Assembly (NCBI RefSeq): GCF_021134715.1
Contig: NC_060020.1
Span: forward strand, 6,138,001-6,202,000
DNA length: 64,000 bases
DNA from: Daphnia pulex
Taxonomy: Eukaryota > Arthropoda > Branchiopoda > Diplostraca > Daphniidae
Direction of reading: 5' to 3'
Shown here: positions 1 through 64,000 of the stretch, piece after piece
Numbering within the stretch: position 1 is the stretch's first letter
Layout of the letters: every line of letters starts with the position of its first letter
Made by a program: the position numbers and the translations under genes
Notes under the pieces: model-generated
What the model was told of the DNA's origin: nothing
The model's input: the letters and a program-made list of their open reading frames with translations, nothing else
The model's database searches: none

Positions 1-3000
1 TTCCTCGAGGAGATCGGAAATAAGAGCAGATGACTTCAAATCAAGAAGACGATGATGACAACAAAAGACAAAAAAGAAAAAGAAAAAAAAAAGGCGGAAT
101 GATAGAAATTTAAATGGGATTGGGGAGCCCGTTGTTTGATTAGACTGGCGTGACGAAGAATTCAATGAGCGCCAGTTCCAGATCGCTAACCAATTCTTAT
201 TTATACTCTCTGCCACCGGATAATAAGAAAGAACAACCTAAACAAAAAAGGTACTATTCTTTCCTTCTTTCTTCTCCTGACTGAGCTGGGCGTTTGTTTT
301 TTAAAATAAAATGTCATTTCTTTGTTTCTTCTTATTCCTTCATCTGACTGGTTTATTAGACTCGTTAAAAGACTATTGCGCACTGCGTATGTATATAAAC
401 AGAGAGAGAGAGAGAGCCAAACGACTGTGTGCACCAGGACAAGCGGAGGTCTTAGAGTGCAGAGTTTCGACTTCATTACCCAAGCGTAGCCTTTAGTCAC
501 CGTCGTCTTTGCTGGCTCTCTGTCTATATCATAAGTAACTTGTAATAGTAATAATGCGTACTGGCGCTATGTAATCCCAGCCTCCCCCTCCCTTTCCTCT
601 ATCTCTCTAATTGATTTATTATCGAGACCAGCAAATACACAGGATTCTGGTTTGTCCATTTCCTCACTGCCTCCAGCGTTTTCGTTGCAGACATACCGGC
701 AAGTGTGTGCAAGGATCCGTAGCTCAATACATGTTAATACTAACTTATTGGTACAGGCAAAAAAAAAAAAAAAAAAGGGAACTTTGGCCTCCCACATCAC
801 GGGATTACATCAAAGCTAATTAACTTTGATGTATAATCAAGAAGCAATTGTGGCAGTGAGGGTATAAAAAAGGGAACAGATTTACCGTTTACTTGGTGGT
901 AGTATGTACCAGAAAAAAGAAAAGAAAAAGATGCGGATGGCGTCATCTTTTTATTTACTGTAATCATCATCTTTTGTTTTGTGTTTTTTGTTTGTGTGTG
1001 TGGTGTATTAAAGAAGTCTTGTTGGGATGTGAATAAAAATCCTTGGGGCTATATCGTGACTTTGGCGATAAATCACAAGGGCCGGCTAAGAGCGCTGTTT
1101 GATATGCAGCCCCAATATAAACATACATATAATGACAGCGGTGGTAGAAGATGTATATTTCCCATCATCTTCTTCTTCTACTCATTTAATTTTTTCTTTT
1201 TTTTTTTCTATCTTCCTTCACTTGACTAACGGCCGGCTGCTATCTCCTGTTAGATGAGATTTCCCTTTGCGGACCGAGAGAGATGGCCAAGACCGTTGCT
1301 TATTGTAAGAGGTTACATTATATTTATGAACTGAGTTTAGAGAGAGAGAAGTAGAGGAAGATGGAGAGAGGCAACCGGGAAACTTTGGTCGGGACACGAC
1401 TGTGGAGCCGGCACACGTATACATGCATAAATCGTGACCGGTCTGGGGACGTCGACGGACGCCGCCAGAGGCTCAAGTGTGAAATAAACATAAACCCATC
1501 ATCGTCGGCGATATGACATCATATAAACAGATGGAGGGGGGGGGGAAACGATTGGAGGAAACGAACCAAACGGCTTCCAAATTTTCTTTCTTTCTTCTAT
1601 TACATTTCTCGTGCGTCTGTGTGTAACTGTGTACGTGTATGAAATGAGCGTGTAGGATTGCAAAAATTGTTCAATAGACGCAATATTTATGCGCGGGATG
1701 CGTCGTAAGATTCGGAATTCTTTTCATAAAAAAAGAATCCGGAACCAATCAAAATCTTTTCTCTCTTTTATTATCGTTGAATCAATCGGTCGTTAAAACG
1801 AGTCCGTTTTCTACGCGCTCGATAAAAATTCTCTCCCTTTTTTCTTTTTTTCTTTTTTTAGGGTCTCATATTTTCACGTGGGCATTCCTAACGTGATGAT
1901 ATCCGGGGTTATAATATAATAACACTTAAACAACAACAACAAAAAAAAACATTTCTGGTTTCTTTTTTCCTTCCTCTCCTTTGGGCTTTTGGGGACAAAG
2001 TTGAAAGCTGACATTCCTCGGCTGAACCGGGCTGAACGATGATGCGGGTCGTCGGTCGTGTACACGGTGACATTCTATTCAGTGGATAAAAGCCCATGAA
2101 TATACACGGTCAAGTTGACAGCTCAATCAAAATCCATTGTGATGTAACCGGATGGGCACACGGGGTTAGAGATTAAGGGGGCAAAAGAGATTCGATTTAA
2201 TGCGTCAGAAATGGTGTGTGACAAGAACAAATAGGAGCCTGAGCGCTCCGTCTACAGCAGTGTCCAATTTGTCCGAATTAATAGCCCGGACCTTGTCGTT
2301 TCCCCCCCCACTCCCGACTCTGGGCGAAGCGATCCAGACGCATTTTTACGGAATAAATGGGGCTCGAGTGAGTGAGAACAAACTCCTTGAAAGGAGAGAG
2401 AGGAGGCGAGACACTTCAGGGAGTCGTGTGCCAGTATGTGTGACACACACTCTGCCGCCTCGACTCCCGCGGGATCTTGTCGGACGTCAACAGCCAATTG
2501 CTTAGGTCGTATAGACACAGACTGGATGGCGTTCGCGTCTATAATAAGAAAACAACAATTTTTGGGACCGAATCAAAAAAGGAACGAGCCAATTCCACGT
2601 TCTTCCAACTCATCGACTATTCAGTTCATTGTTCGTGTGTCTTAATGTCAAGTTGAGAAATCGCCTCGCCAAAAAAATTGTCGGTCGTAATATTTTATTA
2701 TTAGGAATTGGTTAAAAAAAAAGGTAAAGAAAGCCGACCGCTGGCGCCATCTTGTGTTCTTTATCTCAACCAGAACGCCGCATTTTTTCACACAAATTCA
2801 TCAAAGTCAAGAGAAATACTGAAATTTTGCGAACTGAATTCAAATGTTTTTCTTTTTTTCTTTTTTTTTTACGTAACTGAAATGGACACGGTCACAGTTC
2901 CAGAAATGTTTCGAGTGGCTGGTCCTTAGCGACAGCGACACAATGGCAATCCCAACAAACGGCGTGCAGCAACATGCATTTCTCATTTTCCAAAGTGGAT

Positions 3001-6000
3001 TTGAGAAGAGTAGTAGACGGAGAAGAAAAGAAACTCTAGAATGTGCGCGCGGATGGAATTAAAAAGATTTTCGCCGAGAGTCGATGAAAAGATATCGAAT
3101 ATGTCCCGACCGAGTGTATCCAATCCGCATGAATGTGTACACGTCGTCCACCCCCACCCCCGAAAAGTCGGAAGTGGCTGAAAAGTGCTGCTGGTCGAAG
3201 CAGCTCGAGCGAAACTCGTTTGTCACGCACCAACAACTTGGAACACACACAGAAGGAGGCGGAGATGAGAGAGAAAAAGAGCAACGGGAGTTTTGAACCC
3301 ACAAAAAAATAAAAATAAATTTCTAACGCACAGAAATAACTGATCAAAACTATTTCTGGAATGCATTGCATTAAAGTTTCCAGGGTTCAATATTTGTAGT
3401 TGTTTTTCTACCAGCAAAGAAGGAAAAAAAAAAACTCCAAATATTCGATTTTAATCATCCGACGGTCGGATCGAAAGCTCGGTCATGGGGGATTCAGCCA
3501 AGTCAACAGAAATTCAATTAATTTTACGTGCATAGCCAAGATTTTCCTTTTTCAAAATTTCGCCATGAAGAATAACTGTTGAAGAAAAAAGAAACCTCAA
3601 CAGCAGCAGCGCAACTTTCGTGAAGAAAAAAAGAAAAATACCTTAATGCAATCGGCCCCCGTTGGAGGAGGACGTGAGACGATCCATCAGTTGGAATCGT
3701 CACTAAAGAAAAGAAAAACATAAAGAGCTCAACCTCCCCACCCCCCGTTGGGCGACGCCATTCGGTGAGACGCATCCAGTGAAGCGATTTTTTTTCTTCT
3801 CCAAAAGTCAAGAAAAATAAGAAGAAAAATCTTTATTTTTCTCAGTTCGAGAGTTTCTAGATTTTCTCCCGACTGTAGCCCACGAAAATAGCTTCCGTTC
3901 CGTCGCACTAGATACTTTCTCGCTCAGAGTCAACACAGAGTCTATATAAGAAATAACTAGTGCTCCCCCCCGCCCGCCATAATAGCGTCTAATCTCTGGT
4001 AAATATCGAAAGCCTTTCTTTTTTTGAGCTGGGGAAATTTGTACATTTTTTTTTTGTGTCTAGTACAAAAAGGGAAGAAGGAAGTGTACATATAAATCAA
4101 CCGGGCGGAACGAGTCCATCAGCCCAGGAACGTGTTCGTTCGGCCACCGTTGTGGGGCCGATATTTGCAGCCCAGCTGCGAGAGCGGCCAGCCAACCAAG
4201 CGAATGAAAATGAATTTAAGAGGGAATGTTCTCGATTCTTTTTCTCCCCTTCTAGACGCCATCCAACTCGGTTCAAATAAACACAACTCATCAACGGACT
4301 TATGTAAATATCTACATACGTTGGGACGGAGCTGGCGGCCAGTCAGTAATGACAGTCTCAAGACAAACAGAGCGCCAAGAAATAAGAGAAACAGGTTTCT
4401 AGACTCTTATAAGTCAACTCTGTTTCACTATCTCTCTCCATCTCCGTCACATAATAAATTTGCGTTTGATCCGGAGAATCGGAGCAGCAGCAGCGGCAGC
4501 GGAGCAGCGGCGGCTGGAACTTGTCGGAACTCCTGGAGTCGTCGGCATCCGGAGTCGATATCAAAGAAAAGGTCCAAACATGGAGGGCGGGCAGGGGGGG
4601 GGGGGAAACGATCCGAGACGACTTGACTTGTCGATGAGACGAAACGACAGACAAGACGGAATAATAGGGCCGTGTGTGAGCAAAGATATTGGAGCAAGGA
4701 GGGATAGACGAAGAAGAAGACGGAGAGGATTCGATAATCATCAAAACCTCTTGGCCATTGACAGACGAGCGAGAGAGAGAGAGAGACTAGACATCCACCA
4801 TCGACTGTATTGGTAGTCGACTAGTCGTAGTTATATGAACGGCAGCAAAGTTGGCATCCGGCCATTTCTCTTCCTCTCCAACTCCCTCAATCTCAATCTC
4901 AATCCCCCATCCATATCCCCCATCTCAAACGTCTTTCTCTCATCCAAAAGTCGACATCCATTGCTGATGCGATCCGATCGATTGTCGCCCACTCCACACA
5001 ACTCTCTCTCCTTCTCCTCTTCGCAGTCCATTTCTCCATCGATATATTATCAATTTTTTTTTTGCCTCGGTTGGCGCACCGCTCTTCAATCATCTCTCAT
5101 ACGCGGAAATCGATAGCGCAATCAAAAAACCCCTGTCCGGCAACCCCACACAAGTTTTCTTCCAAGAAGTTCTTTACAACATTTTTCCGATTGCTCCTTT
5201 CTCTCTCTCTCGTCTCCTTGGGTCCGACAACAAGTTGAGTGAATTTTCTTCCCGTTAGATGGCGGCAAATGTTTTTCAAATCCACCGATCATTTTTTTTT
5301 TCTCCCGATGTGTTTTTTTTCTTTTTAGATTTATCGTCAATTCCGGCGAAATTGTCTGATCGGCTTAGACTCGGAAGGATATTTAACGGACAGAAACGCA
5401 GCCAGCCTTCCAAATAAAAAAGGAGGAAATATATGACTGACGTCGGGAGGGGGGGAATCGCTGTTGGAAAAATAATAAAATTACAGACAAAATTACAAAA
5501 ATGGTTGAGCCACACGCGTGCGCGGGCGGAACGCTTGGGTTTGGACCGCTTGGTACTCAGTCGCCCAGTTACAGCCGAGATGATCTTGTCTGTGTACAAA
5601 GGAGATGGGAGTCGTCCTAGTAGGCACTAGCGGCGGTGGTGGTGGTGGTGGTGGTGGTGTTGAAAAAAAGAGAAGAAACAGCAGACCGGAAAGTGCGCGG
5701 CCACGTCGGTTGGTGGCCGCGGGTTTGGGTTACTACCGTGACGACGGTCGGTCATCATCCCGGTCGTCCGTCGTCGTCCTTCCCATTGTGCCCAGTGACG
5801 ATGATCACACACACACACACACACAAACAAGAAGACGAAAGAATGTAAACCTTGCCGAGTCTTCTTGGCGAAGCCGTACGAAGAATGTTGCGTCTGTGTG
5901 AAATTGGGCAAGGAGATGATAGGGAATGAAATAGAAAAAAAAAAAAGAAAGAAACGAGCGACCAACCAGAAAGCCAGTGGCTTTTGTGGCTGTCAAATGA

Positions 6001-9000
6001 TGGATGACGGAATAGGAGAAGCCAAAAAGAAAAGAATCGTCTGCAGAAGGGTCTCGAGTGTACAGTCTGACATGTTGGGGACGTGTATATCATCGAAATG
6101 TTGTTGGATGACGATCAAGTTGGAAGCCGACCGAAAAGATGGATTCAACGGGGTTTCTTAGCTTCTTAGATTCTGATACACACACAAGAGACGATACCCT
6201 CTAATTCCATCCGCCGATGACAAGACGATCGCGGCTCCCAAAGGGCGGCTCCCAAACAACCGAAAACTTGTGCTTCTTGATCGATGAGCTCAAAACCCAG
6301 CGACTATACGGCGGAGAGAGAGAGAGAGGGAGAAAAATATTGGGCGATCAGCCACCCGGCAGTCCCGGTGTAGATGAGAAAAAAAGCCACCGTGAGATCA
6401 CACGAACTTTTGCCGTTGGACATTCTTGGAGATTGAAAAGAATTCATCCGTTAAGGAACAAATACAAATCAGCTCTACCTAGATAGATGATAAGGAGCTA
6501 GTGTCTCTCTCTCTCTATATAGTAACGGAGGAGAGAAAATTGGAAAGTCCAAACACCACCGAGAAAAGTTCCGCACGATGCTCGACTAGTTTTCTCTCAA
6601 TTCGTGCGGAATAGTTGGCCGATCTGGTTCAAGAAAGATTCACATCTTCCTCTTCGGGAAAAAAAACAACATCAGTCACAGACTTTTAAAAATCATTATT
6701 TACCAGGAGAGTTACGGTTAGGTGAGTGGTATAGAAAATCAGATCAGAATGGCTATAAAAGCCCAAGTCTTGGTGTTCACACGGGCGTGGGAAGTACCTG
6801 ACGCCCACCGCTACAAAAGCCAAAAAAAAAAAGACGATCGTTGTCCCTTGCAAACGTCGTCAAAAACTCTCCGACAAAATGAGTCTCTCTCTTTGTTGTG
6901 TATACGTTGCGTGAAGGAAGGAATAACAAAAACACATAGACACATCAGCAATAGACTAACAAAGAGAGACGGTGACTACGGCCGCATAAGTATCTCTTTC
7001 TCTCTCTCTTGTATGTGTGTGTGGAAGAAGAAGAGGACGCACGCGGTAGCTTTCAACATCTTCCCAGAATATCAAATGAGCCACCCGAAAACAGAAAGAC
7101 CCCCGCGCCATTTTCTATGTAACCTTTTATTCCATTTCTTTCAGCGTCAATCGAGAGAATAGGGCAAAAGAAATATTTCAAGAACTTGAAGACTTTTCCT
7201 TCTCTTCTAATATACCTATATACGTACACCGAGCGGTCGGTCGGTCGGTCGCTCTGTCTCAGTTGTTGTTGTTGTCTGTCCCGCCGTCATTAATTCTTAA
7301 TCAGCAGCTGCCGAGTGTCGTGTTTACATAAATCTTGCATGGCATGCCAGGGGAAAAGACGAGTAGATTAAGGCAAGAAAAATACAAAATAAAAGAAGAA
7401 GAAGAAAAAAAGAAAATTTTGACGTCACTTTGACAAATCGAGTCTGTCTTGTCTAGCTAGCTCTCTTTTTAGTTATATAGTAGCTCCCCTTGCTTTTTTT
7501 TTTCCTGGAAATTAACTTATCTACAATTCTAGCTTTGACTAAGTCTCGGAGTACATCCACGCCCGCACGTACTACTATATACGTGCAAGGTTAAGTTTTG
7601 CGGCTGTCAACGCGCCGATGATTTTCAAGAAGAAAAAGCCCCCAAAGGAATGAAGGGAGAGGCTGACTGGTTTGGACGGTTGGCTGGCTGCGCGCAGGGT
7701 GTTTTGTATATAAATAATATTATTAGGGTCCTGACTGGATGTGTATATATATGTATACACAGAGTAGTCAGTCAGTCACTCAGTCGGGATACACAAACAG
7801 GATCTCGCGCTGGTTCTGCAAGACGCAGAAGAAGATTCCCCGTGAACCGCATTCCGGAAGGGAGAGATCCGTTTCGTCAGCTTACGGTTTGAGCTCAACT
7901 AAATAATGTGTTCCAGATGGGAGAGAAAAAGTATGTCCGAGTCCATCTGTCACGAGTTGCATCTCTCAGCTAGAGAGAAGGAGAGAGAGAGAGAAAAAAA
8001 GGACTTTTCCCGAAATCTTTGGGAATGTGTCGTCCATTAGTTTCCACGACGACGGACGTAAAACAAACGCCACTCAACATTCCATCAGACAATTAACCTC
8101 GTTATACATTTTTCCTTTTTTTTTCTCTCTCTCTCTCTCGTCCGGCTCAATTCTATACATTACAGTAGGACATGGACAGAGATGAGAAAAGAATAGAATA
8201 ATGACTTTTCCAGGCAGAAAAGAAATGAAGAAGGGACCCCCCGACCGGCACCGAGTCTATATATAATAATCACCCAGTGTACTGTAAGGCACCACCACCA
8301 TCACACTAAGAGTAAATATAAACCGGGTCCACCACATGCCAATGCCGCCGTTCGTTTACAGCTCGGCCAATTTTCAAAACAATCGCATATGCACTGGGCT
8401 GAACAGAAAAGAAAAAAAAGAATAATAAAAAAAAGGGGTAGCAGCAGCAGCAGCAGCAGCAGTTAGTCGAAATGTAATCAGTTTTTCCCTTTATTTTCAT
8501 TTTTCTTCGACACGCTTTAATGCAACGCCAAGCTTTGACGCAATGGGCGGCTAGCAGGGGGCGCCAAGTTCAAACAAATCATGTCGCATTTTCCGTCCAA
8601 AAGGAGACCACGACAGAGGAAGGAAAAAACCAGCGTTTCCAACTATAAACGTAGCAAGTCTCTCTCTTTATTCTTATACAACATTTTCCATCCGTCATTC
8701 GATAAGGGATCGCTCGCTACTAGGAAGTCGAACAAGAATGGACGATCCATCATCCGCAAGTTGGGTAAAAGGGAAGAAGGAAAAGAAAATTCAAATAGAA
8801 AAATAAATTTATTTCGTTTTCCCATTCCATCTCGGTGGTCTCTTTGAATTCAACTAAAGGGAAGACGCAAGTGAATACACCGGCGTATTCCCTCGACTCT
8901 TTACCACCAATAATAAAAAATAGGGAGGGAGAAACGAATGAAATTTTTCCTTCACAATGACATCATATCATTCCTGGATTAGCTTTTGCGAGGTGTAGGT

Positions 9001-9820
9001 TAAATATTATTTGTATAAAGGGGTTAGAAGGATCACACACAGCCAGGGTTTTGTGCTATTGTCGGACGACGATGGAAAAAGATTTATTGTGTACACAGTT
9101 ATACATAGAGCCTGGGCTTGGCCAGCCAGCCAGCGCCAGCCGCCCCCATTTCCCCCGCCACCCCCTTCTTTGCCCAGGGTCATACTGCAATAGAGGGGGG
9201 GAAGTTTAAGGATGGTGGATCTGCGTGTCTGGCGACAATCCCGGCGGATTGAAAAAGCTTCTGGCGCGAGCTACATAGGCGCAACACCACACCCCTGCCT
9301 TTTTCCTTATAGCTACATGTGGTGCGTGCATGTGTCTATGCGTCGGATCTAAATGGGGGAATCCTCTTAACATGATTATATATATGTGGAAAGAGAGAGG
9401 GGAGAAGATTTTTATGATTGCGAGGGTGGTGGTGGTGAGTAAAAACGCTAACCAAGCCAAACCATTTGAGTTGAAGAGATATTCAAAAAAAAAAGAGGAG
9501 GAGGATCGAGTCAAAGAGACGTGCCAGAAACGGAGCTTTCAGCATCTACAAATCCTTAAAGGCTTTTTATTTTTTCTTACTCCATTCTCTTATATATGCG
9601 CCGGTTGCTGTTATCTGGCGCCATCGATCCCACCCATCAGGACCTCGACAGATTTATGATGTTAAAGCCTTTTACACATTTTTGTTTCTTTCTTATCCGG
9701 ACGCGTGTTGAAGAAGAACAACGATAGCAAAGAATCTCTCCACACACACCCCCCCCCCCCCTCTCCCGTCACACACACACCAAAAAGAAGTTAAGAAAAA
9801 TTTGTAATTTCCAGACTTAC
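1..9820. other. Gene-poor, low-complexity region (probable intron or spacer)
   Basis: I see no exon here that I can support on either strand. The open frames are short and rich in Ser, Lys or Phe from homopurine and homopyrimidine runs. Visible simple repeats are a GTG run at 5633-5660, an AC run at about 5806-5824, a GCA run at 8440-8462 and many GA and poly-A tracts. A palindromic TGACGTCA lies at 7420-7427. Because a minus-strand PET exon with a donor site lies at 9821-9921, this stretch would be downstream intron sequence of that gene. No matching next exon was recognised. Confidence 0.5.
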
Positions 9821-9921
9821 CGCCAAAAGTGGGGTGCGTAGCCCGGGCAACGGTCGCCGCCACACTTGATGCAACGCTGAAGCGGGTCGTCCGGCGGTAC
9901 TAGCGCCGCCTCCGCTGCCAT
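9821..9921 (-). CDS. Isolated internal exon of a PET/LIM-domain protein
   Basis: This 101-nt exon reads 33 codons beginning MAAEAALVPPDDPLQRC and ending KCGGDRCPGYAPHFW plus a split Arg codon. The pattern KCG-x3-CPG-x3-HFWR matches the first part of the PET domain of prickle, testin and limpet/LMCD1 proteins, which carry LIM zinc fingers further along and act in adhesion, polarity or muscle. A strong pyrimidine tract and ACAG acceptor precede the exon on the minus strand, immediately before the ATG, and a GTAAGT donor follows at 9820. It therefore looks internal, or the Met could be an alternative start. The next exon should supply Lys and the following Cys pairs; I could not find it to the left, so it is probably outside the window. 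The exact family member (limpet, testin or prickle) is undecided. Confidence 0.6.
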
Positions 9922-12900
9922 CTGTATCGCGTGTGGATGAACGGAAGGATGGATGGATATGAGGAAAGAGAGGGAGGAAGCCAGAGAAAAAGAAAAAAAA
10001 GGAAAACTTCATTACCAATTCATATATTTTACTATAAACATCACAGCGAATAATATGCGACATAACTCATTCCATTCCTAAAAGCTGCGGAACGTGTTGG
10101 TGATTTATGAGGCCTCAAGCGCTGGGAAAGAAAATGATTTGCCAGCGAAATAACAAAAATAAAAAATAAAAAGAAGCCCGAGGAATTCTGTGAACGTGTT
10201 GGCACATTAATGCACTTTGGATGATTAGCTAGTTAAGCCCCTATGATGATGATGACGATGACAAGAAGAGAAAAAAAAAGGAAGAAACTGCCTTCGACCA
10301 AAAAAACTTATCGGAACATTATCGCCGTCGATTGACCGTGTAAACCGCCCATTTTTGTTGTTGTTCTTTTTTTTTTGGTTTCCTTTTGTTGAGCGGACAT
10401 TTTCCCATCGGATACAAAACGGAGTGTCCATGTTGTTGTTTATTTTCTTATTTAACAATAAAAAGAGGGAAAAGCGTGTGAATATGTCGTGTCCCTCAAA
10501 CAAAACAGCGACAAGCCGAGCGTGAGAGACTTTTCTTCTTTTTCGGCTCGAGTTCTTGATCCACTTATTAGTCAGTCAGACAGGAAGGGAAAGTGGCGGC
10601 TGCCTCCCTGCCCACGACGACAACGGATACATATCGTGTGGTCAAGCGGCCGGAACAAAACTCGAAGGAGAAGAAGAAGAAGAAAACAACCCGAGGGCCG
10701 CTAACGAGCAGCATATCTCTACCTGGTCTCCGCTAGATGGCTAAAAATGACCGTGAGAGACTTCGTGAGAAGAGAGAGAAAAAAACAATGTGTCCCAATC
10801 GTCTAGCTCTAACCCGAAAACAACAACAATGTCCATTATTATTAGATGGCGACCGAAAAAACTAAAAGGAAGGAAACCATCCAACTAAGAAAACGCCAAC
10901 AAAAAAGGGACGCGATGATGATAATGTTGCAATTTGGCAGACGTTGAATGTCGAGATAGACAATAAGTTGTGTTTAGATTAAGGAAAAACTATGCTGTGT
11001 GTCTGTCTGTGTGAGTACCTAGCCCGTCTTGTGATATGTTTTTTGGGGGGATTTTGTGTTGTTTTTTTGGAAGAGTGCCCGGACTCGTTCTCACACAGAC
11101 ACAATGGGAGAGGAGCAGCTCCGTTTGATTCCATCTTCTCCACCGTTCGTTTTTTTTTCACGAACGGAAAGAAGAAAGGAGATGGAAAGAAAAAGGGTCA
11201 TGCCCTACACGACCAAACTGTAAAACTGTGGCTGGGCTGTCAACTAGCATCTAATAAATCCCGCTGGGGGAGAAGGTAGGTAGGTACTACTACTACTACC
11301 ACCACCACTATATGCAGCGGATGGAGAGAGATTGACTGTGTGTAGCACTATGGCCCTTAAATAACCGACTCGTGAGAGATAGATCGAAACAAAAATAAAG
11401 AAAGGAAACTCTTTTTTGGGTTGGTCCTCTTTCACGTTCACAATCCGAATAACGCATTGGGAAATGAATGTTAATTGCATTTGGCATCCAATCAAAGAGG
11501 GCAGCATCAGAGCTATATAAAGAGAGAGATGCGAGGAGAGTTAGTACGAATCAGCGTCGCGGGGTGTGTGTGTACAACAAGAAGAAGATTAGAAAGCTCT
11601 TCGGTCAAAAAAATGCGCTAGAAATAGTCCGCGCCGTCGTGCAAACCGCAAGGGAGCTAAAATAGAAATTGGGAAACAAAAATAAGAAGCCCAGAGATCG
11701 GAGGCTGTGATACACAACAATAGGAGGAGGATCCCCCCTCGATTTTAAGTCCGTGCGGGACCCGCTTTTCTGCCCGTTTATTCATGGGCTTTTTTTAACG
11801 ACTTTTTACCAGAGATATCTACACAAATTAAACGTGCAAATGAAAGAAAAAAGTGAATTAGGCCAAGCCTTAAAAAAAAAACGAAATTAAAGAATTTCAC
11901 CACGATTCAATTGGTCCGTCTTATTCTCCGTCTGCTGTTGGGCCGATTGGAAATGATGTTTTCATACTAAAAATGATTGCCCATTAACCCGTTTTTATGG
12001 TTACGACTTTTTACCCAAATTTGGGACAGTTTGTCTTCTCTACTCAGAGACGTAGGAAAAATATAGCAGCAACACCCCGACCAACACCACCACCACCATC
12101 CCCGGCCCTGTTTATTCTTCTGATTCAATCCTCGCGATTAAACCAAAAAAAGAAATAGAAGAAATACTTTTTTTTGTAAACTTTTGGCGTGTCAAGTCAT
12201 TAAACGAAATTTTTCCAAATTACAGGACAAAAAGAGAAAACAGCGTTGCAATTTTTCAACGCGAAAGGAAGCATTTTAGTGTTTTACTTTTCTTTTATAA
12301 CAGCAAAAAAAAAAAAAAAAAAAACCTTTTTTTTTTTTGACAAATGACCAAGACACGATTATAACCGGAATGACCTCTCTCTCTCTCTCCAATCTAGAAT
12401 ATAGGTGGCAAAGAGTTTTTCGAGCGAGGGTCACCTGGGGTCAAATCGGGAAAGGTGAAACAGAATTATTTAATTTTTTCTTCTCCTCCTTTCAGAAATG
12501 GAAAAACAACAAAAGGAACAACAACACACAGTCGGATTTTGATGTTGTTGTTTTGATGTACATGAAATAAATTCTATTCCAGTCGAGTCACGTGACCGGC
12601 GGCCATTTTAAAAACTTGTGTGTGATTTAAAAAATTAAAAAAGAACGAGAGAGAAAGGGAAAAAGAATCTCTAAGAAGGTTTTCCACAGACAGCGGCGGC
12701 GGCGACATTAATTGCACCGTCACGAATTATTTTACTACTTTACGATCGTTTCTCTCTCATGCTGGCATTATACGCATCTCTCTACTCTCCCTGTATTCTT
12801 TTTTTCAAAAAACATTTTTTTTTCTCTTTCATTTTTTAACGTTATAATACACACACACACACACACAGAGCACCAGCAAGGTAGTACGTACTACGTGGAT

Positions 12901-15900
12901 ATATTCTCGTCATCTAAATGAAAGGAATAAAAAAATAAATAGCGCTATGCTACTTCCACCCTCCGGACTATTTTCAGACGGTACGCACTATAGTATATAT
13001 GTTGTATGTGTGCTAGCGTATATAGTTTAGTAGAAGAGGGCACAATCCGAAATGGAATGAAAAATAACAAAAAAATAAATCGAAATAAATATTCTTTTTC
13101 CTCCTTTTAACATTTGCTACATACCAAAAATATTTTCATCCTTGAGACAGGCTCTCTTCCCGGGAATTTTTATTTTTTGAATGCACAGCAGCAAACAATT
13201 TAAGCCCGCTTAGAGAGGACGGTTCTTTTCTTTTCTGTCGTTTATTTCGGAGGCTTGGCGAATTTTGCTGACCATTTCTCATCAATCCATCAAAATGGAT
13301 GTCATCCAACAATAATGGGGTAGAGGGCGTGACACGCACTCTTCTTCTTTTTTCCTGGCGACTAAATCCCCCCTTTTTTTATTCATGGCCATAAAAGAGT
13401 TGAGGAGGAACGTTTTTTGTTGTTGTTGTTAAAGCTTCTTCTTCTTGTTGTATTTCAATTTTTGTGGAGACGTTGACATATCGTCTGTTGTGTTACAAAA
13501 ATCAAGAAAATAAAAATATCCAAAATTGAAGAAGACGTTCTCCTAGGAGGAGATGACAAGTCTCATTACACAAACCGGACCTCTCTACATGGTAGCCCAT
13601 ATCACGTTAGTTAGTCATCGTCCTAATACGATGAACAATCTGATCTTTCGACTTTTTTTTTTACCCTTCGTCCTTTTGTTTGGTTTGTGTAAGTCGGATA
13701 ACAACTGACGAATACTAAAGAGATTATTTCAGGAATTGTCAACAGTTGGAGTCCAGTGAAATGGCCTTGACTCGAACTGCCACCCAATAAGGACATTTTA
13801 TTTTATTGATTTTCTTTTGTTTCGTTTCCCATTTCTTTTTCCCTTTGATAATTCTCCCGATGCACGAATCAATCAAGTTCAGGAATCGTGCCTGGGCGCC
13901 CCCAAATCGTCAGAAACAAAAAGAAAAACCCGTTCACAGGTATTCGAAATGATTATAATAAAGAGAAAGAAAAAAGGAACATTAAACAGTCCCATGTTGG
14001 ATTCTCTTAATTCCTAAGTTTTGGAGTCGAGCAAAAGAAGAGGCAATTTCCTCCTTTGGGGGTAATGATTGCCAACAACATTTTTTTTTCAGTTTTTTTT
14101 TTGTTTAATGCCATTTGAGAAAAACGACGAACGAAAGAAGTCCGAAGCGAAATAACAACAACAAAAATGGTCTTGGATGATTAAAAAATTGTCGAATAAA
14201 AACGGAAAAGACCTGAACGAAACCCCAAAAAGTCGTTTCAGAGAAGAAGATTATAAACTCCTCCCTTTACCAATCGGTTCCGAAAGAAGAAGAAGAAGAA
14301 AAGAGCCTCTCACGGTCTCTCTCAGGTGCGGTCGGGATTGACCCCGGCGTGAACCTGCCGAGCCGGATGGAACCTCATTAAACGCCATCTATTGGCGAAC
14401 AAAATAATAGCAAGAAAATTGCCAACCACATCAAACAAGTTGAAGAAGAAGAAGAAAAAAAAAGAAGCTCAAGGGGGGATAAATCTTGCGTTCTCGCTTG
14501 AAAGCGCACAACTATACACCTCCCCCGAGGCTGATTCGCCCCAAAATATATAAATCCCGAGATTATATAAGAAAGGTCCCTCTTTACGCACTACCTACTT
14601 CCTCTTGGAACTGTCATCCTTGCGTAGCAATAACACTAAAGAAAAAGAAAAAAACCGGGGGATAAAAAAAAGGGGACGACTAAACAGAAAGAAAAGATGC
14701 GGAGAGATCGAGAATACATACACAACAACATTCTCTGTCCGATTTCAATCGGCCTGCGGAGTTTGAACAAGAAAAGGACTTTCTCTAAGATAAACAAAAG
14801 AAGCGCCGTCGCCAGGTGTCTCTCGTTTTTTCCATTATGATGATTATTCTTTTTTTCTTTAAAAAAAAATGATATTAAACTTTCTTCTTCTTCTTCCTAC
14901 TTTTCCAGTTGTGTTTTTTCTGTGTACCCTGTTCATGTGGGTACCCCATACCTAGTTACCTGCGTACAACGGTGATTAACTAGTCGTTAGACTACCTCAT
15001 TAACGTTCACTTCTTCTTCTTCTGCTGGCAGAAAGGGAAAAAACCTTTGCCTCAAAAGTCTTTTTTGACAAGTTCATCCGACTGGCGACTCATTATCGGA
15101 TCCGGTCCATTGGCCAGGGGAAATAATTTGAGGCGGTGGTTTCAGTGTGTCAACTTTTTGAAGAAATATTTAGAACTATTATGATTGGTTGCCTTGCGTG
15201 TCCTTCACTTGATCATTTCAAAAACTCCGAGAAGGTAAAACAAAAATAATGACAACAAAAAAGAAGTTAAAAAAAAAGCGCCGCGGGTAAAACTGGACGA
15301 ATAAATAAGGCGGCGTGTTACAAAAGCCTAGAGGTGGTCTAAAAACTTTCGGCAAATGATTGAATTATTCACACGGAGCCTTTAAATACCCTTAAGGTTT
15401 GCCACACAGCACGCGCTTTCGTTCCGCTTCATTCATCATCATATACAAAGTTGAGTTATTGGCTTAAGTTAATGAAGGAAACAACCGGAGCTCAAGGAAA
15501 AAATAACGAGCCCCAAGAAGACGAAAAACAATTGAATACATTAAGCCAAGCGATCATCTCGATAAAAATAAATATAAATCAATTCGAATAAAAAAATCTT
15601 TTCCATTCCCAAAAAAAAAATTTGATAAATATTGAAAAAAAGGCAGGCGGAACCCATAACGGCCCGGGCTTGAATAATTCAGTTACACTTGGGAAATTGT
15701 AAACAAAGATAAGGGACGTTGCTGGAAAAGTAGCCGAGTAACTCGATTTGATTAAGAGAAGCCACCCAAAAAATTCGAGCACGATTTCTTGGTTTAACAG
15801 AAAAACTTTGAAAGACGAACAAGTTCAAAGAAAATATCTACACAGAGCGATGTTATCATCTGCCTCTACCAGTACACAAAACTCTTTTGCCTTGATTTTT

Positions 15901-18900
15901 AAAAGCACTTGAGAGAACAAGAGAAAGGCGGAAGGACACGTTTTCTCCATTTAAGGTACCCCCCTTTGCTCGCGACCCATTATCGATTCTATAGTCTTCT
16001 TCAGCTCTTCTTCTTTTTTCTTGTGGCTGACTGAAAGAACTAGAAGAGTCCCGTGATAATTTTTCTCTACCCGATAACCGTCTCATTGAAGCCCAAATAC
16101 AGATTGGTTGTATAAGACTATGGGACGAGGAAAAGAGAACCAACAAAAATAAATAAATAAAAAAAAACCCAAACTCCGACGAGAGACTCTCAAAAGGTCA
16201 TATCACAAGAGCCTGTTATGCAAATTGACGACCGGTGATGATCAAGCCAGTTAATTCTCGGGAAAAAGAAGAAAATAAAAAAGACTTTTGTGTTAAGACT
16301 ATATTAAGTTTCGTTTGGATGTTGACCTCTTCAAAAGAACGAAAAATAATAATAAAAAAGAAGAAACGACATGTTTATAGACTTGTACGGCATCCGAAGT
16401 TATTTTTTGGTTTTTGGTTTGGGTCAACCAAACCGAAACGGGAAGAATGTGCTCTCTGATCATTTCTCCTCAAAGAGAAAAAACCTTCTTTTCGGTTTTG
16501 TTATTGTGTATGGCTAAGAGGAAAACATCTGTCATTCAAAGTTTGTAGCTGCAAGCTATTTTCCGGGAGAGTAGAAAGAAAAAACATTCCGTTTTAGATA
16601 TTAGATGAAGAAGCCGACAATCCGCCAAAAAATAAAAATAAAAATATGAACAACTTTTTGTGCTTTGCGCGTATCATCAGCATGAAAGTATAAATAAATA
16701 AATCGTCTTTTATAGAGAGGGAAAGAATTCTTTTCTCAAGCAGATAAGAAGAGGTGATTCCATCTGGGGTTTTAGGCCAGCCAACCAGTCATGATCACGT
16801 TTGCCTGGGCAGCATATAATGTAGTACTACAGTATAGAGTGGTGGTATACAAGGAATGTTTACAGTAGCCCCCCCTCGAGCGTTATTCTTCATCCAACTC
16901 TTCTTACGGTACGTTACAAGTCGCTTTCGGAGCCCACTTGTTGCTGCTCATCATAAGGTATACCATGTTGTTTTTTTCCCCCTCGGAGGAGCAAGGCTTC
17001 TTCTTCTTATACACTAGACACCCATTAAATTGTTTAGTCTCGCTCTATCGCCCATCTGTCGTCTCTCGATTCCACGTCATCTTTGCCTATTTGCTGGTAG
17101 GTTCCTCTCCTACCCCACGGACGAACGAGTTTCCGACGACAAGTTAAAGGTGTGCCCACTCTTGTGTTGGGCCCGACAGGTGTACGCAGAGTCGTTCAAA
17201 AAGCGACGACCTTCTTTTCAGCCCAACAAGTTTCGATCGTTGACTTTTTGGTGTTGTTGCAAATATTCTAATGGAAAAGAAGGCCGCTCCATCGATGACG
17301 GCTCGTTCATCACCAACCAACAAAAGCCAATGCCCCGACTAATTCCATTCTCCGACCAAGAAGCTATTGAATTATTCAAGCAACGGTAGTATTTTTCTTT
17401 TTTTTTGCCTTTTTGTCGACCCCAACACACACAAAGAGATGCTACAATATCGACACATGATGACGTCATTGTCGGAAGGCCGACTAAGTGATGATGATGC
17501 TGCAAGGTACAGCGAGATTCAGCCACGGTAACCAAAAAGAAAAAAAAAAAGACAGATGGTGCGTGAAAGTTTCCTTCAAAACAATGTGCCCATATGGTGA
17601 ATGGCCAAAGACCAGCCAACATGCGGTCCTTGATAATATTATCGTTGCAAAGTCGATTGTAAATTCAATTGAGAGTGTCAAAGCGGATAAGATCAAAAAA
17701 ACGTAACTGCACAAACACGGAATTTACCCTGGGCGGTCGTCCCACCGCACTCTAAAAATCTTTTTCCCAGAACGAACGAAAGCAGAGCAACATCGTCTAC
17801 AGGCAGTATACATGTCGTGGACAATATTGTCTAAAGCACTCTAATGGATAGATGGGAAGATGTAGCATTCCTTGTTGTTTTTCCACTTCTTTTGACCTCT
17901 CCTTGGATGATTGAGGCTTAACGGGCACGGCACATAAAAGTAGAAGAAGGAAGAAGCTGCAGGCATATTCCCATCGAGACAAAAACAAATCAAAATGCCT
18001 AAATAATAGAACTTGATATTCCATTAATTCGATAACCAACGAGTTCACGTTTTTTACTTGATTAATGAACAATCACCTAAAAACGAGATCCCGTTTTCCT
18101 TGCTCGCTCTCCACGAATAATTACCGAAAACAAAGTAACAAAAAAAAACTAGACTTAATCCAATTGAAATCTGCTGATGTCTGGCGACGAAATCACGTTT
18201 GTCAATCAATGTCCATGTAACCAGGTGGTCTAATCAATTTTACCCCTTTTCTTTTTAGTTTGTTTTATACATTCGCCGAGGCCCTGCACTATTATTCACT
18301 ACGCCATAGCACCACGCCATTGTCTTTCCCGTTTTGTCGTTCTCGATCCAGTTTCCCCAGCTAATAATTAGGAGCAACAACCCAACGAATCGTAACCGGT
18401 CGAGGAACTTGATTTTAACAGTTGAACTCATGAACTCTTGAAGATCTTGAAGATTCTAAATAGCAGATGAGTTTGGAAAATGTAAATTTCCTTCAAAATC
18501 AGCAGAAACGATGAATATTTATATTGCGTAGATCTCAAAAACGACGAAAACAGAAGAAGAACATTAGTCTAGTATTCCTCCACCCCTATTTTTCACTCGT
18601 CGCCTTATATCTTTACATGTCCTTTTACAAACTCGGCATTTGTACAGTTGCATCAATTCGTACAAACGGTAACTTTTAATGCACTGCCAACTGAAGGAAA
18701 TCCAGTTTGACTGGATTTTAACGGGTGACACAGGAGGACTCTTCTCAACTAGAGTTGTTGACTAAGTTAAACGCAAAAGTCTCAGCCAGTGCAGCTATTG
18801 TAACCGGCCTCTTATAACGGGCTATAAAAAAGAGCTCGGCAAGTTCGGGTTGAGTAAAAAAAGCTTTTTTTTTTTTTTACTTTTCTTTTATGATTCAAAA

Positions 18901-21218
18901 GGGCCAAGATTTCTACAAAAGGAGATAATGTCGCCCATCAAAATAATAAAATGAGGGGACTCGAGGAGGGGTTGAGTTAGTTTAAAGAATGAAATGAAAA
19001 ATAAGCGGAGGAAATCTGACAGTATTTGGTTAGTCGACATATAAGTCATGCTGATCGCTAGAGATTCCTTCGTAGCCAGTTTTTCCAACGGAATTCTGAC
19101 CGAATTTTACTTCTTTTGCCTTCTCTTAGACTAGCGGTGAGCAAAACAAACACTCGGCAGCGCTGAGGAGATGACGAGATGAACCCAACAGCAAAAAACA
19201 GTAGCCGAGTCGCCGTAGGGGTACGTGATTCCCTGGCGTTACATTAGCAAAAGATAATTGAGAAGGAGGGTGGAGGATAATCCGATCGAGTCTCAATAAT
19301 AATCACGCACGCATCGACACAGACCGAGGCGCTCCCAAACGATGGGGTGGTGGGATGAGGGGGTGGTGGTTTCGGGTGGTTGATTGGTGTTTTGTAAACC
19401 AATGAGAGTCCAATATATAAAGAAAAAAGATCAAACAGCTAAACTATACACATATGAAAAGTCATCGTGGTGTAACCAAGGCCACACACACCTGATCGGC
19501 TATCCGACCGATTACACACGACCTCGATTTCGGGAGAAACGCCACCAAGAGCACAAACGGGCTTGTTACTTCAACATCATTAGCCATCCATAGATGCAGA
19601 AAATTTGTGAGAAAGGGCCTTTGTTATAAAATACAGGTTATGTTTAGCATAAGCCAAGGGTAAAGTATTTTTTTGTTGTTGTCGCCGTCATCGGTCGTTT
19701 ACGAATATCAACGAGACGACAACCAAAGAAGTAAAACACCCAGCGCCGCTGTGTTGTTCTCTCCCTCGAAAAAACCGGTTGTTTGATTTCAACTGGTACA
19801 AAATGCCTGGAACAAAAATCATCAAACCCCCTTAGTCTTTTGGCCTGCTGATGGTCGTTAACTATAAAAGACATCCTGTCGGGGTCGAAAATAGAACTTC
19901 TTTTTTCTTGTCTCGGCGCCTAAAGGCAAAGGGGGGAGAAAGAAGAAGAAGAAGATCAAGCCAACCTTAAAAAACAGCCTCGTGTAATAATGAACTTTGG
20001 GTTCCCCCCCCCCTTTTTGGAATGGTGACAAACGACACACCTGGCGTGATATTCAAACAATAGGCTAACTACTCACTCACTCGACTCTTTAACACGCTGT
20101 TGCAAACTACGAAAACATACCACGAGGAAAGAGGACGGTATAATACGCCATCAGTAACGGCTGTATAATAACCCGGATTTATTTTTCGTTCCATGAGTCT
20201 CCAAAACTGGTAACCGTCGAATAGAGAGAGACGAAAAACGCCCAGTAGCTTCGTATGCTAATCGTTTCTTCTTCGTTTTAATTTCCTCAAATTAATAGTC
20301 TCAAGATTTTTCTCCTTCAAGAAAATAAGCGGCAAAACGATAAATCGGCGTGTGGGTGACTGGTTTGGGGAGCGGCCTCGTGGCCGTATGCAAATGATGA
20401 GCTCTATCATTGAATACGTAGGGACGACCAGCATCGTTTTCTCAAAGACATTGTCCATTAAATGAACGAAACATTCCAAACTCCCACTCAAAAATATCTC
20501 GAAATGAAAAAGAAACTGACCATTGTCGAGGCTGGAGAAGTGCTGGTATTCATCCTCGTTGGAAGTCGAAGAAATCCACAGAAAAACGTGAGACGACGCC
20601 TCAGCACACTATTTATACCGGAAACTCACTCACAAAAACTGTTGTTGATGTTTCAGAGAGAGAGAGAGAGAGATGCCTGGAAATTCTGGAAATAAACACA
20701 AGCCGGAACTCTTCTCTTCTTTTCCCCCCTAAAGAGTCAACTAAAAACGAAGAGCGTGAACGTCAGCACGTCCGAATAGCACGGCATCTGGTTGCCTACT
20801 GTCTGCACCAAACTCGGCGCCAGTCAGTGCAGTAGCGCGGTAACGGTTTTGATTCTTTCAAACTCGTTTTCTGATAAACTAGAAACGTCTTCTTGACTTA
20901 CATTTTTTAAATCCTATCGTGCGAATTACACCTACAAAAAGAGCATTTTTTTTTTCATTCATTTACATAATATTTTTCAAATTGAAATAGATGTAGTTAT
21001 GTAGATTTCTTTTAGATTGCCTCGGGCACATATCAACGCCATCTCTATGTGAAGAATCCAACTTGAACGTCTGCACGTTGATACCTAGAAAAAGAGAAAT
21101 AGTAGGGGGATGGTTGTCTGACTCTTATTGACCAATTGTGTTTATTTTTAATCAGTTGTAAAGAGATTTTCATTTCTTTTTATTTGATTCGCATGTTGTT
21201 TTAAAATTAGTCGAATCA
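9922..21218. other. Gene-poor region upstream of the PET exon and of tafazzin
   Basis: No exon could be supported. Open frames up to about 130 codons (for example near 17.2-17.6 kb, minus) are low in complexity and lack splice support. Visible items are an AC run at about 12849-12868, long poly-A and poly-T tracts near 12300-12340, many GAA and TTC runs, and a palindromic TGACGTCA at 17461-17468. The right part must contain the tafazzin promoter; no clear TATA or initiator could be assigned. Confidence 0.45.
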
Positions 21219-22283
21219 ATGAAAGACATAGTTCCTTGGCCATTCCCTCAGTCGCTGGTAAGTTAGGGTTATCAATCATAAAAGTCAAGTGATAAGTATG
21301 CAACAGCTTGTCGATGGATCGTACATGTTGATAAAAATAGGCAGTGGTTTCACGATACTTTTTATGTCTTCTTTTAGAATGGATTTCTATGGCGGCTATC
21401 GAGTCGTTTCATCATATCAGCCGTGGGCTTTATTGGCAAATTTATACTCAGTAACAGCACTCCATGTAATAGTAGTGTAGTCTGTGTCATTTATTGGCCA
21501 AAACTCGGCTTTTTCTTTACTTTGACATACAGATGTGATGAATTCAACCCGAGTGGTGAACAGACACATATTAGTCGACACCCTCGACAGTCGCCCATGT
21601 CATGTTCCTGTGATTACTGTAGCAAACCACACATCATGTTTTGATGACCCTGGACTTTGGAGTAAGACCATATTCACACAAATTTCCCATATTCGAACAG
21701 TTCCATATAATCTGTTTTTTGGTTTTATTTAGGTATTCTCCCTATTAGACATGTGTTTAATGTTGACATCATACGATGGTCTCTCACTGCTCATAATATC
21801 TGCTTCACAAATAATATGCATTCTCAGTTCTTTGCCAGAGGGAAATGTGTTCCTGTCGTCAGAGGTGGAGGAGTTTATCAACGTGCCATGGATTACTGCA
21901 TTCAAAAGTTAAATGATGGACAGTGGGTCCATGTTTTCCCTGAAGGAAGAGTAAACATGGACAATAGTTTCATACGTTTCAAGTGGGGAGTGGGCCGACT
22001 CATTGCCGAGTCTAAAGTCATGCCTATAGTAGTACCGTTCTGGCATTGCGGAATGGATCAGGTGTTGCCCAACGAATACCCTTATCGTTTCCAATGGGGA
22101 AAGCAGGTGTTGGTCAACTTCGGACAGCCAATCGACTTAAAGGAGGTTATGCAACAAGCCAAAGATTTGAACGCCGACGATACAATGCTTCGCAAGATGA
22201 TCACGGACAAAATTCAAGATGAAATGATGATTCTCAAGGACCAAACGGAGAGAATGTATTCAAAACTAAAAAAAACGAGCTGA
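21219..22283 (+). CDS. Taz: Tafazzin, cardiolipin-remodelling acyltransferase
   Basis: Four coding exons: 21219-21257, 21378-21450, 21533-21661 and 21733-22283, all with GT-AG introns of 71-120 bp, giving 263 aa (human short isoform 262). Tafazzin is a mitochondrial phospholipid-lysophospholipid transacylase that remodels cardiolipin on inner and outer membranes. The N-terminus has the WPFP stretch at about residues 7-10, followed by a hydrophobic segment (about 18-37). The acyltransferase HX4D motif is NHTSCFDD with His70 and Asp75, and the second block FPEGR is at 149-153. RFKWGVGRLIAE and PFWHCGMDQVLP follow in the order expected for the family. The start is the first Met in frame with WPFP; the short 39-nt first exon is typical. 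The ends join in phase at every junction. The gene appears intact. No canonical AATAAA was seen close after the stop. Confidence 0.93.
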
Positions 22284-24121
22284 ATTTAATTTGTTTTTTT
22301 GAACAGATAAAAGTGTACAATTTATAAATCCAGAGCTTAAGCACTGAATTGTTATACATAGTACAACTATAAAGAAAAATGATTACTGTCTCGGTCAAAT
22401 ACAATTACGTATTTGTTAAATTGCATTCTAATTCGACTCCATATGTTGACATTCCTATACACTAATACCGTTTTCGGAGGAGCCAATGTCATTGTTCCCT
22501 TTTTAAGTGATTCACGTCGCAATAGTTTCGAATATTTTTCCTTCGCACGCATCTCTCACTACTGTATTAGGTGTTTGCATTGTTCCCTTTCGGAATCAAG
22601 GTTTTCTCTTCGTACACCACCACCACGTTACGGAACAAAAAGGAAAAGACGACCAACACGGATCTGCACCATTAAGAGGCTATTGTTTGTTAGCCCGTCG
22701 AGCACTTTTATTCCAGCAGATAATCACATGAGCCCCCCGCGGGCTGACCCGTCTCACCGAATCAAAAGACGTAAAAAATTGTGTTTAAAAATATAAGCAA
22801 ACGACGAGACCTCTACACTTCACCTAAAGGGGAAAAAAAACTATTTACACGGCTAATGCGAAATAAACCTACATTTTGGTGGGTCCTCAAAAGAATGGTC
22901 ATTGTTGACAAAGCACCACCACTAGGAAAAGAGGGCATGATACTACAGCCACCAACCGCTATAAGAAAAACCGCATGAAAAACCAAATGACAACAGCATT
23001 CTCCCAACGAAAAAAAAAAGTGGCGCAGCATTATCGCATTCCTTTATTCAAGATTCAGAACTTTATTCATTTTTTGGTTCTTTTTCATGGCGACGCTGGT
23101 CGCTCTGCACTGGTTGTATTCTTATTCTAACGCCTCGTTCCTAATCAGCAGAGGGAAAAGAAAAGTTCATGAGCTATATAATAAACCAAGTTTGGTAGCC
23201 AAGGGTTCGAGCCCACACTGTTCTTTTCTTCTCAAGAAGAAATCGTAGGTAACATGGAGCATCATCTCAGAGATCGCCGACCACATTGTAGAATAAGCAC
23301 CAAGCCGCGTCTCTAATAAGCCGAGTGAAACACGGCACCAATTTTTCCTCCCTTGAATTAAAGGCCGCCGAAATACCTGTGGGTCTTTTCTACTACACGA
23401 GGACACAGCATGACTCTGAAATGAGCAGCTTCTAGCGGCAAGCCGCACATTGATTACGTATAAAACATTCCGTAAAATAGTGTCTTTTGTGACAGCTCAA
23501 AAGGTAGCAATAATCATAAGAAAGAAAGAAACGAATAACAGGTGGGCGGTAGTGGCTTAAAGGCGAACATTACTGTTAAAGGCAACCCGTCGAGAGAACA
23601 ACTCTTTTTGCAAGTCTTCTTACGCTGCTGACTTATCTACATGAACTCCCATGGGTATAACGGTTAACAGTTGGGATATTCTACGACGTTAGTTACAACA
23701 ATAACTTTTCAAACAGTCAATCTTTTATTGAAGGATGGACAGGATGTCACGTACCAGTATTACGACAGAACGAGTTACCGAAGAATTCTCACCTTTCCAC
23801 ATCTCGAACACGTTGAATCATTCCCTCTTTACCGTTCATTTAATAAAACTACAAAGGAAAGACTAAGAGTTACTCACGACTTGAGGAAAACAATCGGAGA
23901 TTTCGTTTAACTTCAGTCATCTTATTGTCACCATCTCCACGAGCACTGTAATGACACTTTCAAGTACCTAAACTGAAACCATCTTGAACAGACATTGAAT
24001 AATGAACAGAATGAAACACGTACTGAAATGTCCACGGAAGTCGGTTCGTGTAATCGATCGAAAAAGGATACAACATAACGCCACTTTCCCGGAAATCGAC
24101 ACACCACAACCAACGAATCGT
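22284..24121. other. Spacer between convergent tafazzin and RPL23A
   Basis: The 3' ends of tafazzin (+) and RPL23A (-) face each other across this 1.8-kb spacer. It has no gene I can support. At 23202-23213 there is a sequence GGGTTCGAGCCC like an RNA polymerase III B box, but no A box at proper spacing was found. The open frames at 22413-22796, 23167-23448 and 23671-23910 have no family resemblance I recognise. Confidence 0.5.
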
Positions 24122-25794
24122 TTAAATGATTCCGATCTTGTTGGCAACATCCAAAGCATCATAGTCTGGCGCCAATCGAACGTAAGCTTTCTTCTGACCA
24201 TCGGGGCGGTTAAGTGTGTTGACTTTGGCCACATCGATATCATACAGTTTCTTGACAGATGAGCGAATCTGGTGTTTGTTACAACGAGGGTGAACGATAA
24301 AGACCAATGTGTTGTTATCTTCGATCTTCTTCATCGCAGACTCAGTGGTAAGTGGGTGCTTGATGATGTTGTAAGCATCCATCCTAAAAAAAATGTCAGT
24401 TAGTGACATCCACATGTAGTAAAATAACTTATCCAATGTCAAAATATATCAGCAAGTGTTAAAAGGTTGTCATTCATGATTCTCTGAGAGATTCCCACAC
24501 AAAAATTCATCATGAAGTTGTCAACAATTCTAAAGAATAAACAAGAAAATGAACATACTTGCTCCTCTTGGGTGCGGACTGCCTGGGGTATTTGGGATTA
24601 CGAGGAGGACGGAAGGTCTTGGGCCGTCTGAATGCAACGGAAGTACGGATCTTCCTCGTTCGGGTGCCATGAAGACCCTTGATGACCTGTTAGATTAAAA
24701 TTTTCATTAGTATCACTGCTGAACTACTGTCAGAATCAAAACTTTTCCTATACTATCAGTTAGTGCAATTGTTTTCTTGTCACTTGCAATCAGAGAGATT
24801 CCCACACAAATATTCATCAATAGAAAAAATTTATGAAAGTTTAAACACTTGTATCACCTTTCTCTGAGTTGACAAAGCTTTGGTAGCAGCGGACTTGGCC
24901 TTAACAACCTTTCCGGCAGCAACACCCTTCTTCAAACCAGTCTTAGCAGCTCCTTTGGTTGCAGTCTTTGCTGTGGTGGTCTTGGCGGCAGCCTTTGATC
25001 CAGTCTTGGCTGGTGCCTTGGTTGCAGCTTTGGTGGTTGCTTTAGTTGCAGCTTTAGCAGCTGGTTTCTTTGCAGCTCCTTTAGCAGCAGAAGCAGCCGG
25101 GGCTTTACCCTTAGCTCCAGCTTTAGGTGCAGCAGCAGCACCCTTGGCAGCGGGCTTAGCAGCACCAGCCTTGGTGGCAATCTTGGGAGCAGCAGCAGGA
25201 GTCTTGGAGCTACCTCCTTTGGCACCAGCAGCAGGGGCCTTAGCTCCAGCCTTGGGAGCAGCAGCAGCCTTTGGAGCAGCTGCGGCTTTGGGGGCAGCAG
25301 CAGCTTTGGGAGCAGCAGCAGCCTTAGGAGCAGCAGCGGCAGCTTTAGGGGCAGCAGCAGGAGTAGTCTTGGCTGCTTTGGGTGCAGGTCCAGCAGCAGC
25401 TGCTGGTTTATCTGCTGGCTTCTTCTTGGCCTCTGGTTTAGGTGCCGCAGCCGCAGCAGCAGCTGGGGCAGCCTTCTTCTCTTCCTTTGCTGAAATTAAT
25501 AATTATAAATAATTAATGTTATAATATAATTATATCTTCAATAGATCTCTCATAGACATTAAAATTATGGTCCATATTGACGGGCAATGTCGATAATACA
25601 CGTGGTCTGACGGGACCTAATGGTGAATGACTTACAGAACCCTGTTAGGATTCTTAAACTTCTGTAGAATTTAGTAATTGTAAAAAACACAAGTTCACTT
25701 TTCTACAAACAAAGTTTTGAGGCCTGAAATAGACTTTTAACGTCAAGTAAAATAGAAAATTATTCTCACCGGGTGGCTTTGCTTTCGGGGCCAT
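24122..25794 (-). CDS. RpL23A: 60S ribosomal protein L23A (uL23) with Ala/Lys/Pro-rich N-terminal extension
   Basis: Four coding exons on the minus strand: 25770-25794, 24858-25489, 24559-24686 and 24122-24383, giving 348 aa. The conserved C-terminal part (from [19 protein letters not shown] through [20 protein letters not shown] to the end [12 protein letters not shown]) is the uL23 protein, which binds 28S rRNA beside the peptide exit tunnel and is a docking site for SRP and nascent-chain factors. The first ~225 residues are a basic, histone-H1-like extension made of AAAPK-type repeats. Insects have a similar but shorter extension (about 277 aa total in Drosophila, from memory), and vertebrates lack it (156 aa). 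The ATG sits in a perfect GCCACCATGG context. All junction phases agree. Introns 2 and 3 each hold a C/D snoRNA candidate. Confidence 0.95.
24445..24518 (-). ncRNA. Candidate C/D-box snoRNA in RPL23A intron 3
   Basis: On the minus strand the intron contains a C box ATGATGA (24507-24513), then a guide-like stretch GTGTGGGAATCTCT followed by CAGA (24483-24486) as an imperfect D' box. A C'-like TGAATGA follows, and a D box CTGA lies at 24449-24452. The distance from C to D is about 65 nt, normal for the class. The guide stretch is almost identical to one in the neighbouring intron. It can pair over 11 nt with a conserved segment of 28S rRNA, GAGAUUCCCAC (recalled, not searched). The terminal stem is weak, so the ends are approximate. 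Confidence 0.55.
24748..24826 (-). ncRNA. Candidate C/D-box snoRNA in RPL23A intron 2, related to the one in intron 3
   Basis: On the minus strand: C box TTGATGA (24814-24820), the guide-like stretch TTTGTGTGGGAATCTCT directly upstream of a perfect D' CTGA (24790-24793), a C'-like GTGACAA, and a D box CTGA (24756-24759). The flanks can form a short terminal stem: TTTTCTAT before the C box with ATAGGAAAA after the D box. The shared guide implies duplication between introns of one host gene. The same 28S pairing is possible as for the intron 3 copy. Ribosomal protein genes commonly host such snoRNAs in animals; human RPL23A also hosts paired C/D snoRNAs. Confidence 0.6.
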
Positions 25795-25832
25795 GGTGGC
25801 TGGTGTATCCTATAGGATGCAAGGACTGAAGG

Positions 25833-25841
25833 GAAAAAGAA
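25833..25841 (-). promoter_or_regulatory. Polypyrimidine (TCT-type) initiator of RPL23A
   Basis: On the minus strand the sequence TTTCTTTTTCCC lies about 40 nt upstream of the start codon. It fits the TCT initiator (pyrimidine, C at +1, pyrimidine run) used by arthropod ribosomal protein genes instead of the usual initiator, and would give an mRNA with a 5' terminal oligopyrimidine tract. The predicted start is the C at about 25839, giving a 5' UTR of about 45 nt. Confidence 0.5.
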
Positions 25842-26534
25842 ATGAAGGCTAGTAGTAGAAAACGAAGGAGGAATGGAATAAAATGGCTGCCCCACAAGAG
25901 CACCAATTTTACCGTACGGCATCCCTAAACACACGTTTTCTTCACAATCGTATTTTTACTAGGTTCACGAAATATTCATGCATTTTAGACTAAATTTCAG
26001 AAAAGAAGATTTGATTTATTCGATATTATTTACTGTTAAATTTCCAAACTAGTATTATAATAAAACGCATTTGCGCTCATGATTTTACCTCTGTTTTCTT
26101 TTTCTTCGTGGTGTATTTCTTAAAATCTTCACGCATTTTAAAAATATTAATTTTTTTGTTTTATTTTGTACATTTCTGCAATAGTTTTATTTATTTTATT
26201 ACATCAATTTGCAAATCCCGATTTTTCATCGATTAATTGCGTGATTAATTGCGTGATCATTTATTAGTCACCAAACCATCTACCGGTGAAATAAGGAAAC
26301 TGCTGCTGCTGTTATTAGTCGGCTGATGCGACTTGCTTTTTTAGTTTTTTCGTCTTCCTTTCAACTTTTGAAGTTTCGTTAATCCGCTGAATCAAAACAA
26401 ACGTTAACAGTCTTTAAAGTCTATCTGACTGATTAATTGAATCTCATCTTCATGCTTTTTAAAAAAATTTCCCCACTGTTGTGATAGCCATTTCAAAGTA
26501 TTGACAGTCAGCTGACATAGATTTTACTTGTAAA
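25842..26534. promoter_or_regulatory. Shared divergent promoter region of RPL23A and the TMEM121-like gene
   Basis: RPL23A (minus) and the membrane-protein gene (plus) start about 740 bp apart, so their promoters lie in this A/T-rich spacer. A short direct repeat of TTAATTGCGTGA occurs at about 26233-26256. No TATA box could be assigned with confidence. Confidence 0.4.
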
Positions 26535-27608
26535 ATGGGCAGTCAAAAAATATTGAACTGCATTTCGAACAAGACCTTCCATATCCTGAACTGTGCCTTT
26601 CTAATTATAGTGCTTATCCTCCAATCTCTTGTTCTGAATACCTACATAATTTCCTACACATGGAACTGGGATCTGGCTAGTTACTTTTGGTTTCTTGGCG
26701 ATCTTTTCATGGCTGGTCTGTTTGTTGCCATGTCAATCAGGGCATATTCTTACCTGACTGAACAGAAGCTACTGAAGAAGAAAAAGGAAGAAAAGCACAG
26801 TCTTTCTACAGTAATTAGCAATCTTATAATTTATTTGATTTTTAAAAATACTTATTACATGTTCTATCATTTTTATTAGGTACCAAGTCCAGTAGGAAAG
26901 AGTGTTCTTGGAGTTCTCCCTTTGTGTTATTTGGCATGGATTTGTTATGCCACATGCCTAGTCACCAAAGTAGCTTTCATATTCAAATCTGAAATCATCA
27001 ACACACTCAAACCTCAAGATATATTTGGCCCACAATTGTTGAAGTTTACCATTTCCTCATCAACTATTGTGTTTATATTGTTAGTTGCTGCTCATCATGA
27101 TTCAGAAAAAGATTCTCAGCGTGCCCTTGCCATCAAGTCCATGTGCACAAACACGGCGTTCGAGCTGCTGGATTCGGTTGCTTTTCTTAGCATCCTCATT
27201 ATTAAAGAGTCTCATCTCGCTGTTACTTACGACTTTGAAAACTTTGTTCTTGTTTTTGCGTGTATCAATTTCTTCCTGCCAACTATTGCCCTCTATCAAT
27301 ATTCGTTGAGCGATTTCGGTCAACTAGAAAAACCTCTTGATCTAAACGGTGTTTATCACCTGAGTCATATGTCATTGGTTAACGTCCCCTACTTAGCCGT
27401 TCGAGTCTACTTGTGGTCAGGCTATGGATCTGATATCTCTCTTTTCGTCATGAAAAATGTGATCGGTATTTTGTGGCATTTAAAAGACATTGTTCCTGAT
27501 TTTATTCTTTTGCACAAACAGTGTAGAGCGATGCGCGGCGGAATTGTTCGCCATCGCAAAGTTGTTGACGAATGTAAAGACGATGCTGTCGAACTCGAAC
27601 AAATCTAA
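26535..27608 (+). CDS. Multi-pass membrane protein, TMEM121-like
   Basis: Two coding exons, 26535-26810 and 26880-27608, join in frame across a 69-bp intron to give 334 aa (human TMEM121 is about 319). Hydrophobic segments lie near residues 15-35, 45-65, 108-128, 148-165, 187-203, 215-235 and 255-275. The order of features resembles the TMEM121 family: a charged loop after the second segment, a segment followed by AFELLDSVAFL, a segment ending in a CINFFLP-type stretch, then an FVMKNVIGI-like segment and a basic cytosolic tail. The family has no established biochemical role that I can state with confidence. The assignment rests on remembered topology and scattered residues, so a divergent or different family remains possible. 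Tandem polyadenylation signals (AATAAATAATAAA) follow near 27734. Confidence 0.6.
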
Positions 27609-28053
27609 GAAAACAAAAAACAAAAAAAAACTCGCACAGTTGTATCATGTAATTCAAATACTCTTAACCTTGGCCATCAGTGACAATATAACATCTCAAA
27701 CCTCACGTGTCGATTTGTATAATCTTCCTTCAAATAAATAATAAAGTCAGTAATAAAAGTTGGTTGTCTTTTTAATCAGTTTACCAAATTGAATGCAAAG
27801 TAACACATGCCCAAAAGTACAACAATAATAAGCCCGCGGCAGACGGTGGGGTCGGTGGGTGTGAACAATAGTAACTATTTAAACTTAAATTTAAAAAAAA
27901 ATTTGCCTGGAGCATGAAAATCTCACCCTGTTGTCAATCCCGAGTTGTTAATTAAAAGGAAACTCGCTAGAGACGACACTCTTGAACTAAGTCTCGTGCC
28001 CAGTACACCTGTAGTCGATCGTCTGGTGTACTTTATTCACACCTGTTAGCGCC
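27609..28053. other. Spacer with the 3' UTR of the TMEM121-like gene and the promoter of the next gene
   Basis: It holds the TMEM121-like 3' UTR with AATAAA signals near 27734-27746, then about 300 bp of A/T-rich sequence before the next start codon. Nothing else was recognised. Confidence 0.5.
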
Positions 28054-28625
28054 ATGAAAGTTTGTAAGTATTTCCTACGTTACGTCATAATTGGATCTAT
28101 TGGCGGTCTGAGTTTCTTTATTCGGTGGATTAGATGTTTGATCTTTTTTTTTTTCTGTGCTCACTAGGCACGTCAGCCATTTTTCTTGTAGTGATGGTGG
28201 CCGCAAATCTGCCCACCATTCGAGGCCAAATGGGGTACAACTACCACAACGATCTCTACGACGCTCAAGCAGCATACGCCTGTCAAAGTGGGGCTTATGG
28301 ATCAGCTTATAACTGCGGATATGGCACACGGAATCAAAATTGGTTTGGATCTTTCTATTTAGGCAAAGCCAATCCATACGGATTTGTCAGCACTATGCCT
28401 TACGGTATGCCCACTACGGTTTTTGATTTATTATAAGACATCCTTTTAAAATTCTTGAAATTGAACGTTGGTACACCTGAAGGTTATGGTTCCGGAGCAC
28501 AGCCTTTCTTCTCGGACCCTTACTCTGGAGGATGGCCAGGAACTAGTTATGCCCCAGGTGGTTACTTGGCATCAGCACTTCCAGTCTACAATAATTTTTA
28601 TCCTAATCCAAATGTTCGTTATTAA
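28054..28625 (+). CDS. Small secreted Tyr/Gly/Asn-rich protein
   Basis: Three coding exons (28054-28063, 28168-28404 and 28483-28625) join in phase to encode 129 aa. The tiny first exon contributes only MKV plus one base. After splicing the start reads MKVCTSAIFLVVMVAANLPT, a clear signal peptide, with cleavage likely after the IRG at about residue 23. The mature part is rich in Tyr, Gly, Asn, Pro and Ala (for example YNYHNDLYDA, GAYGSAYNCGYG and the end YPNPNVRY) and has two Cys. This composition suits a structural extracellular protein such as a cuticle, egg-coat or mucus component. No chitin-binding consensus was seen and no family is recognised. It is probably specific to the crustacean lineage. 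Confidence 0.75.
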
Positions 28626-29220
28626 CTTGTTTTCATTCTAAATGTATGGGGTGAATTTGTTGTTATACACGCTGCGTAAACTTTAGAAGTAAAATGTATT
28701 TACTGTAAACTGATATCCACGCAAATATATTATCGTTCCAACCATAAACTATCACTATGCAACCGAAACTCTTTATTAAAAAATTTATATAAAGAAATGT
28801 AATGAGAAAGGAGATGAATTTATCGTTTCGTTATTGCCAAATATAAATACTTTGGCTACTTGACAACAACATTTTAGTTAAATATAAAGCTGCAAGCACT
28901 CGTTTTTAGTAAAAATTCATTCATCGTTGTAGTAAGAGAAATGTTCCTTTGCTTGTAAAATGATTAACTTTAATTTTTTTTTAAATTAGATACAAACGAG
29001 CTTAGTAACCATTTCTATGCTTTTGATTGGTGCTGCCCCAATGCCCACTAGGGGCGCTATCACTGTGAAGAATTGCTTACGTTGTCTGGTACTCTGGTGT
29101 GTGCGTTTCTCCCACATGTTCTAGTTCAAAAGTTTTACAGCACAGCACACACGTTTGTTTTTGGTCTCCTTAGCGTTACACATTATTATTCGCCTTTCCC
29201 AGTTTAATTTGTTTAAGAAA
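28626..29220. other. Spacer before maelstrom
   Basis: A/T-rich 3' flank of the secreted-protein gene (ATTAAA near 28785) and the promoter of maelstrom. No other feature was recognised. Confidence 0.45.
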
Positions 29221-31048
29221 ATGCCACCTAAAAAGAAGACACAAAAGGCCAATGGTTTTATGATGTTCATGATTGAAATGAGACCAAGACTTGAATCTGA
29301 TGGGCACAAATTTCCTGGGGGTTTGATGGATGTTCATCCTGTTTGTACTCCATTATGGAATGTATGACTGCTACAAAATTATTGTTTTTTCATGCATTTA
29401 ATGTGTACACAAATTTTACAGAATCTGACCACAGAACAAAAAGCCGTTTATAATCAAAGGGCTAAAGGTGGCCCCATGATAAAAGAAGAGAAATTAGATA
29501 CCCGTGGGGTACCACTAGCATGGAAGGAAAGAGAGGAACAGAAGAAAATTATTGAAAAAAGCCAAGTTTTCCAGAAAATTGAGGATTTGGTTGCATACTT
29601 ACATGGCCAAGGAAGTATGGCTTGAAATTAAACTGGCTTATTCTGCTTCCTTAAAAATAACTTTTATCAAACACTAGCTCTGGTGAATCACTATTTCCAT
29701 TTGGCTCACTTCAACATTGCTGTTTCTACTGACGAAGGAGAATACCCACCTTGTGAGATGGCCATAGTCAAGTTTTCGTTAGCAGATGGAATTGCCAGCT
29801 GTATACATGAATTTGTGAATCCTGGTGATAAAAAGTTGACTGCCATTTTTTAAAACAATTTTTAACATAATTATTTATAAACAGGACAACTGCGACTTGG
29901 TTATGCCTATGAAGCTGGTCTTCACTCAGAAAAAACACACAAAATTCCTGCTACTGGTTTTAATTTGTTCAATAATAATTATGTTGCCATCACCAACAGC
30001 ATCAAAAGAATGCTAAAACAGCAGGTATATTTGTTTTCAACTTATTTTTTTTATATACATTTTCTAATGATGTGTTCATTTACAGGATGGTGGCTATGCC
30101 CCATTATTTTTCGTCGATGAAGATAGAGTAAAGGCGATTTATATTCTAGAGTGGTTAATAGAAAAGAGCTGTGAGTTGGATAACGGATACGAGAAAATGA
30201 ATCCGTTCAAGACTTACAGCTTGAACAAACTCTTTTACGAGTTGCGTCGCTATGCCGATTTGGACGACCCGCGGCTGAGATTCACCAGTACATCTCAAGT
30301 GTCTGAATATTTTGGTAACGGAGTGTTTCAGTTCAGCCCAAATATGGCTTGCGAGGTAAATTATTTTAATAAATAAAATATGCTTCAATTAAATTACGAT
30401 AAAATTACAATTCTTTACGACAGTGGCATGAAGATCAGGATAATGTGACTTATTGTTCATTGACAAAAGTGAAAAACTACGCCTACACTATTGCTGACAT
30501 GTGTTGCGAGCATTATGACTTGTCTTTGCTGCCTAATCGCCACGTTCCTGCTAGCATTGCTGACGAACATCGCTACGTGGTTATGCCTAAAGCTGACAAG
30601 GTTCAGGATGCACAGGTGATAAATATTAATTACTATTTTCCAATACGATGAATAGTACATGTAAGACCATTTTTAGCAGACACCCGTTATGAAAGAAGAT
30701 GACGAGGACGAAGAAGAAGCTATTGAATCTGTTCCACGCTTGCCAAACACTTTCTGTGAGTTTCTTAATTTTCTGAACGTGTTTTATTTGGTTATCGACG
30801 ATACTTATTTGCTTGTTTAATGATCTACAGCGAAAATTGTCATGAAATCCGTCGGACCGCGCGTAGCAGCCAATTTTGGTAAACCCCAAAGTGTCCTACC
30901 TGGAGCTGGGCGTGGAATTTTAGCAGGAGCATCACCGATGAAATTAATTTCGGAACCCATAACTCCAGGACCACCTTCGCAAGAAAGTGCACCATCAACT
31001 CCCGCTGGAAGAGGCCGTGGCCGCGGATTTCTCTTAAGTGACGATTAA
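29221..31048 (+). CDS. mael: Maelstrom, piRNA-pathway protein
   Basis: Eight coding exons: 29221-29361, 29422-29614, 29678-29824, 29885-30024, 30086-30355, 30424-30615, 30677-30755 and 30831-31048, giving 459 aa with all phases consistent. The N-terminus (about 1-75) is an HMG box: MPPKKKTQKANGFMMFMIEM, then LTTEQKAVYNQRA. From about 116 to 330 is the Maelstrom domain, an RNase-H-like fold, with HFNIAVSTDEGEYPPCEMAI, EFVNPG, GYAYEAGLHSEKTHKIPATG and the CCEHYDLSLLP stretch near the end; the last probably carries part of the Glu-Cys-His-Cys metal site. The protein acts in transposon silencing by piRNAs in nuage and nucleus. The C-terminus (about 390-459) is a disordered GRGRGRG-containing tail, which could be arginine-methylated for Tudor binding (inference). 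The acceptor of exon 7 is a TAGCAG tandem that could add or skip one Gln. A plus-strand AATAAA is at 31217-31222. Confidence 0.93.
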
Positions 31049-31310
31049 ATCGTATTGATACCTTTCTTATTATCCTTATATCCTTACACGGTAAAAAAAA
31101 ATTCTCAGTTTTCTTAGCAGCAGAAAATATGTCGCTACAATTATGTTTTCTTATCCATCCCAAAGTGATGTCTTACGGGGAAATTTCCAAAAATGTCTTT
31201 CAAATGTTAATCCAGAAATAAATTATGACTGTTTCTTTTTCCAGTACTTTCCGTATTTCCCATTTATTTGAAAAAACCAAGGGGAATATTCCCTTTTCAA
31301 TATAATTGAT
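31049..31310. terminator. Convergent polyadenylation region of maelstrom and SRPRA
   Basis: Maelstrom (+) has AATAAA at 31217-31222, and SRPRA (-) has AATAAA read on the minus strand at 31263-31268. The two signals point at each other 40 bp apart, so the cleavage sites should nearly coincide or the transcripts overlap at their 3' ends. Confidence 0.55.
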
Positions 31311-33798
31311 TTATTTCATTAAGATGCTAACTACCGCCTTGACATTTAGAGTCTTCAAGTCGGCATACGTTTGGCCAGTGCCAATAAAGACGATGGGTTG
31401 TCCGGTAATGTACGTCATTGATATGGCAGCACCCACCTGCGAAAAAAGAGCCACTCACCATAAAAATTAAATGTCTAACTGTAAACAAAACCAAAAATAA
31501 TTACCTTGTCATCGATTGTATCAAATTTAGTTAGGACGATTCCATCAATAGTATGCGGATTTTCTGAATTAGAGTAATCAGCTAATGCTTGGTTGAATTT
31601 GACCAGTTGGTCGACAGCCTCATTGCCTACAAGAGCTTCTCCGACAAAAAGTACCAAATCTGGCTCGTTGACTTTAATCAACTAGAATTCAAAAAATAAA
31701 GCATTAAAGAGAGTTTTTTTTATAAAAAAAAGTCCAGAACTTACTTTGGCTAGGGCTCTCATCAGCGGTTCATTGTCCTGCATCCGCCCAGCAGTATCAA
31801 TCATCACAACATCAATACCTCCATCTCGAGCATAGTTAATTGCTTCTAAGGCGATTCCAGCAGCGTCTTTCCCTGTAATTATAACAAGAATCAGTGTAAT
31901 TGATCGTCTCCTTAATACGAAAAAATTACAAGTTACCGTATCCTTTTTCGTAAAGCTGGACCATTTGTCTACCTCCATGCTTCTCCGGTGGATGAATCGA
32001 GTTCAAATGGCGCATGTGAGTACGAAGTTGCTCGACGGCTCCAGCGCGAAAGGTATCGCAGGCAGCAATCAAGACGCGAAAATTATTTTCTATAAGCCAA
32101 AAACAGATTTTGGCTAGATTGGTGGATTTGCCCACGCCGTTGACACCACAGAAAGACATAACATATGGCCGATTTTGTCGCTGGGATTCAAAGACGTCAC
32201 GCAAAATGTCAACTCGTCGGCGGGGAGACAGGATTTGCACCAAAGATTCCGTGAGAGATGCTTTAACCGTGTTAGCCAAGCTCTCAAACGTTCCAAGCAC
32301 CTTTTGGGGAGGATAGTTAAATTAATTAACATCAGATTTTTAAATAATATTAGAGTTTCTACCGACTAACCTTGCCGTTGAGTTTAGCGGCCACAGAGTC
32401 ACACAATTTACCGGCAATCTCGGAAGCGACATTCTTAGCAATTAAGTGATCACGCATCTTATCCAAAACGGGTGTCATTACTTCTTCAGTTATGGTCTTT
32501 GATCCCACCAAGTTCCTATACAACCATCAATATTTAAAGCAACGTTTCAGATGAAGTAATAAAAAGCTGTTTATACTTAAATAGCGAAAATATTCCCGTC
32601 TGCTTCTTTTGCTGGGTCACTTGCTTCGGTACATAATCAGTTGTTCCCTCTTCTTGTTGTTCTTCTTCTTCCGACTCCGATTCGAAATCCATATCTCGAA
32701 CTTCACCTTGCAGAGTGCCTACAGACTAAGAGGACAAAAAAATATACAAATATTGATTAGTTTGCAAGTCATGTTAAATCCGGAAATCTCTCTTACCTTG
32801 GGGTCTGGTAGGTACACAGCTTGCTGCGGCAACGGGCTTTCGCCAATATCTTTATCTTTAGTATAGTCTAGTGTTTCCATGTCTTTCGGGGCTCCACCCA
32901 ATGGCCAAACTCGACTCTCTTTGGATTTCTTTGAAGTCGCTTTGGGACTTTTCCTGGAATTATGCATAGTACAAGTAGATGAATAGATGCTTCACGAAAG
33001 GAATTCCGCATGCTAAATTACAGTTTTTCAGTGGGTGGTTTGCTTTTGTTTTTCCCAGCCGCCATCTTCTCAGCGAACTCACGTCTTTTTTGCTGAATAA
33101 TATCCTCTTCGGATAATTCGATGTTTTGGATAATTTCTGGTTTAACTTCAGGTACTTTGACTATTAATAAAATAATAAATTAGTATTTTGCTCTGAATAC
33201 AAAAAAAACAAAAAACACAAATAACTAACTTTCAACTTTTTTAACTTTTTTGTTTTCCTTGTCATCTCCCTTTCTCTCAATCATTGAAGCCACTGTCTTC
33301 TTGGACTTCTGGGATTCTTCAAATGACTTCATCATCTTGGGAGCAGCTGCTTGCAACCTTCCCCAATCCTCAGCAGATTTAAGGATACTGTTAAACATTT
33401 CATTGATTTCAAATTTCCCTCCAAACTGTTGCAATTGTAGTTCATTCTTGTAGGCGTCTCGGAACTCCAGATGGATGTCATTTAAAAACTTGTCAACATA
33501 CGACAGTTGTAAAATTTTTTGGTAAGCCACCACATAGACAAGTTCAAACTCATTGTCCAGTTTGTACTTAAGGGTAACATTATCGTGATCATATGACAGC
33601 TGGCCTGTACGTTCCTGATTAAAGGTCGATAAAACATTGTTGACAACATATGGTTGGACTTGAATAACAAGAGCAAAATACCTGTAGAATAACCGCTTTA
33701 ATTAGCGCATTAACCGAAGAAGTAAATATCTGGGATGTTCCTTGAAAGCACCATAACACTATGCCTCCTTTGCTAAAAATTGAAAAAAAATCCAACAT
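31311..33798 (-). CDS. SRPRA: Signal recognition particle receptor subunit alpha
   Basis: Ten coding exons on the minus strand: 33682-33798, 33230-33614, 33022-33160, 32797-32953, 32577-32725, 32371-32515, 31937-32300, 31745-31872, 31505-31681 and 31311-31436, giving 628 aa (human 638). The N-terminal SRX domain begins [20 protein letters not shown] and tethers the protein to the beta subunit in the ER membrane. A charged linker (about 165-310) contains ESRVWPLGG and an acidic EEEEQQEE run. The C-terminal NG domain is an SRP-type GTPase with the P-loop GVNGVGKST at about 416-424, the [11 protein letters not shown] insertion-box region, DTAGRMQDN at about 510, and [13 protein letters not shown] across the last junction. 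It docks SRP-ribosome complexes at the ER. It appears intact and full-length. Confidence 0.95.
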
Positions 33799-34235
33799 TT
33801 TTTCTATCGTTTAAAGCTGGTTCAACGTTTTTGAAATAGCGATTTGCCCTAGATTCTGTCTGCCTACTTTCTACACGTCACAACAATGAGTGATTCAACG
33901 TTGTCAAATGGTTAATTGGATTAGAAAACTTGAACGTCATTCTTTCCTTAATTGGCTGACTTTACCTTTGTCTCGTATGCTTCTACATATAAGCTTATCA
34001 CATTTTAGCTTATTATTTTCATTTTTAATTCACGTGCGGAATTTCGTTTGAAGTTTTCGAGAAATATTTTACGCTTTACCATTTTCTTCACAGATGGCAG
34101 TAAGACAACGGCAATCATAGGAATGAAAATGCAAAATTTTATTCTGAATAAAAAAATTTTATGAATTTATAAGCAACGTTTAACCTTATCTGAAACAAGT
34201 TAGGGACTCTGAAAATATTTCGGAAGATTAGGTCA
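33799..34235. other. Upstream region of SRPRA and left edge of the repeat island
   Basis: It holds the SRPRA promoter next to the start codon. Positions about 34060-34147 are a degenerate direct copy of sequence at about 47379-47461 on the far side of the island, sharing CAATCA-AGGAATGAAAAT-CAAAATTT. No gene is seen. Confidence 0.45.
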
Positions 34236-34786
34236 TGGTATGAAAACCCGGGCCACCGCCCGGGCTGAACGAAAAAAAACCCAACCCGACTCGACCCACC
34301 GAGGCATTTTTTTTAACGGGGTGGGCGACGGGTTGAACCCCCGGGTCCGCGGGCCAACCCGAGCGGTGGCGCCATCTAGTAGTCACATAGAGAAGCTCGT
34401 TATTCTCTATGCCTGCGGCCTCAAAATATTGCCGCCAAATGCTCTACGATAATTTCGTAGCATGAAAAGTAGAATACGCGGTAGAAAAGGGCGTTCAGGG
34501 GTGTTCAGAAGACAGAATTGACGTGTCACTGTTGGAAGAAGAAGATAATTAAGAAATTAAGGGAATTTTTTAAAGTTTGTAAAAAAAAGTGTGTTTGACC
34601 CGATTTTTTACCCGGGCCGTTACCCGGCCGGTAAAAATTTTTTGACCCATGGGTCGGCCCGGGCCGAACCCATTTGCTCTGTTGGCCCAACCCGCTCCAA
34701 CCCGCGGAAGAAGAAAAACCCATCTAAAAACCCATTTAAAAAAACCGCTAAAAAACGTCCAGGCCACAGCCCTAATCCCAGGTTGC
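34236..34786. repeat. GC-rich dispersed repeat with CCCGGGCC and CAACCCG words
   Basis: Two GC-rich blocks (34236-34360 and 34590-34786) in an A/T-rich neighbourhood are built from words such as CCCGGGCC, CAACCCG and GGGCCGAACCC. The right edge read on the minus strand is TTAGGGCTGTGGCCTGG, which resembles the TAGGG/CAGGG ends of hAT-type transposons; no matching left end was found. Open frames here are Pro/Arg-rich artefacts of the repeat. It is probably a non-autonomous or truncated element. Confidence 0.4.
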
Positions 34787-34994
34787 CACGATAAATGGTA
34801 GTGACACCAAGCGGATTTTCTCCAGAACTCCAGAACTATGTCTGAACACGTTTTTTTTTCTAAGTCATTGCGAACGAAAACAAATTAGAATTTTATTTTA
34901 AAAATGTGAAAAAACTCGCATTTTTTACAGAATCTAGGTATTCTATGAATTTCGCTTTAAAAATATAGAAAAAAAGGAAAACCAAAAAGTAGTT

Positions 34995-35065
34995 TGATTG
35001 ACGCTTTGAACCTACGTCGTCCCTCATGGAAACTCGATGCTCTTCTAACTTGGCTACCAATTTCT
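34995..35065 (-). repeat. tRNA-like SINE fragment
   Basis: On the minus strand an A-box-like GGTAGCCAAGTTAGAAGAGC (ending near 35039) is followed about 30 nt later by a B-box-like GGTTCAAAGC (35002-35011). This is the spacing of an internal RNA polymerase III promoter. The arms do not fold into a good cloverleaf by eye, so a tRNA-derived SINE or decayed tRNA is more likely than a tRNA gene. Confidence 0.4.
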
Positions 35066-35314
35066 TAATATGATTAAAAATTGCTAATCATACCGCGTTT
35101 TTGGAAGCACATTCAAGAAACACGATTCAGTAACGCTACGCTTGGTGGCAGATCGCGGCAAAGGACTTTGGAAAAAAAACATGAAAACCGAGGATCTAGC
35201 CTTATGGGAAAATTCTAGTGCGAGAACATACCATCCCCTCATATACCATAATTAGGTAGATTTAACATTGCCGTTCAATAATTAATACTTTAAAGTAAAC
35301 CAAATTTTAGTAGT

Positions 35315-35380
35315 TCACTTGGCCTAGCAGTAACAGCTGAGATAGACGGAATCGTTGGAAAGAATTTCGATCCTCACAAA
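35315..35380 (+). repeat. Second tRNA-like SINE fragment
   Basis: GGCCTAGCAGTAACAGCTGA (from 35321) resembles an A box, and ATTTCGATCCTC (about 35364-35375) resembles a B box; the spacing is about 30 nt. The structure resembles the minus-strand fragment 300 bp upstream, in opposite orientation. Too degenerate to call a tRNA. Confidence 0.3.
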
Positions 35381-35569
35381 AGACTTTCTTTTTATTTCAA
35401 AAGAGAGAACAAATCCATTTGATTTTATAGGAATTTATAGAAAAAAAAATTTATAATATGGTTTAATAACAATTTCTGGCATGATAAACGCACCCCATAA
35501 TGAACAGGACATTGCTCGGAGATGTAGCTTTAATGTAGGAAATGTAATGGTGTCTACATCGACGGTATA

Positions 35570-36435
35570 GGGGAGACTGGAGTAAAACGGGACGGTTTTT
35601 GTTTCCCCCCTATATCTCCCAAACTAATTATTGAATTTCTTTAAAATTTTGTTTTTATGTATTCCATATTGTAATGAACCCCCCATATTTTTTATATAAT
35701 TTTATAATGAACCATTTCCCCATAAAATACCTTTAAAGTTTCCTCAGATTTGTGGGAGGGGCCTATTTTGGGGGGTAATTGAGGACACTGGGGTGGGTGA
35801 TGAGGGACGTCCTCCGTTTTCGCCTTAAAATTCATCAATAAAATTAAAAAAAATTGAAAAAGTGTTCCACTGCATATACTCTTTGAGTTTATAAATGTTT
35901 CAAATTGATTATTGTGTTAATGAACCTTTTTTCTTATAAATACAAAAACCCTTATGGAGCAGTAGGACATCCTGCGTTGCTAGGTAACGAAATCGAGCCT
36001 CTTAAAAATGCTGTACGCTGATTGGTCCGTAACTGTCCCAAATTAGCCAAAAACAGCTGTCCCGATATCCCGGTTTAGACACTTTTTTTTAAAAGTTCAT
36101 ACTGTCTAAACTAATCGATCTCAAATTATAATTTCTGTTTTAAACGATCAAGAAATGAATCAGCTTCATTTCCATATTAAATTTACATGCCATTAGCGTT
36201 TATTTGTTTCTTCAAACATAAAATGGCGGAGACAAAAATTTCTAAAAAAAAACCGTTTTTTTTGTTTTGTCAATAACTCATGCAGTTATTGACAAAAACC
36301 AACCAAATTTCATGCCAAATTAGATTATACAGATTTACATAACATACTAAAAATTTTTACAGTTTTATTAACATCTACTATTTTTCCCCCCACTGTCCCT
36401 TTTGACCCGGTGTCCCGTTTTACTCCAGTCTCCCC
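35570..36435 (+). mobile_element. Non-autonomous TIR element, copy 1 (866 bp, TA-flanked)
   Basis: The element starts GGGGAGACTGGAGTAAAACG and ends with the reverse complement of the same sequence. The terminal inverted repeat is 24 bp and extends to GGGAC. A TA dinucleotide lies on both sides (35568-35569 and 36436-36437), as for a TA target duplication. There is no long open frame, so it depends on a transposase elsewhere. A nearly identical copy lies inverted at 44280-45144. The TA duplication suggests the Tc1/mariner-type insertion mode, but the long GGGG termini are unlike common mariners, so the superfamily is open. Confidence 0.85.
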
Positions 36436-37069
36436 TACTGTAAGAGTGTTTCAATGATATCCAAAAATATACACCGTATGCACAAAAGTGTACCATACGA
36501 CAAGGATGAGTTCTAATAATCCATTTTAACTACGGGAAATTACATAAACGTGTTACTGCTATCAGTGTCAATCCATAGCAACTATACCGTGGACATCCGT
36601 TCAGATAAGACGTATTTCTCATATACATGCCCTCATATTTACGTACAATAAGCGTACACTGAGCATCCATTTACCAGCGTGCTGAATTTGGATGTGTTTA
36701 TATATCCATGAAACGTCCTAGGGAAATAGTGTGCACGGGGAGCGAAAACGACACCTGCTACCCGCGACACTGCCCAGCTAGCACGAGTTCTCCCAGATAG
36801 TGAACAAAACACGAACACGTCAAAAATCTCCGCACACATTTTTTCCCTCGTTTTGTGAGTGAACATATCACTCACAGTTCACTCCCAAAATGTATACTTT
36901 TTCTTACTGCTCACAAATCCCGCACAAATACGAACAAGCTAGTTTTATAATAATTTTGACATTTTTTACGTTTAATAAAACTGAATGATAAATTTACTCA
37001 AAAACACCAACTTTTCTTCTATGAATTGATTATGTATTGATATTCACTCAATTTTATTTTCCATGAGAA

Positions 37070-37870
37070 GTGGAAAAGCCACATAACGTTCACCTCCTTC
37101 TTCTTCAGCCTCTTCACAATTAAAAACATTTGGTACAAGAAAAATTTTATGCAAAATGAATGCTACTGGCCATAGTTGTAAGGTAGGAGAAAGACAATCA
37201 ACATATTTGATAGACAAAATTGAATTCGATTCAGAGCCTTTAATCCTTTCAACAAATAATTCCCAGCACTCCCGGAGAGATTTTTGTTCGTTACGAAGGT
37301 GGCCAAGAAGTTTCGTAACTCAGTAGCACCATCGACATCGTTGTCATCTACAAGGATTTCTTCAATATCAGCGTGATGGAAGTCTTGCTCGTTGACTTCA
37401 TTCTTCTCAGTTGCATAGTCTGAGTCGCTGTCCGAAGAGTTGTATGTCGATTAATCACAGCTTTCTAAAGGGACACCTTCATCACTGACGACACTTTCCA
37501 AATCATATTCAGATTCTAGTCCTTCATCAAATGATTCGTGGCTTACAGTGCTCTGTCGAAGGCTATCATCCCTTTCTATTTGGTGAACGGAGAAAAACTC
37601 TACATTGTCATTGTTGGAGTCATCATAGGATATTTCCTCTTCATCGTCACCCATAAAGCCGCTCTCTGTCATACATTCATCCCCCCAGCTCACGTTCGTT
37701 TCTTCTTCAATGGCATTTGTCAAGGTGTGCAAAAAACGATTGCGCAGTTGACGGGGTTTGACATTTTCTTTCCTCTTCTTAAACAATTTTGACATGCCTA
37801 CTAAAAAATGAAAGGTTAAAGAAAACCTTGAATAACAACGGTAGACAACTATTGTAATTATTACCTCCAA
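37070..37870 (-). pseudogene. Acidic ORF resembling the N-terminus of a transposase-associated protein
   Basis: The clean open part is 37451-37870. The likely start is the internal Met of MSKLFKKRKENVKPRQLRNR near 37795, followed by a very acidic Ser/Asp/Glu region and a stop after VPLESCD. In the frame to the left, the sequence continues with SSDSDSDYATEKNEVNEQDF and an LRNFLATFV stretch to about 37070, so the stop at 37451-37453 looks like a break in a longer protein. A basic start, an acidic linker and a helix-rich segment are typical of proteins encoded by large transposons in invertebrates, but I cannot name the family. It lies divergently from the plus-strand gene in the same unit. Confidence 0.4.
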
Positions 37871-38869
37871 CAGTCCTTGTCTTTCGCAAGTTTACAGAAT
37901 GTTCTGAAAGAGCCAACTTATCCAGCCTCAATTGGACTCGCAACCTCTAAATCTAAAAGCAAACAGCACGAGTATTAAATCAGGTTTACATCTATGAGGT
38001 ATTGTCTCCAATTGTTTGTACCTGAGGATGAGTTTATTTTTTACAGAACACTAAAAGCTCAATGGCTAGTTTATAGGAAGTATGATGTGTTTACTTTTTA
38101 GATAATCATAAAAACACCTGTTCAAAATATTAAAAAAAAATTCATCAATATCATTTCCATGAATGACAAGTGCTGATTAAATTTTTTTACCTTATTTTAA
38201 CTGCAACAATAAAGATCTCACAATCAATTAAGTCCAGGGCAATGTAATAAGTGCAGTTTTTAATGAAATGAAAGCCAAGCACTAATTTATAATAGCCGTG
38301 TCAAAAAGAACTGATCCGGACGCCATTAAAAAATGCAACTGCAATTTTGACAAGTCCCAATTATCGATATTTAAGAAAATTGCAGTATTGACATGTTTGA
38401 AACGTAGAATTAAAAACTTAATTTTTTATACAATGTTTGAATCACCATTTACAACTTATTTCAAAATTATATAAAATTTAAAAAAATTAACGAACTCATT
38501 AATTATCGGTGCAAAAGCAGAACTAATTTTTATAATTAAAAATGTTTCATCTGGCGACGTTGTTGTCTACTATAGCTTGTACGGAATTAGTAAGAAAGAC
38601 TTGAACAAATGGCGGATTTGATCTCGTTAATGCCATCTAAAAATTGATTTTTTCACAATATTTCGCACAGAAAAGGTGAGAACACTTGTTACTTATGTAA
38701 TGAATTACAACATATTTTGTTTTCAGTCAAGAAATTTTAAGTGTATCGTAGTATATACTTTTGCTAAGCAAATGCCGGTTGATTATCATAAAGGCCACGC
38801 TACTTCTATACATTAGAGATGTTCACAATCGACAACTTACTGTATTTTATTTACAAATAGGATCTTGGA

Positions 38870-39885
38870 ATGACTAAAACCGCCATTTCATGGAAGTATA
38901 TATTAGCAGAATTGTTTGTGGAAGACAGAACAGAACTTGCAATAGTCTCAGAGCGGTGGACCATTGATGAGAATGTTCTTAAGTATCCGTCCAACTTGAA
39001 GGGACCAAAAAGGATGAAGAGCATAATGGATCATGTTATACCAGAAGATTCCTGGACCGAGTATGAATACAGGAGGATTAGAGTCTGTGGTAAGTTCACT
39101 CATGAGTGACATTTTGCATTAACGATATGATGTTATATTCCTATTGCTGACACTGTGTGTTTATCTGATTTCAAAATAGTCTCAGAGAGGTGGCCATTGC
39201 TTAGGATGTTCTCAAGTATCCGTCCCACTTGAAGGGACAAAAAAGAATGGAGAGCATCATGGATCATGTAATACCAGAATATATACCTGGACCGAGTATC
39301 AATACAGGAAGGAGGCTTAGAGTCATTGGTAAGTTCACTCATGAGTAACATTTTGCATTAACGATATGATGTTATATTCCTTTGCTGACACTGTGTGTTT
39401 ATCTGATTTCAATAGTCTCAGAGAGGTGGCCATTGCTTAGGATGTTCTCAAGTATCCGTCCCACTTGAAGGGACAAAAAAGGATGAATAGCATCATGGAT
39501 CATGTAATACCAGAAGATACCTTGACAGAGTATCAATACAGAAGGCTTAGTCTTTGGTAAGTTCACTCATGAGTGACATTTGCATTAACGATATGATGTT
39601 ATATTCCTTTGCTGACACTTTGTGTTTATCTGATTTTTAAAATAACTACATTTCAATTATTTCACTTTAGGTTACTGGAATCAGGCAAAAGAAATGGATC
39701 AACGTGCAGCTGAAAATGAATCTGACGGCTTGAAAACAACTCATGAAACAAGGAAGAAGAGTTTGTCGAGAAAACCTGCAATTTACTTTCCCAGTTCTTT
39801 TTTCCTTGGAAATTGCAAAAGAACACATTCTTCATCATCCAACGAGAATTCAAGAGCCATTGATCCAATTTCTCCAGTGATTTAA
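38870..39885 (+). CDS. Two-exon gene of the inserted unit, uncharacterised domain
   Basis: Exon 38870-39089 and exon 39671-39885 join in phase (TGTG / GTTACTGG) to encode 144 aa, if the two broken exon copies between them are skipped. The first part reads LAIVSERWTIDENVLKYPSN and KSIMDHVIPEDSWTEYEYRR. This is reminiscent of the N-terminal module (an x-VVP-x-W-I start, a tryptophan, then a YxVRVLG-like strand) found in many transposon-linked proteins of Hydra and Daphnia, sometimes with a DUF4806 domain. The C-terminal half is Ser/Lys-rich and shows no domain. An acceptor-like AG at 38860-38861 hints at an upstream non-coding exon. The function is unknown. Confidence 0.45.
38946..39640 (+). 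repeat. Three tandem copies of a ~235-bp exon-intron unit
   Basis: The exon part starts TCTCAGAG at 38946 (copy A), 39180 (copy B) and 39416 (copy C), and each is followed by GTAAGTTCACTCATGAGT and the same intron sequence. Copy A is open. Copies B and C both lack one base in the codon after the conserved TGG, and both have a TAG a few codons later in the original frame, so they share a broken ancestor. They retain splice sites. Confidence 0.8.
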
Positions 39886-41089
39886 TTGTTAACTCAATAT
39901 GCAACTGTTGTGTTCAATTCTGACTTGGTGTTATCTTGTATGTCATGTGTTAACTAATATGTCATGTGTTCTAATGGACAATATAATCAAGTTAAGTGCA
40001 CTTTACGTATTATTTATTAAAAAATTACAACGACTAGCAGCAAATAATAGTACAGATTTTATTCCCTAAAAATGAACAAAATAGACCCAGTCCACGCACT
40101 GGGAAGGTCTTTTGTTCACTTTTGTTCGTGAACTGTTCACGCACTGAGGGCGGCAATAGGGAGGAAAATGTACACTCCATGTTCATGTACATTGTTCATG
40201 AACAGGGAGTTTTTGTTCACTGTTTGTTCACGAACTGTGCGAACTTTTGCTAGGTGGGTGGCTACCTGGGGGGTCGACACTGGCTACCCCAACACTGGCT
40301 ACCCGACACTGGCTACCCATAAGGCCGACACTGACTACCACGACACTGGCTACCCCCATTTGCTACCCCTGGAAAACGGTAGTTAAACAGAATACTCTCC
40401 TGACCTTGTGTGTTGTGCCTAACTGATTATTGACTATAACAAACAGTTTAAGGCTTTTAGCATAGTCTGCCTATTGTGGTTTAATTCTTTGATACAATTT
40501 TCTTTGAATCAACCAAGTAAGTTGGAATTAAATGTGTTGTTTGGAATATTTTGATCTCCAGTACATTTAAATGTATTATAGAGTGTTGACTGTGAAGTCT
40601 TGGATGATTGAAATTGACTGCGAATTCTCCAAAACTTTTTGTTCGCAGTCAATTGTCCAAGACTTTTTGTTCACAGTCAACAGTCGACACTCTATAATAG
40701 ATTTTAAGGTACCGGAGATCAAAATATTCCAAATGACAAATTTAATTCTTGGTTGATTCAATGCATATTGTATCAAAGAAGCATATCACAATAGACAGAC
40801 TATGCTAAAAGCCTTAGACTGTGTGTTACAGTCAATAATCAGCCGGCCACAACACACAAGGCCAGGGAAGTATTCTTTTTAACTACCGTTTTCCAGGGGT
40901 AGCAAATTGGAGGTAGCCAGTGTTGGGTAGCCGGAGTCGGGGTAGCTAGTGTCGGCCTTATGGGTAGCCAGTGTCGGGTAGCCAGTGTTGGGGTAGCCAG
41001 TGTCGACCCCCCAGGTAGCCAGTGTCGCGGGTAGCAGGAGTCCCCATGCCGTGGATGAAGACGCGGGAAAAGACCCCTAGATATATTGT

Positions 41090-41412
41090 CGTTCAGAGAG
41101 ATTCTAAACTGTCGCGTATGGGACCTCCCTACATACAGTATTCTAGCCCACTACTTCACTGTCATTGAAAAAATGATATTTAATGGGAAGTCTGCTGATC
41201 AACATTGCGAAATGTATGGTGGAATGGTATGGCTGAGACGTGTGAGAGATACGACCATTTTATCCATTACCCAAACTCTGAGTTCCATGACTTGCTTTCG
41301 AATTTGTGGGATCCACAATACTAATAAAAATATCTCCAATATTCGGCAACCTCAAAGACTGTTGCAACGTGAATTAGGGATATTTGAAACAGTGTTTGCA
41401 TTCGCACTTTAA
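41090..41412 (+). pseudogene. Broken ORF with the EMYGGMVWLRRVR segment, copy 1
   Basis: The frame contains the segment CEMYGGMVWLRRVR and, further on, QRELGIFETVFAFAL. Both segments recur at 45.9-46.1 kb in the opposite order. The nucleotide identity over GAAATGTATGGTGGAATGGT and the following 100 bp is high apart from a small insertion (GTGAGAGATAC versus GTGAGATAC) that shifts the frame. I do not recognise the protein family. It is a fragment of a repeated or captured gene. Confidence 0.4.
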
Positions 41413-42690
41413 CAACCACACCAATTGACCCCAATTTATGCCGTTCTTGGGTGTCGCAATGCGATGCCAACTTCACCGTCAAAGTTCCTCATGCCTGCCC
41501 AGTCAACATAATCACCCATGATGGTGGAGTTCTAGACAAATTTATCGTGTAATCTTTCGGTGAAGGCAAACCTGATTAGGTCAGAGCAAAGGAAGAGATA
41601 CAGCTGACATTTCCCAAAACCCTGTAGATCTTAAAATCTGGAATCCGCATCGAAAATCAACGCTGTGGATGAAGACGGAAACAGACCCCTCGAACAAACT
41701 AACAGACCCCCGGTAGGGATGTGAACCAATAGTAGGGATGTGAACAATTGGTAGGAATTTGAACAACATGAATAACAAATATTTCATTGTAATATTATTT
41801 AACAATGTAATTCTAAATAATTTAAGTCTACTATTACATTTAAGTCTACTATTATAATTTGAAATGCATAAAACAGATTTGGGTGTGAACGGTCAATAAG
41901 CGGTAGTAGTTTTTGGTAGCGTCCCGACTACAGCTTAGATAGAGTCTGATTTTGTTGCAAAACTGCAGAAAAAGAAAAATTTTATATAAAAAGAGAAGGT
42001 AAAGCCCATTGTTAAAAAAAATTGAATTCTTGTGACGAAAGCAATAATATACCTTTGAGTACAGAAATTGAAAAATCACATTCAACACAAAGAGATATAC
42101 CTTTACGATTAAGTTTGAGCGAATATCTTGATGAAAAAAACTTTCTATATAAAAAATAAGGTATATTTTAATATTTTAATTTTCAAAATAATACGTGTGT
42201 TGTACATTGGCACGACAAGGAGTAGGCCTAAATTAAGGTGAACGAAATCTGAACAACTTTTTTTCTCCACAGCATGCACTACATGAAGAATATAAAAAGT
42301 GCACATGAAGACATTGAAGTTATTCTAAAACGAATAAAATCCATCGACTTTTTTCCCCAATTAGCTGTGCTGCGAAATCTCAAGAATATATGGGCAGATT
42401 ACAATACAACCAACACAACATGTCAGTTGACCTGCGAAATGATTTAGCGGTATGTTCTAATAACTCAAGTAAAGAAAAATAGATTACAATTTCTAATTTT
42501 AGAAATTAAGCGTTAAAGCCAAGGATGTAGCCCACAAACTTTCTATGTGCTCAATGATTGATGCCTACGTAAGAATAGGGAAATTGAACGAAGATTAAAA
42601 AAAAACAGACCAAAAAATCTCACAAGATTAAGGGAATGCATATTTATTAATAATATTTATTCAATTTTTTTTGTAATTGAAACGTAAAAT

Positions 42691-43113
42691 GTGTTTGAAA
42701 ATTCAGAATCATTGCAGGCAATAACGCCTGAAAAACCAATTGCCCACATTGTAAAATATGATAAGGAAAAAAAAACCATCTTCGAAAAAGAAGACATTTG
42801 TGACATTTACTTATGTGGATTTTGTGAAGCGCAATTTCTTTTTGGAAGTACACTAAACAAACACGAAAGCAAATTTCATGACATGGAATATGAAAAATCA
42901 ATCAATTTATATTATCCACTTGTTAATGACCTTTCCGATCCACAACTACAACATGTAGCATCAAGCATGCAGCGCAGCATCAACGATTGGTTGCTACGTT
43001 CTGCGTCGAACAAAACGGGTGACCCTATATTTAAAAATATTTTTGAATTCCGCTTCTCGCAACTCAGTCTTCCTAAATTTAAAATTGAAATTATGTTGAC
43101 GAGTTTTAATTGA
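42691..43113 (+). CDS. Hypothetical protein with a single C2H2 zinc finger
   Basis: An open frame of 140 codons contains one classic C2H2 finger, LCGFCEAQFLFGSTLNKHES then KFH: C42, C45, H58, H63 (C-x2-C-x12-H-x4-H). After the finger come a helix-like QLQHVASSMQRSINDWLL segment and a basic end. An open reading frame starting near 42273 (MHYMKNIKSAHEDIEVILKR) followed by a GT donor may be an upstream exon, but it ends in a stop before the donor. The surrounding DNA is repeat-rich, so this could be part of a mobile element or a decayed gene. The family is not recognised. Confidence 0.35.
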   Translation: MFENSESLQAITPEKPIAHIVKYDKEKKTIFEKEDICDIYLCGFCEAQFLFGSTLNKHESKFHDMEYEKSINLYYPLVNDLSDPQLQHVASSMQRSINDWLLRSASNKTGDPIFKNIFEFRFSQLSLPKFKIEIMLTSFN

Positions 43114-43348
43114 CGTTATTTTGACTTGTAGTTCTTTCAGAAATCCAAAACAATGAAACAATAGCGTTACTAATATTATGACATCCAATAAAACTGGTGT
43201 TAAAACAGAAAAAAAACATTCATATACATTTTCTTATTCACTTGTAATCGCTTTCAATACAATTTTACTTCAAGGTAAACAAAAACTAACTAAAAAACAA
43301 TCGCGAAAAAATGGGAATTTAAATTTCGATATCGAGAAGAATTTTCAT

Positions 43349-43900
43349 TTACGGATGCAGAAGACGATTGAATGCGTTGTAAGAAGTTTCAAGATCAAAG
43401 AGTAATTGTCGTACTTGACTTTCGCTGAGCTCATCAGACGCTTGCATGGATAAAAGCTGATTGACCTTCTTCTTGCCTTCAAATTCATTAGGAATCAAAC
43501 TAAGTCTTGCCATAGTATCAGCAAGGTCCCTAAGGCAGTTCATCATTGGCTCGAATGTCCAGGCGAAGTTTATCCATACTTGTGATGAATAACGAAACAA
43601 TATCTGCAATGCTGTAAAGAAATCATTTGTTGGTGTGATAATCTGTTTCGAAAGCAATTTTCTTTAATTTATTTTACCATTTGCTAGTGTTCCCCTTGTC
43701 ATCCCTTATTGTAATTGGGCGATCTTCTTTAATCCTCTCCATCGCTGCTGGGCAATCTAGCTTGAAATGTGAGGTGAATTTCTCAACGGATGGAACCTCT
43801 TCTCCCTGGACTTGTTTGAAAGCAGCTTTAAACTTAACTGCTGCGACTAAAATTGACTTGACTGCTCCTACTTGACTACTTGGAAGTATGTCAAGGCCAA
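43349..43900 (-). pseudogene. VPS28 pseudogene fragment with a retained intron
   Basis: The minus strand reads [20 protein letters not shown], then [18 protein letters not shown] and DDKGNTSKC in one exon (about 43678-43900). After a 66-bp GT-AG intron (43612-43677) it reads IADIVSLFITSMDKLRLDIR. The order matches VPS28, an ESCRT-I subunit that binds ESCRT-II in endosomal sorting. About 20 residues into the second exon a small deletion near 43534 shifts the frame and gives an early stop. The correct family sequence resumes in another frame (LRDLADTMARLSLIPNEFEG to ASDELSESQVRQLLFDLE and the normal VPS28 end YNAFNRLLHP), with a few further residues missing before ASDEL. The N-terminal third is absent. 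The retained intron argues against a retrocopy and for a DNA-level duplicate or capture. Confidence 0.85.
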
Positions 43901-44279
43901 TTATTGGTATCGAATACTTTGATACTTTTTTACTGGATCCAATTCAGAAGGTAACATTTTTCAAAGGTATAAATTTTAAAAAAAAATAATTCAGTACAAA
44001 TTTATCATAGCAAAACTTACGACAAAAAATTAGACAATATGAAAACAATCGTCAAGAAGAAACACGAAAAAAATTACATCAAGAAGAAGGTGCTTATCTC
44101 ACTGAAAAGGAAAGCAACAGTCAAGAAGATGAGGAGACATGTGTCAAGCAAGGAATTCCCCCGCTGAGTGCAGTTCATTTGTAATGAAACGACTAATCCG
44201 ATACCACGATCGTCTAAGGTTCTTAAAAATAACAGCGCCGATTTAGAAGTAATTGCAGAAGACAACGCAGAAGACGTAG

Positions 44280-45144
44280 GGGAGACTGGAGTAAAACGGG
44301 ACACCGGGTCAAAAGGGACAGTGGGGGGAAAAATAGTAGATGTTAATAAAACTGTAAAAATTTTTAGTATGTTATGTAAATCTGTATAATCTAATTTGGC
44401 ATGAAATTTGGTTGGTTTTTGTCAATAACTGCATGAGTTATTGACAAAACAAAAAAAACGGTTTTTTTTTAGAAATTTTTGTCTCCGCCATTTTATGTTT
44501 GAAGAAACAAATAAACGCTAATGGCATGTAAATTTAATATGGAAATGAAGCTGATTCATTTCTTGATCGTTTAAAACAGAAATTATAATTTTAGATCGAT
44601 TAGTTTAGACAGTATGAACTTTAAAAAAAAAGTGTCTAAACCGGGAAATCGGGACAGCTGTTTTTGGCTAATTTGGGACAGTTACGGACCAATCAGCGTA
44701 CAGCATTTTTAAGAGGCTCGATTTCGTTACCTAGCAACGCAGGATGTCCTACTGCTCCATAAGGGTTTTTGTATTTATAAGAAAAAAGGTTCATTAACAC
44801 AATAATCAATTTGAAACATTTATAAACTCAAAGAGTATATGCAGTGGAACACTTTTTCAATTTTTTTCAATTTTATTGATGAATTTTAAGGCGAAAACGG
44901 AGGACGTCCCTCATCACCCACCCCAGTGTCCTCAATTACCCCCCAAAATAGGCCCCTCCCACAAATCTGAGGAAACTTTAAAGGTATTTTATGGGGAAAT
45001 GGTTCATTATTAAATTATATAAAAAATATGGGGGGTTCCTTACAATATGGAATACATAAAAACAAAATTTTAAAGAAATTCAATAATTAGTTTGGGAGAT
45101 ATAGGGGGGAAACAAAAACCGTCCCGTTTTACTCCAGTCTCCCC
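44280..45144 (-). mobile_element. Non-autonomous TIR element, copy 2 (865 bp, TA-flanked, inverted)
   Basis: This is the reverse-complement copy of the element at 35570-36435, with the same 24-bp terminal repeats and a TA on each side (44278-44279 and 45145-45146). Only scattered differences are visible, including a 1-bp length difference. It has inserted in a short open frame of unknown identity (44168-44277). Confidence 0.85.
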
Positions 45145-45186
45145 TACACTTGTCTAGCCAACTAAGCTCTATAAGCATGTCAACAG

Positions 45187-46178
45187 ATGCGGAGAAAACT
45201 GCCGGATCACAAGATTAAGAAAGTGATTTTTTTTATAGTAAAACTAACAAAAGTTCCAAGAAGCAGTCGTCAGCAGCGTTTTCGAAACCTGATACGTCGT
45301 TCTTCAAAGCTATCTCTTCGAAATGGTAGGGTTTTTACCCTTGAGGACAACGACACACAAGACACTTTGATTTTACCATCCGACATTGATGTAGAGCAGC
45401 AACTTGAAGTTCGGGAGTCGGCGCTGCGTGTTTGTTTTCAATGGATATTGGGGCCATAAAACACGACTGGAAGCATTGTGACGAAGCAATAAAGTTGCGA
45501 GTCAATGGCATACCGAAGATACCCGCCCCAGTCTGAATTGAAAAGACTTGCATTAAAGAACAGAAGTGAATTTCTTAATACGTCCAAATCAACAAAGCTG
45601 TTTAAGAAAAGTCACAAGTATATGAAAACTCAGGCGTTTCTCATCATCCAGCGCATTCAACAGAAATATAACCTTTTCCCAAGTAAATTCGCTGTATCCG
45701 AGTTGTTTAAATTCGCTCTCAGAAATTGGAAAACTCGCCCGCTTACTCATTCCGACGTTTTTTGCAGCTCACTGTTTCTTTTTGAGCTCTTTGGAACCGG
45801 TCAGTTTTTGGAACAACTAGTCCTCGATCCAACGGCATCTCAAAATGTTCTTCATTTGACTTTCATCGAGTTCTCTGGTATTCTGCATGATCAAAGAATG
45901 TGGCAACATGAATTAGGGACATTGGAAACAGTGTTTAAATTCGAACATTTCTTGTTAGTGCTGGGAAGTTTGTAGATAAACATGGAGAAATGTATGGTGG
46001 AATGGTATGGCTGAGACGTGTGAGATACGACCGTTTTAACCGTTACTCAAACTCTGAGGTCCATGGCTTGCGCTCGAATATGTGTGATCCACGGAGTCCC
46101 TTGGATTTCCCAACTTGGACAGACAGAGGACGTCACCAAATGGACATTACAGGGACAGAAAATTTTTTTTTTTTATAA
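45187..46178 (+). pseudogene. Cluster of broken ORFs, including EMYGGMVWLRRVR copy 2
   Basis: Three open pieces follow each other. The first (45187-45459) is Arg/Lys-rich. The second (45505-45975, 156 codons) includes SKSTKLFKKSHKYMKTQAFL and QHELGTLETVFKFEHFLL. The third (45990-46178) carries YGGMVWLRRVRYDRFNRYSN and a C-terminal DFPTWTDRGRHQMDITG. The last two share segments with 41.2-41.4 kb but in a different order. No family was recognised; this could be a decayed multi-exon gene amplified with the repeats. Confidence 0.35.
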
Positions 46179-47798
46179 AGATAAAGAAGTGCACCCGGAT
46201 ATACTAGATCACCCATCCGACTTTTACCCTCCGTGAAGCAGGATATCCTATGGATATCTTGTGCTAGCAGGGATTTCCGAAAATCTTAAGTTACAGGTAT
46301 GTCATCTAAGTAAGTAATTGGGATAGAGATTAATAAAAATACTAGCTGTTGTTATTTTGTATTAAGTCATGTTAAAAACTTTAGTACATTTTATGTTTTA
46401 GCTTTTTTCAACGAGATTCACGTATCAAACTTTGCAGATAATCACTTGGAAAGTGTAATAAGTAATGCATGTGCTCCTGATCGTCTATTGGGAATGTATT
46501 CGGGCGAAATTTCGTTTGAAGTTTTTGAGATCAGAAAACCTGTCCTGCTCAGAGATAAGGACAAGGCTTACTGTGTGTTAAGTCCAGCAGTCGACATTTT
46601 GCCCCCTCCCCCTCCCTAGAAGACGAATTCGACTGCGCTGCTCCTTTCGGCGAGCTCGGAAGCTTTGCTTTACTTGGCGGTATGGGCGGTCTGGTTCAAA
46701 TCTTGAAGAATAGTACAGTCATTTTAAGCCAAAAAGGGGGAGGGTCTACCCAAAACAAATGGTTTAATGAGCTTTATTTATACCAATGTTTTCTTACTTT
46801 GTGTAAAACCCGCCCAAGAAAAAAAAGGGATCATATTAAGAAATGTGTTTAAAAATTAACTTTCTGCTAAATGGTGTCTTTTTATTAAATTTTTTTAATT
46901 TTAAAAATACAGGATTAAAGAAAATTGCAAAATTAAGTTAAGTTCCAATTTTTGTTTAATTTCAATGTAACTTAGTATTTTAAAAAATTAAAATCTATTG
47001 AAAAATCGGTGAGCCGTCGAAAATTTCTTTGCGCGTTTTAACATGGCGCTTATGGGGAAACGATAAGTTTTAAAATCTCCCATTTTGAACCTAAACGACC
47101 TAAAAATACAATCTTAGTCTCGTTCAATTCATTGTTTCTTCTACTTCAAGTTTATATTAGTTTTTTGAAGGCGGGACTGATTTTCTTTAAGTTATTCATG
47201 TTTTTATAGACCATCAATTTCAGTTTTAGTAATCAACACACCCGTTGGGGCTTCTTGTCATAGCCGCTGCAACTTTTGTTCGACATAGCCCCCCCCCCCC
47301 AGCGGGTGTGTTGATTACTACCCAAAATCGACAACGGAGTAAGCCATCTCCAATCTCTGGTCTTGCTAAGGAAGAGCCGAAATATATTGCGCTTTATCGT
47401 TTTCTTCATAGATGGCGGGAAATTGCAATCAAAGGAATGAAAATACAAAATTTAATACAGATTTCAGTTATAAAACCATTAAAAAATAAAGATGCATTGC
47501 AATAAAATCGTTTATCACTGGATTCAAATTCATGTAAAAACGAAACGCTAAAATGAAGTGAATGAGGCAATGATGGCCATGATCTTGACATTTGGGAAGA
47601 GCAGACTACTGAATGTTAGCAGACTACCTCAAAATGTTTTTGAATTAATCAAAATCGTCAAATGACTTGTATATTATTTATCATTGCATTTGCATACATA
47701 CTTTTATTTTTCAAAATATGCTTTCTGTACACCCAGAAATATGATACACTATTAAGTCGCAGTTAAAGGCTGGCATCCCATCTATTCTTCCAGATGGT
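46179..47798. other. Repeat-island right edge without a gene
   Basis: A/T-rich sequence. Positions about 46498-46530 repeat the ATTTCGTTTGAAGTTTT word of 34041-34057, and 47379-47461 repeat the left edge of the island at 34060-34147. A hairpin-forming inverted repeat lies at 47227-47320. A minus-strand AATAAA at 47703-47708 probably belongs to the DUF5522 gene. Confidence 0.45.
47227..47320. repeat. 94-bp hairpin with 18-bp perfect arms
   Basis: TAGTAATCAACACACCCG at 47227-47244 is exactly complementary to CGGGTGTGTTGATTACTA at 47303-47320. The 58-nt loop contains a run of 12 or more C residues. It may be a tiny foldback element or a remnant of a TIR element. Confidence 0.7.
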
Positions 47799-48350
47799 TT
47801 ATGCCCAAAATGCTGAATTAAAAGTCTTGGCACCTTTAAGTTCCTCAGGAACATTGTCATGGTTGTAAATGCACTACAAAACAAAACAATATATAAGATT
47901 ATTCAACAGTACATGTGAGATTAAAGCAGAAATATCACATACATGCCTACAGCCATTCCCACAGCAGGAACCTCTGAGGAAGTGTCGCAATCTGGTAGTC
48001 ACCTTCTTTCCAAGTTTGGTGTCATCATAGGTAAAATGCCCATTCAGAACTGCTCGTTTGTGAGCTTTAACAATCTCAATTTCATTCTCATTCAAAGAAT
48101 CCCATTTAACCTTTCTATCCCATTCTTTTTCAGCTTCCAGGAATTTCTCTCTGGCTGCCCTCTGTCTTTCGTTCAGTTTCTTCCCAAACAGGCCAGATTG
48201 CTCCTCTTCAGGTAAGACCTCAGTTGACAAATATCTCCCCTGGTGCAGCCTTGTGTCATATTTTCGATAGTTGGCGATCCCTGGGGCGATTTGATGCGAG
48301 GTGTTTCTTTGCATAACGAAAAGACGTACCGAGTGTTTGTTGAAGCTCAT
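47799..48350 (-). CDS. DUF5522 (C1orf53-like) small protein with probable mitochondrial presequence
   Basis: Two exons, 47943-48350 and 47799-47873, join in frame across a 69-bp intron to give 160 aa. The conserved end is HFLRGSCCGNGCRHCIYNH followed by NVPEELKGAKTFNSAFWA; the CC-x2-xCxxC cluster and the FNSAFW tail are the signature of the DUF5522/C1orf53 family, whose function is not established. The middle is a charged helix-rich stretch (ERQRAAREKFLEAEKEWDRK). The chosen start MSFNKHSVRLFVMQRNTSHQ gives a basic, Ser/Arg-rich N-terminus without acidic residues for about 30 aa, as in mitochondrial presequences. An in-frame ATG 33 nt upstream (MSLPVHEERKK, at 48383) would bring acidic residues in front and seems less likely. 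Confidence 0.8.
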
Positions 48351-51300
48351 TTTTTTTCTCTCTTCGTGCACAGGAAGCGACACCTCCCAGAAAAAAAAAG
48401 TTGGGACGTGTCGTAATAATAGCTAGATATAGTTAAGAGAGGAGGGCTAGCGAGCAAAAACTGATTTGCATGCCAAAGCGAGGAAGTTACATAAGGAGCA
48501 AGAGTGTATCTGTGTATGTATACGTATAACTTGAATAAGCCAGTTTAAGAAAAAAAGATGCAAGAGAAGGCAAAAGAAATGTCCATGAAGAGTGTGTGTG
48601 GGTTGGGCCAGAGTTGCCGTTCTCCCTAGTCTCTCGTCTGCCGGATGTCATCGGAGCCGGGCCTTTTGTTGTGATTTTTTCTCCTTTCCGCTCGTGAAAT
48701 GTGCCGAGAACGAGAGCTCGCTCAAGTAAAATTTTATGATTTTTTTCTTCCCTCACAGACTCTCGAATTTCACCTGCGATATTCGTTTACTTGGTGTGTT
48801 TAAGAAGGAACGAATCAACCGCGCCCACCCAATGATTTCGACCATATCGCTCGACGGCCCCATACAGTCGGCCTCTGTTATCCAATACTCTAAATGTACT
48901 ATATTTTATACAGAGCCTATACACAGATAGATAGATCATCTGCGTCAAGTTGAAAAGATAAAAAATAAAGTAAAGGGGAACGAAGAAGAAAAAACGGAGC
49001 ATCTTTTTTTTCTGGAAGAAGAAGAAAAAATCTCTGATGGAGCCGAAGAAAGAAATTTTCTGACGTTTTTAGCCGCCCACGTTGGGAGCGCGCTCCACAG
49101 ATGGTTTCCCCCTTTTTTTTCTCTCTCTTTCCTTCTTCTTCTTATTTCAAAAACATCAATTCCATTTTCTCGTTTAGGCCTCTTTTTTTCTGGGGCGAGT
49201 GGGGGGCTCTTTTTTTTGTCTTTTTTAAGTGAAATTTTTCATCGAAAGGTTGAAATCATCAGTTTTTCCAGTCGGAAATCTCTCAATCGAAAATATGCGA
49301 CTGACTGCTGAAGAATGGCCTATGGTCAGAAAAAGGCCCAGAAATATAATCAGACCCGAATCTGATTCACAGAGAACAATAGGTGACCTGCTGCTGCTGA
49401 CTGCTTTCATTTACATTGGCTGGGGGGTTTTCTTTCTCCTCTGAAAATGTCACTCACTTGTGTTTTAGTCATGTGGATTCTAAGCTGACTTTTAGACTTT
49501 ACTTATTGACTTGGCAATTAGCTAGGAAATGAAGCGAAAGAGCCATTGCCCACTCTGAAAGTTGGAAAAAAAGATCAAGTAGCTCGCCTAATTTGCTCGC
49601 CAATCCCCCCTTTTAGCTCAGCATCTTCATCTCAGACTTTTTAAGTTGCAAATTGTGCGCCAGATGAAGAGGAAAATCTCGCTGGAATACAGCTGCTGGT
49701 CAATCCAACCATGTGAATGGAATTTCTTCTTTTTTTTTGTCAGCTCGAGTTTGTAATAAACCAAGAACACGTGGGATCCTTTAGAGAGGAAGAACAAAAA
49801 ATTTTAAAAAGGAGCCGGACCTCGTCAAGACTCTCTCACATCAAGATATAGATTCACAGGAATTAAAAGCAAAATAGCATCAGCAGATAACATACACACA
49901 CACTATACAATGGGGAATATATATCGACAAGACATGGCCAGGCATTCCTCGTTGGCATTCTAACACACAAGATATCTTTCTTCTTCTTCTTCTTCTTCTT
50001 CTTCGGGACGCAAGAGACTCTCATCTCGTGTGTTCTTTCCCTTGTAGGTTCTTTTCTCGTCCTTCCATCTATAAGAAACACAGACACAACAAAAGAGGAG
50101 AACCTTATTTTTCGCTACAAGAAGATTCCCGTCTGCATGTGTTGGCCCCCTCCTCATCTCAGCTTCTGATCTCTTGAGGAAAAGAGAATTCCATCGGCCA
50201 GTGTGTGTGTGTGCCCAGTCGTCTTCTTTTTTACCTGAGAAATCTCTCCAAGAAGGTTTTCATCGTCGCCGTCCCATTGCCTAGACCCCTGATGTTGCTC
50301 CTCCTGGCGAAACTCGGGCGGAGACACCGCCGCCGCCGCCGCTTTTCCAGCAGATATAAATTGTCGTGCCAAAGTCTCTCTCTCTCTTTTAGTCTAATAT
50401 ATTTATTTGATATTTATTGATGTGTGTGTAACTATAACAATAGCTTGTTTTTCTTCCGTCAAAGATATAAGTATACCTGATGCTCCTTTTTTCTTGATTT
50501 CTTTAGGAGAAGAAATTCCGCTGCGTCTTGACATCTGGACAGGCTCATCAGTGACAAGAAGGGAAAACACTTACGACAAGGAAATAGGAGCCCAAATGAT
50601 TGCCGAGCGGCGACCTGAAATTTGAAGAAAAATAGAATTTCTTATCTGACGAAAAGTGTCGTGAATGATATTTTCGTCCCATCGCTCTTCTTGTGAAACA
50701 TTTGCGGCGCATAAATTATGCGCTCAGGAGAAGAATATGAGGTAATTAAGTGTTTAGATATAGACGAGGAGGGCATAATAGTTTTTGATTCAAGGAGCTG
50801 CAGCCCGTGACGTAGTCACAAGTTTTGGCCCTGGTGTTTGTGTCAGCAGCTCGGCGGGGCAGCCGGTATCAAACGCAACACAAGTTGGTCTCTCCTATAT
50901 AGGGTCCTTTTTTTTAAACCATGGGAAATGTGCTGGATAGGTTTTGCCGTAACCTTTTATTTTTTCTTATTTAAAGACGGGGACGTACACACAAGGGCTG
51001 GATGATGTTCTTTCTCCTGTGTGTAATGGGAAACATGGGGCCATGTTATAGATAGAAAATGGACTATAGGGGGGGAAGGAGAAATGATGTGGAGCAATTC
51101 TACTATACTCACCGCGTTATATATTTTTTTTTGCTCTTGCAGTTTCACAATTTTTTAGACGTCGCATTGTGTTGTGTCAAACAGCAGAGAGCTGGACCCC
51201 CTCTCTCTCACTATGGGACCTCCCCTTCCTTATTTTTTTTTAAGTCTATTATTTATAAGACTCTTCTTCTTCTATTTTCAGAGCTGCTGGGCTGAGAAGG

Positions 51301-54300
51301 ATTTTTTTTTTATATTGTTGGTGGGCTCCTTTCGGTACAGTAAGAGGGGTTGCATGTATAAACTCTGGGGGGTTCCAATAGACAACGAAGAAGGGTAGGG
51401 GTTGATTATGTAAGTTTTTGTGCCCAGGGTAGTATTTTTCGCTCCTTCTATTTTTCCAGGCATATTTTTTGTGTTAGTCCTATAGAGCACCGGGCGCTAA
51501 TCAGGTGAGTGAATATTGATAAGTATACTAGAGCTGGCTGGGGGGGGAATCGCGGAGTCGATCGTTTGGAAATTTATTTGTGCCTGTCATTCACTTTCCA
51601 TTTGACAAACAAACTTACAATGGCCCTGGGAGTTTTGCGTCATCCCCTTATATTGACAATTTTTTTTCTAAATTTTAATTCTGATGCAATTGTAATCAGT
51701 CTTGATCGGAATAATGAATATTTCAAATGGATAATGAGACTCTGCTGTTACCGCGCCTTTTGTCGCACGCCGAAATGAGATCGTCTTGAAAGACATACAA
51801 GGAGACCTCTTGTTAAGCGAAGGAAATGAAATCCGGAAGAGTCTGGAGCAAAAGGGAGAAGCACATCCGGAAAGATCCTGACCCCCCGTTTTTTTTACCC
51901 AACTAGGAACTTCCTGTCAGTGAAACAATTGGAATAATAGTTTTGTCCACACAACAAAAAGAAAAAGCCACTTGTCAGCTTTAAAAAAAGAGATAACTAT
52001 TTTCTTTGATGGAGCGTATCGTTATCCCCCCCAAAACACGCCATTTACCTCAACAGCGTCGTGCACGTATAAAGTGGATGAATGGCGAACAATTTTTGTC
52101 GTGCGGTGGCATTTCATTGGAGTGACGTGAAGAACCCCTTCTCACGGGATGATTCGTCAATTGAATGGAAATGACATCACGTAGTAGTTTAGTAGTAGTA
52201 GTCAAAAGGACTTTCACTATGATGGAATGGTGGGAACGGAAATTGACCTCCCGACCCACGTATACTACACACACACAACATAGTCGGCAGCGTTGATAAA
52301 CGAGTTGCGAGAGAAGAGCCTTGTGTTTCGCCATGTGAACCACATAGGTGAAAATAGAAGAAAGAAAAGGGTGAAGAGAATAGAGAACCTCTTGAACCCC
52401 TTTTTACCCCCCATTCCACCTCCTATTGTGCAATGTACCCTCCTATGTGTGTGGCTTTTAGGTCTCCTGTAATAATGATCATCACTCTTTTGCTTTATCT
52501 ATTTCACTTTTTACTCCATTCAGAGTCTCAAAGGGGGGCTGAATATAGGCCGTGGAGGAGGCGTCATCATATAGATTTTCCCGATCGAAAAAATTGTAAT
52601 AGTATAGTTTACGTATATACTACACATGTTATTATCTAGATCAGGTAACATAGGCTGGATAATATCCTATCGATATAGGAGGTTTTTTAATAGCCATGGG
52701 AACTATTTTCACGACTTTAAATTAAATTTTCTAGAAAATTCCTGGATAAAAATGGAATTTCCAGAGTCTATTACCTCGTTTTAAAAAATCAAAATGGTAC
52801 CGTGCGCCCGAGTCATCCACCCGTGTAAAAGGAGGGGGGAGGGACTTAAATTTTTTTATTTTAAATGCACATTATAGGCAAGTCAGGTTACTTTATATAG
52901 GCTAAGAAATCGGAGCAGAATAACAGGTATCAGGTTTATCATTTTATTATTTTTTAGGACTATAGGTACATGCTGTAGTCCAGATTGTGTAGTTGTCTCA
53001 ACTCATCCATCTAATCCTTCGTTGTGTCTGTCTGTTAGAGAGTCTAGTTCGGGGAGTGACGTAATTTTAGATGGGATACGTCTCGTGGCGAGGACCAACG
53101 ACGACGACGTCTTGCTGCTCCATGGTGTCCGTTTCTTTTTCCAGTTAGCCAAGCATCAATAATCTTACCCCCCTTGGAAGTTTCAGCTGTTTCGAAAAAC
53201 TTGGGTAAAATATTTTATCTCTTATATAATAATAATAATAATAATGGAACTGCTGCTGTTATATAAATTCAACCCTCTCCTACTATAACCAGATCTTCCT
53301 CTTTATTTTTGTGTGTCGTCTGTTTTTAGTCCTGCGACAAAATGTCCTTTTCACAGACCCGTATGAGGACATAATTCAATATGGAACCAGCTACAACCCG
53401 CGCGACCCATTGAGGGCCAACACACAAAAAAAAACAGCCTAAGAAGAAGTACAAGAAAGAGCAGACTCGGATCAAGTATATCGAAGCTCCTTTTTCTTTC
53501 TAAATGTAATAATATATAGTATAAGGGAGAAAGTCTTTTGATGATGGACCCTGCCTGCCCGGTCCCGGTGTCTCTACTCTATCCCCCCAGCATGCAGACA
53601 TTATTGTACACACACAGGAGCAGCAGGAGGAGCTGTGGCAGCTGCTGTAATGCTCAATACCCCCACCAACCCCCTCTTATATTATAGAAAGGAGGGGGGA
53701 ATTTTCATACACATACACAAAAAAAAATCCCGTGCATGTACGCGTATGTGTCGCGTTTGGATGTGTGTGTGTGTGTATAAATAGGAAATGGGGAGCATTG
53801 CAGCAGTTCCAAATAAAGTGGGTAGTACTACTACTACTACTACGACGTCGTCGTCGTCGTAGTAAATATAACCACCTGGCCATCACCCCTCCCTCCCTCC
53901 TAGTTTTTCAAGAGACTTTTCAGCCCGATAGATCCGATTATGTAAAGAGTTTTTTTTTTTTTATTTATTTATTTCCACCATTTTATCGCGCAAGTTCCTA
54001 TACACAATTTCGGAATTGTTTCACATCAGCCTTTTTTTTCCTTCGTTCCTCTTACAAATTTTCACCAGTCGATTTATTTTTTCAACCCCAAAAATAAATT
54101 GTGTTGCGTCTATCTCTAGAGTCTCTTGCATATTATAACAATGCGGAAGCATTTATTCCCATTTTCTTATTATTCTTCTTGCCATTATTATTTATTCACC
54201 CCTTTTAATGTATATAGAGCACAATCTCCCTATAGTTTTTTTTTTATTATTAAATTCAATAGGTGTGTGTGTATAGACTCGTGGAAAGTAGACCGTAGAT

Positions 54301-57300
54301 AACTAGGTGGTACTATAGCAGTTTGAATAAAAAAATTGAAAAGGGGTAGCAGTAGAGTCTTGTTAAAGTGCAGCTTCACACATGAAGAGAGAAGCTTTCA
54401 AGTTCTTTCAAGTCGCTCATTGAACTAATCAAAAGCCTCGTTATGTGCATTATACGATGATATAGCGCATCTCAATCAAAGCGTGCACACGAGAAGATGG
54501 GAGAGCTATCTAAAGAATGAATATTAGCAATTGAAATTCTCCAGCGCATATGTTACCGTCGAATTTAGTACGTACGATTCGAGTTCGACCAGACGGAAGA
54601 ACCCCACGAAGTTTTTTTAATTTTGTGGTTTAAACTTGAAATATATTATCGTTTAAGGAAATTTGTCATTTCAAGTCGGCCCAAAATTAGGGGAGGGGTT
54701 TTTTGGCGACGGTGATGGACCGTCACGAACCCATATGGTGGAACTTGCACGGTTGACTATAACATATACTATTTCTAGGGGAAAACTCTGAAATTCCGGT
54801 TTTTGCGGTTGGAAAAAGCTGCGACAGGCGCGCCCATGTATAGTTTCACGTCGACCAGACAGAGAGATTTATTTACACGAAGAAGAGGGGGGAAATGATT
54901 TTCCCATCGATTGAATATAATCCAACCCAAAAAAGTTTTTTTTTCAAATCATTTGGACGCTGCGGTAGAACATTGTCCGGCCTCTCTACTGCCGACGCCA
55001 TTTATACATCTTTTATGTTTTGTGATTGCGCGATTGAATGGCCATCACACAGTAAAGTCACAGCTAAAGGAAAAAGTGCATAGGGTGTACCTCTATATAT
55101 ATATGTAGGCCATAGATATTTTTCTATTGAAATGGGCGCAGGCGCTATTGAATAACTTCACATCGGACCCCTCCTGGGAAATGGGAAAAGGGAAAAAAAC
55201 ATTCGTCGACCAACACGATCGACGTCGACGCTGCTGCCTATAGCGAATAGAATAAAGCAGCGTCGCGGCGTATATGATGATATACATTATAAATATATTT
55301 GTATCGGAATTATTGATTTTTCCGATGGCGGGCACAATAAAAGCCGAGGGGGGAAGCATCACAACAACATGGGGAAAAAATCTGGAATAAAATAAAATAA
55401 AGAAGAAAATGAAATACTAGAAGAAGACGGGAAAAAAAGGTTCTCACCCAACGTTCATTCGGAGGAGGGGCGGCCCGGCCTATTGTGTACATGTTCCGCT
55501 GGAAAAATATAAAACGCGGCGCGGTCAAAAACTTGTATGGATAACTTTTCTCTTTATGGACTGCTGCTGCTGCTGCTGGCTTTTCGGAGATATATATATA
55601 TATTTTTATGTGTGTGTTGTTATTTACTAGGAATCTGATCCAGCCGAGGATTCCGATTGCATCCGGGAAATGAAATCTATCATAAAAAGGGGGATTTCAA
55701 ACAGAGAAAAACGACGCGCTACTATAATATGTCACGTAAAAAGGAGCTCAACTTTTGATTGACACTCGTAACGTTTTTTTCTTCTTATCCCCTGTCAACA
55801 TAAACGGTGAACTCGATCCGTCGTCCAACTGTAAAAATCTGGAACATGTAACGGGAATTTCCAACTATAGAAGGTGACATCGACGCTCGACTAATAGGCC
55901 ATCCTCATTCATCATCCCTTTTGATTTTTGGTTGTTGCTGTTGTCTTATCTCATCGTCATTTCATACTCTTGTAAATTCCTTTCTGGAAGTAAAACACGA
56001 ACCGATTTGTTGTTTTGTTTGTGTGGTCCCGTTCTTTCACAGGATTCCCGGAGCGAAAGGAACGCCGACCGCTGGAACAAATAAACCCCGTCGTGAAAAT
56101 CGTCTCGTGATGCACACCGTCTCTTCCCAGCACAGGGGGGATTATTGTATGTCTATCGTTAAATGTAATCTCTTCATCCAGTTAGAACCGTGTAGACCCT
56201 CTAACCAGTTATTAACTCTATATATTTCTTGATGATTGGAACATGAAGGCTCACAATGACGATGATGATCATTACGGTACTGGACACACCTTGACCTCAT
56301 AACAGAAAAAGGATTTCTCCGGCTGGATATTTCCAGTCGATTGAATTTAAAAATTTTCTTTAAAATGAAAATGTCGTCCCATGACTTTTTCCCACCCTTT
56401 TTCTTTAAAAAAAGGAAAAAAAAAATAAATATATAAAAGTGTCTCCTACTACTTAGTAACGTAAACGGTATAGAGTAGTCTTACGTGTTATGCGATAACG
56501 ATACGAGCTGTCACCGTCCATCAGGCGAACGCAACAGGGCGGCCCCCCCACGCAATAAGTGCTCGAGGGGGTTTTGAAATAACCCCACGTGGTTTTTGTG
56601 TCGTCTTTTTTCGGGGGAATTTTGGAAATTTATTGAGATTGGAGTCGGAGAGCCTTTAACACACGGCTTCTACAAACTATTTGATAGTAGTAGTCGTCGT
56701 AGTAGTAGAGATCGGAATTTGACTTATTTCAATAGAGACTCTTTCGGGTCTTCACGCCTTCCTGGACGAATAGTATTTTCCCGTCATCGAGTTATGTTTA
56801 CACGTATACCTTATTCAATTTCAATTTCCAACCATTTATTTTTTTTTTATTTTTAAAATATTCAAGAAATTTTCACGAGATTGCCGCCGACTGATTGCAC
56901 TTTAGCCAAAAATGGGATAAGGAATATATCTAGAGAGAGTTGGGTGGTAGTTAAAAAAAAGACCTGTGGGGGTTTCTGGGAGGGGGCTATGCTCCTAGCG
57001 GAAGTTGGCGGTACTAGCGACACCATCTGTGAAACCTAGGAGAGGTGGAAGGGGGGGGGGGACGAAAAAATAAGTACTGGGGGGATAGGTTCTAAAAACG
57101 TGGTCGTGGTTATCCCAGTTGTGTCTGGACTCGTACGTCGAACGGGTCGTTCAGTTGTTGTGCTCCGTGTGTGTGAACCATTTCAATTTAAAGAGACTAA
57201 ACATTGACGAAAACATTTTGATTCGGATTATTATCAATCGGTGCCAATTTTTATCAATCGAATTTTTACACAATCCCTCTCTCAATAACTAAACACACTC

Positions 57301-57306
57301 AGAAGA
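48351..57306. other. 9-kb non-coding region upstream of cyclin D
   Basis: No gene could be supported on either strand. Simple repeats include CTT/TTC at about 49978-50002, TAA at about 53228-53245, GT at about 53762-53778, TAC units followed by GTC units at 53823-53863 (able to fold back), and CTG at about 55561-55578. A good acceptor followed by a 35-codon open stretch at 53330-53440 is weak evidence for an exon. It probably holds the control region of the cyclin D gene and the promoter of the DUF5522 gene. Confidence 0.45.
57150..57157 (+). promoter_or_regulatory. Candidate initiator of cyclin D
   Basis: GTTCAGTTGT about 155 bp upstream of the start codon matches the arthropod TCAGT initiator. 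No TATA box lies 25-35 bp upstream, and no clear DPE at +28. Weak evidence. Confidence 0.3.
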
Positions 57307-60300
57307 ATGTCGATGATGTCGAATGAATTGCTGTTGTGCGCCGATGCGTGTCCGGAAGTGATGCCGGTGGCTGCCAGAGATCCTGCCATAATGACGGATC
57401 GACGAGTTTTGCAACAATTGCTCAGATTGGAAATGTTTTCCGTTCCATCCAGCGATTATTTCGCACCGACCAGCACCTCTGAATTGCAGCCCTACATGCG
57501 TCGTGTCGTCACTACCTGGATGCTCGAGGTAATTGCCCCCTATTCCAATTGAATTTCCACGAAAGTAGAATTAAACAAAAGTTGATGACTTTTCCAAGGT
57601 TTTCTTTGACCTTGTTTCTATGGAAAAGTCTTCGCCCTTTAAATCCTTAAGAGTGTAGTGACCTTTTTTTGGTGGGTGGGAGGCCATCTTTCTTTTTCTT
57701 TTTGCTCACCCACCCCCTGGTTTAAGACCTTTTTTAAAAAATAAAAAAGGCAATTGCACTTTCGAGTGTGTATATTTTAAGAAAAGAAAAGAAACCAAAA
57801 TTCATTGAACCGACATGTATAACAACAGGTGACTGAGGAGCAAAACTGCGAGGAACAGGTTTTCCCATTGGCTGTCAACTTGCTGGATCGTTTCTTGGCT
57901 TTAGAAGCGGCCGTTCTTCAACGATGCCAACTGCAACTACTCGGCTGTGTCTGTCTACTAACGGCCAGCAAGTTGCGTCAGTGCCGGCCCATCGGTGTCG
58001 ATCTGCTCGTCTACTACACCGATTACAGCGTCACACCAGCTCAGATCAGGGTCAGTAAATTCTAGCCATTATTTATTTTTGTCAATACTAGGAATTGTTG
58101 ATTATTTGCTCTCAAATCTATCTGTTGATTTTTTGGTTTTATCTTTATGACGTTCACAAATTTTTTCTTTTACACGTCACGTGTGTGTTGCACTATAAAC
58201 TTGTGTGGGCCGACCCCCAGCACCTGATAACAATTACTTTCAAGTCCACGTGACCACCCGGCAACCAGGAAGATTTTTTAATTTTTGTTTCTTCTTCATG
58301 GGAGACATTTTTATAAAAACCTTTTTGTTTGTTAGTGAATGAATGACTCGATGGTGATGAAAGGGAGGTGTCGAAAAGGCGACCTGTCACTTGACCTTTT
58401 TCACGGTCCCAGACATAATGGGGTAGTAGGAAGAAAAAAAACACACACACACATTCAAAAATATAATACTTGTCACTCTTTGAGGGGGGGGGGGAGTTAA
58501 GGGGAGGTCTTCATTTTTTCCATGTGTCAAAAAAAGAAAATGACACGTTTCGGCAACGTTTTCTTTCTTTTCAAAATTATTTAAAAAAAACGTTCTTGTG
58601 ACCTCTAAAAAGTTGCCGAAATGGACACAACTCTAACCATCCGGTTGTTGTTGGGTAGAGGAGGGGGGGAGCCGGGCTTGATCATCAAAGTAGAGTGGGA
58701 GGCGGCCCCTGATGGTCATTCACAAGAAAACCTCTCCTCTTTCTTTCTTTCTTAAAAATATATTCATGTGAGAAAAATGGTTATGTTTGCGCGCTGTGTG
58801 TGTGTTGACTCCTTGACCCAAGGAGGACCAGAGGCTTTAAGCGCGGAGAAAAGTAACAGGTTTGTTTATCCACTGTGGGGCCCCTACTAGCTTCTCTCTT
58901 TGTTAGAGCGGACACACACACACACACACTGTACACAAATAATATAACCGAAAAAATCTTAAGGAGCCAACGGAATGTCGCTCTCTCAGTTTAAACAATT
59001 GCCCCCTTGTATATTCCTTTTTCTTGGGGATACTTATTTTATTTATATATATATATATAGTATATATAAAAGTATATTTTTATTGGTTATATTTTTCTTC
59101 CTTTTCTTTTAACGGAAAGGAGGGAGTTGACCCATGGTCTCTGTATACTTAGAAACAAAACAAAAAAGTTCCCACCCACTTTCTTCTTCTTCTTCTTCGA
59201 GTGTTAAAGGTCGGAGAGGTTAAAAAGGGCTAATAAAAAGAAAAACTTTTTACTTTTTTTTTTATTTTTGAACACACACAAAACGGATATAGCCCCCGAC
59301 TGGTGTGTAAAACTTTGATGGGCTTTGGGAAAAGAAACACAGGCGCCGATTTATTTCAGGGCGGCGACGGCGGCAGTAGTTAAACGTCTAATATAACTAG
59401 AAAGAAAAAAGGTTCGAGTGACGACTTCCTTTTTTCTGGGAAAAGAAATGTCAGCGGCGTGCTTGACCATAACACACGGCCACTCACAATGCCCGTCATC
59501 ATCGTCGCCGTTTTTATTTTTACGACAGTTTACTTTTAAAAAAGCGAATATTTTTCAATTTCCTTAAAAATAATAGTTGTAGTGATTCCGGTCTTGTGTG
59601 TGTGAATTTGTGCAAAACAAGAGCAGAGGAAATGGAGGAGCAACTTCCGCCGATGTTTGTTCAATGGATGACCCTCTTCTTCTTCTTCTTTATCCTCTGG
59701 TCTTTTCTCAAGCGGAGAAAAGAAGCTTTGAATTACACACTGGCAGAAAGACCCTAGGCAAACAACAACAACAGGCCCCAGATATCCGAGACTTCTTTTT
59801 CGTTCAAATTATCTCTTTGACATGGGGCTCTCCCCTCTCCTTGTAGGAGAGACTCTCTTTCTGCGTGCCTCCTTGACGTGTCAACTCGTGTGTTGTTGGA
59901 GGGGGGAGAATAAAGAAAAAGATGGTGGTATTATATACACACACACTTCACTAGAGAGATGCTGAAGAAGAAAAATAAGACGGGAAATGATGAAGCAAAC
60001 GATCAGTTCCGGCTGGAGCCACAAACATTTTCTCCGCAGATTTGTTTTGGTCAAGTGTAATAGTAGTAGTAGTATAGTTAGCTTGTAGTTGGAATGTTTT
60101 TGTATATGTAAGCAGGAAAAAAGGGTTAGAACGGCGGATCATTACTCCTCGACTGGAGGTGAATAGGTGTTTGTGTGTGTCAACCCCCTCGATAACATGA
60201 AAGAGTTATACAATCATCATTCATGGATCAAGGAGCTGGCGGAATGGAAAGGATACGGATGTCACGTGCAGAATTTTGTTTTCCTACCTGTTTTTCTTAC

Positions 60301-62522
60301 TTGTTCCTCTTGCGCCGACCTTTTAATCCGTTAGGTTCTGCAGTCGTCATAAATATCTTTAAAGAAGAAGAAGTCGAAGGGGGTTGGAAGGAATTTGTGT
60401 TTCAACATTCCGTCCAGTCACTTTGGGGTCATTTGTCGTAAAAGAAGAATTCTTTTTTCCTTCCTTTAGACAGAAGAAGAAGGAGATCCTGACGAATTCC
60501 CTTTCTTTCCCACACGTAATCGATGCCTGCTGTGTTATAATTTCATTTCGAAAGTTGTCGACTGGCTCTCGACGTGAGGCTCGTTGAAAGATGGTCCAAG
60601 CACAAAATGGAGGGGGTCTTACGAATTGGAAATTGGGTCTAATGAGCCGCTCGGTCGGGGGGTAGAACCCCCCAAAAAATTTATACGCATTTTCTTGTCG
60701 GCACCTAGGGACGAAGAAAAACCTTTTTAGTGGACCAGGGGAAAATGATTTTTCATGAAATAAACGTGTGAGACTTTGGTGGACATCATAACGTTTATTT
60801 TTAAAAGCAGCAACGCAGTGATAGAAAGGCTCCAGTGATGAAATCACACACACACAAACAGGTATGCAGACATATTGGCGCGCACCTGTCAAAAGTTCCC
60901 CCGACGCCGACCTTTTTGGGTTTAGTGATTGGCATTGGGCCTTGCTCTGCTGAGGGGTGAAATGATTTTCGGTCTAGTGTATAAGAAGTAAGAGATGTCG
61001 CTCCTTTTTGTATTTATTTGGGTTTGTTTTTTCCCTATATCTTGGCGAGAAGAGGTACACACGCGAGCAAATCAATGGTTTTGAACGTTTGTCTTGGCTG
61101 GTTGTTATCATCATGGGACCCGAGTCAGAAGAAAAAAATAAAACCCGCAGTGTAATCATCTCTCAAAGCACCGAAAGAGGAGGAGGGAAAAGTTTCTTTC
61201 AAAGTCACGAAGAGCGGCGAAAAAATACAGGAAAAAATTCCAGCGAATGAGAGTCGAGAGGTGACCACCACCATTTGGTAAGGGGGGGCCCTTTGGTCAA
61301 CCTTTGGGCCGGCACATTCCATTTTGGAACCAACTTCAAGGGGAGGTTGTGGCCCGTCCTCCCTCTTCTTCTTCTCTTTTTTTCGCGGCGTGATGGATGG
61401 TGGCCATTTTTCTTTTCCTTTTTCGGCTCTCTCCCCCCTGGATGACCTGCTGGATCTTCCATCATAGAGATGCAGATCATCCAGATCCATGCCCCAATGT
61501 TGTTTACACTGGGCTGCTGCTGCCGATGGATCCAACTTTCTCTTCTTTGTCATTGGTCGACTCCTCCTTGGCACAAAATTCTTCTTATTCCAATTACCCA
61601 AGCGATTAGCTTTCGCCAATACTCTCACCAAGTGTGACATTTTAACTTGATTATATTGAATTCAAAAAATAAAAACCTGCTGGATGTGTATACCTGCGGA
61701 GAGAGAAAAACACAAGAATCTTTTTCTTTTTCTTTCTTTTAGGGATAAATCAGTCTAGATCCGACACGGGGGGGAATTATCCCCTTTTTGGCTTATAAGA
61801 ATTTCGCCGCTTTACAAGAAACATTTCTGGTTGTCTCGTAAATTGCCCTTTTTTTTCTCTTTTCAACTTTTTTACTGCGCACTACTACTACTACACGTAC
61901 AGATAAGATAAGAAACAAAGTCAAGGAGCCACACCAACAAAGAGAAACAAAACACAACTGAATCTTTTTAGATATTTCGGTTTCATCAAGGCCCCTGATT
62001 GAAGGTTAATTGACGTTTTTATACATCTCCTGGAAACAATAAATTTCGACCTGATTGTTTTTGTGCCCTTTTTGTTTTGACTCGAGACCCTGCGGTTGGA
62101 TTATGATACTCTTGAAAAAACCCCATAAAATGTTGTCGCTGGGTCGCGCCCTTGTCAGATTCTTTTCGTCTTATCTTTTGTTTTTCCGTCCACCTTTTTT
62201 GTTTTGTTTTTGATTCTTTTGGAGAGTTGCCCCTGAATGTTTCTGCCATTGCCTTGGCCGTCAAATAAATTTCATTCTTTGGACAAATCACAGGTCTGGG
62301 AAATGCTGCTGCTGGGCAAACTTGGATGGGACGTGTCGGGCGTGACGGCCTTTGACTTTGTCGACCACCTGATGGAGCGCCTCGATCTGTCGTCATCTTC
62401 TTCCTCCTCTCCAGTCACAAACAGCAGCGGCCGTCATGTCCTCCAGTCGACGGGATCCGTCAGAGACAGCGCCACCGTTCTCCGCGCTCACGCCCTCACC
62501 TACGTCAGCCTCTGCTGCACAG
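57307..62522 (+). CDS. CycD: D-type cyclin, first three coding exons (3' end outside the window)
   Basis: Exons 57307-57528, 57829-58050 and 62294-62522 join in phase and give the first 224 aa. Cyclin D activates CDK4/6 to phosphorylate Rb in G1. The N-terminus has LLLCADACPEV, a degenerate form of the Rb-binding LxCxE motif (LLCAD). The cyclin box follows: LQPYMRRVVTTWMLEVTEEQ with the MLEV-xEEQ signature, CEEQVFPLAVNLLDRFLAL, CQLQLLGCVCLLTASKLRQC, and VYYTDYSVTPAQIRVWEMLL. The second cyclin fold starts with LGKLGWDVSGVTAFDFVDHL and is interrupted by a Ser-rich insert (SSSSSSSPVTNSSG) before VLRAHALTYVSLCCT. The last donor is GTAAAC at 62523, and the following FA-xxPP-type exon was not found before 64000. 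Intron 2 is 4.2 kb. Confidence 0.93.
58051..62293 (+). other. Large intron 2 of cyclin D
   Basis: It has a GT-AG intron with low-complexity content: a G run at about 58484-58494, AC at about 58914-58928, TA at about 59045-59059, CTT at about 59184-59199 and GTA at about 60060-60073. Two minus-strand open frames of 177 and 171 codons (60359-60892 and 61125-61640) have biased composition and no splice or family support. An intron this long beside introns of 60-300 bp elsewhere suggests regulatory content, which is inference. Confidence 0.6.
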
Positions 62523-64000
62523 GTAAACATCCCAAACTTTTTATTCTCATCTCATCTTATGTTAGGGGGTCAATCAAAGTTCTTTTGCCGAGCGAAAATT
62601 TTAAAAAGAATGTATCTACACGCTGCGGTGAACGAAGCAGATGATCCCGGCCGAACCAGCCCGAGCAGCTGTTTCATCTTTTATTTTTTCCCCTCTTCTC
62701 TCTCTCTACTATTATTGTAATCATGAAAAAAGCGATCCATTCAAAGAGCGTTTCGTGTGGAACACACGCACCAATAGCGCAGCAGCAGACCCCCCCTTCC
62801 CCCATTTTACATGGACAGATGTTTATACATTGGAGCTATTCGATGCCTCCACACAGCCCAGCAGTACTATACACATACAGTCAAGTATCCCCCCTCTCTC
62901 TAGTTAAAGTTTCTGTTTGGGCCCCCCTCTCTCAATTTTTATTTTGTAATGGCAGACACACGAAATGTCTGTGCGTCTATACGTATTGATGGATCATAAC
63001 ATGCGAAAAAGAACTTTTGTGAGGGATCATGTTTTCAGGGTTCTCCTCATCTCTCAACCTTCAGTGTTGACTTTGGCAGATTGAATATTCAAATGAGCTT
63101 TTAATATTACAACGATGAGAAATTGCGCGAAACTCGAAAGAAAAAATCTGTCTGGCTGAAATTGATTGGTCAAGCGCAAACTTTTTTAAAAAATTGGGTT
63201 TTCTTGAAAAGAACATCCCATGCACCGTCTTTTTCTTCTTCTTGTTTGTATTTTTGTTTGCGCAATGGAAGCAATCAACCGACAAAGTTGAATAAGAGCG
63301 CACACACACCACCTGTCAAACGCGCAACCGAATAGTAAGAAAAGAAAAATTCGCTTTTTTTAAGTTTGCGCTTGGTGAGGTTCTATAGAGAGGTCAAGAG
63401 ATGTTGTGTAGGTGTAGGATAAGAAACCAGAGGCCCCAGCAGCGGCGGAAATGCCACATTAGCGTTGAGGCGCCGCTTCTTCTTCTTCTTCTCCCGCGGT
63501 CATACGAGCTCGGGCCCTCCCAAGAAAGTATGCTTCACTTGTTTATTTGTTCTCTTCTTCTTCTTCTTCTTTTTGGTCCCTCACATTCCAGCCAACTAAT
63601 TTGCCTTGTCTCTCTCTCTCCCCCTCCTATTCTTTTTGCTCACACAAGTCTCTTGATCATGTTATGGCCCCAAGAAAAGTAATAGGCCTATGTGGGGGGA
63701 AAAGAAGAAGTAGGAGGAGCCCCTATAGACCCATCTGTGAGGATGTACATAGGCCTCTGGTGGTTTTCATTCATTGTTTTTTTTTTAATCTTTTTGGCCA
63801 GGGATTTTTTATTTTTCTTGTTGTTTTGTGAATGGAAGAAAACAAAACTTGGAAGAAAAAAGTTGTGAGCGCCTCGATGATTACAGAACCGTAGGCCTGA
63901 TGATGATAATAATAACAACATGAGGGGTCCCTATCAAATACAAAAGGCCGACCAACTCAGACACTCCCCACAATCGGACAAACGAACGCGATCGTTTCAA
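62523..64000 (+). other. Start of cyclin D intron 3 (runs past the window)
   Basis: No exon continuing the cyclin box was found up to the end of the window. The sequence is rich in CT and TTC runs. The open frames on both strands are low in complexity. Confidence 0.5.

Follow-up and report, generated by a model that had tools for sequence, protein, structure and literature searches.

Animal transposable elements of the TRC branch of the CACTA superfamily are described by DeMarco and others (PMC1636069) as having CCC tips and 2-bp target duplications. In that account the duplication is given for 7 of 14 copies of SmTRC1, and the terminal inverted repeat (TIR) of the Tribolium element begins CCCTAGTAGCACC. 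Plant CACTA elements (En/Spm) are listed with CACT(A/G) ends and a 3-bp duplication in Table 1 of PMC4423477, which also describes a second open frame carried by CACTA elements. From Daphnia pulex, the CACTA elements CactaA1-A10 were classified by their TIRs (PMC2884549). Palindromic target motifs reaching past the duplication are reported for TIR transposons in Drosophila (PMC3276498). A narrow check of the open-access literature searched found no target motif for CACTA elements, and the word 'preference' is absent from the text of PMC1636069. An open-access literature search for a Daphnia CACTA element inside a foldback found no paper, one for Daphnia foldback transposable elements returned papers on other animals only, judged by title, and a search with the element ends gave no paper related by title among those listed.

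The insertion and its host foldback

The window is the whole stretch of DNA analysed, 64,000 nucleotides of Daphnia pulex. It contains a unit of 3486 bp (36773..40258) which is, very probably, an internally deleted, non-autonomous animal TRC/CACTA element that entered an older foldback by cut-and-paste at a preferred phase. The left TIR of the unit, CCCAGCTAGCA, is at 36773..36783 and the right TIR, TGCTAGGTGGG, at 40248..40258 (both +); the target duplication, TG, is at 36771..36772 and 40259..40260 (both +). Over 45 bp the two ends are 76% complementary, and about 11 bp of this stretch form the strict TIR. The left arm of the foldback breaks at 36773, where GCGACACTG meets CCCAGCTAGCA, and resumes at 40258/40259, where TGCTAGGTGGG meets TGGCTACC. 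The unbroken counterpart of the site, GCGACACTGGCTACC, is present in the right arm at 41014..41028 (-) and reads GGTAGCCAGTGTCGC, its reverse complement, on the + strand. Removal of the unit and one TG in silico gives GCGACACTGGCTACC, identical to the site in the opposite arm. The initial annotation had described a left arm cut by a unit of ~3.5 kb with 11-bp terminal repeats and a right arm that keeps the site uninterrupted, and both statements were borne out. It had also read the nesting order and the TG duplication from this molecule, a reading now supported by a 2-bp duplication around a second copy and by the matching flanks of 26 out of 28 insertions (see below). The nest that it placed at 36754-41038 was confirmed, with limits slightly wider than given.

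The host foldback comprises a left remnant at 36742..36772 (+), with end A (GCGAAAACGACACC...) followed by the first unit as far as GCGACACTG, where it is cut, and a larger part at 40259..41050, with the rest of the left arm, the spacer, the right arm and end B (GGCATGGGGACTCC on the - strand). The ends differ, A being GCGAAAACGACACC and B GGCATGGGGACWCC. The folding energy of the 790 nt at 40261-41050 is -336 kcal/mol, compared with an average of -86 over 20 shuffles. End A was found with at most 3 differences in 13 of the 16 other foldback loci scanned (L010, L014-L021, L023, L024, L026 and L027). Both ends were recognised in the window, L014 and L023; a direct 8-bp duplication, CTCATTTC, flanks L014 and is absent in the window copy and L023. 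The foldback is older than the insertion because of the nesting. Its superfamily is uncertain, and it is treated here as an element in its own right. Tandem units in long inverted arms are also the architecture of Galileo, a foldback of the P superfamily; a target duplication of 8 bp, the length expected of hAT or P elements, is seen in one of the three foldback copies, L014. A short way left of the nest lies a MITE-like unit (35568-36437, about 870 bp), bounded by a perfect inverted repeat of 26 bp, TAGGGGAGACTGGAGTAAAACGGGAC, whose arms are 818 bp apart.

Other copies, the short family and coding content

With 40 of 70 candidates scored, the genome holds at least 98 matches to the window region, mostly to the foldback. 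The initial annotation had made its reading depend on a second copy with the same ends and on homology that stops at 36773 and 40258. A genome search located a second full copy, L009, at C3:6014753-6018441. Its end-to-end alignment with the window unit consists of two pieces, one of 2865 columns at 98% and one of 1330 at 95%, whose overlap lies within tandem repeats. Its flanks are unrelated to the window site and carry CT on each side. In two apparent cases homology runs beyond the boundaries, and neither is read as shared element sequence. The second match of L009 overshoots 40258 by 9 bp because the flank of L009, CTGCTACC, resembles TGGCTACC; the match of L010 extends 16 bp to the left of 36773 because L010, too, lies within a foldback unit. 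A search with the initial 128 bp of the unit matched six places in the genome, namely the window, L009, L010, L011, L013 (5 nt missing at the start) and a truncated copy on C5. The left boundary at 36773 is common to L009 and also to L010 and L011, there as CCCACCTAGCA.

In the genome the 11-bp end (C or G at base 5) has 138 matches, versus 52 for a reversed control. Among the 100 of these 138 matches listed, many come from a shorter family that has the same ends and measures 1422-1667 bp (26 pairs read). In all, 30 two-ended insertions were read, of which two (L107 and L109) were dropped as repeating the flanks of L105, leaving 28 distinct insertions; 12 single-ended flanks served for background composition only. 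The 2-bp flanks match in 26 of the 28, these being the window unit, L009 and 24 of the 26 short-family copies. The two short-family copies with unmatched flanks are L066/L067 and L121/L122, and one of the 26 (L077/L078), with CCC on each side, could be read as having a 3-bp duplication. L013, a relative that shares its right end with the window unit and whose left tip is altered, has TA on one side and AC on the other; it is excluded from the 28.

L105, L107 and L109 (C10:8292055-8406879) are three short-family copies with near-identical flanks, which suggests segmental duplication, not separate transposition. The short-family pairs at C10:8301656 and C10:8309573, which stand outside the counts, have on their left the same seven bases as the L105 copy. 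At L048, L069, L072 and L073, CCCAGCTAGCA is followed by a common flank of ~20 bp with few differences; here it seems to be internal to another repeat, a trap for counts based on the motif alone. A diverged right end of the unit is found three times at a spacing of ~10.25 kb in L043-L045 (C5:2404000-2433999), suggesting a tandem segmental array. L046 also has a diverged right end, and no transposase was recognised by eye among the frames of at least 100 aa in L045 and L046.

The unit carries the remnant of the N-terminal part of a transposase gene at 37229..37762 (-), with 73% identity to residues 26-212 of the L011 frame and one internal stop; the open frames over it are 37163-37450 and 37451-37891. 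L011, on C12, has the left end in common with the window and holds open frames of 402 and 237 aa on the opposite strand, in different frames. The 402-aa frame has 82 matches in the genome. Similarity between the window unit and L011 extends to unit position 461 and resumes from 458. At this internal deletion junction (37230..37233), positions 2021-3579 of L011, ~1.56 kb with the transposase core, are missing, and the same is true of L009. The deletion, being the same in the window and L009, is therefore older than at least one of the two insertions, and from this, movement in trans is inferred. The window copy, which lacks the transposase core, presumably moved in this way, and for that lack it is filed as non-autonomous. 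No intact mobiliser of the 3.5-kb subfamily was found, the two frames of L011 being broken apart.

Transposase_21 (PF02992) gave no direct Pfam match on L011, and a search of the whole genome found it at seven places, none of them L011. DUF4218 scored 26.6 bits on L011, 27.3 on its relative L097 and 24.3 on L098 (cut-off 27). A profile of these three sequences matched L100 with a probability of 96.7% over 115 columns and an E of 4.3e-10, the latter for one comparison with few sequences; L100 itself scores 38.9 bits for Transposase_21, above the cut-off. In the alignment of all four, DG, DAPA and C..C are invariant. L100 (C7:6378000-6380500) contains a Transposase_21-bearing open frame of at least 714 aa and has an equal-scoring match at C8:6104333; both are possibly intact CACTA-type transposase genes. 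The best E in a PDB sequence search with the L011 transposase was 0.098. The window's own open frames had no Pfam match. A second gene, divergent to the transposase, is represented by an exon-like open frame at 38861..39109 (+; no Pfam match) and a last exon-like open frame at 39646..39885 (+); the joined product also had no Pfam match. Three imperfect tandem copies of exon-like plus following intron-like sequence lie at 38937..39636 (+), spaced 227-239 bp apart. This tandem unit of about 224-239 bp is present three times in the window and about four times in L009 (3412-4316), so that its copy number differs between near-identical elements.

Target motif and insertion phase

The target motif was derived from the 26 distinct short-family sites alone, including the two with unmatched flanks and none of the foldback insertions. 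Half-site positions are counted outward from the element, with the 2-bp duplication as bases 1-2. Of the 52 half-sites, 27 have C at the seventh base (p 2e-6) and 22 have G at the eighth (p 7.6e-5); both p values are per position and uncorrected, with 18 positions examined. The two together, CG at bases 7-8, occur in 14 of 52 half-sites, or 13 of 48 when the two unmatched sites are left out. Among 5000 sets drawn at random from window positions, none had as many as 14 at any position. CG is present on at least one side of 13 of the 26 sites and on both sides of one. When the site matrix was run over an idealised array of the 14-bp foldback unit, the TG phase ranked first of 14 (4.33; next 2.12). 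It kept this rank at each of the five motif widths used and in 79% of 2000 bootstrap replicates, versus 7.5% with random-site matrices.

On real sequence the window site ranks 16 of 1176 around the joined flanks and 9 of 148 within its own arm; eight positions in the arm score higher, four of them at the TG phase in other units and four at other phases. Its counterpart in the intact arm of L014 ranks 10 of 276. The site of L010 ranks 4 of 598, with the right flank assumed. When three short-family sites were held out, their ranks among 1176 positions were 257, 58 and 3; the score of the median held-out site is equalled or exceeded by 11% of random positions. The site of L009 is average (400 of 1176), and the motif fails to explain it. 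A foldback target was considered for L009 and rejected: none of the foldback loci compared matches its joined flank of 600 bp, which matches itself and, over one 44-bp stretch (77-80%), eight short-family loci, and its own flanks show inverted matches of 12-17 bp only. The motif is thus real as a statistic but weak, and accounts for the phase in foldbacks, not for every insertion.

A copy of the subfamily in another foldback, L010 (C3:7964666, - strand), is inserted at the same phase as the window unit, with CGACACTG followed directly by CCCACC; its duplication is unreadable because its right end is deleted. With 0 mismatches the left-junction pattern is found in the genome at the window and L010 only, and with at most 3 mismatches it has 114 matches (78 for the reversed control). 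The right-junction pattern has the window as its sole exact place and, with at most 3 mismatches, 43 matches (31 for the control). Both foldback insertions found at this junction sit at the TG phase. They could descend from one event if an element-bearing foldback had been copied or transposed and its arrays later reshuffled, as the same phase and orientation within the unit would allow. This is improbable, as the first 461 bp of the two elements are just 82% identical and the window insertion is in the first unit after end A, while that of L010 lies several units further in. Moreover, the window copy has its deletion junction in common with L009, whereas its alignment with L010 is made up of different pieces. 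Coincidence, with no real target preference, is somewhat less improbable but still unlikely. Just two such insertions were found, the L009 site misfits the motif, the window site is not the top position of its real arm, and the TG phase did not lead in every bootstrap. Against this, the CG signal of the 26 sites was unmatched by the 5000 random sets, and the motif was derived without the foldback insertions.

The preferred reading, two insertions guided by a weak preference, can be put as a sequence of steps. A transposase like that of L011, encoded elsewhere, would recognise the CCC...GGG ends and would cut with a 2-bp stagger at TG, and insertion into the foldback would then leave the TG duplicated, as is observed. 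The insertion sits at the phase of the 14-bp unit that best fits the weak preference for CG at the seventh and eighth bases outward. This preference is a statistical pattern of the sister family, which has the same 11-bp ends and may be served by the same transposase. The wider proposal, to which we give an even chance, is that animal CCC-type CACTA (TRC) transposases have a palindromic target preference extending 6 bp past the 2-bp duplication (CG-N4-NN-N4-CG), and that foldbacks built of tandem 14-bp units with this half-site act as phase-locked landing pads. If so, nested insertions would fall at a predictable base. The target motif can be checked in any arthropod genome.

Comparison with known CACTA elements

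The initial annotation had been unable to place the unit in a known transposon superfamily. This view was not upheld, since the ends, the length of the duplication and the related transposase place the unit in the animal TRC branch of CACTA. CCC tips are present in the window copy, its relatives and the short family, and the 2-bp duplication is of the length published for animal TRC elements. The tip and 3-bp duplication of plant-type CACTA elements were not found, and Tc1/mariner was rejected, TA accounting for 2 of the 26 duplications. The unit might instead belong to another superfamily with 2-bp duplications (e.g. Tc1/mariner, or one as yet unclassified) and carry a captured piece of a TRC transposase gene. 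The lack of a direct PF02992 match and of a transposase core in the window copy would agree with this, but it is very improbable: the duplications are of many kinds, L011 has the same left end together with coding parts, L013 has the same right end, and CCC ends are the mark of TRC elements described in PMC1636069.

As an animal TRC/CACTA element, the unit is of a kind already known; what is new here is the target motif of the short-family sites. For one CACTA-type family of this genome, a single molecule together with 28 insertions settles the termini and the target duplication. The comparison with CactaA1-A10 (PMC2884549) was made by description, and the unit may coincide with one of these families. 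It resembles plant CACTA elements in having a second gene and a Transposase_21-type transposase, the latter here indirect, and differs from those in PMC4423477 in having CCC tips and a 2-bp duplication in place of CACT(A/G) and 3 bp. Transposase_21 is reported for SmTRC1 (PMC1636069), whereas this unit is linked to it through relatives only. The TIRs of the SmTRC1, Tribolium and Aedes TRC elements are given in PMC1636069 as 54, 27 and 10 bp, compared with about 11 bp here. With these three elements, as described there, the unit shares CCC ends, a 2-bp duplication and the occurrence of truncated copies. With SmTRC1 in particular (PMC1636069) it shares a non-autonomous state, also shown by copies of that element, and a region of tandem repeats, located 3' in SmTRC1.
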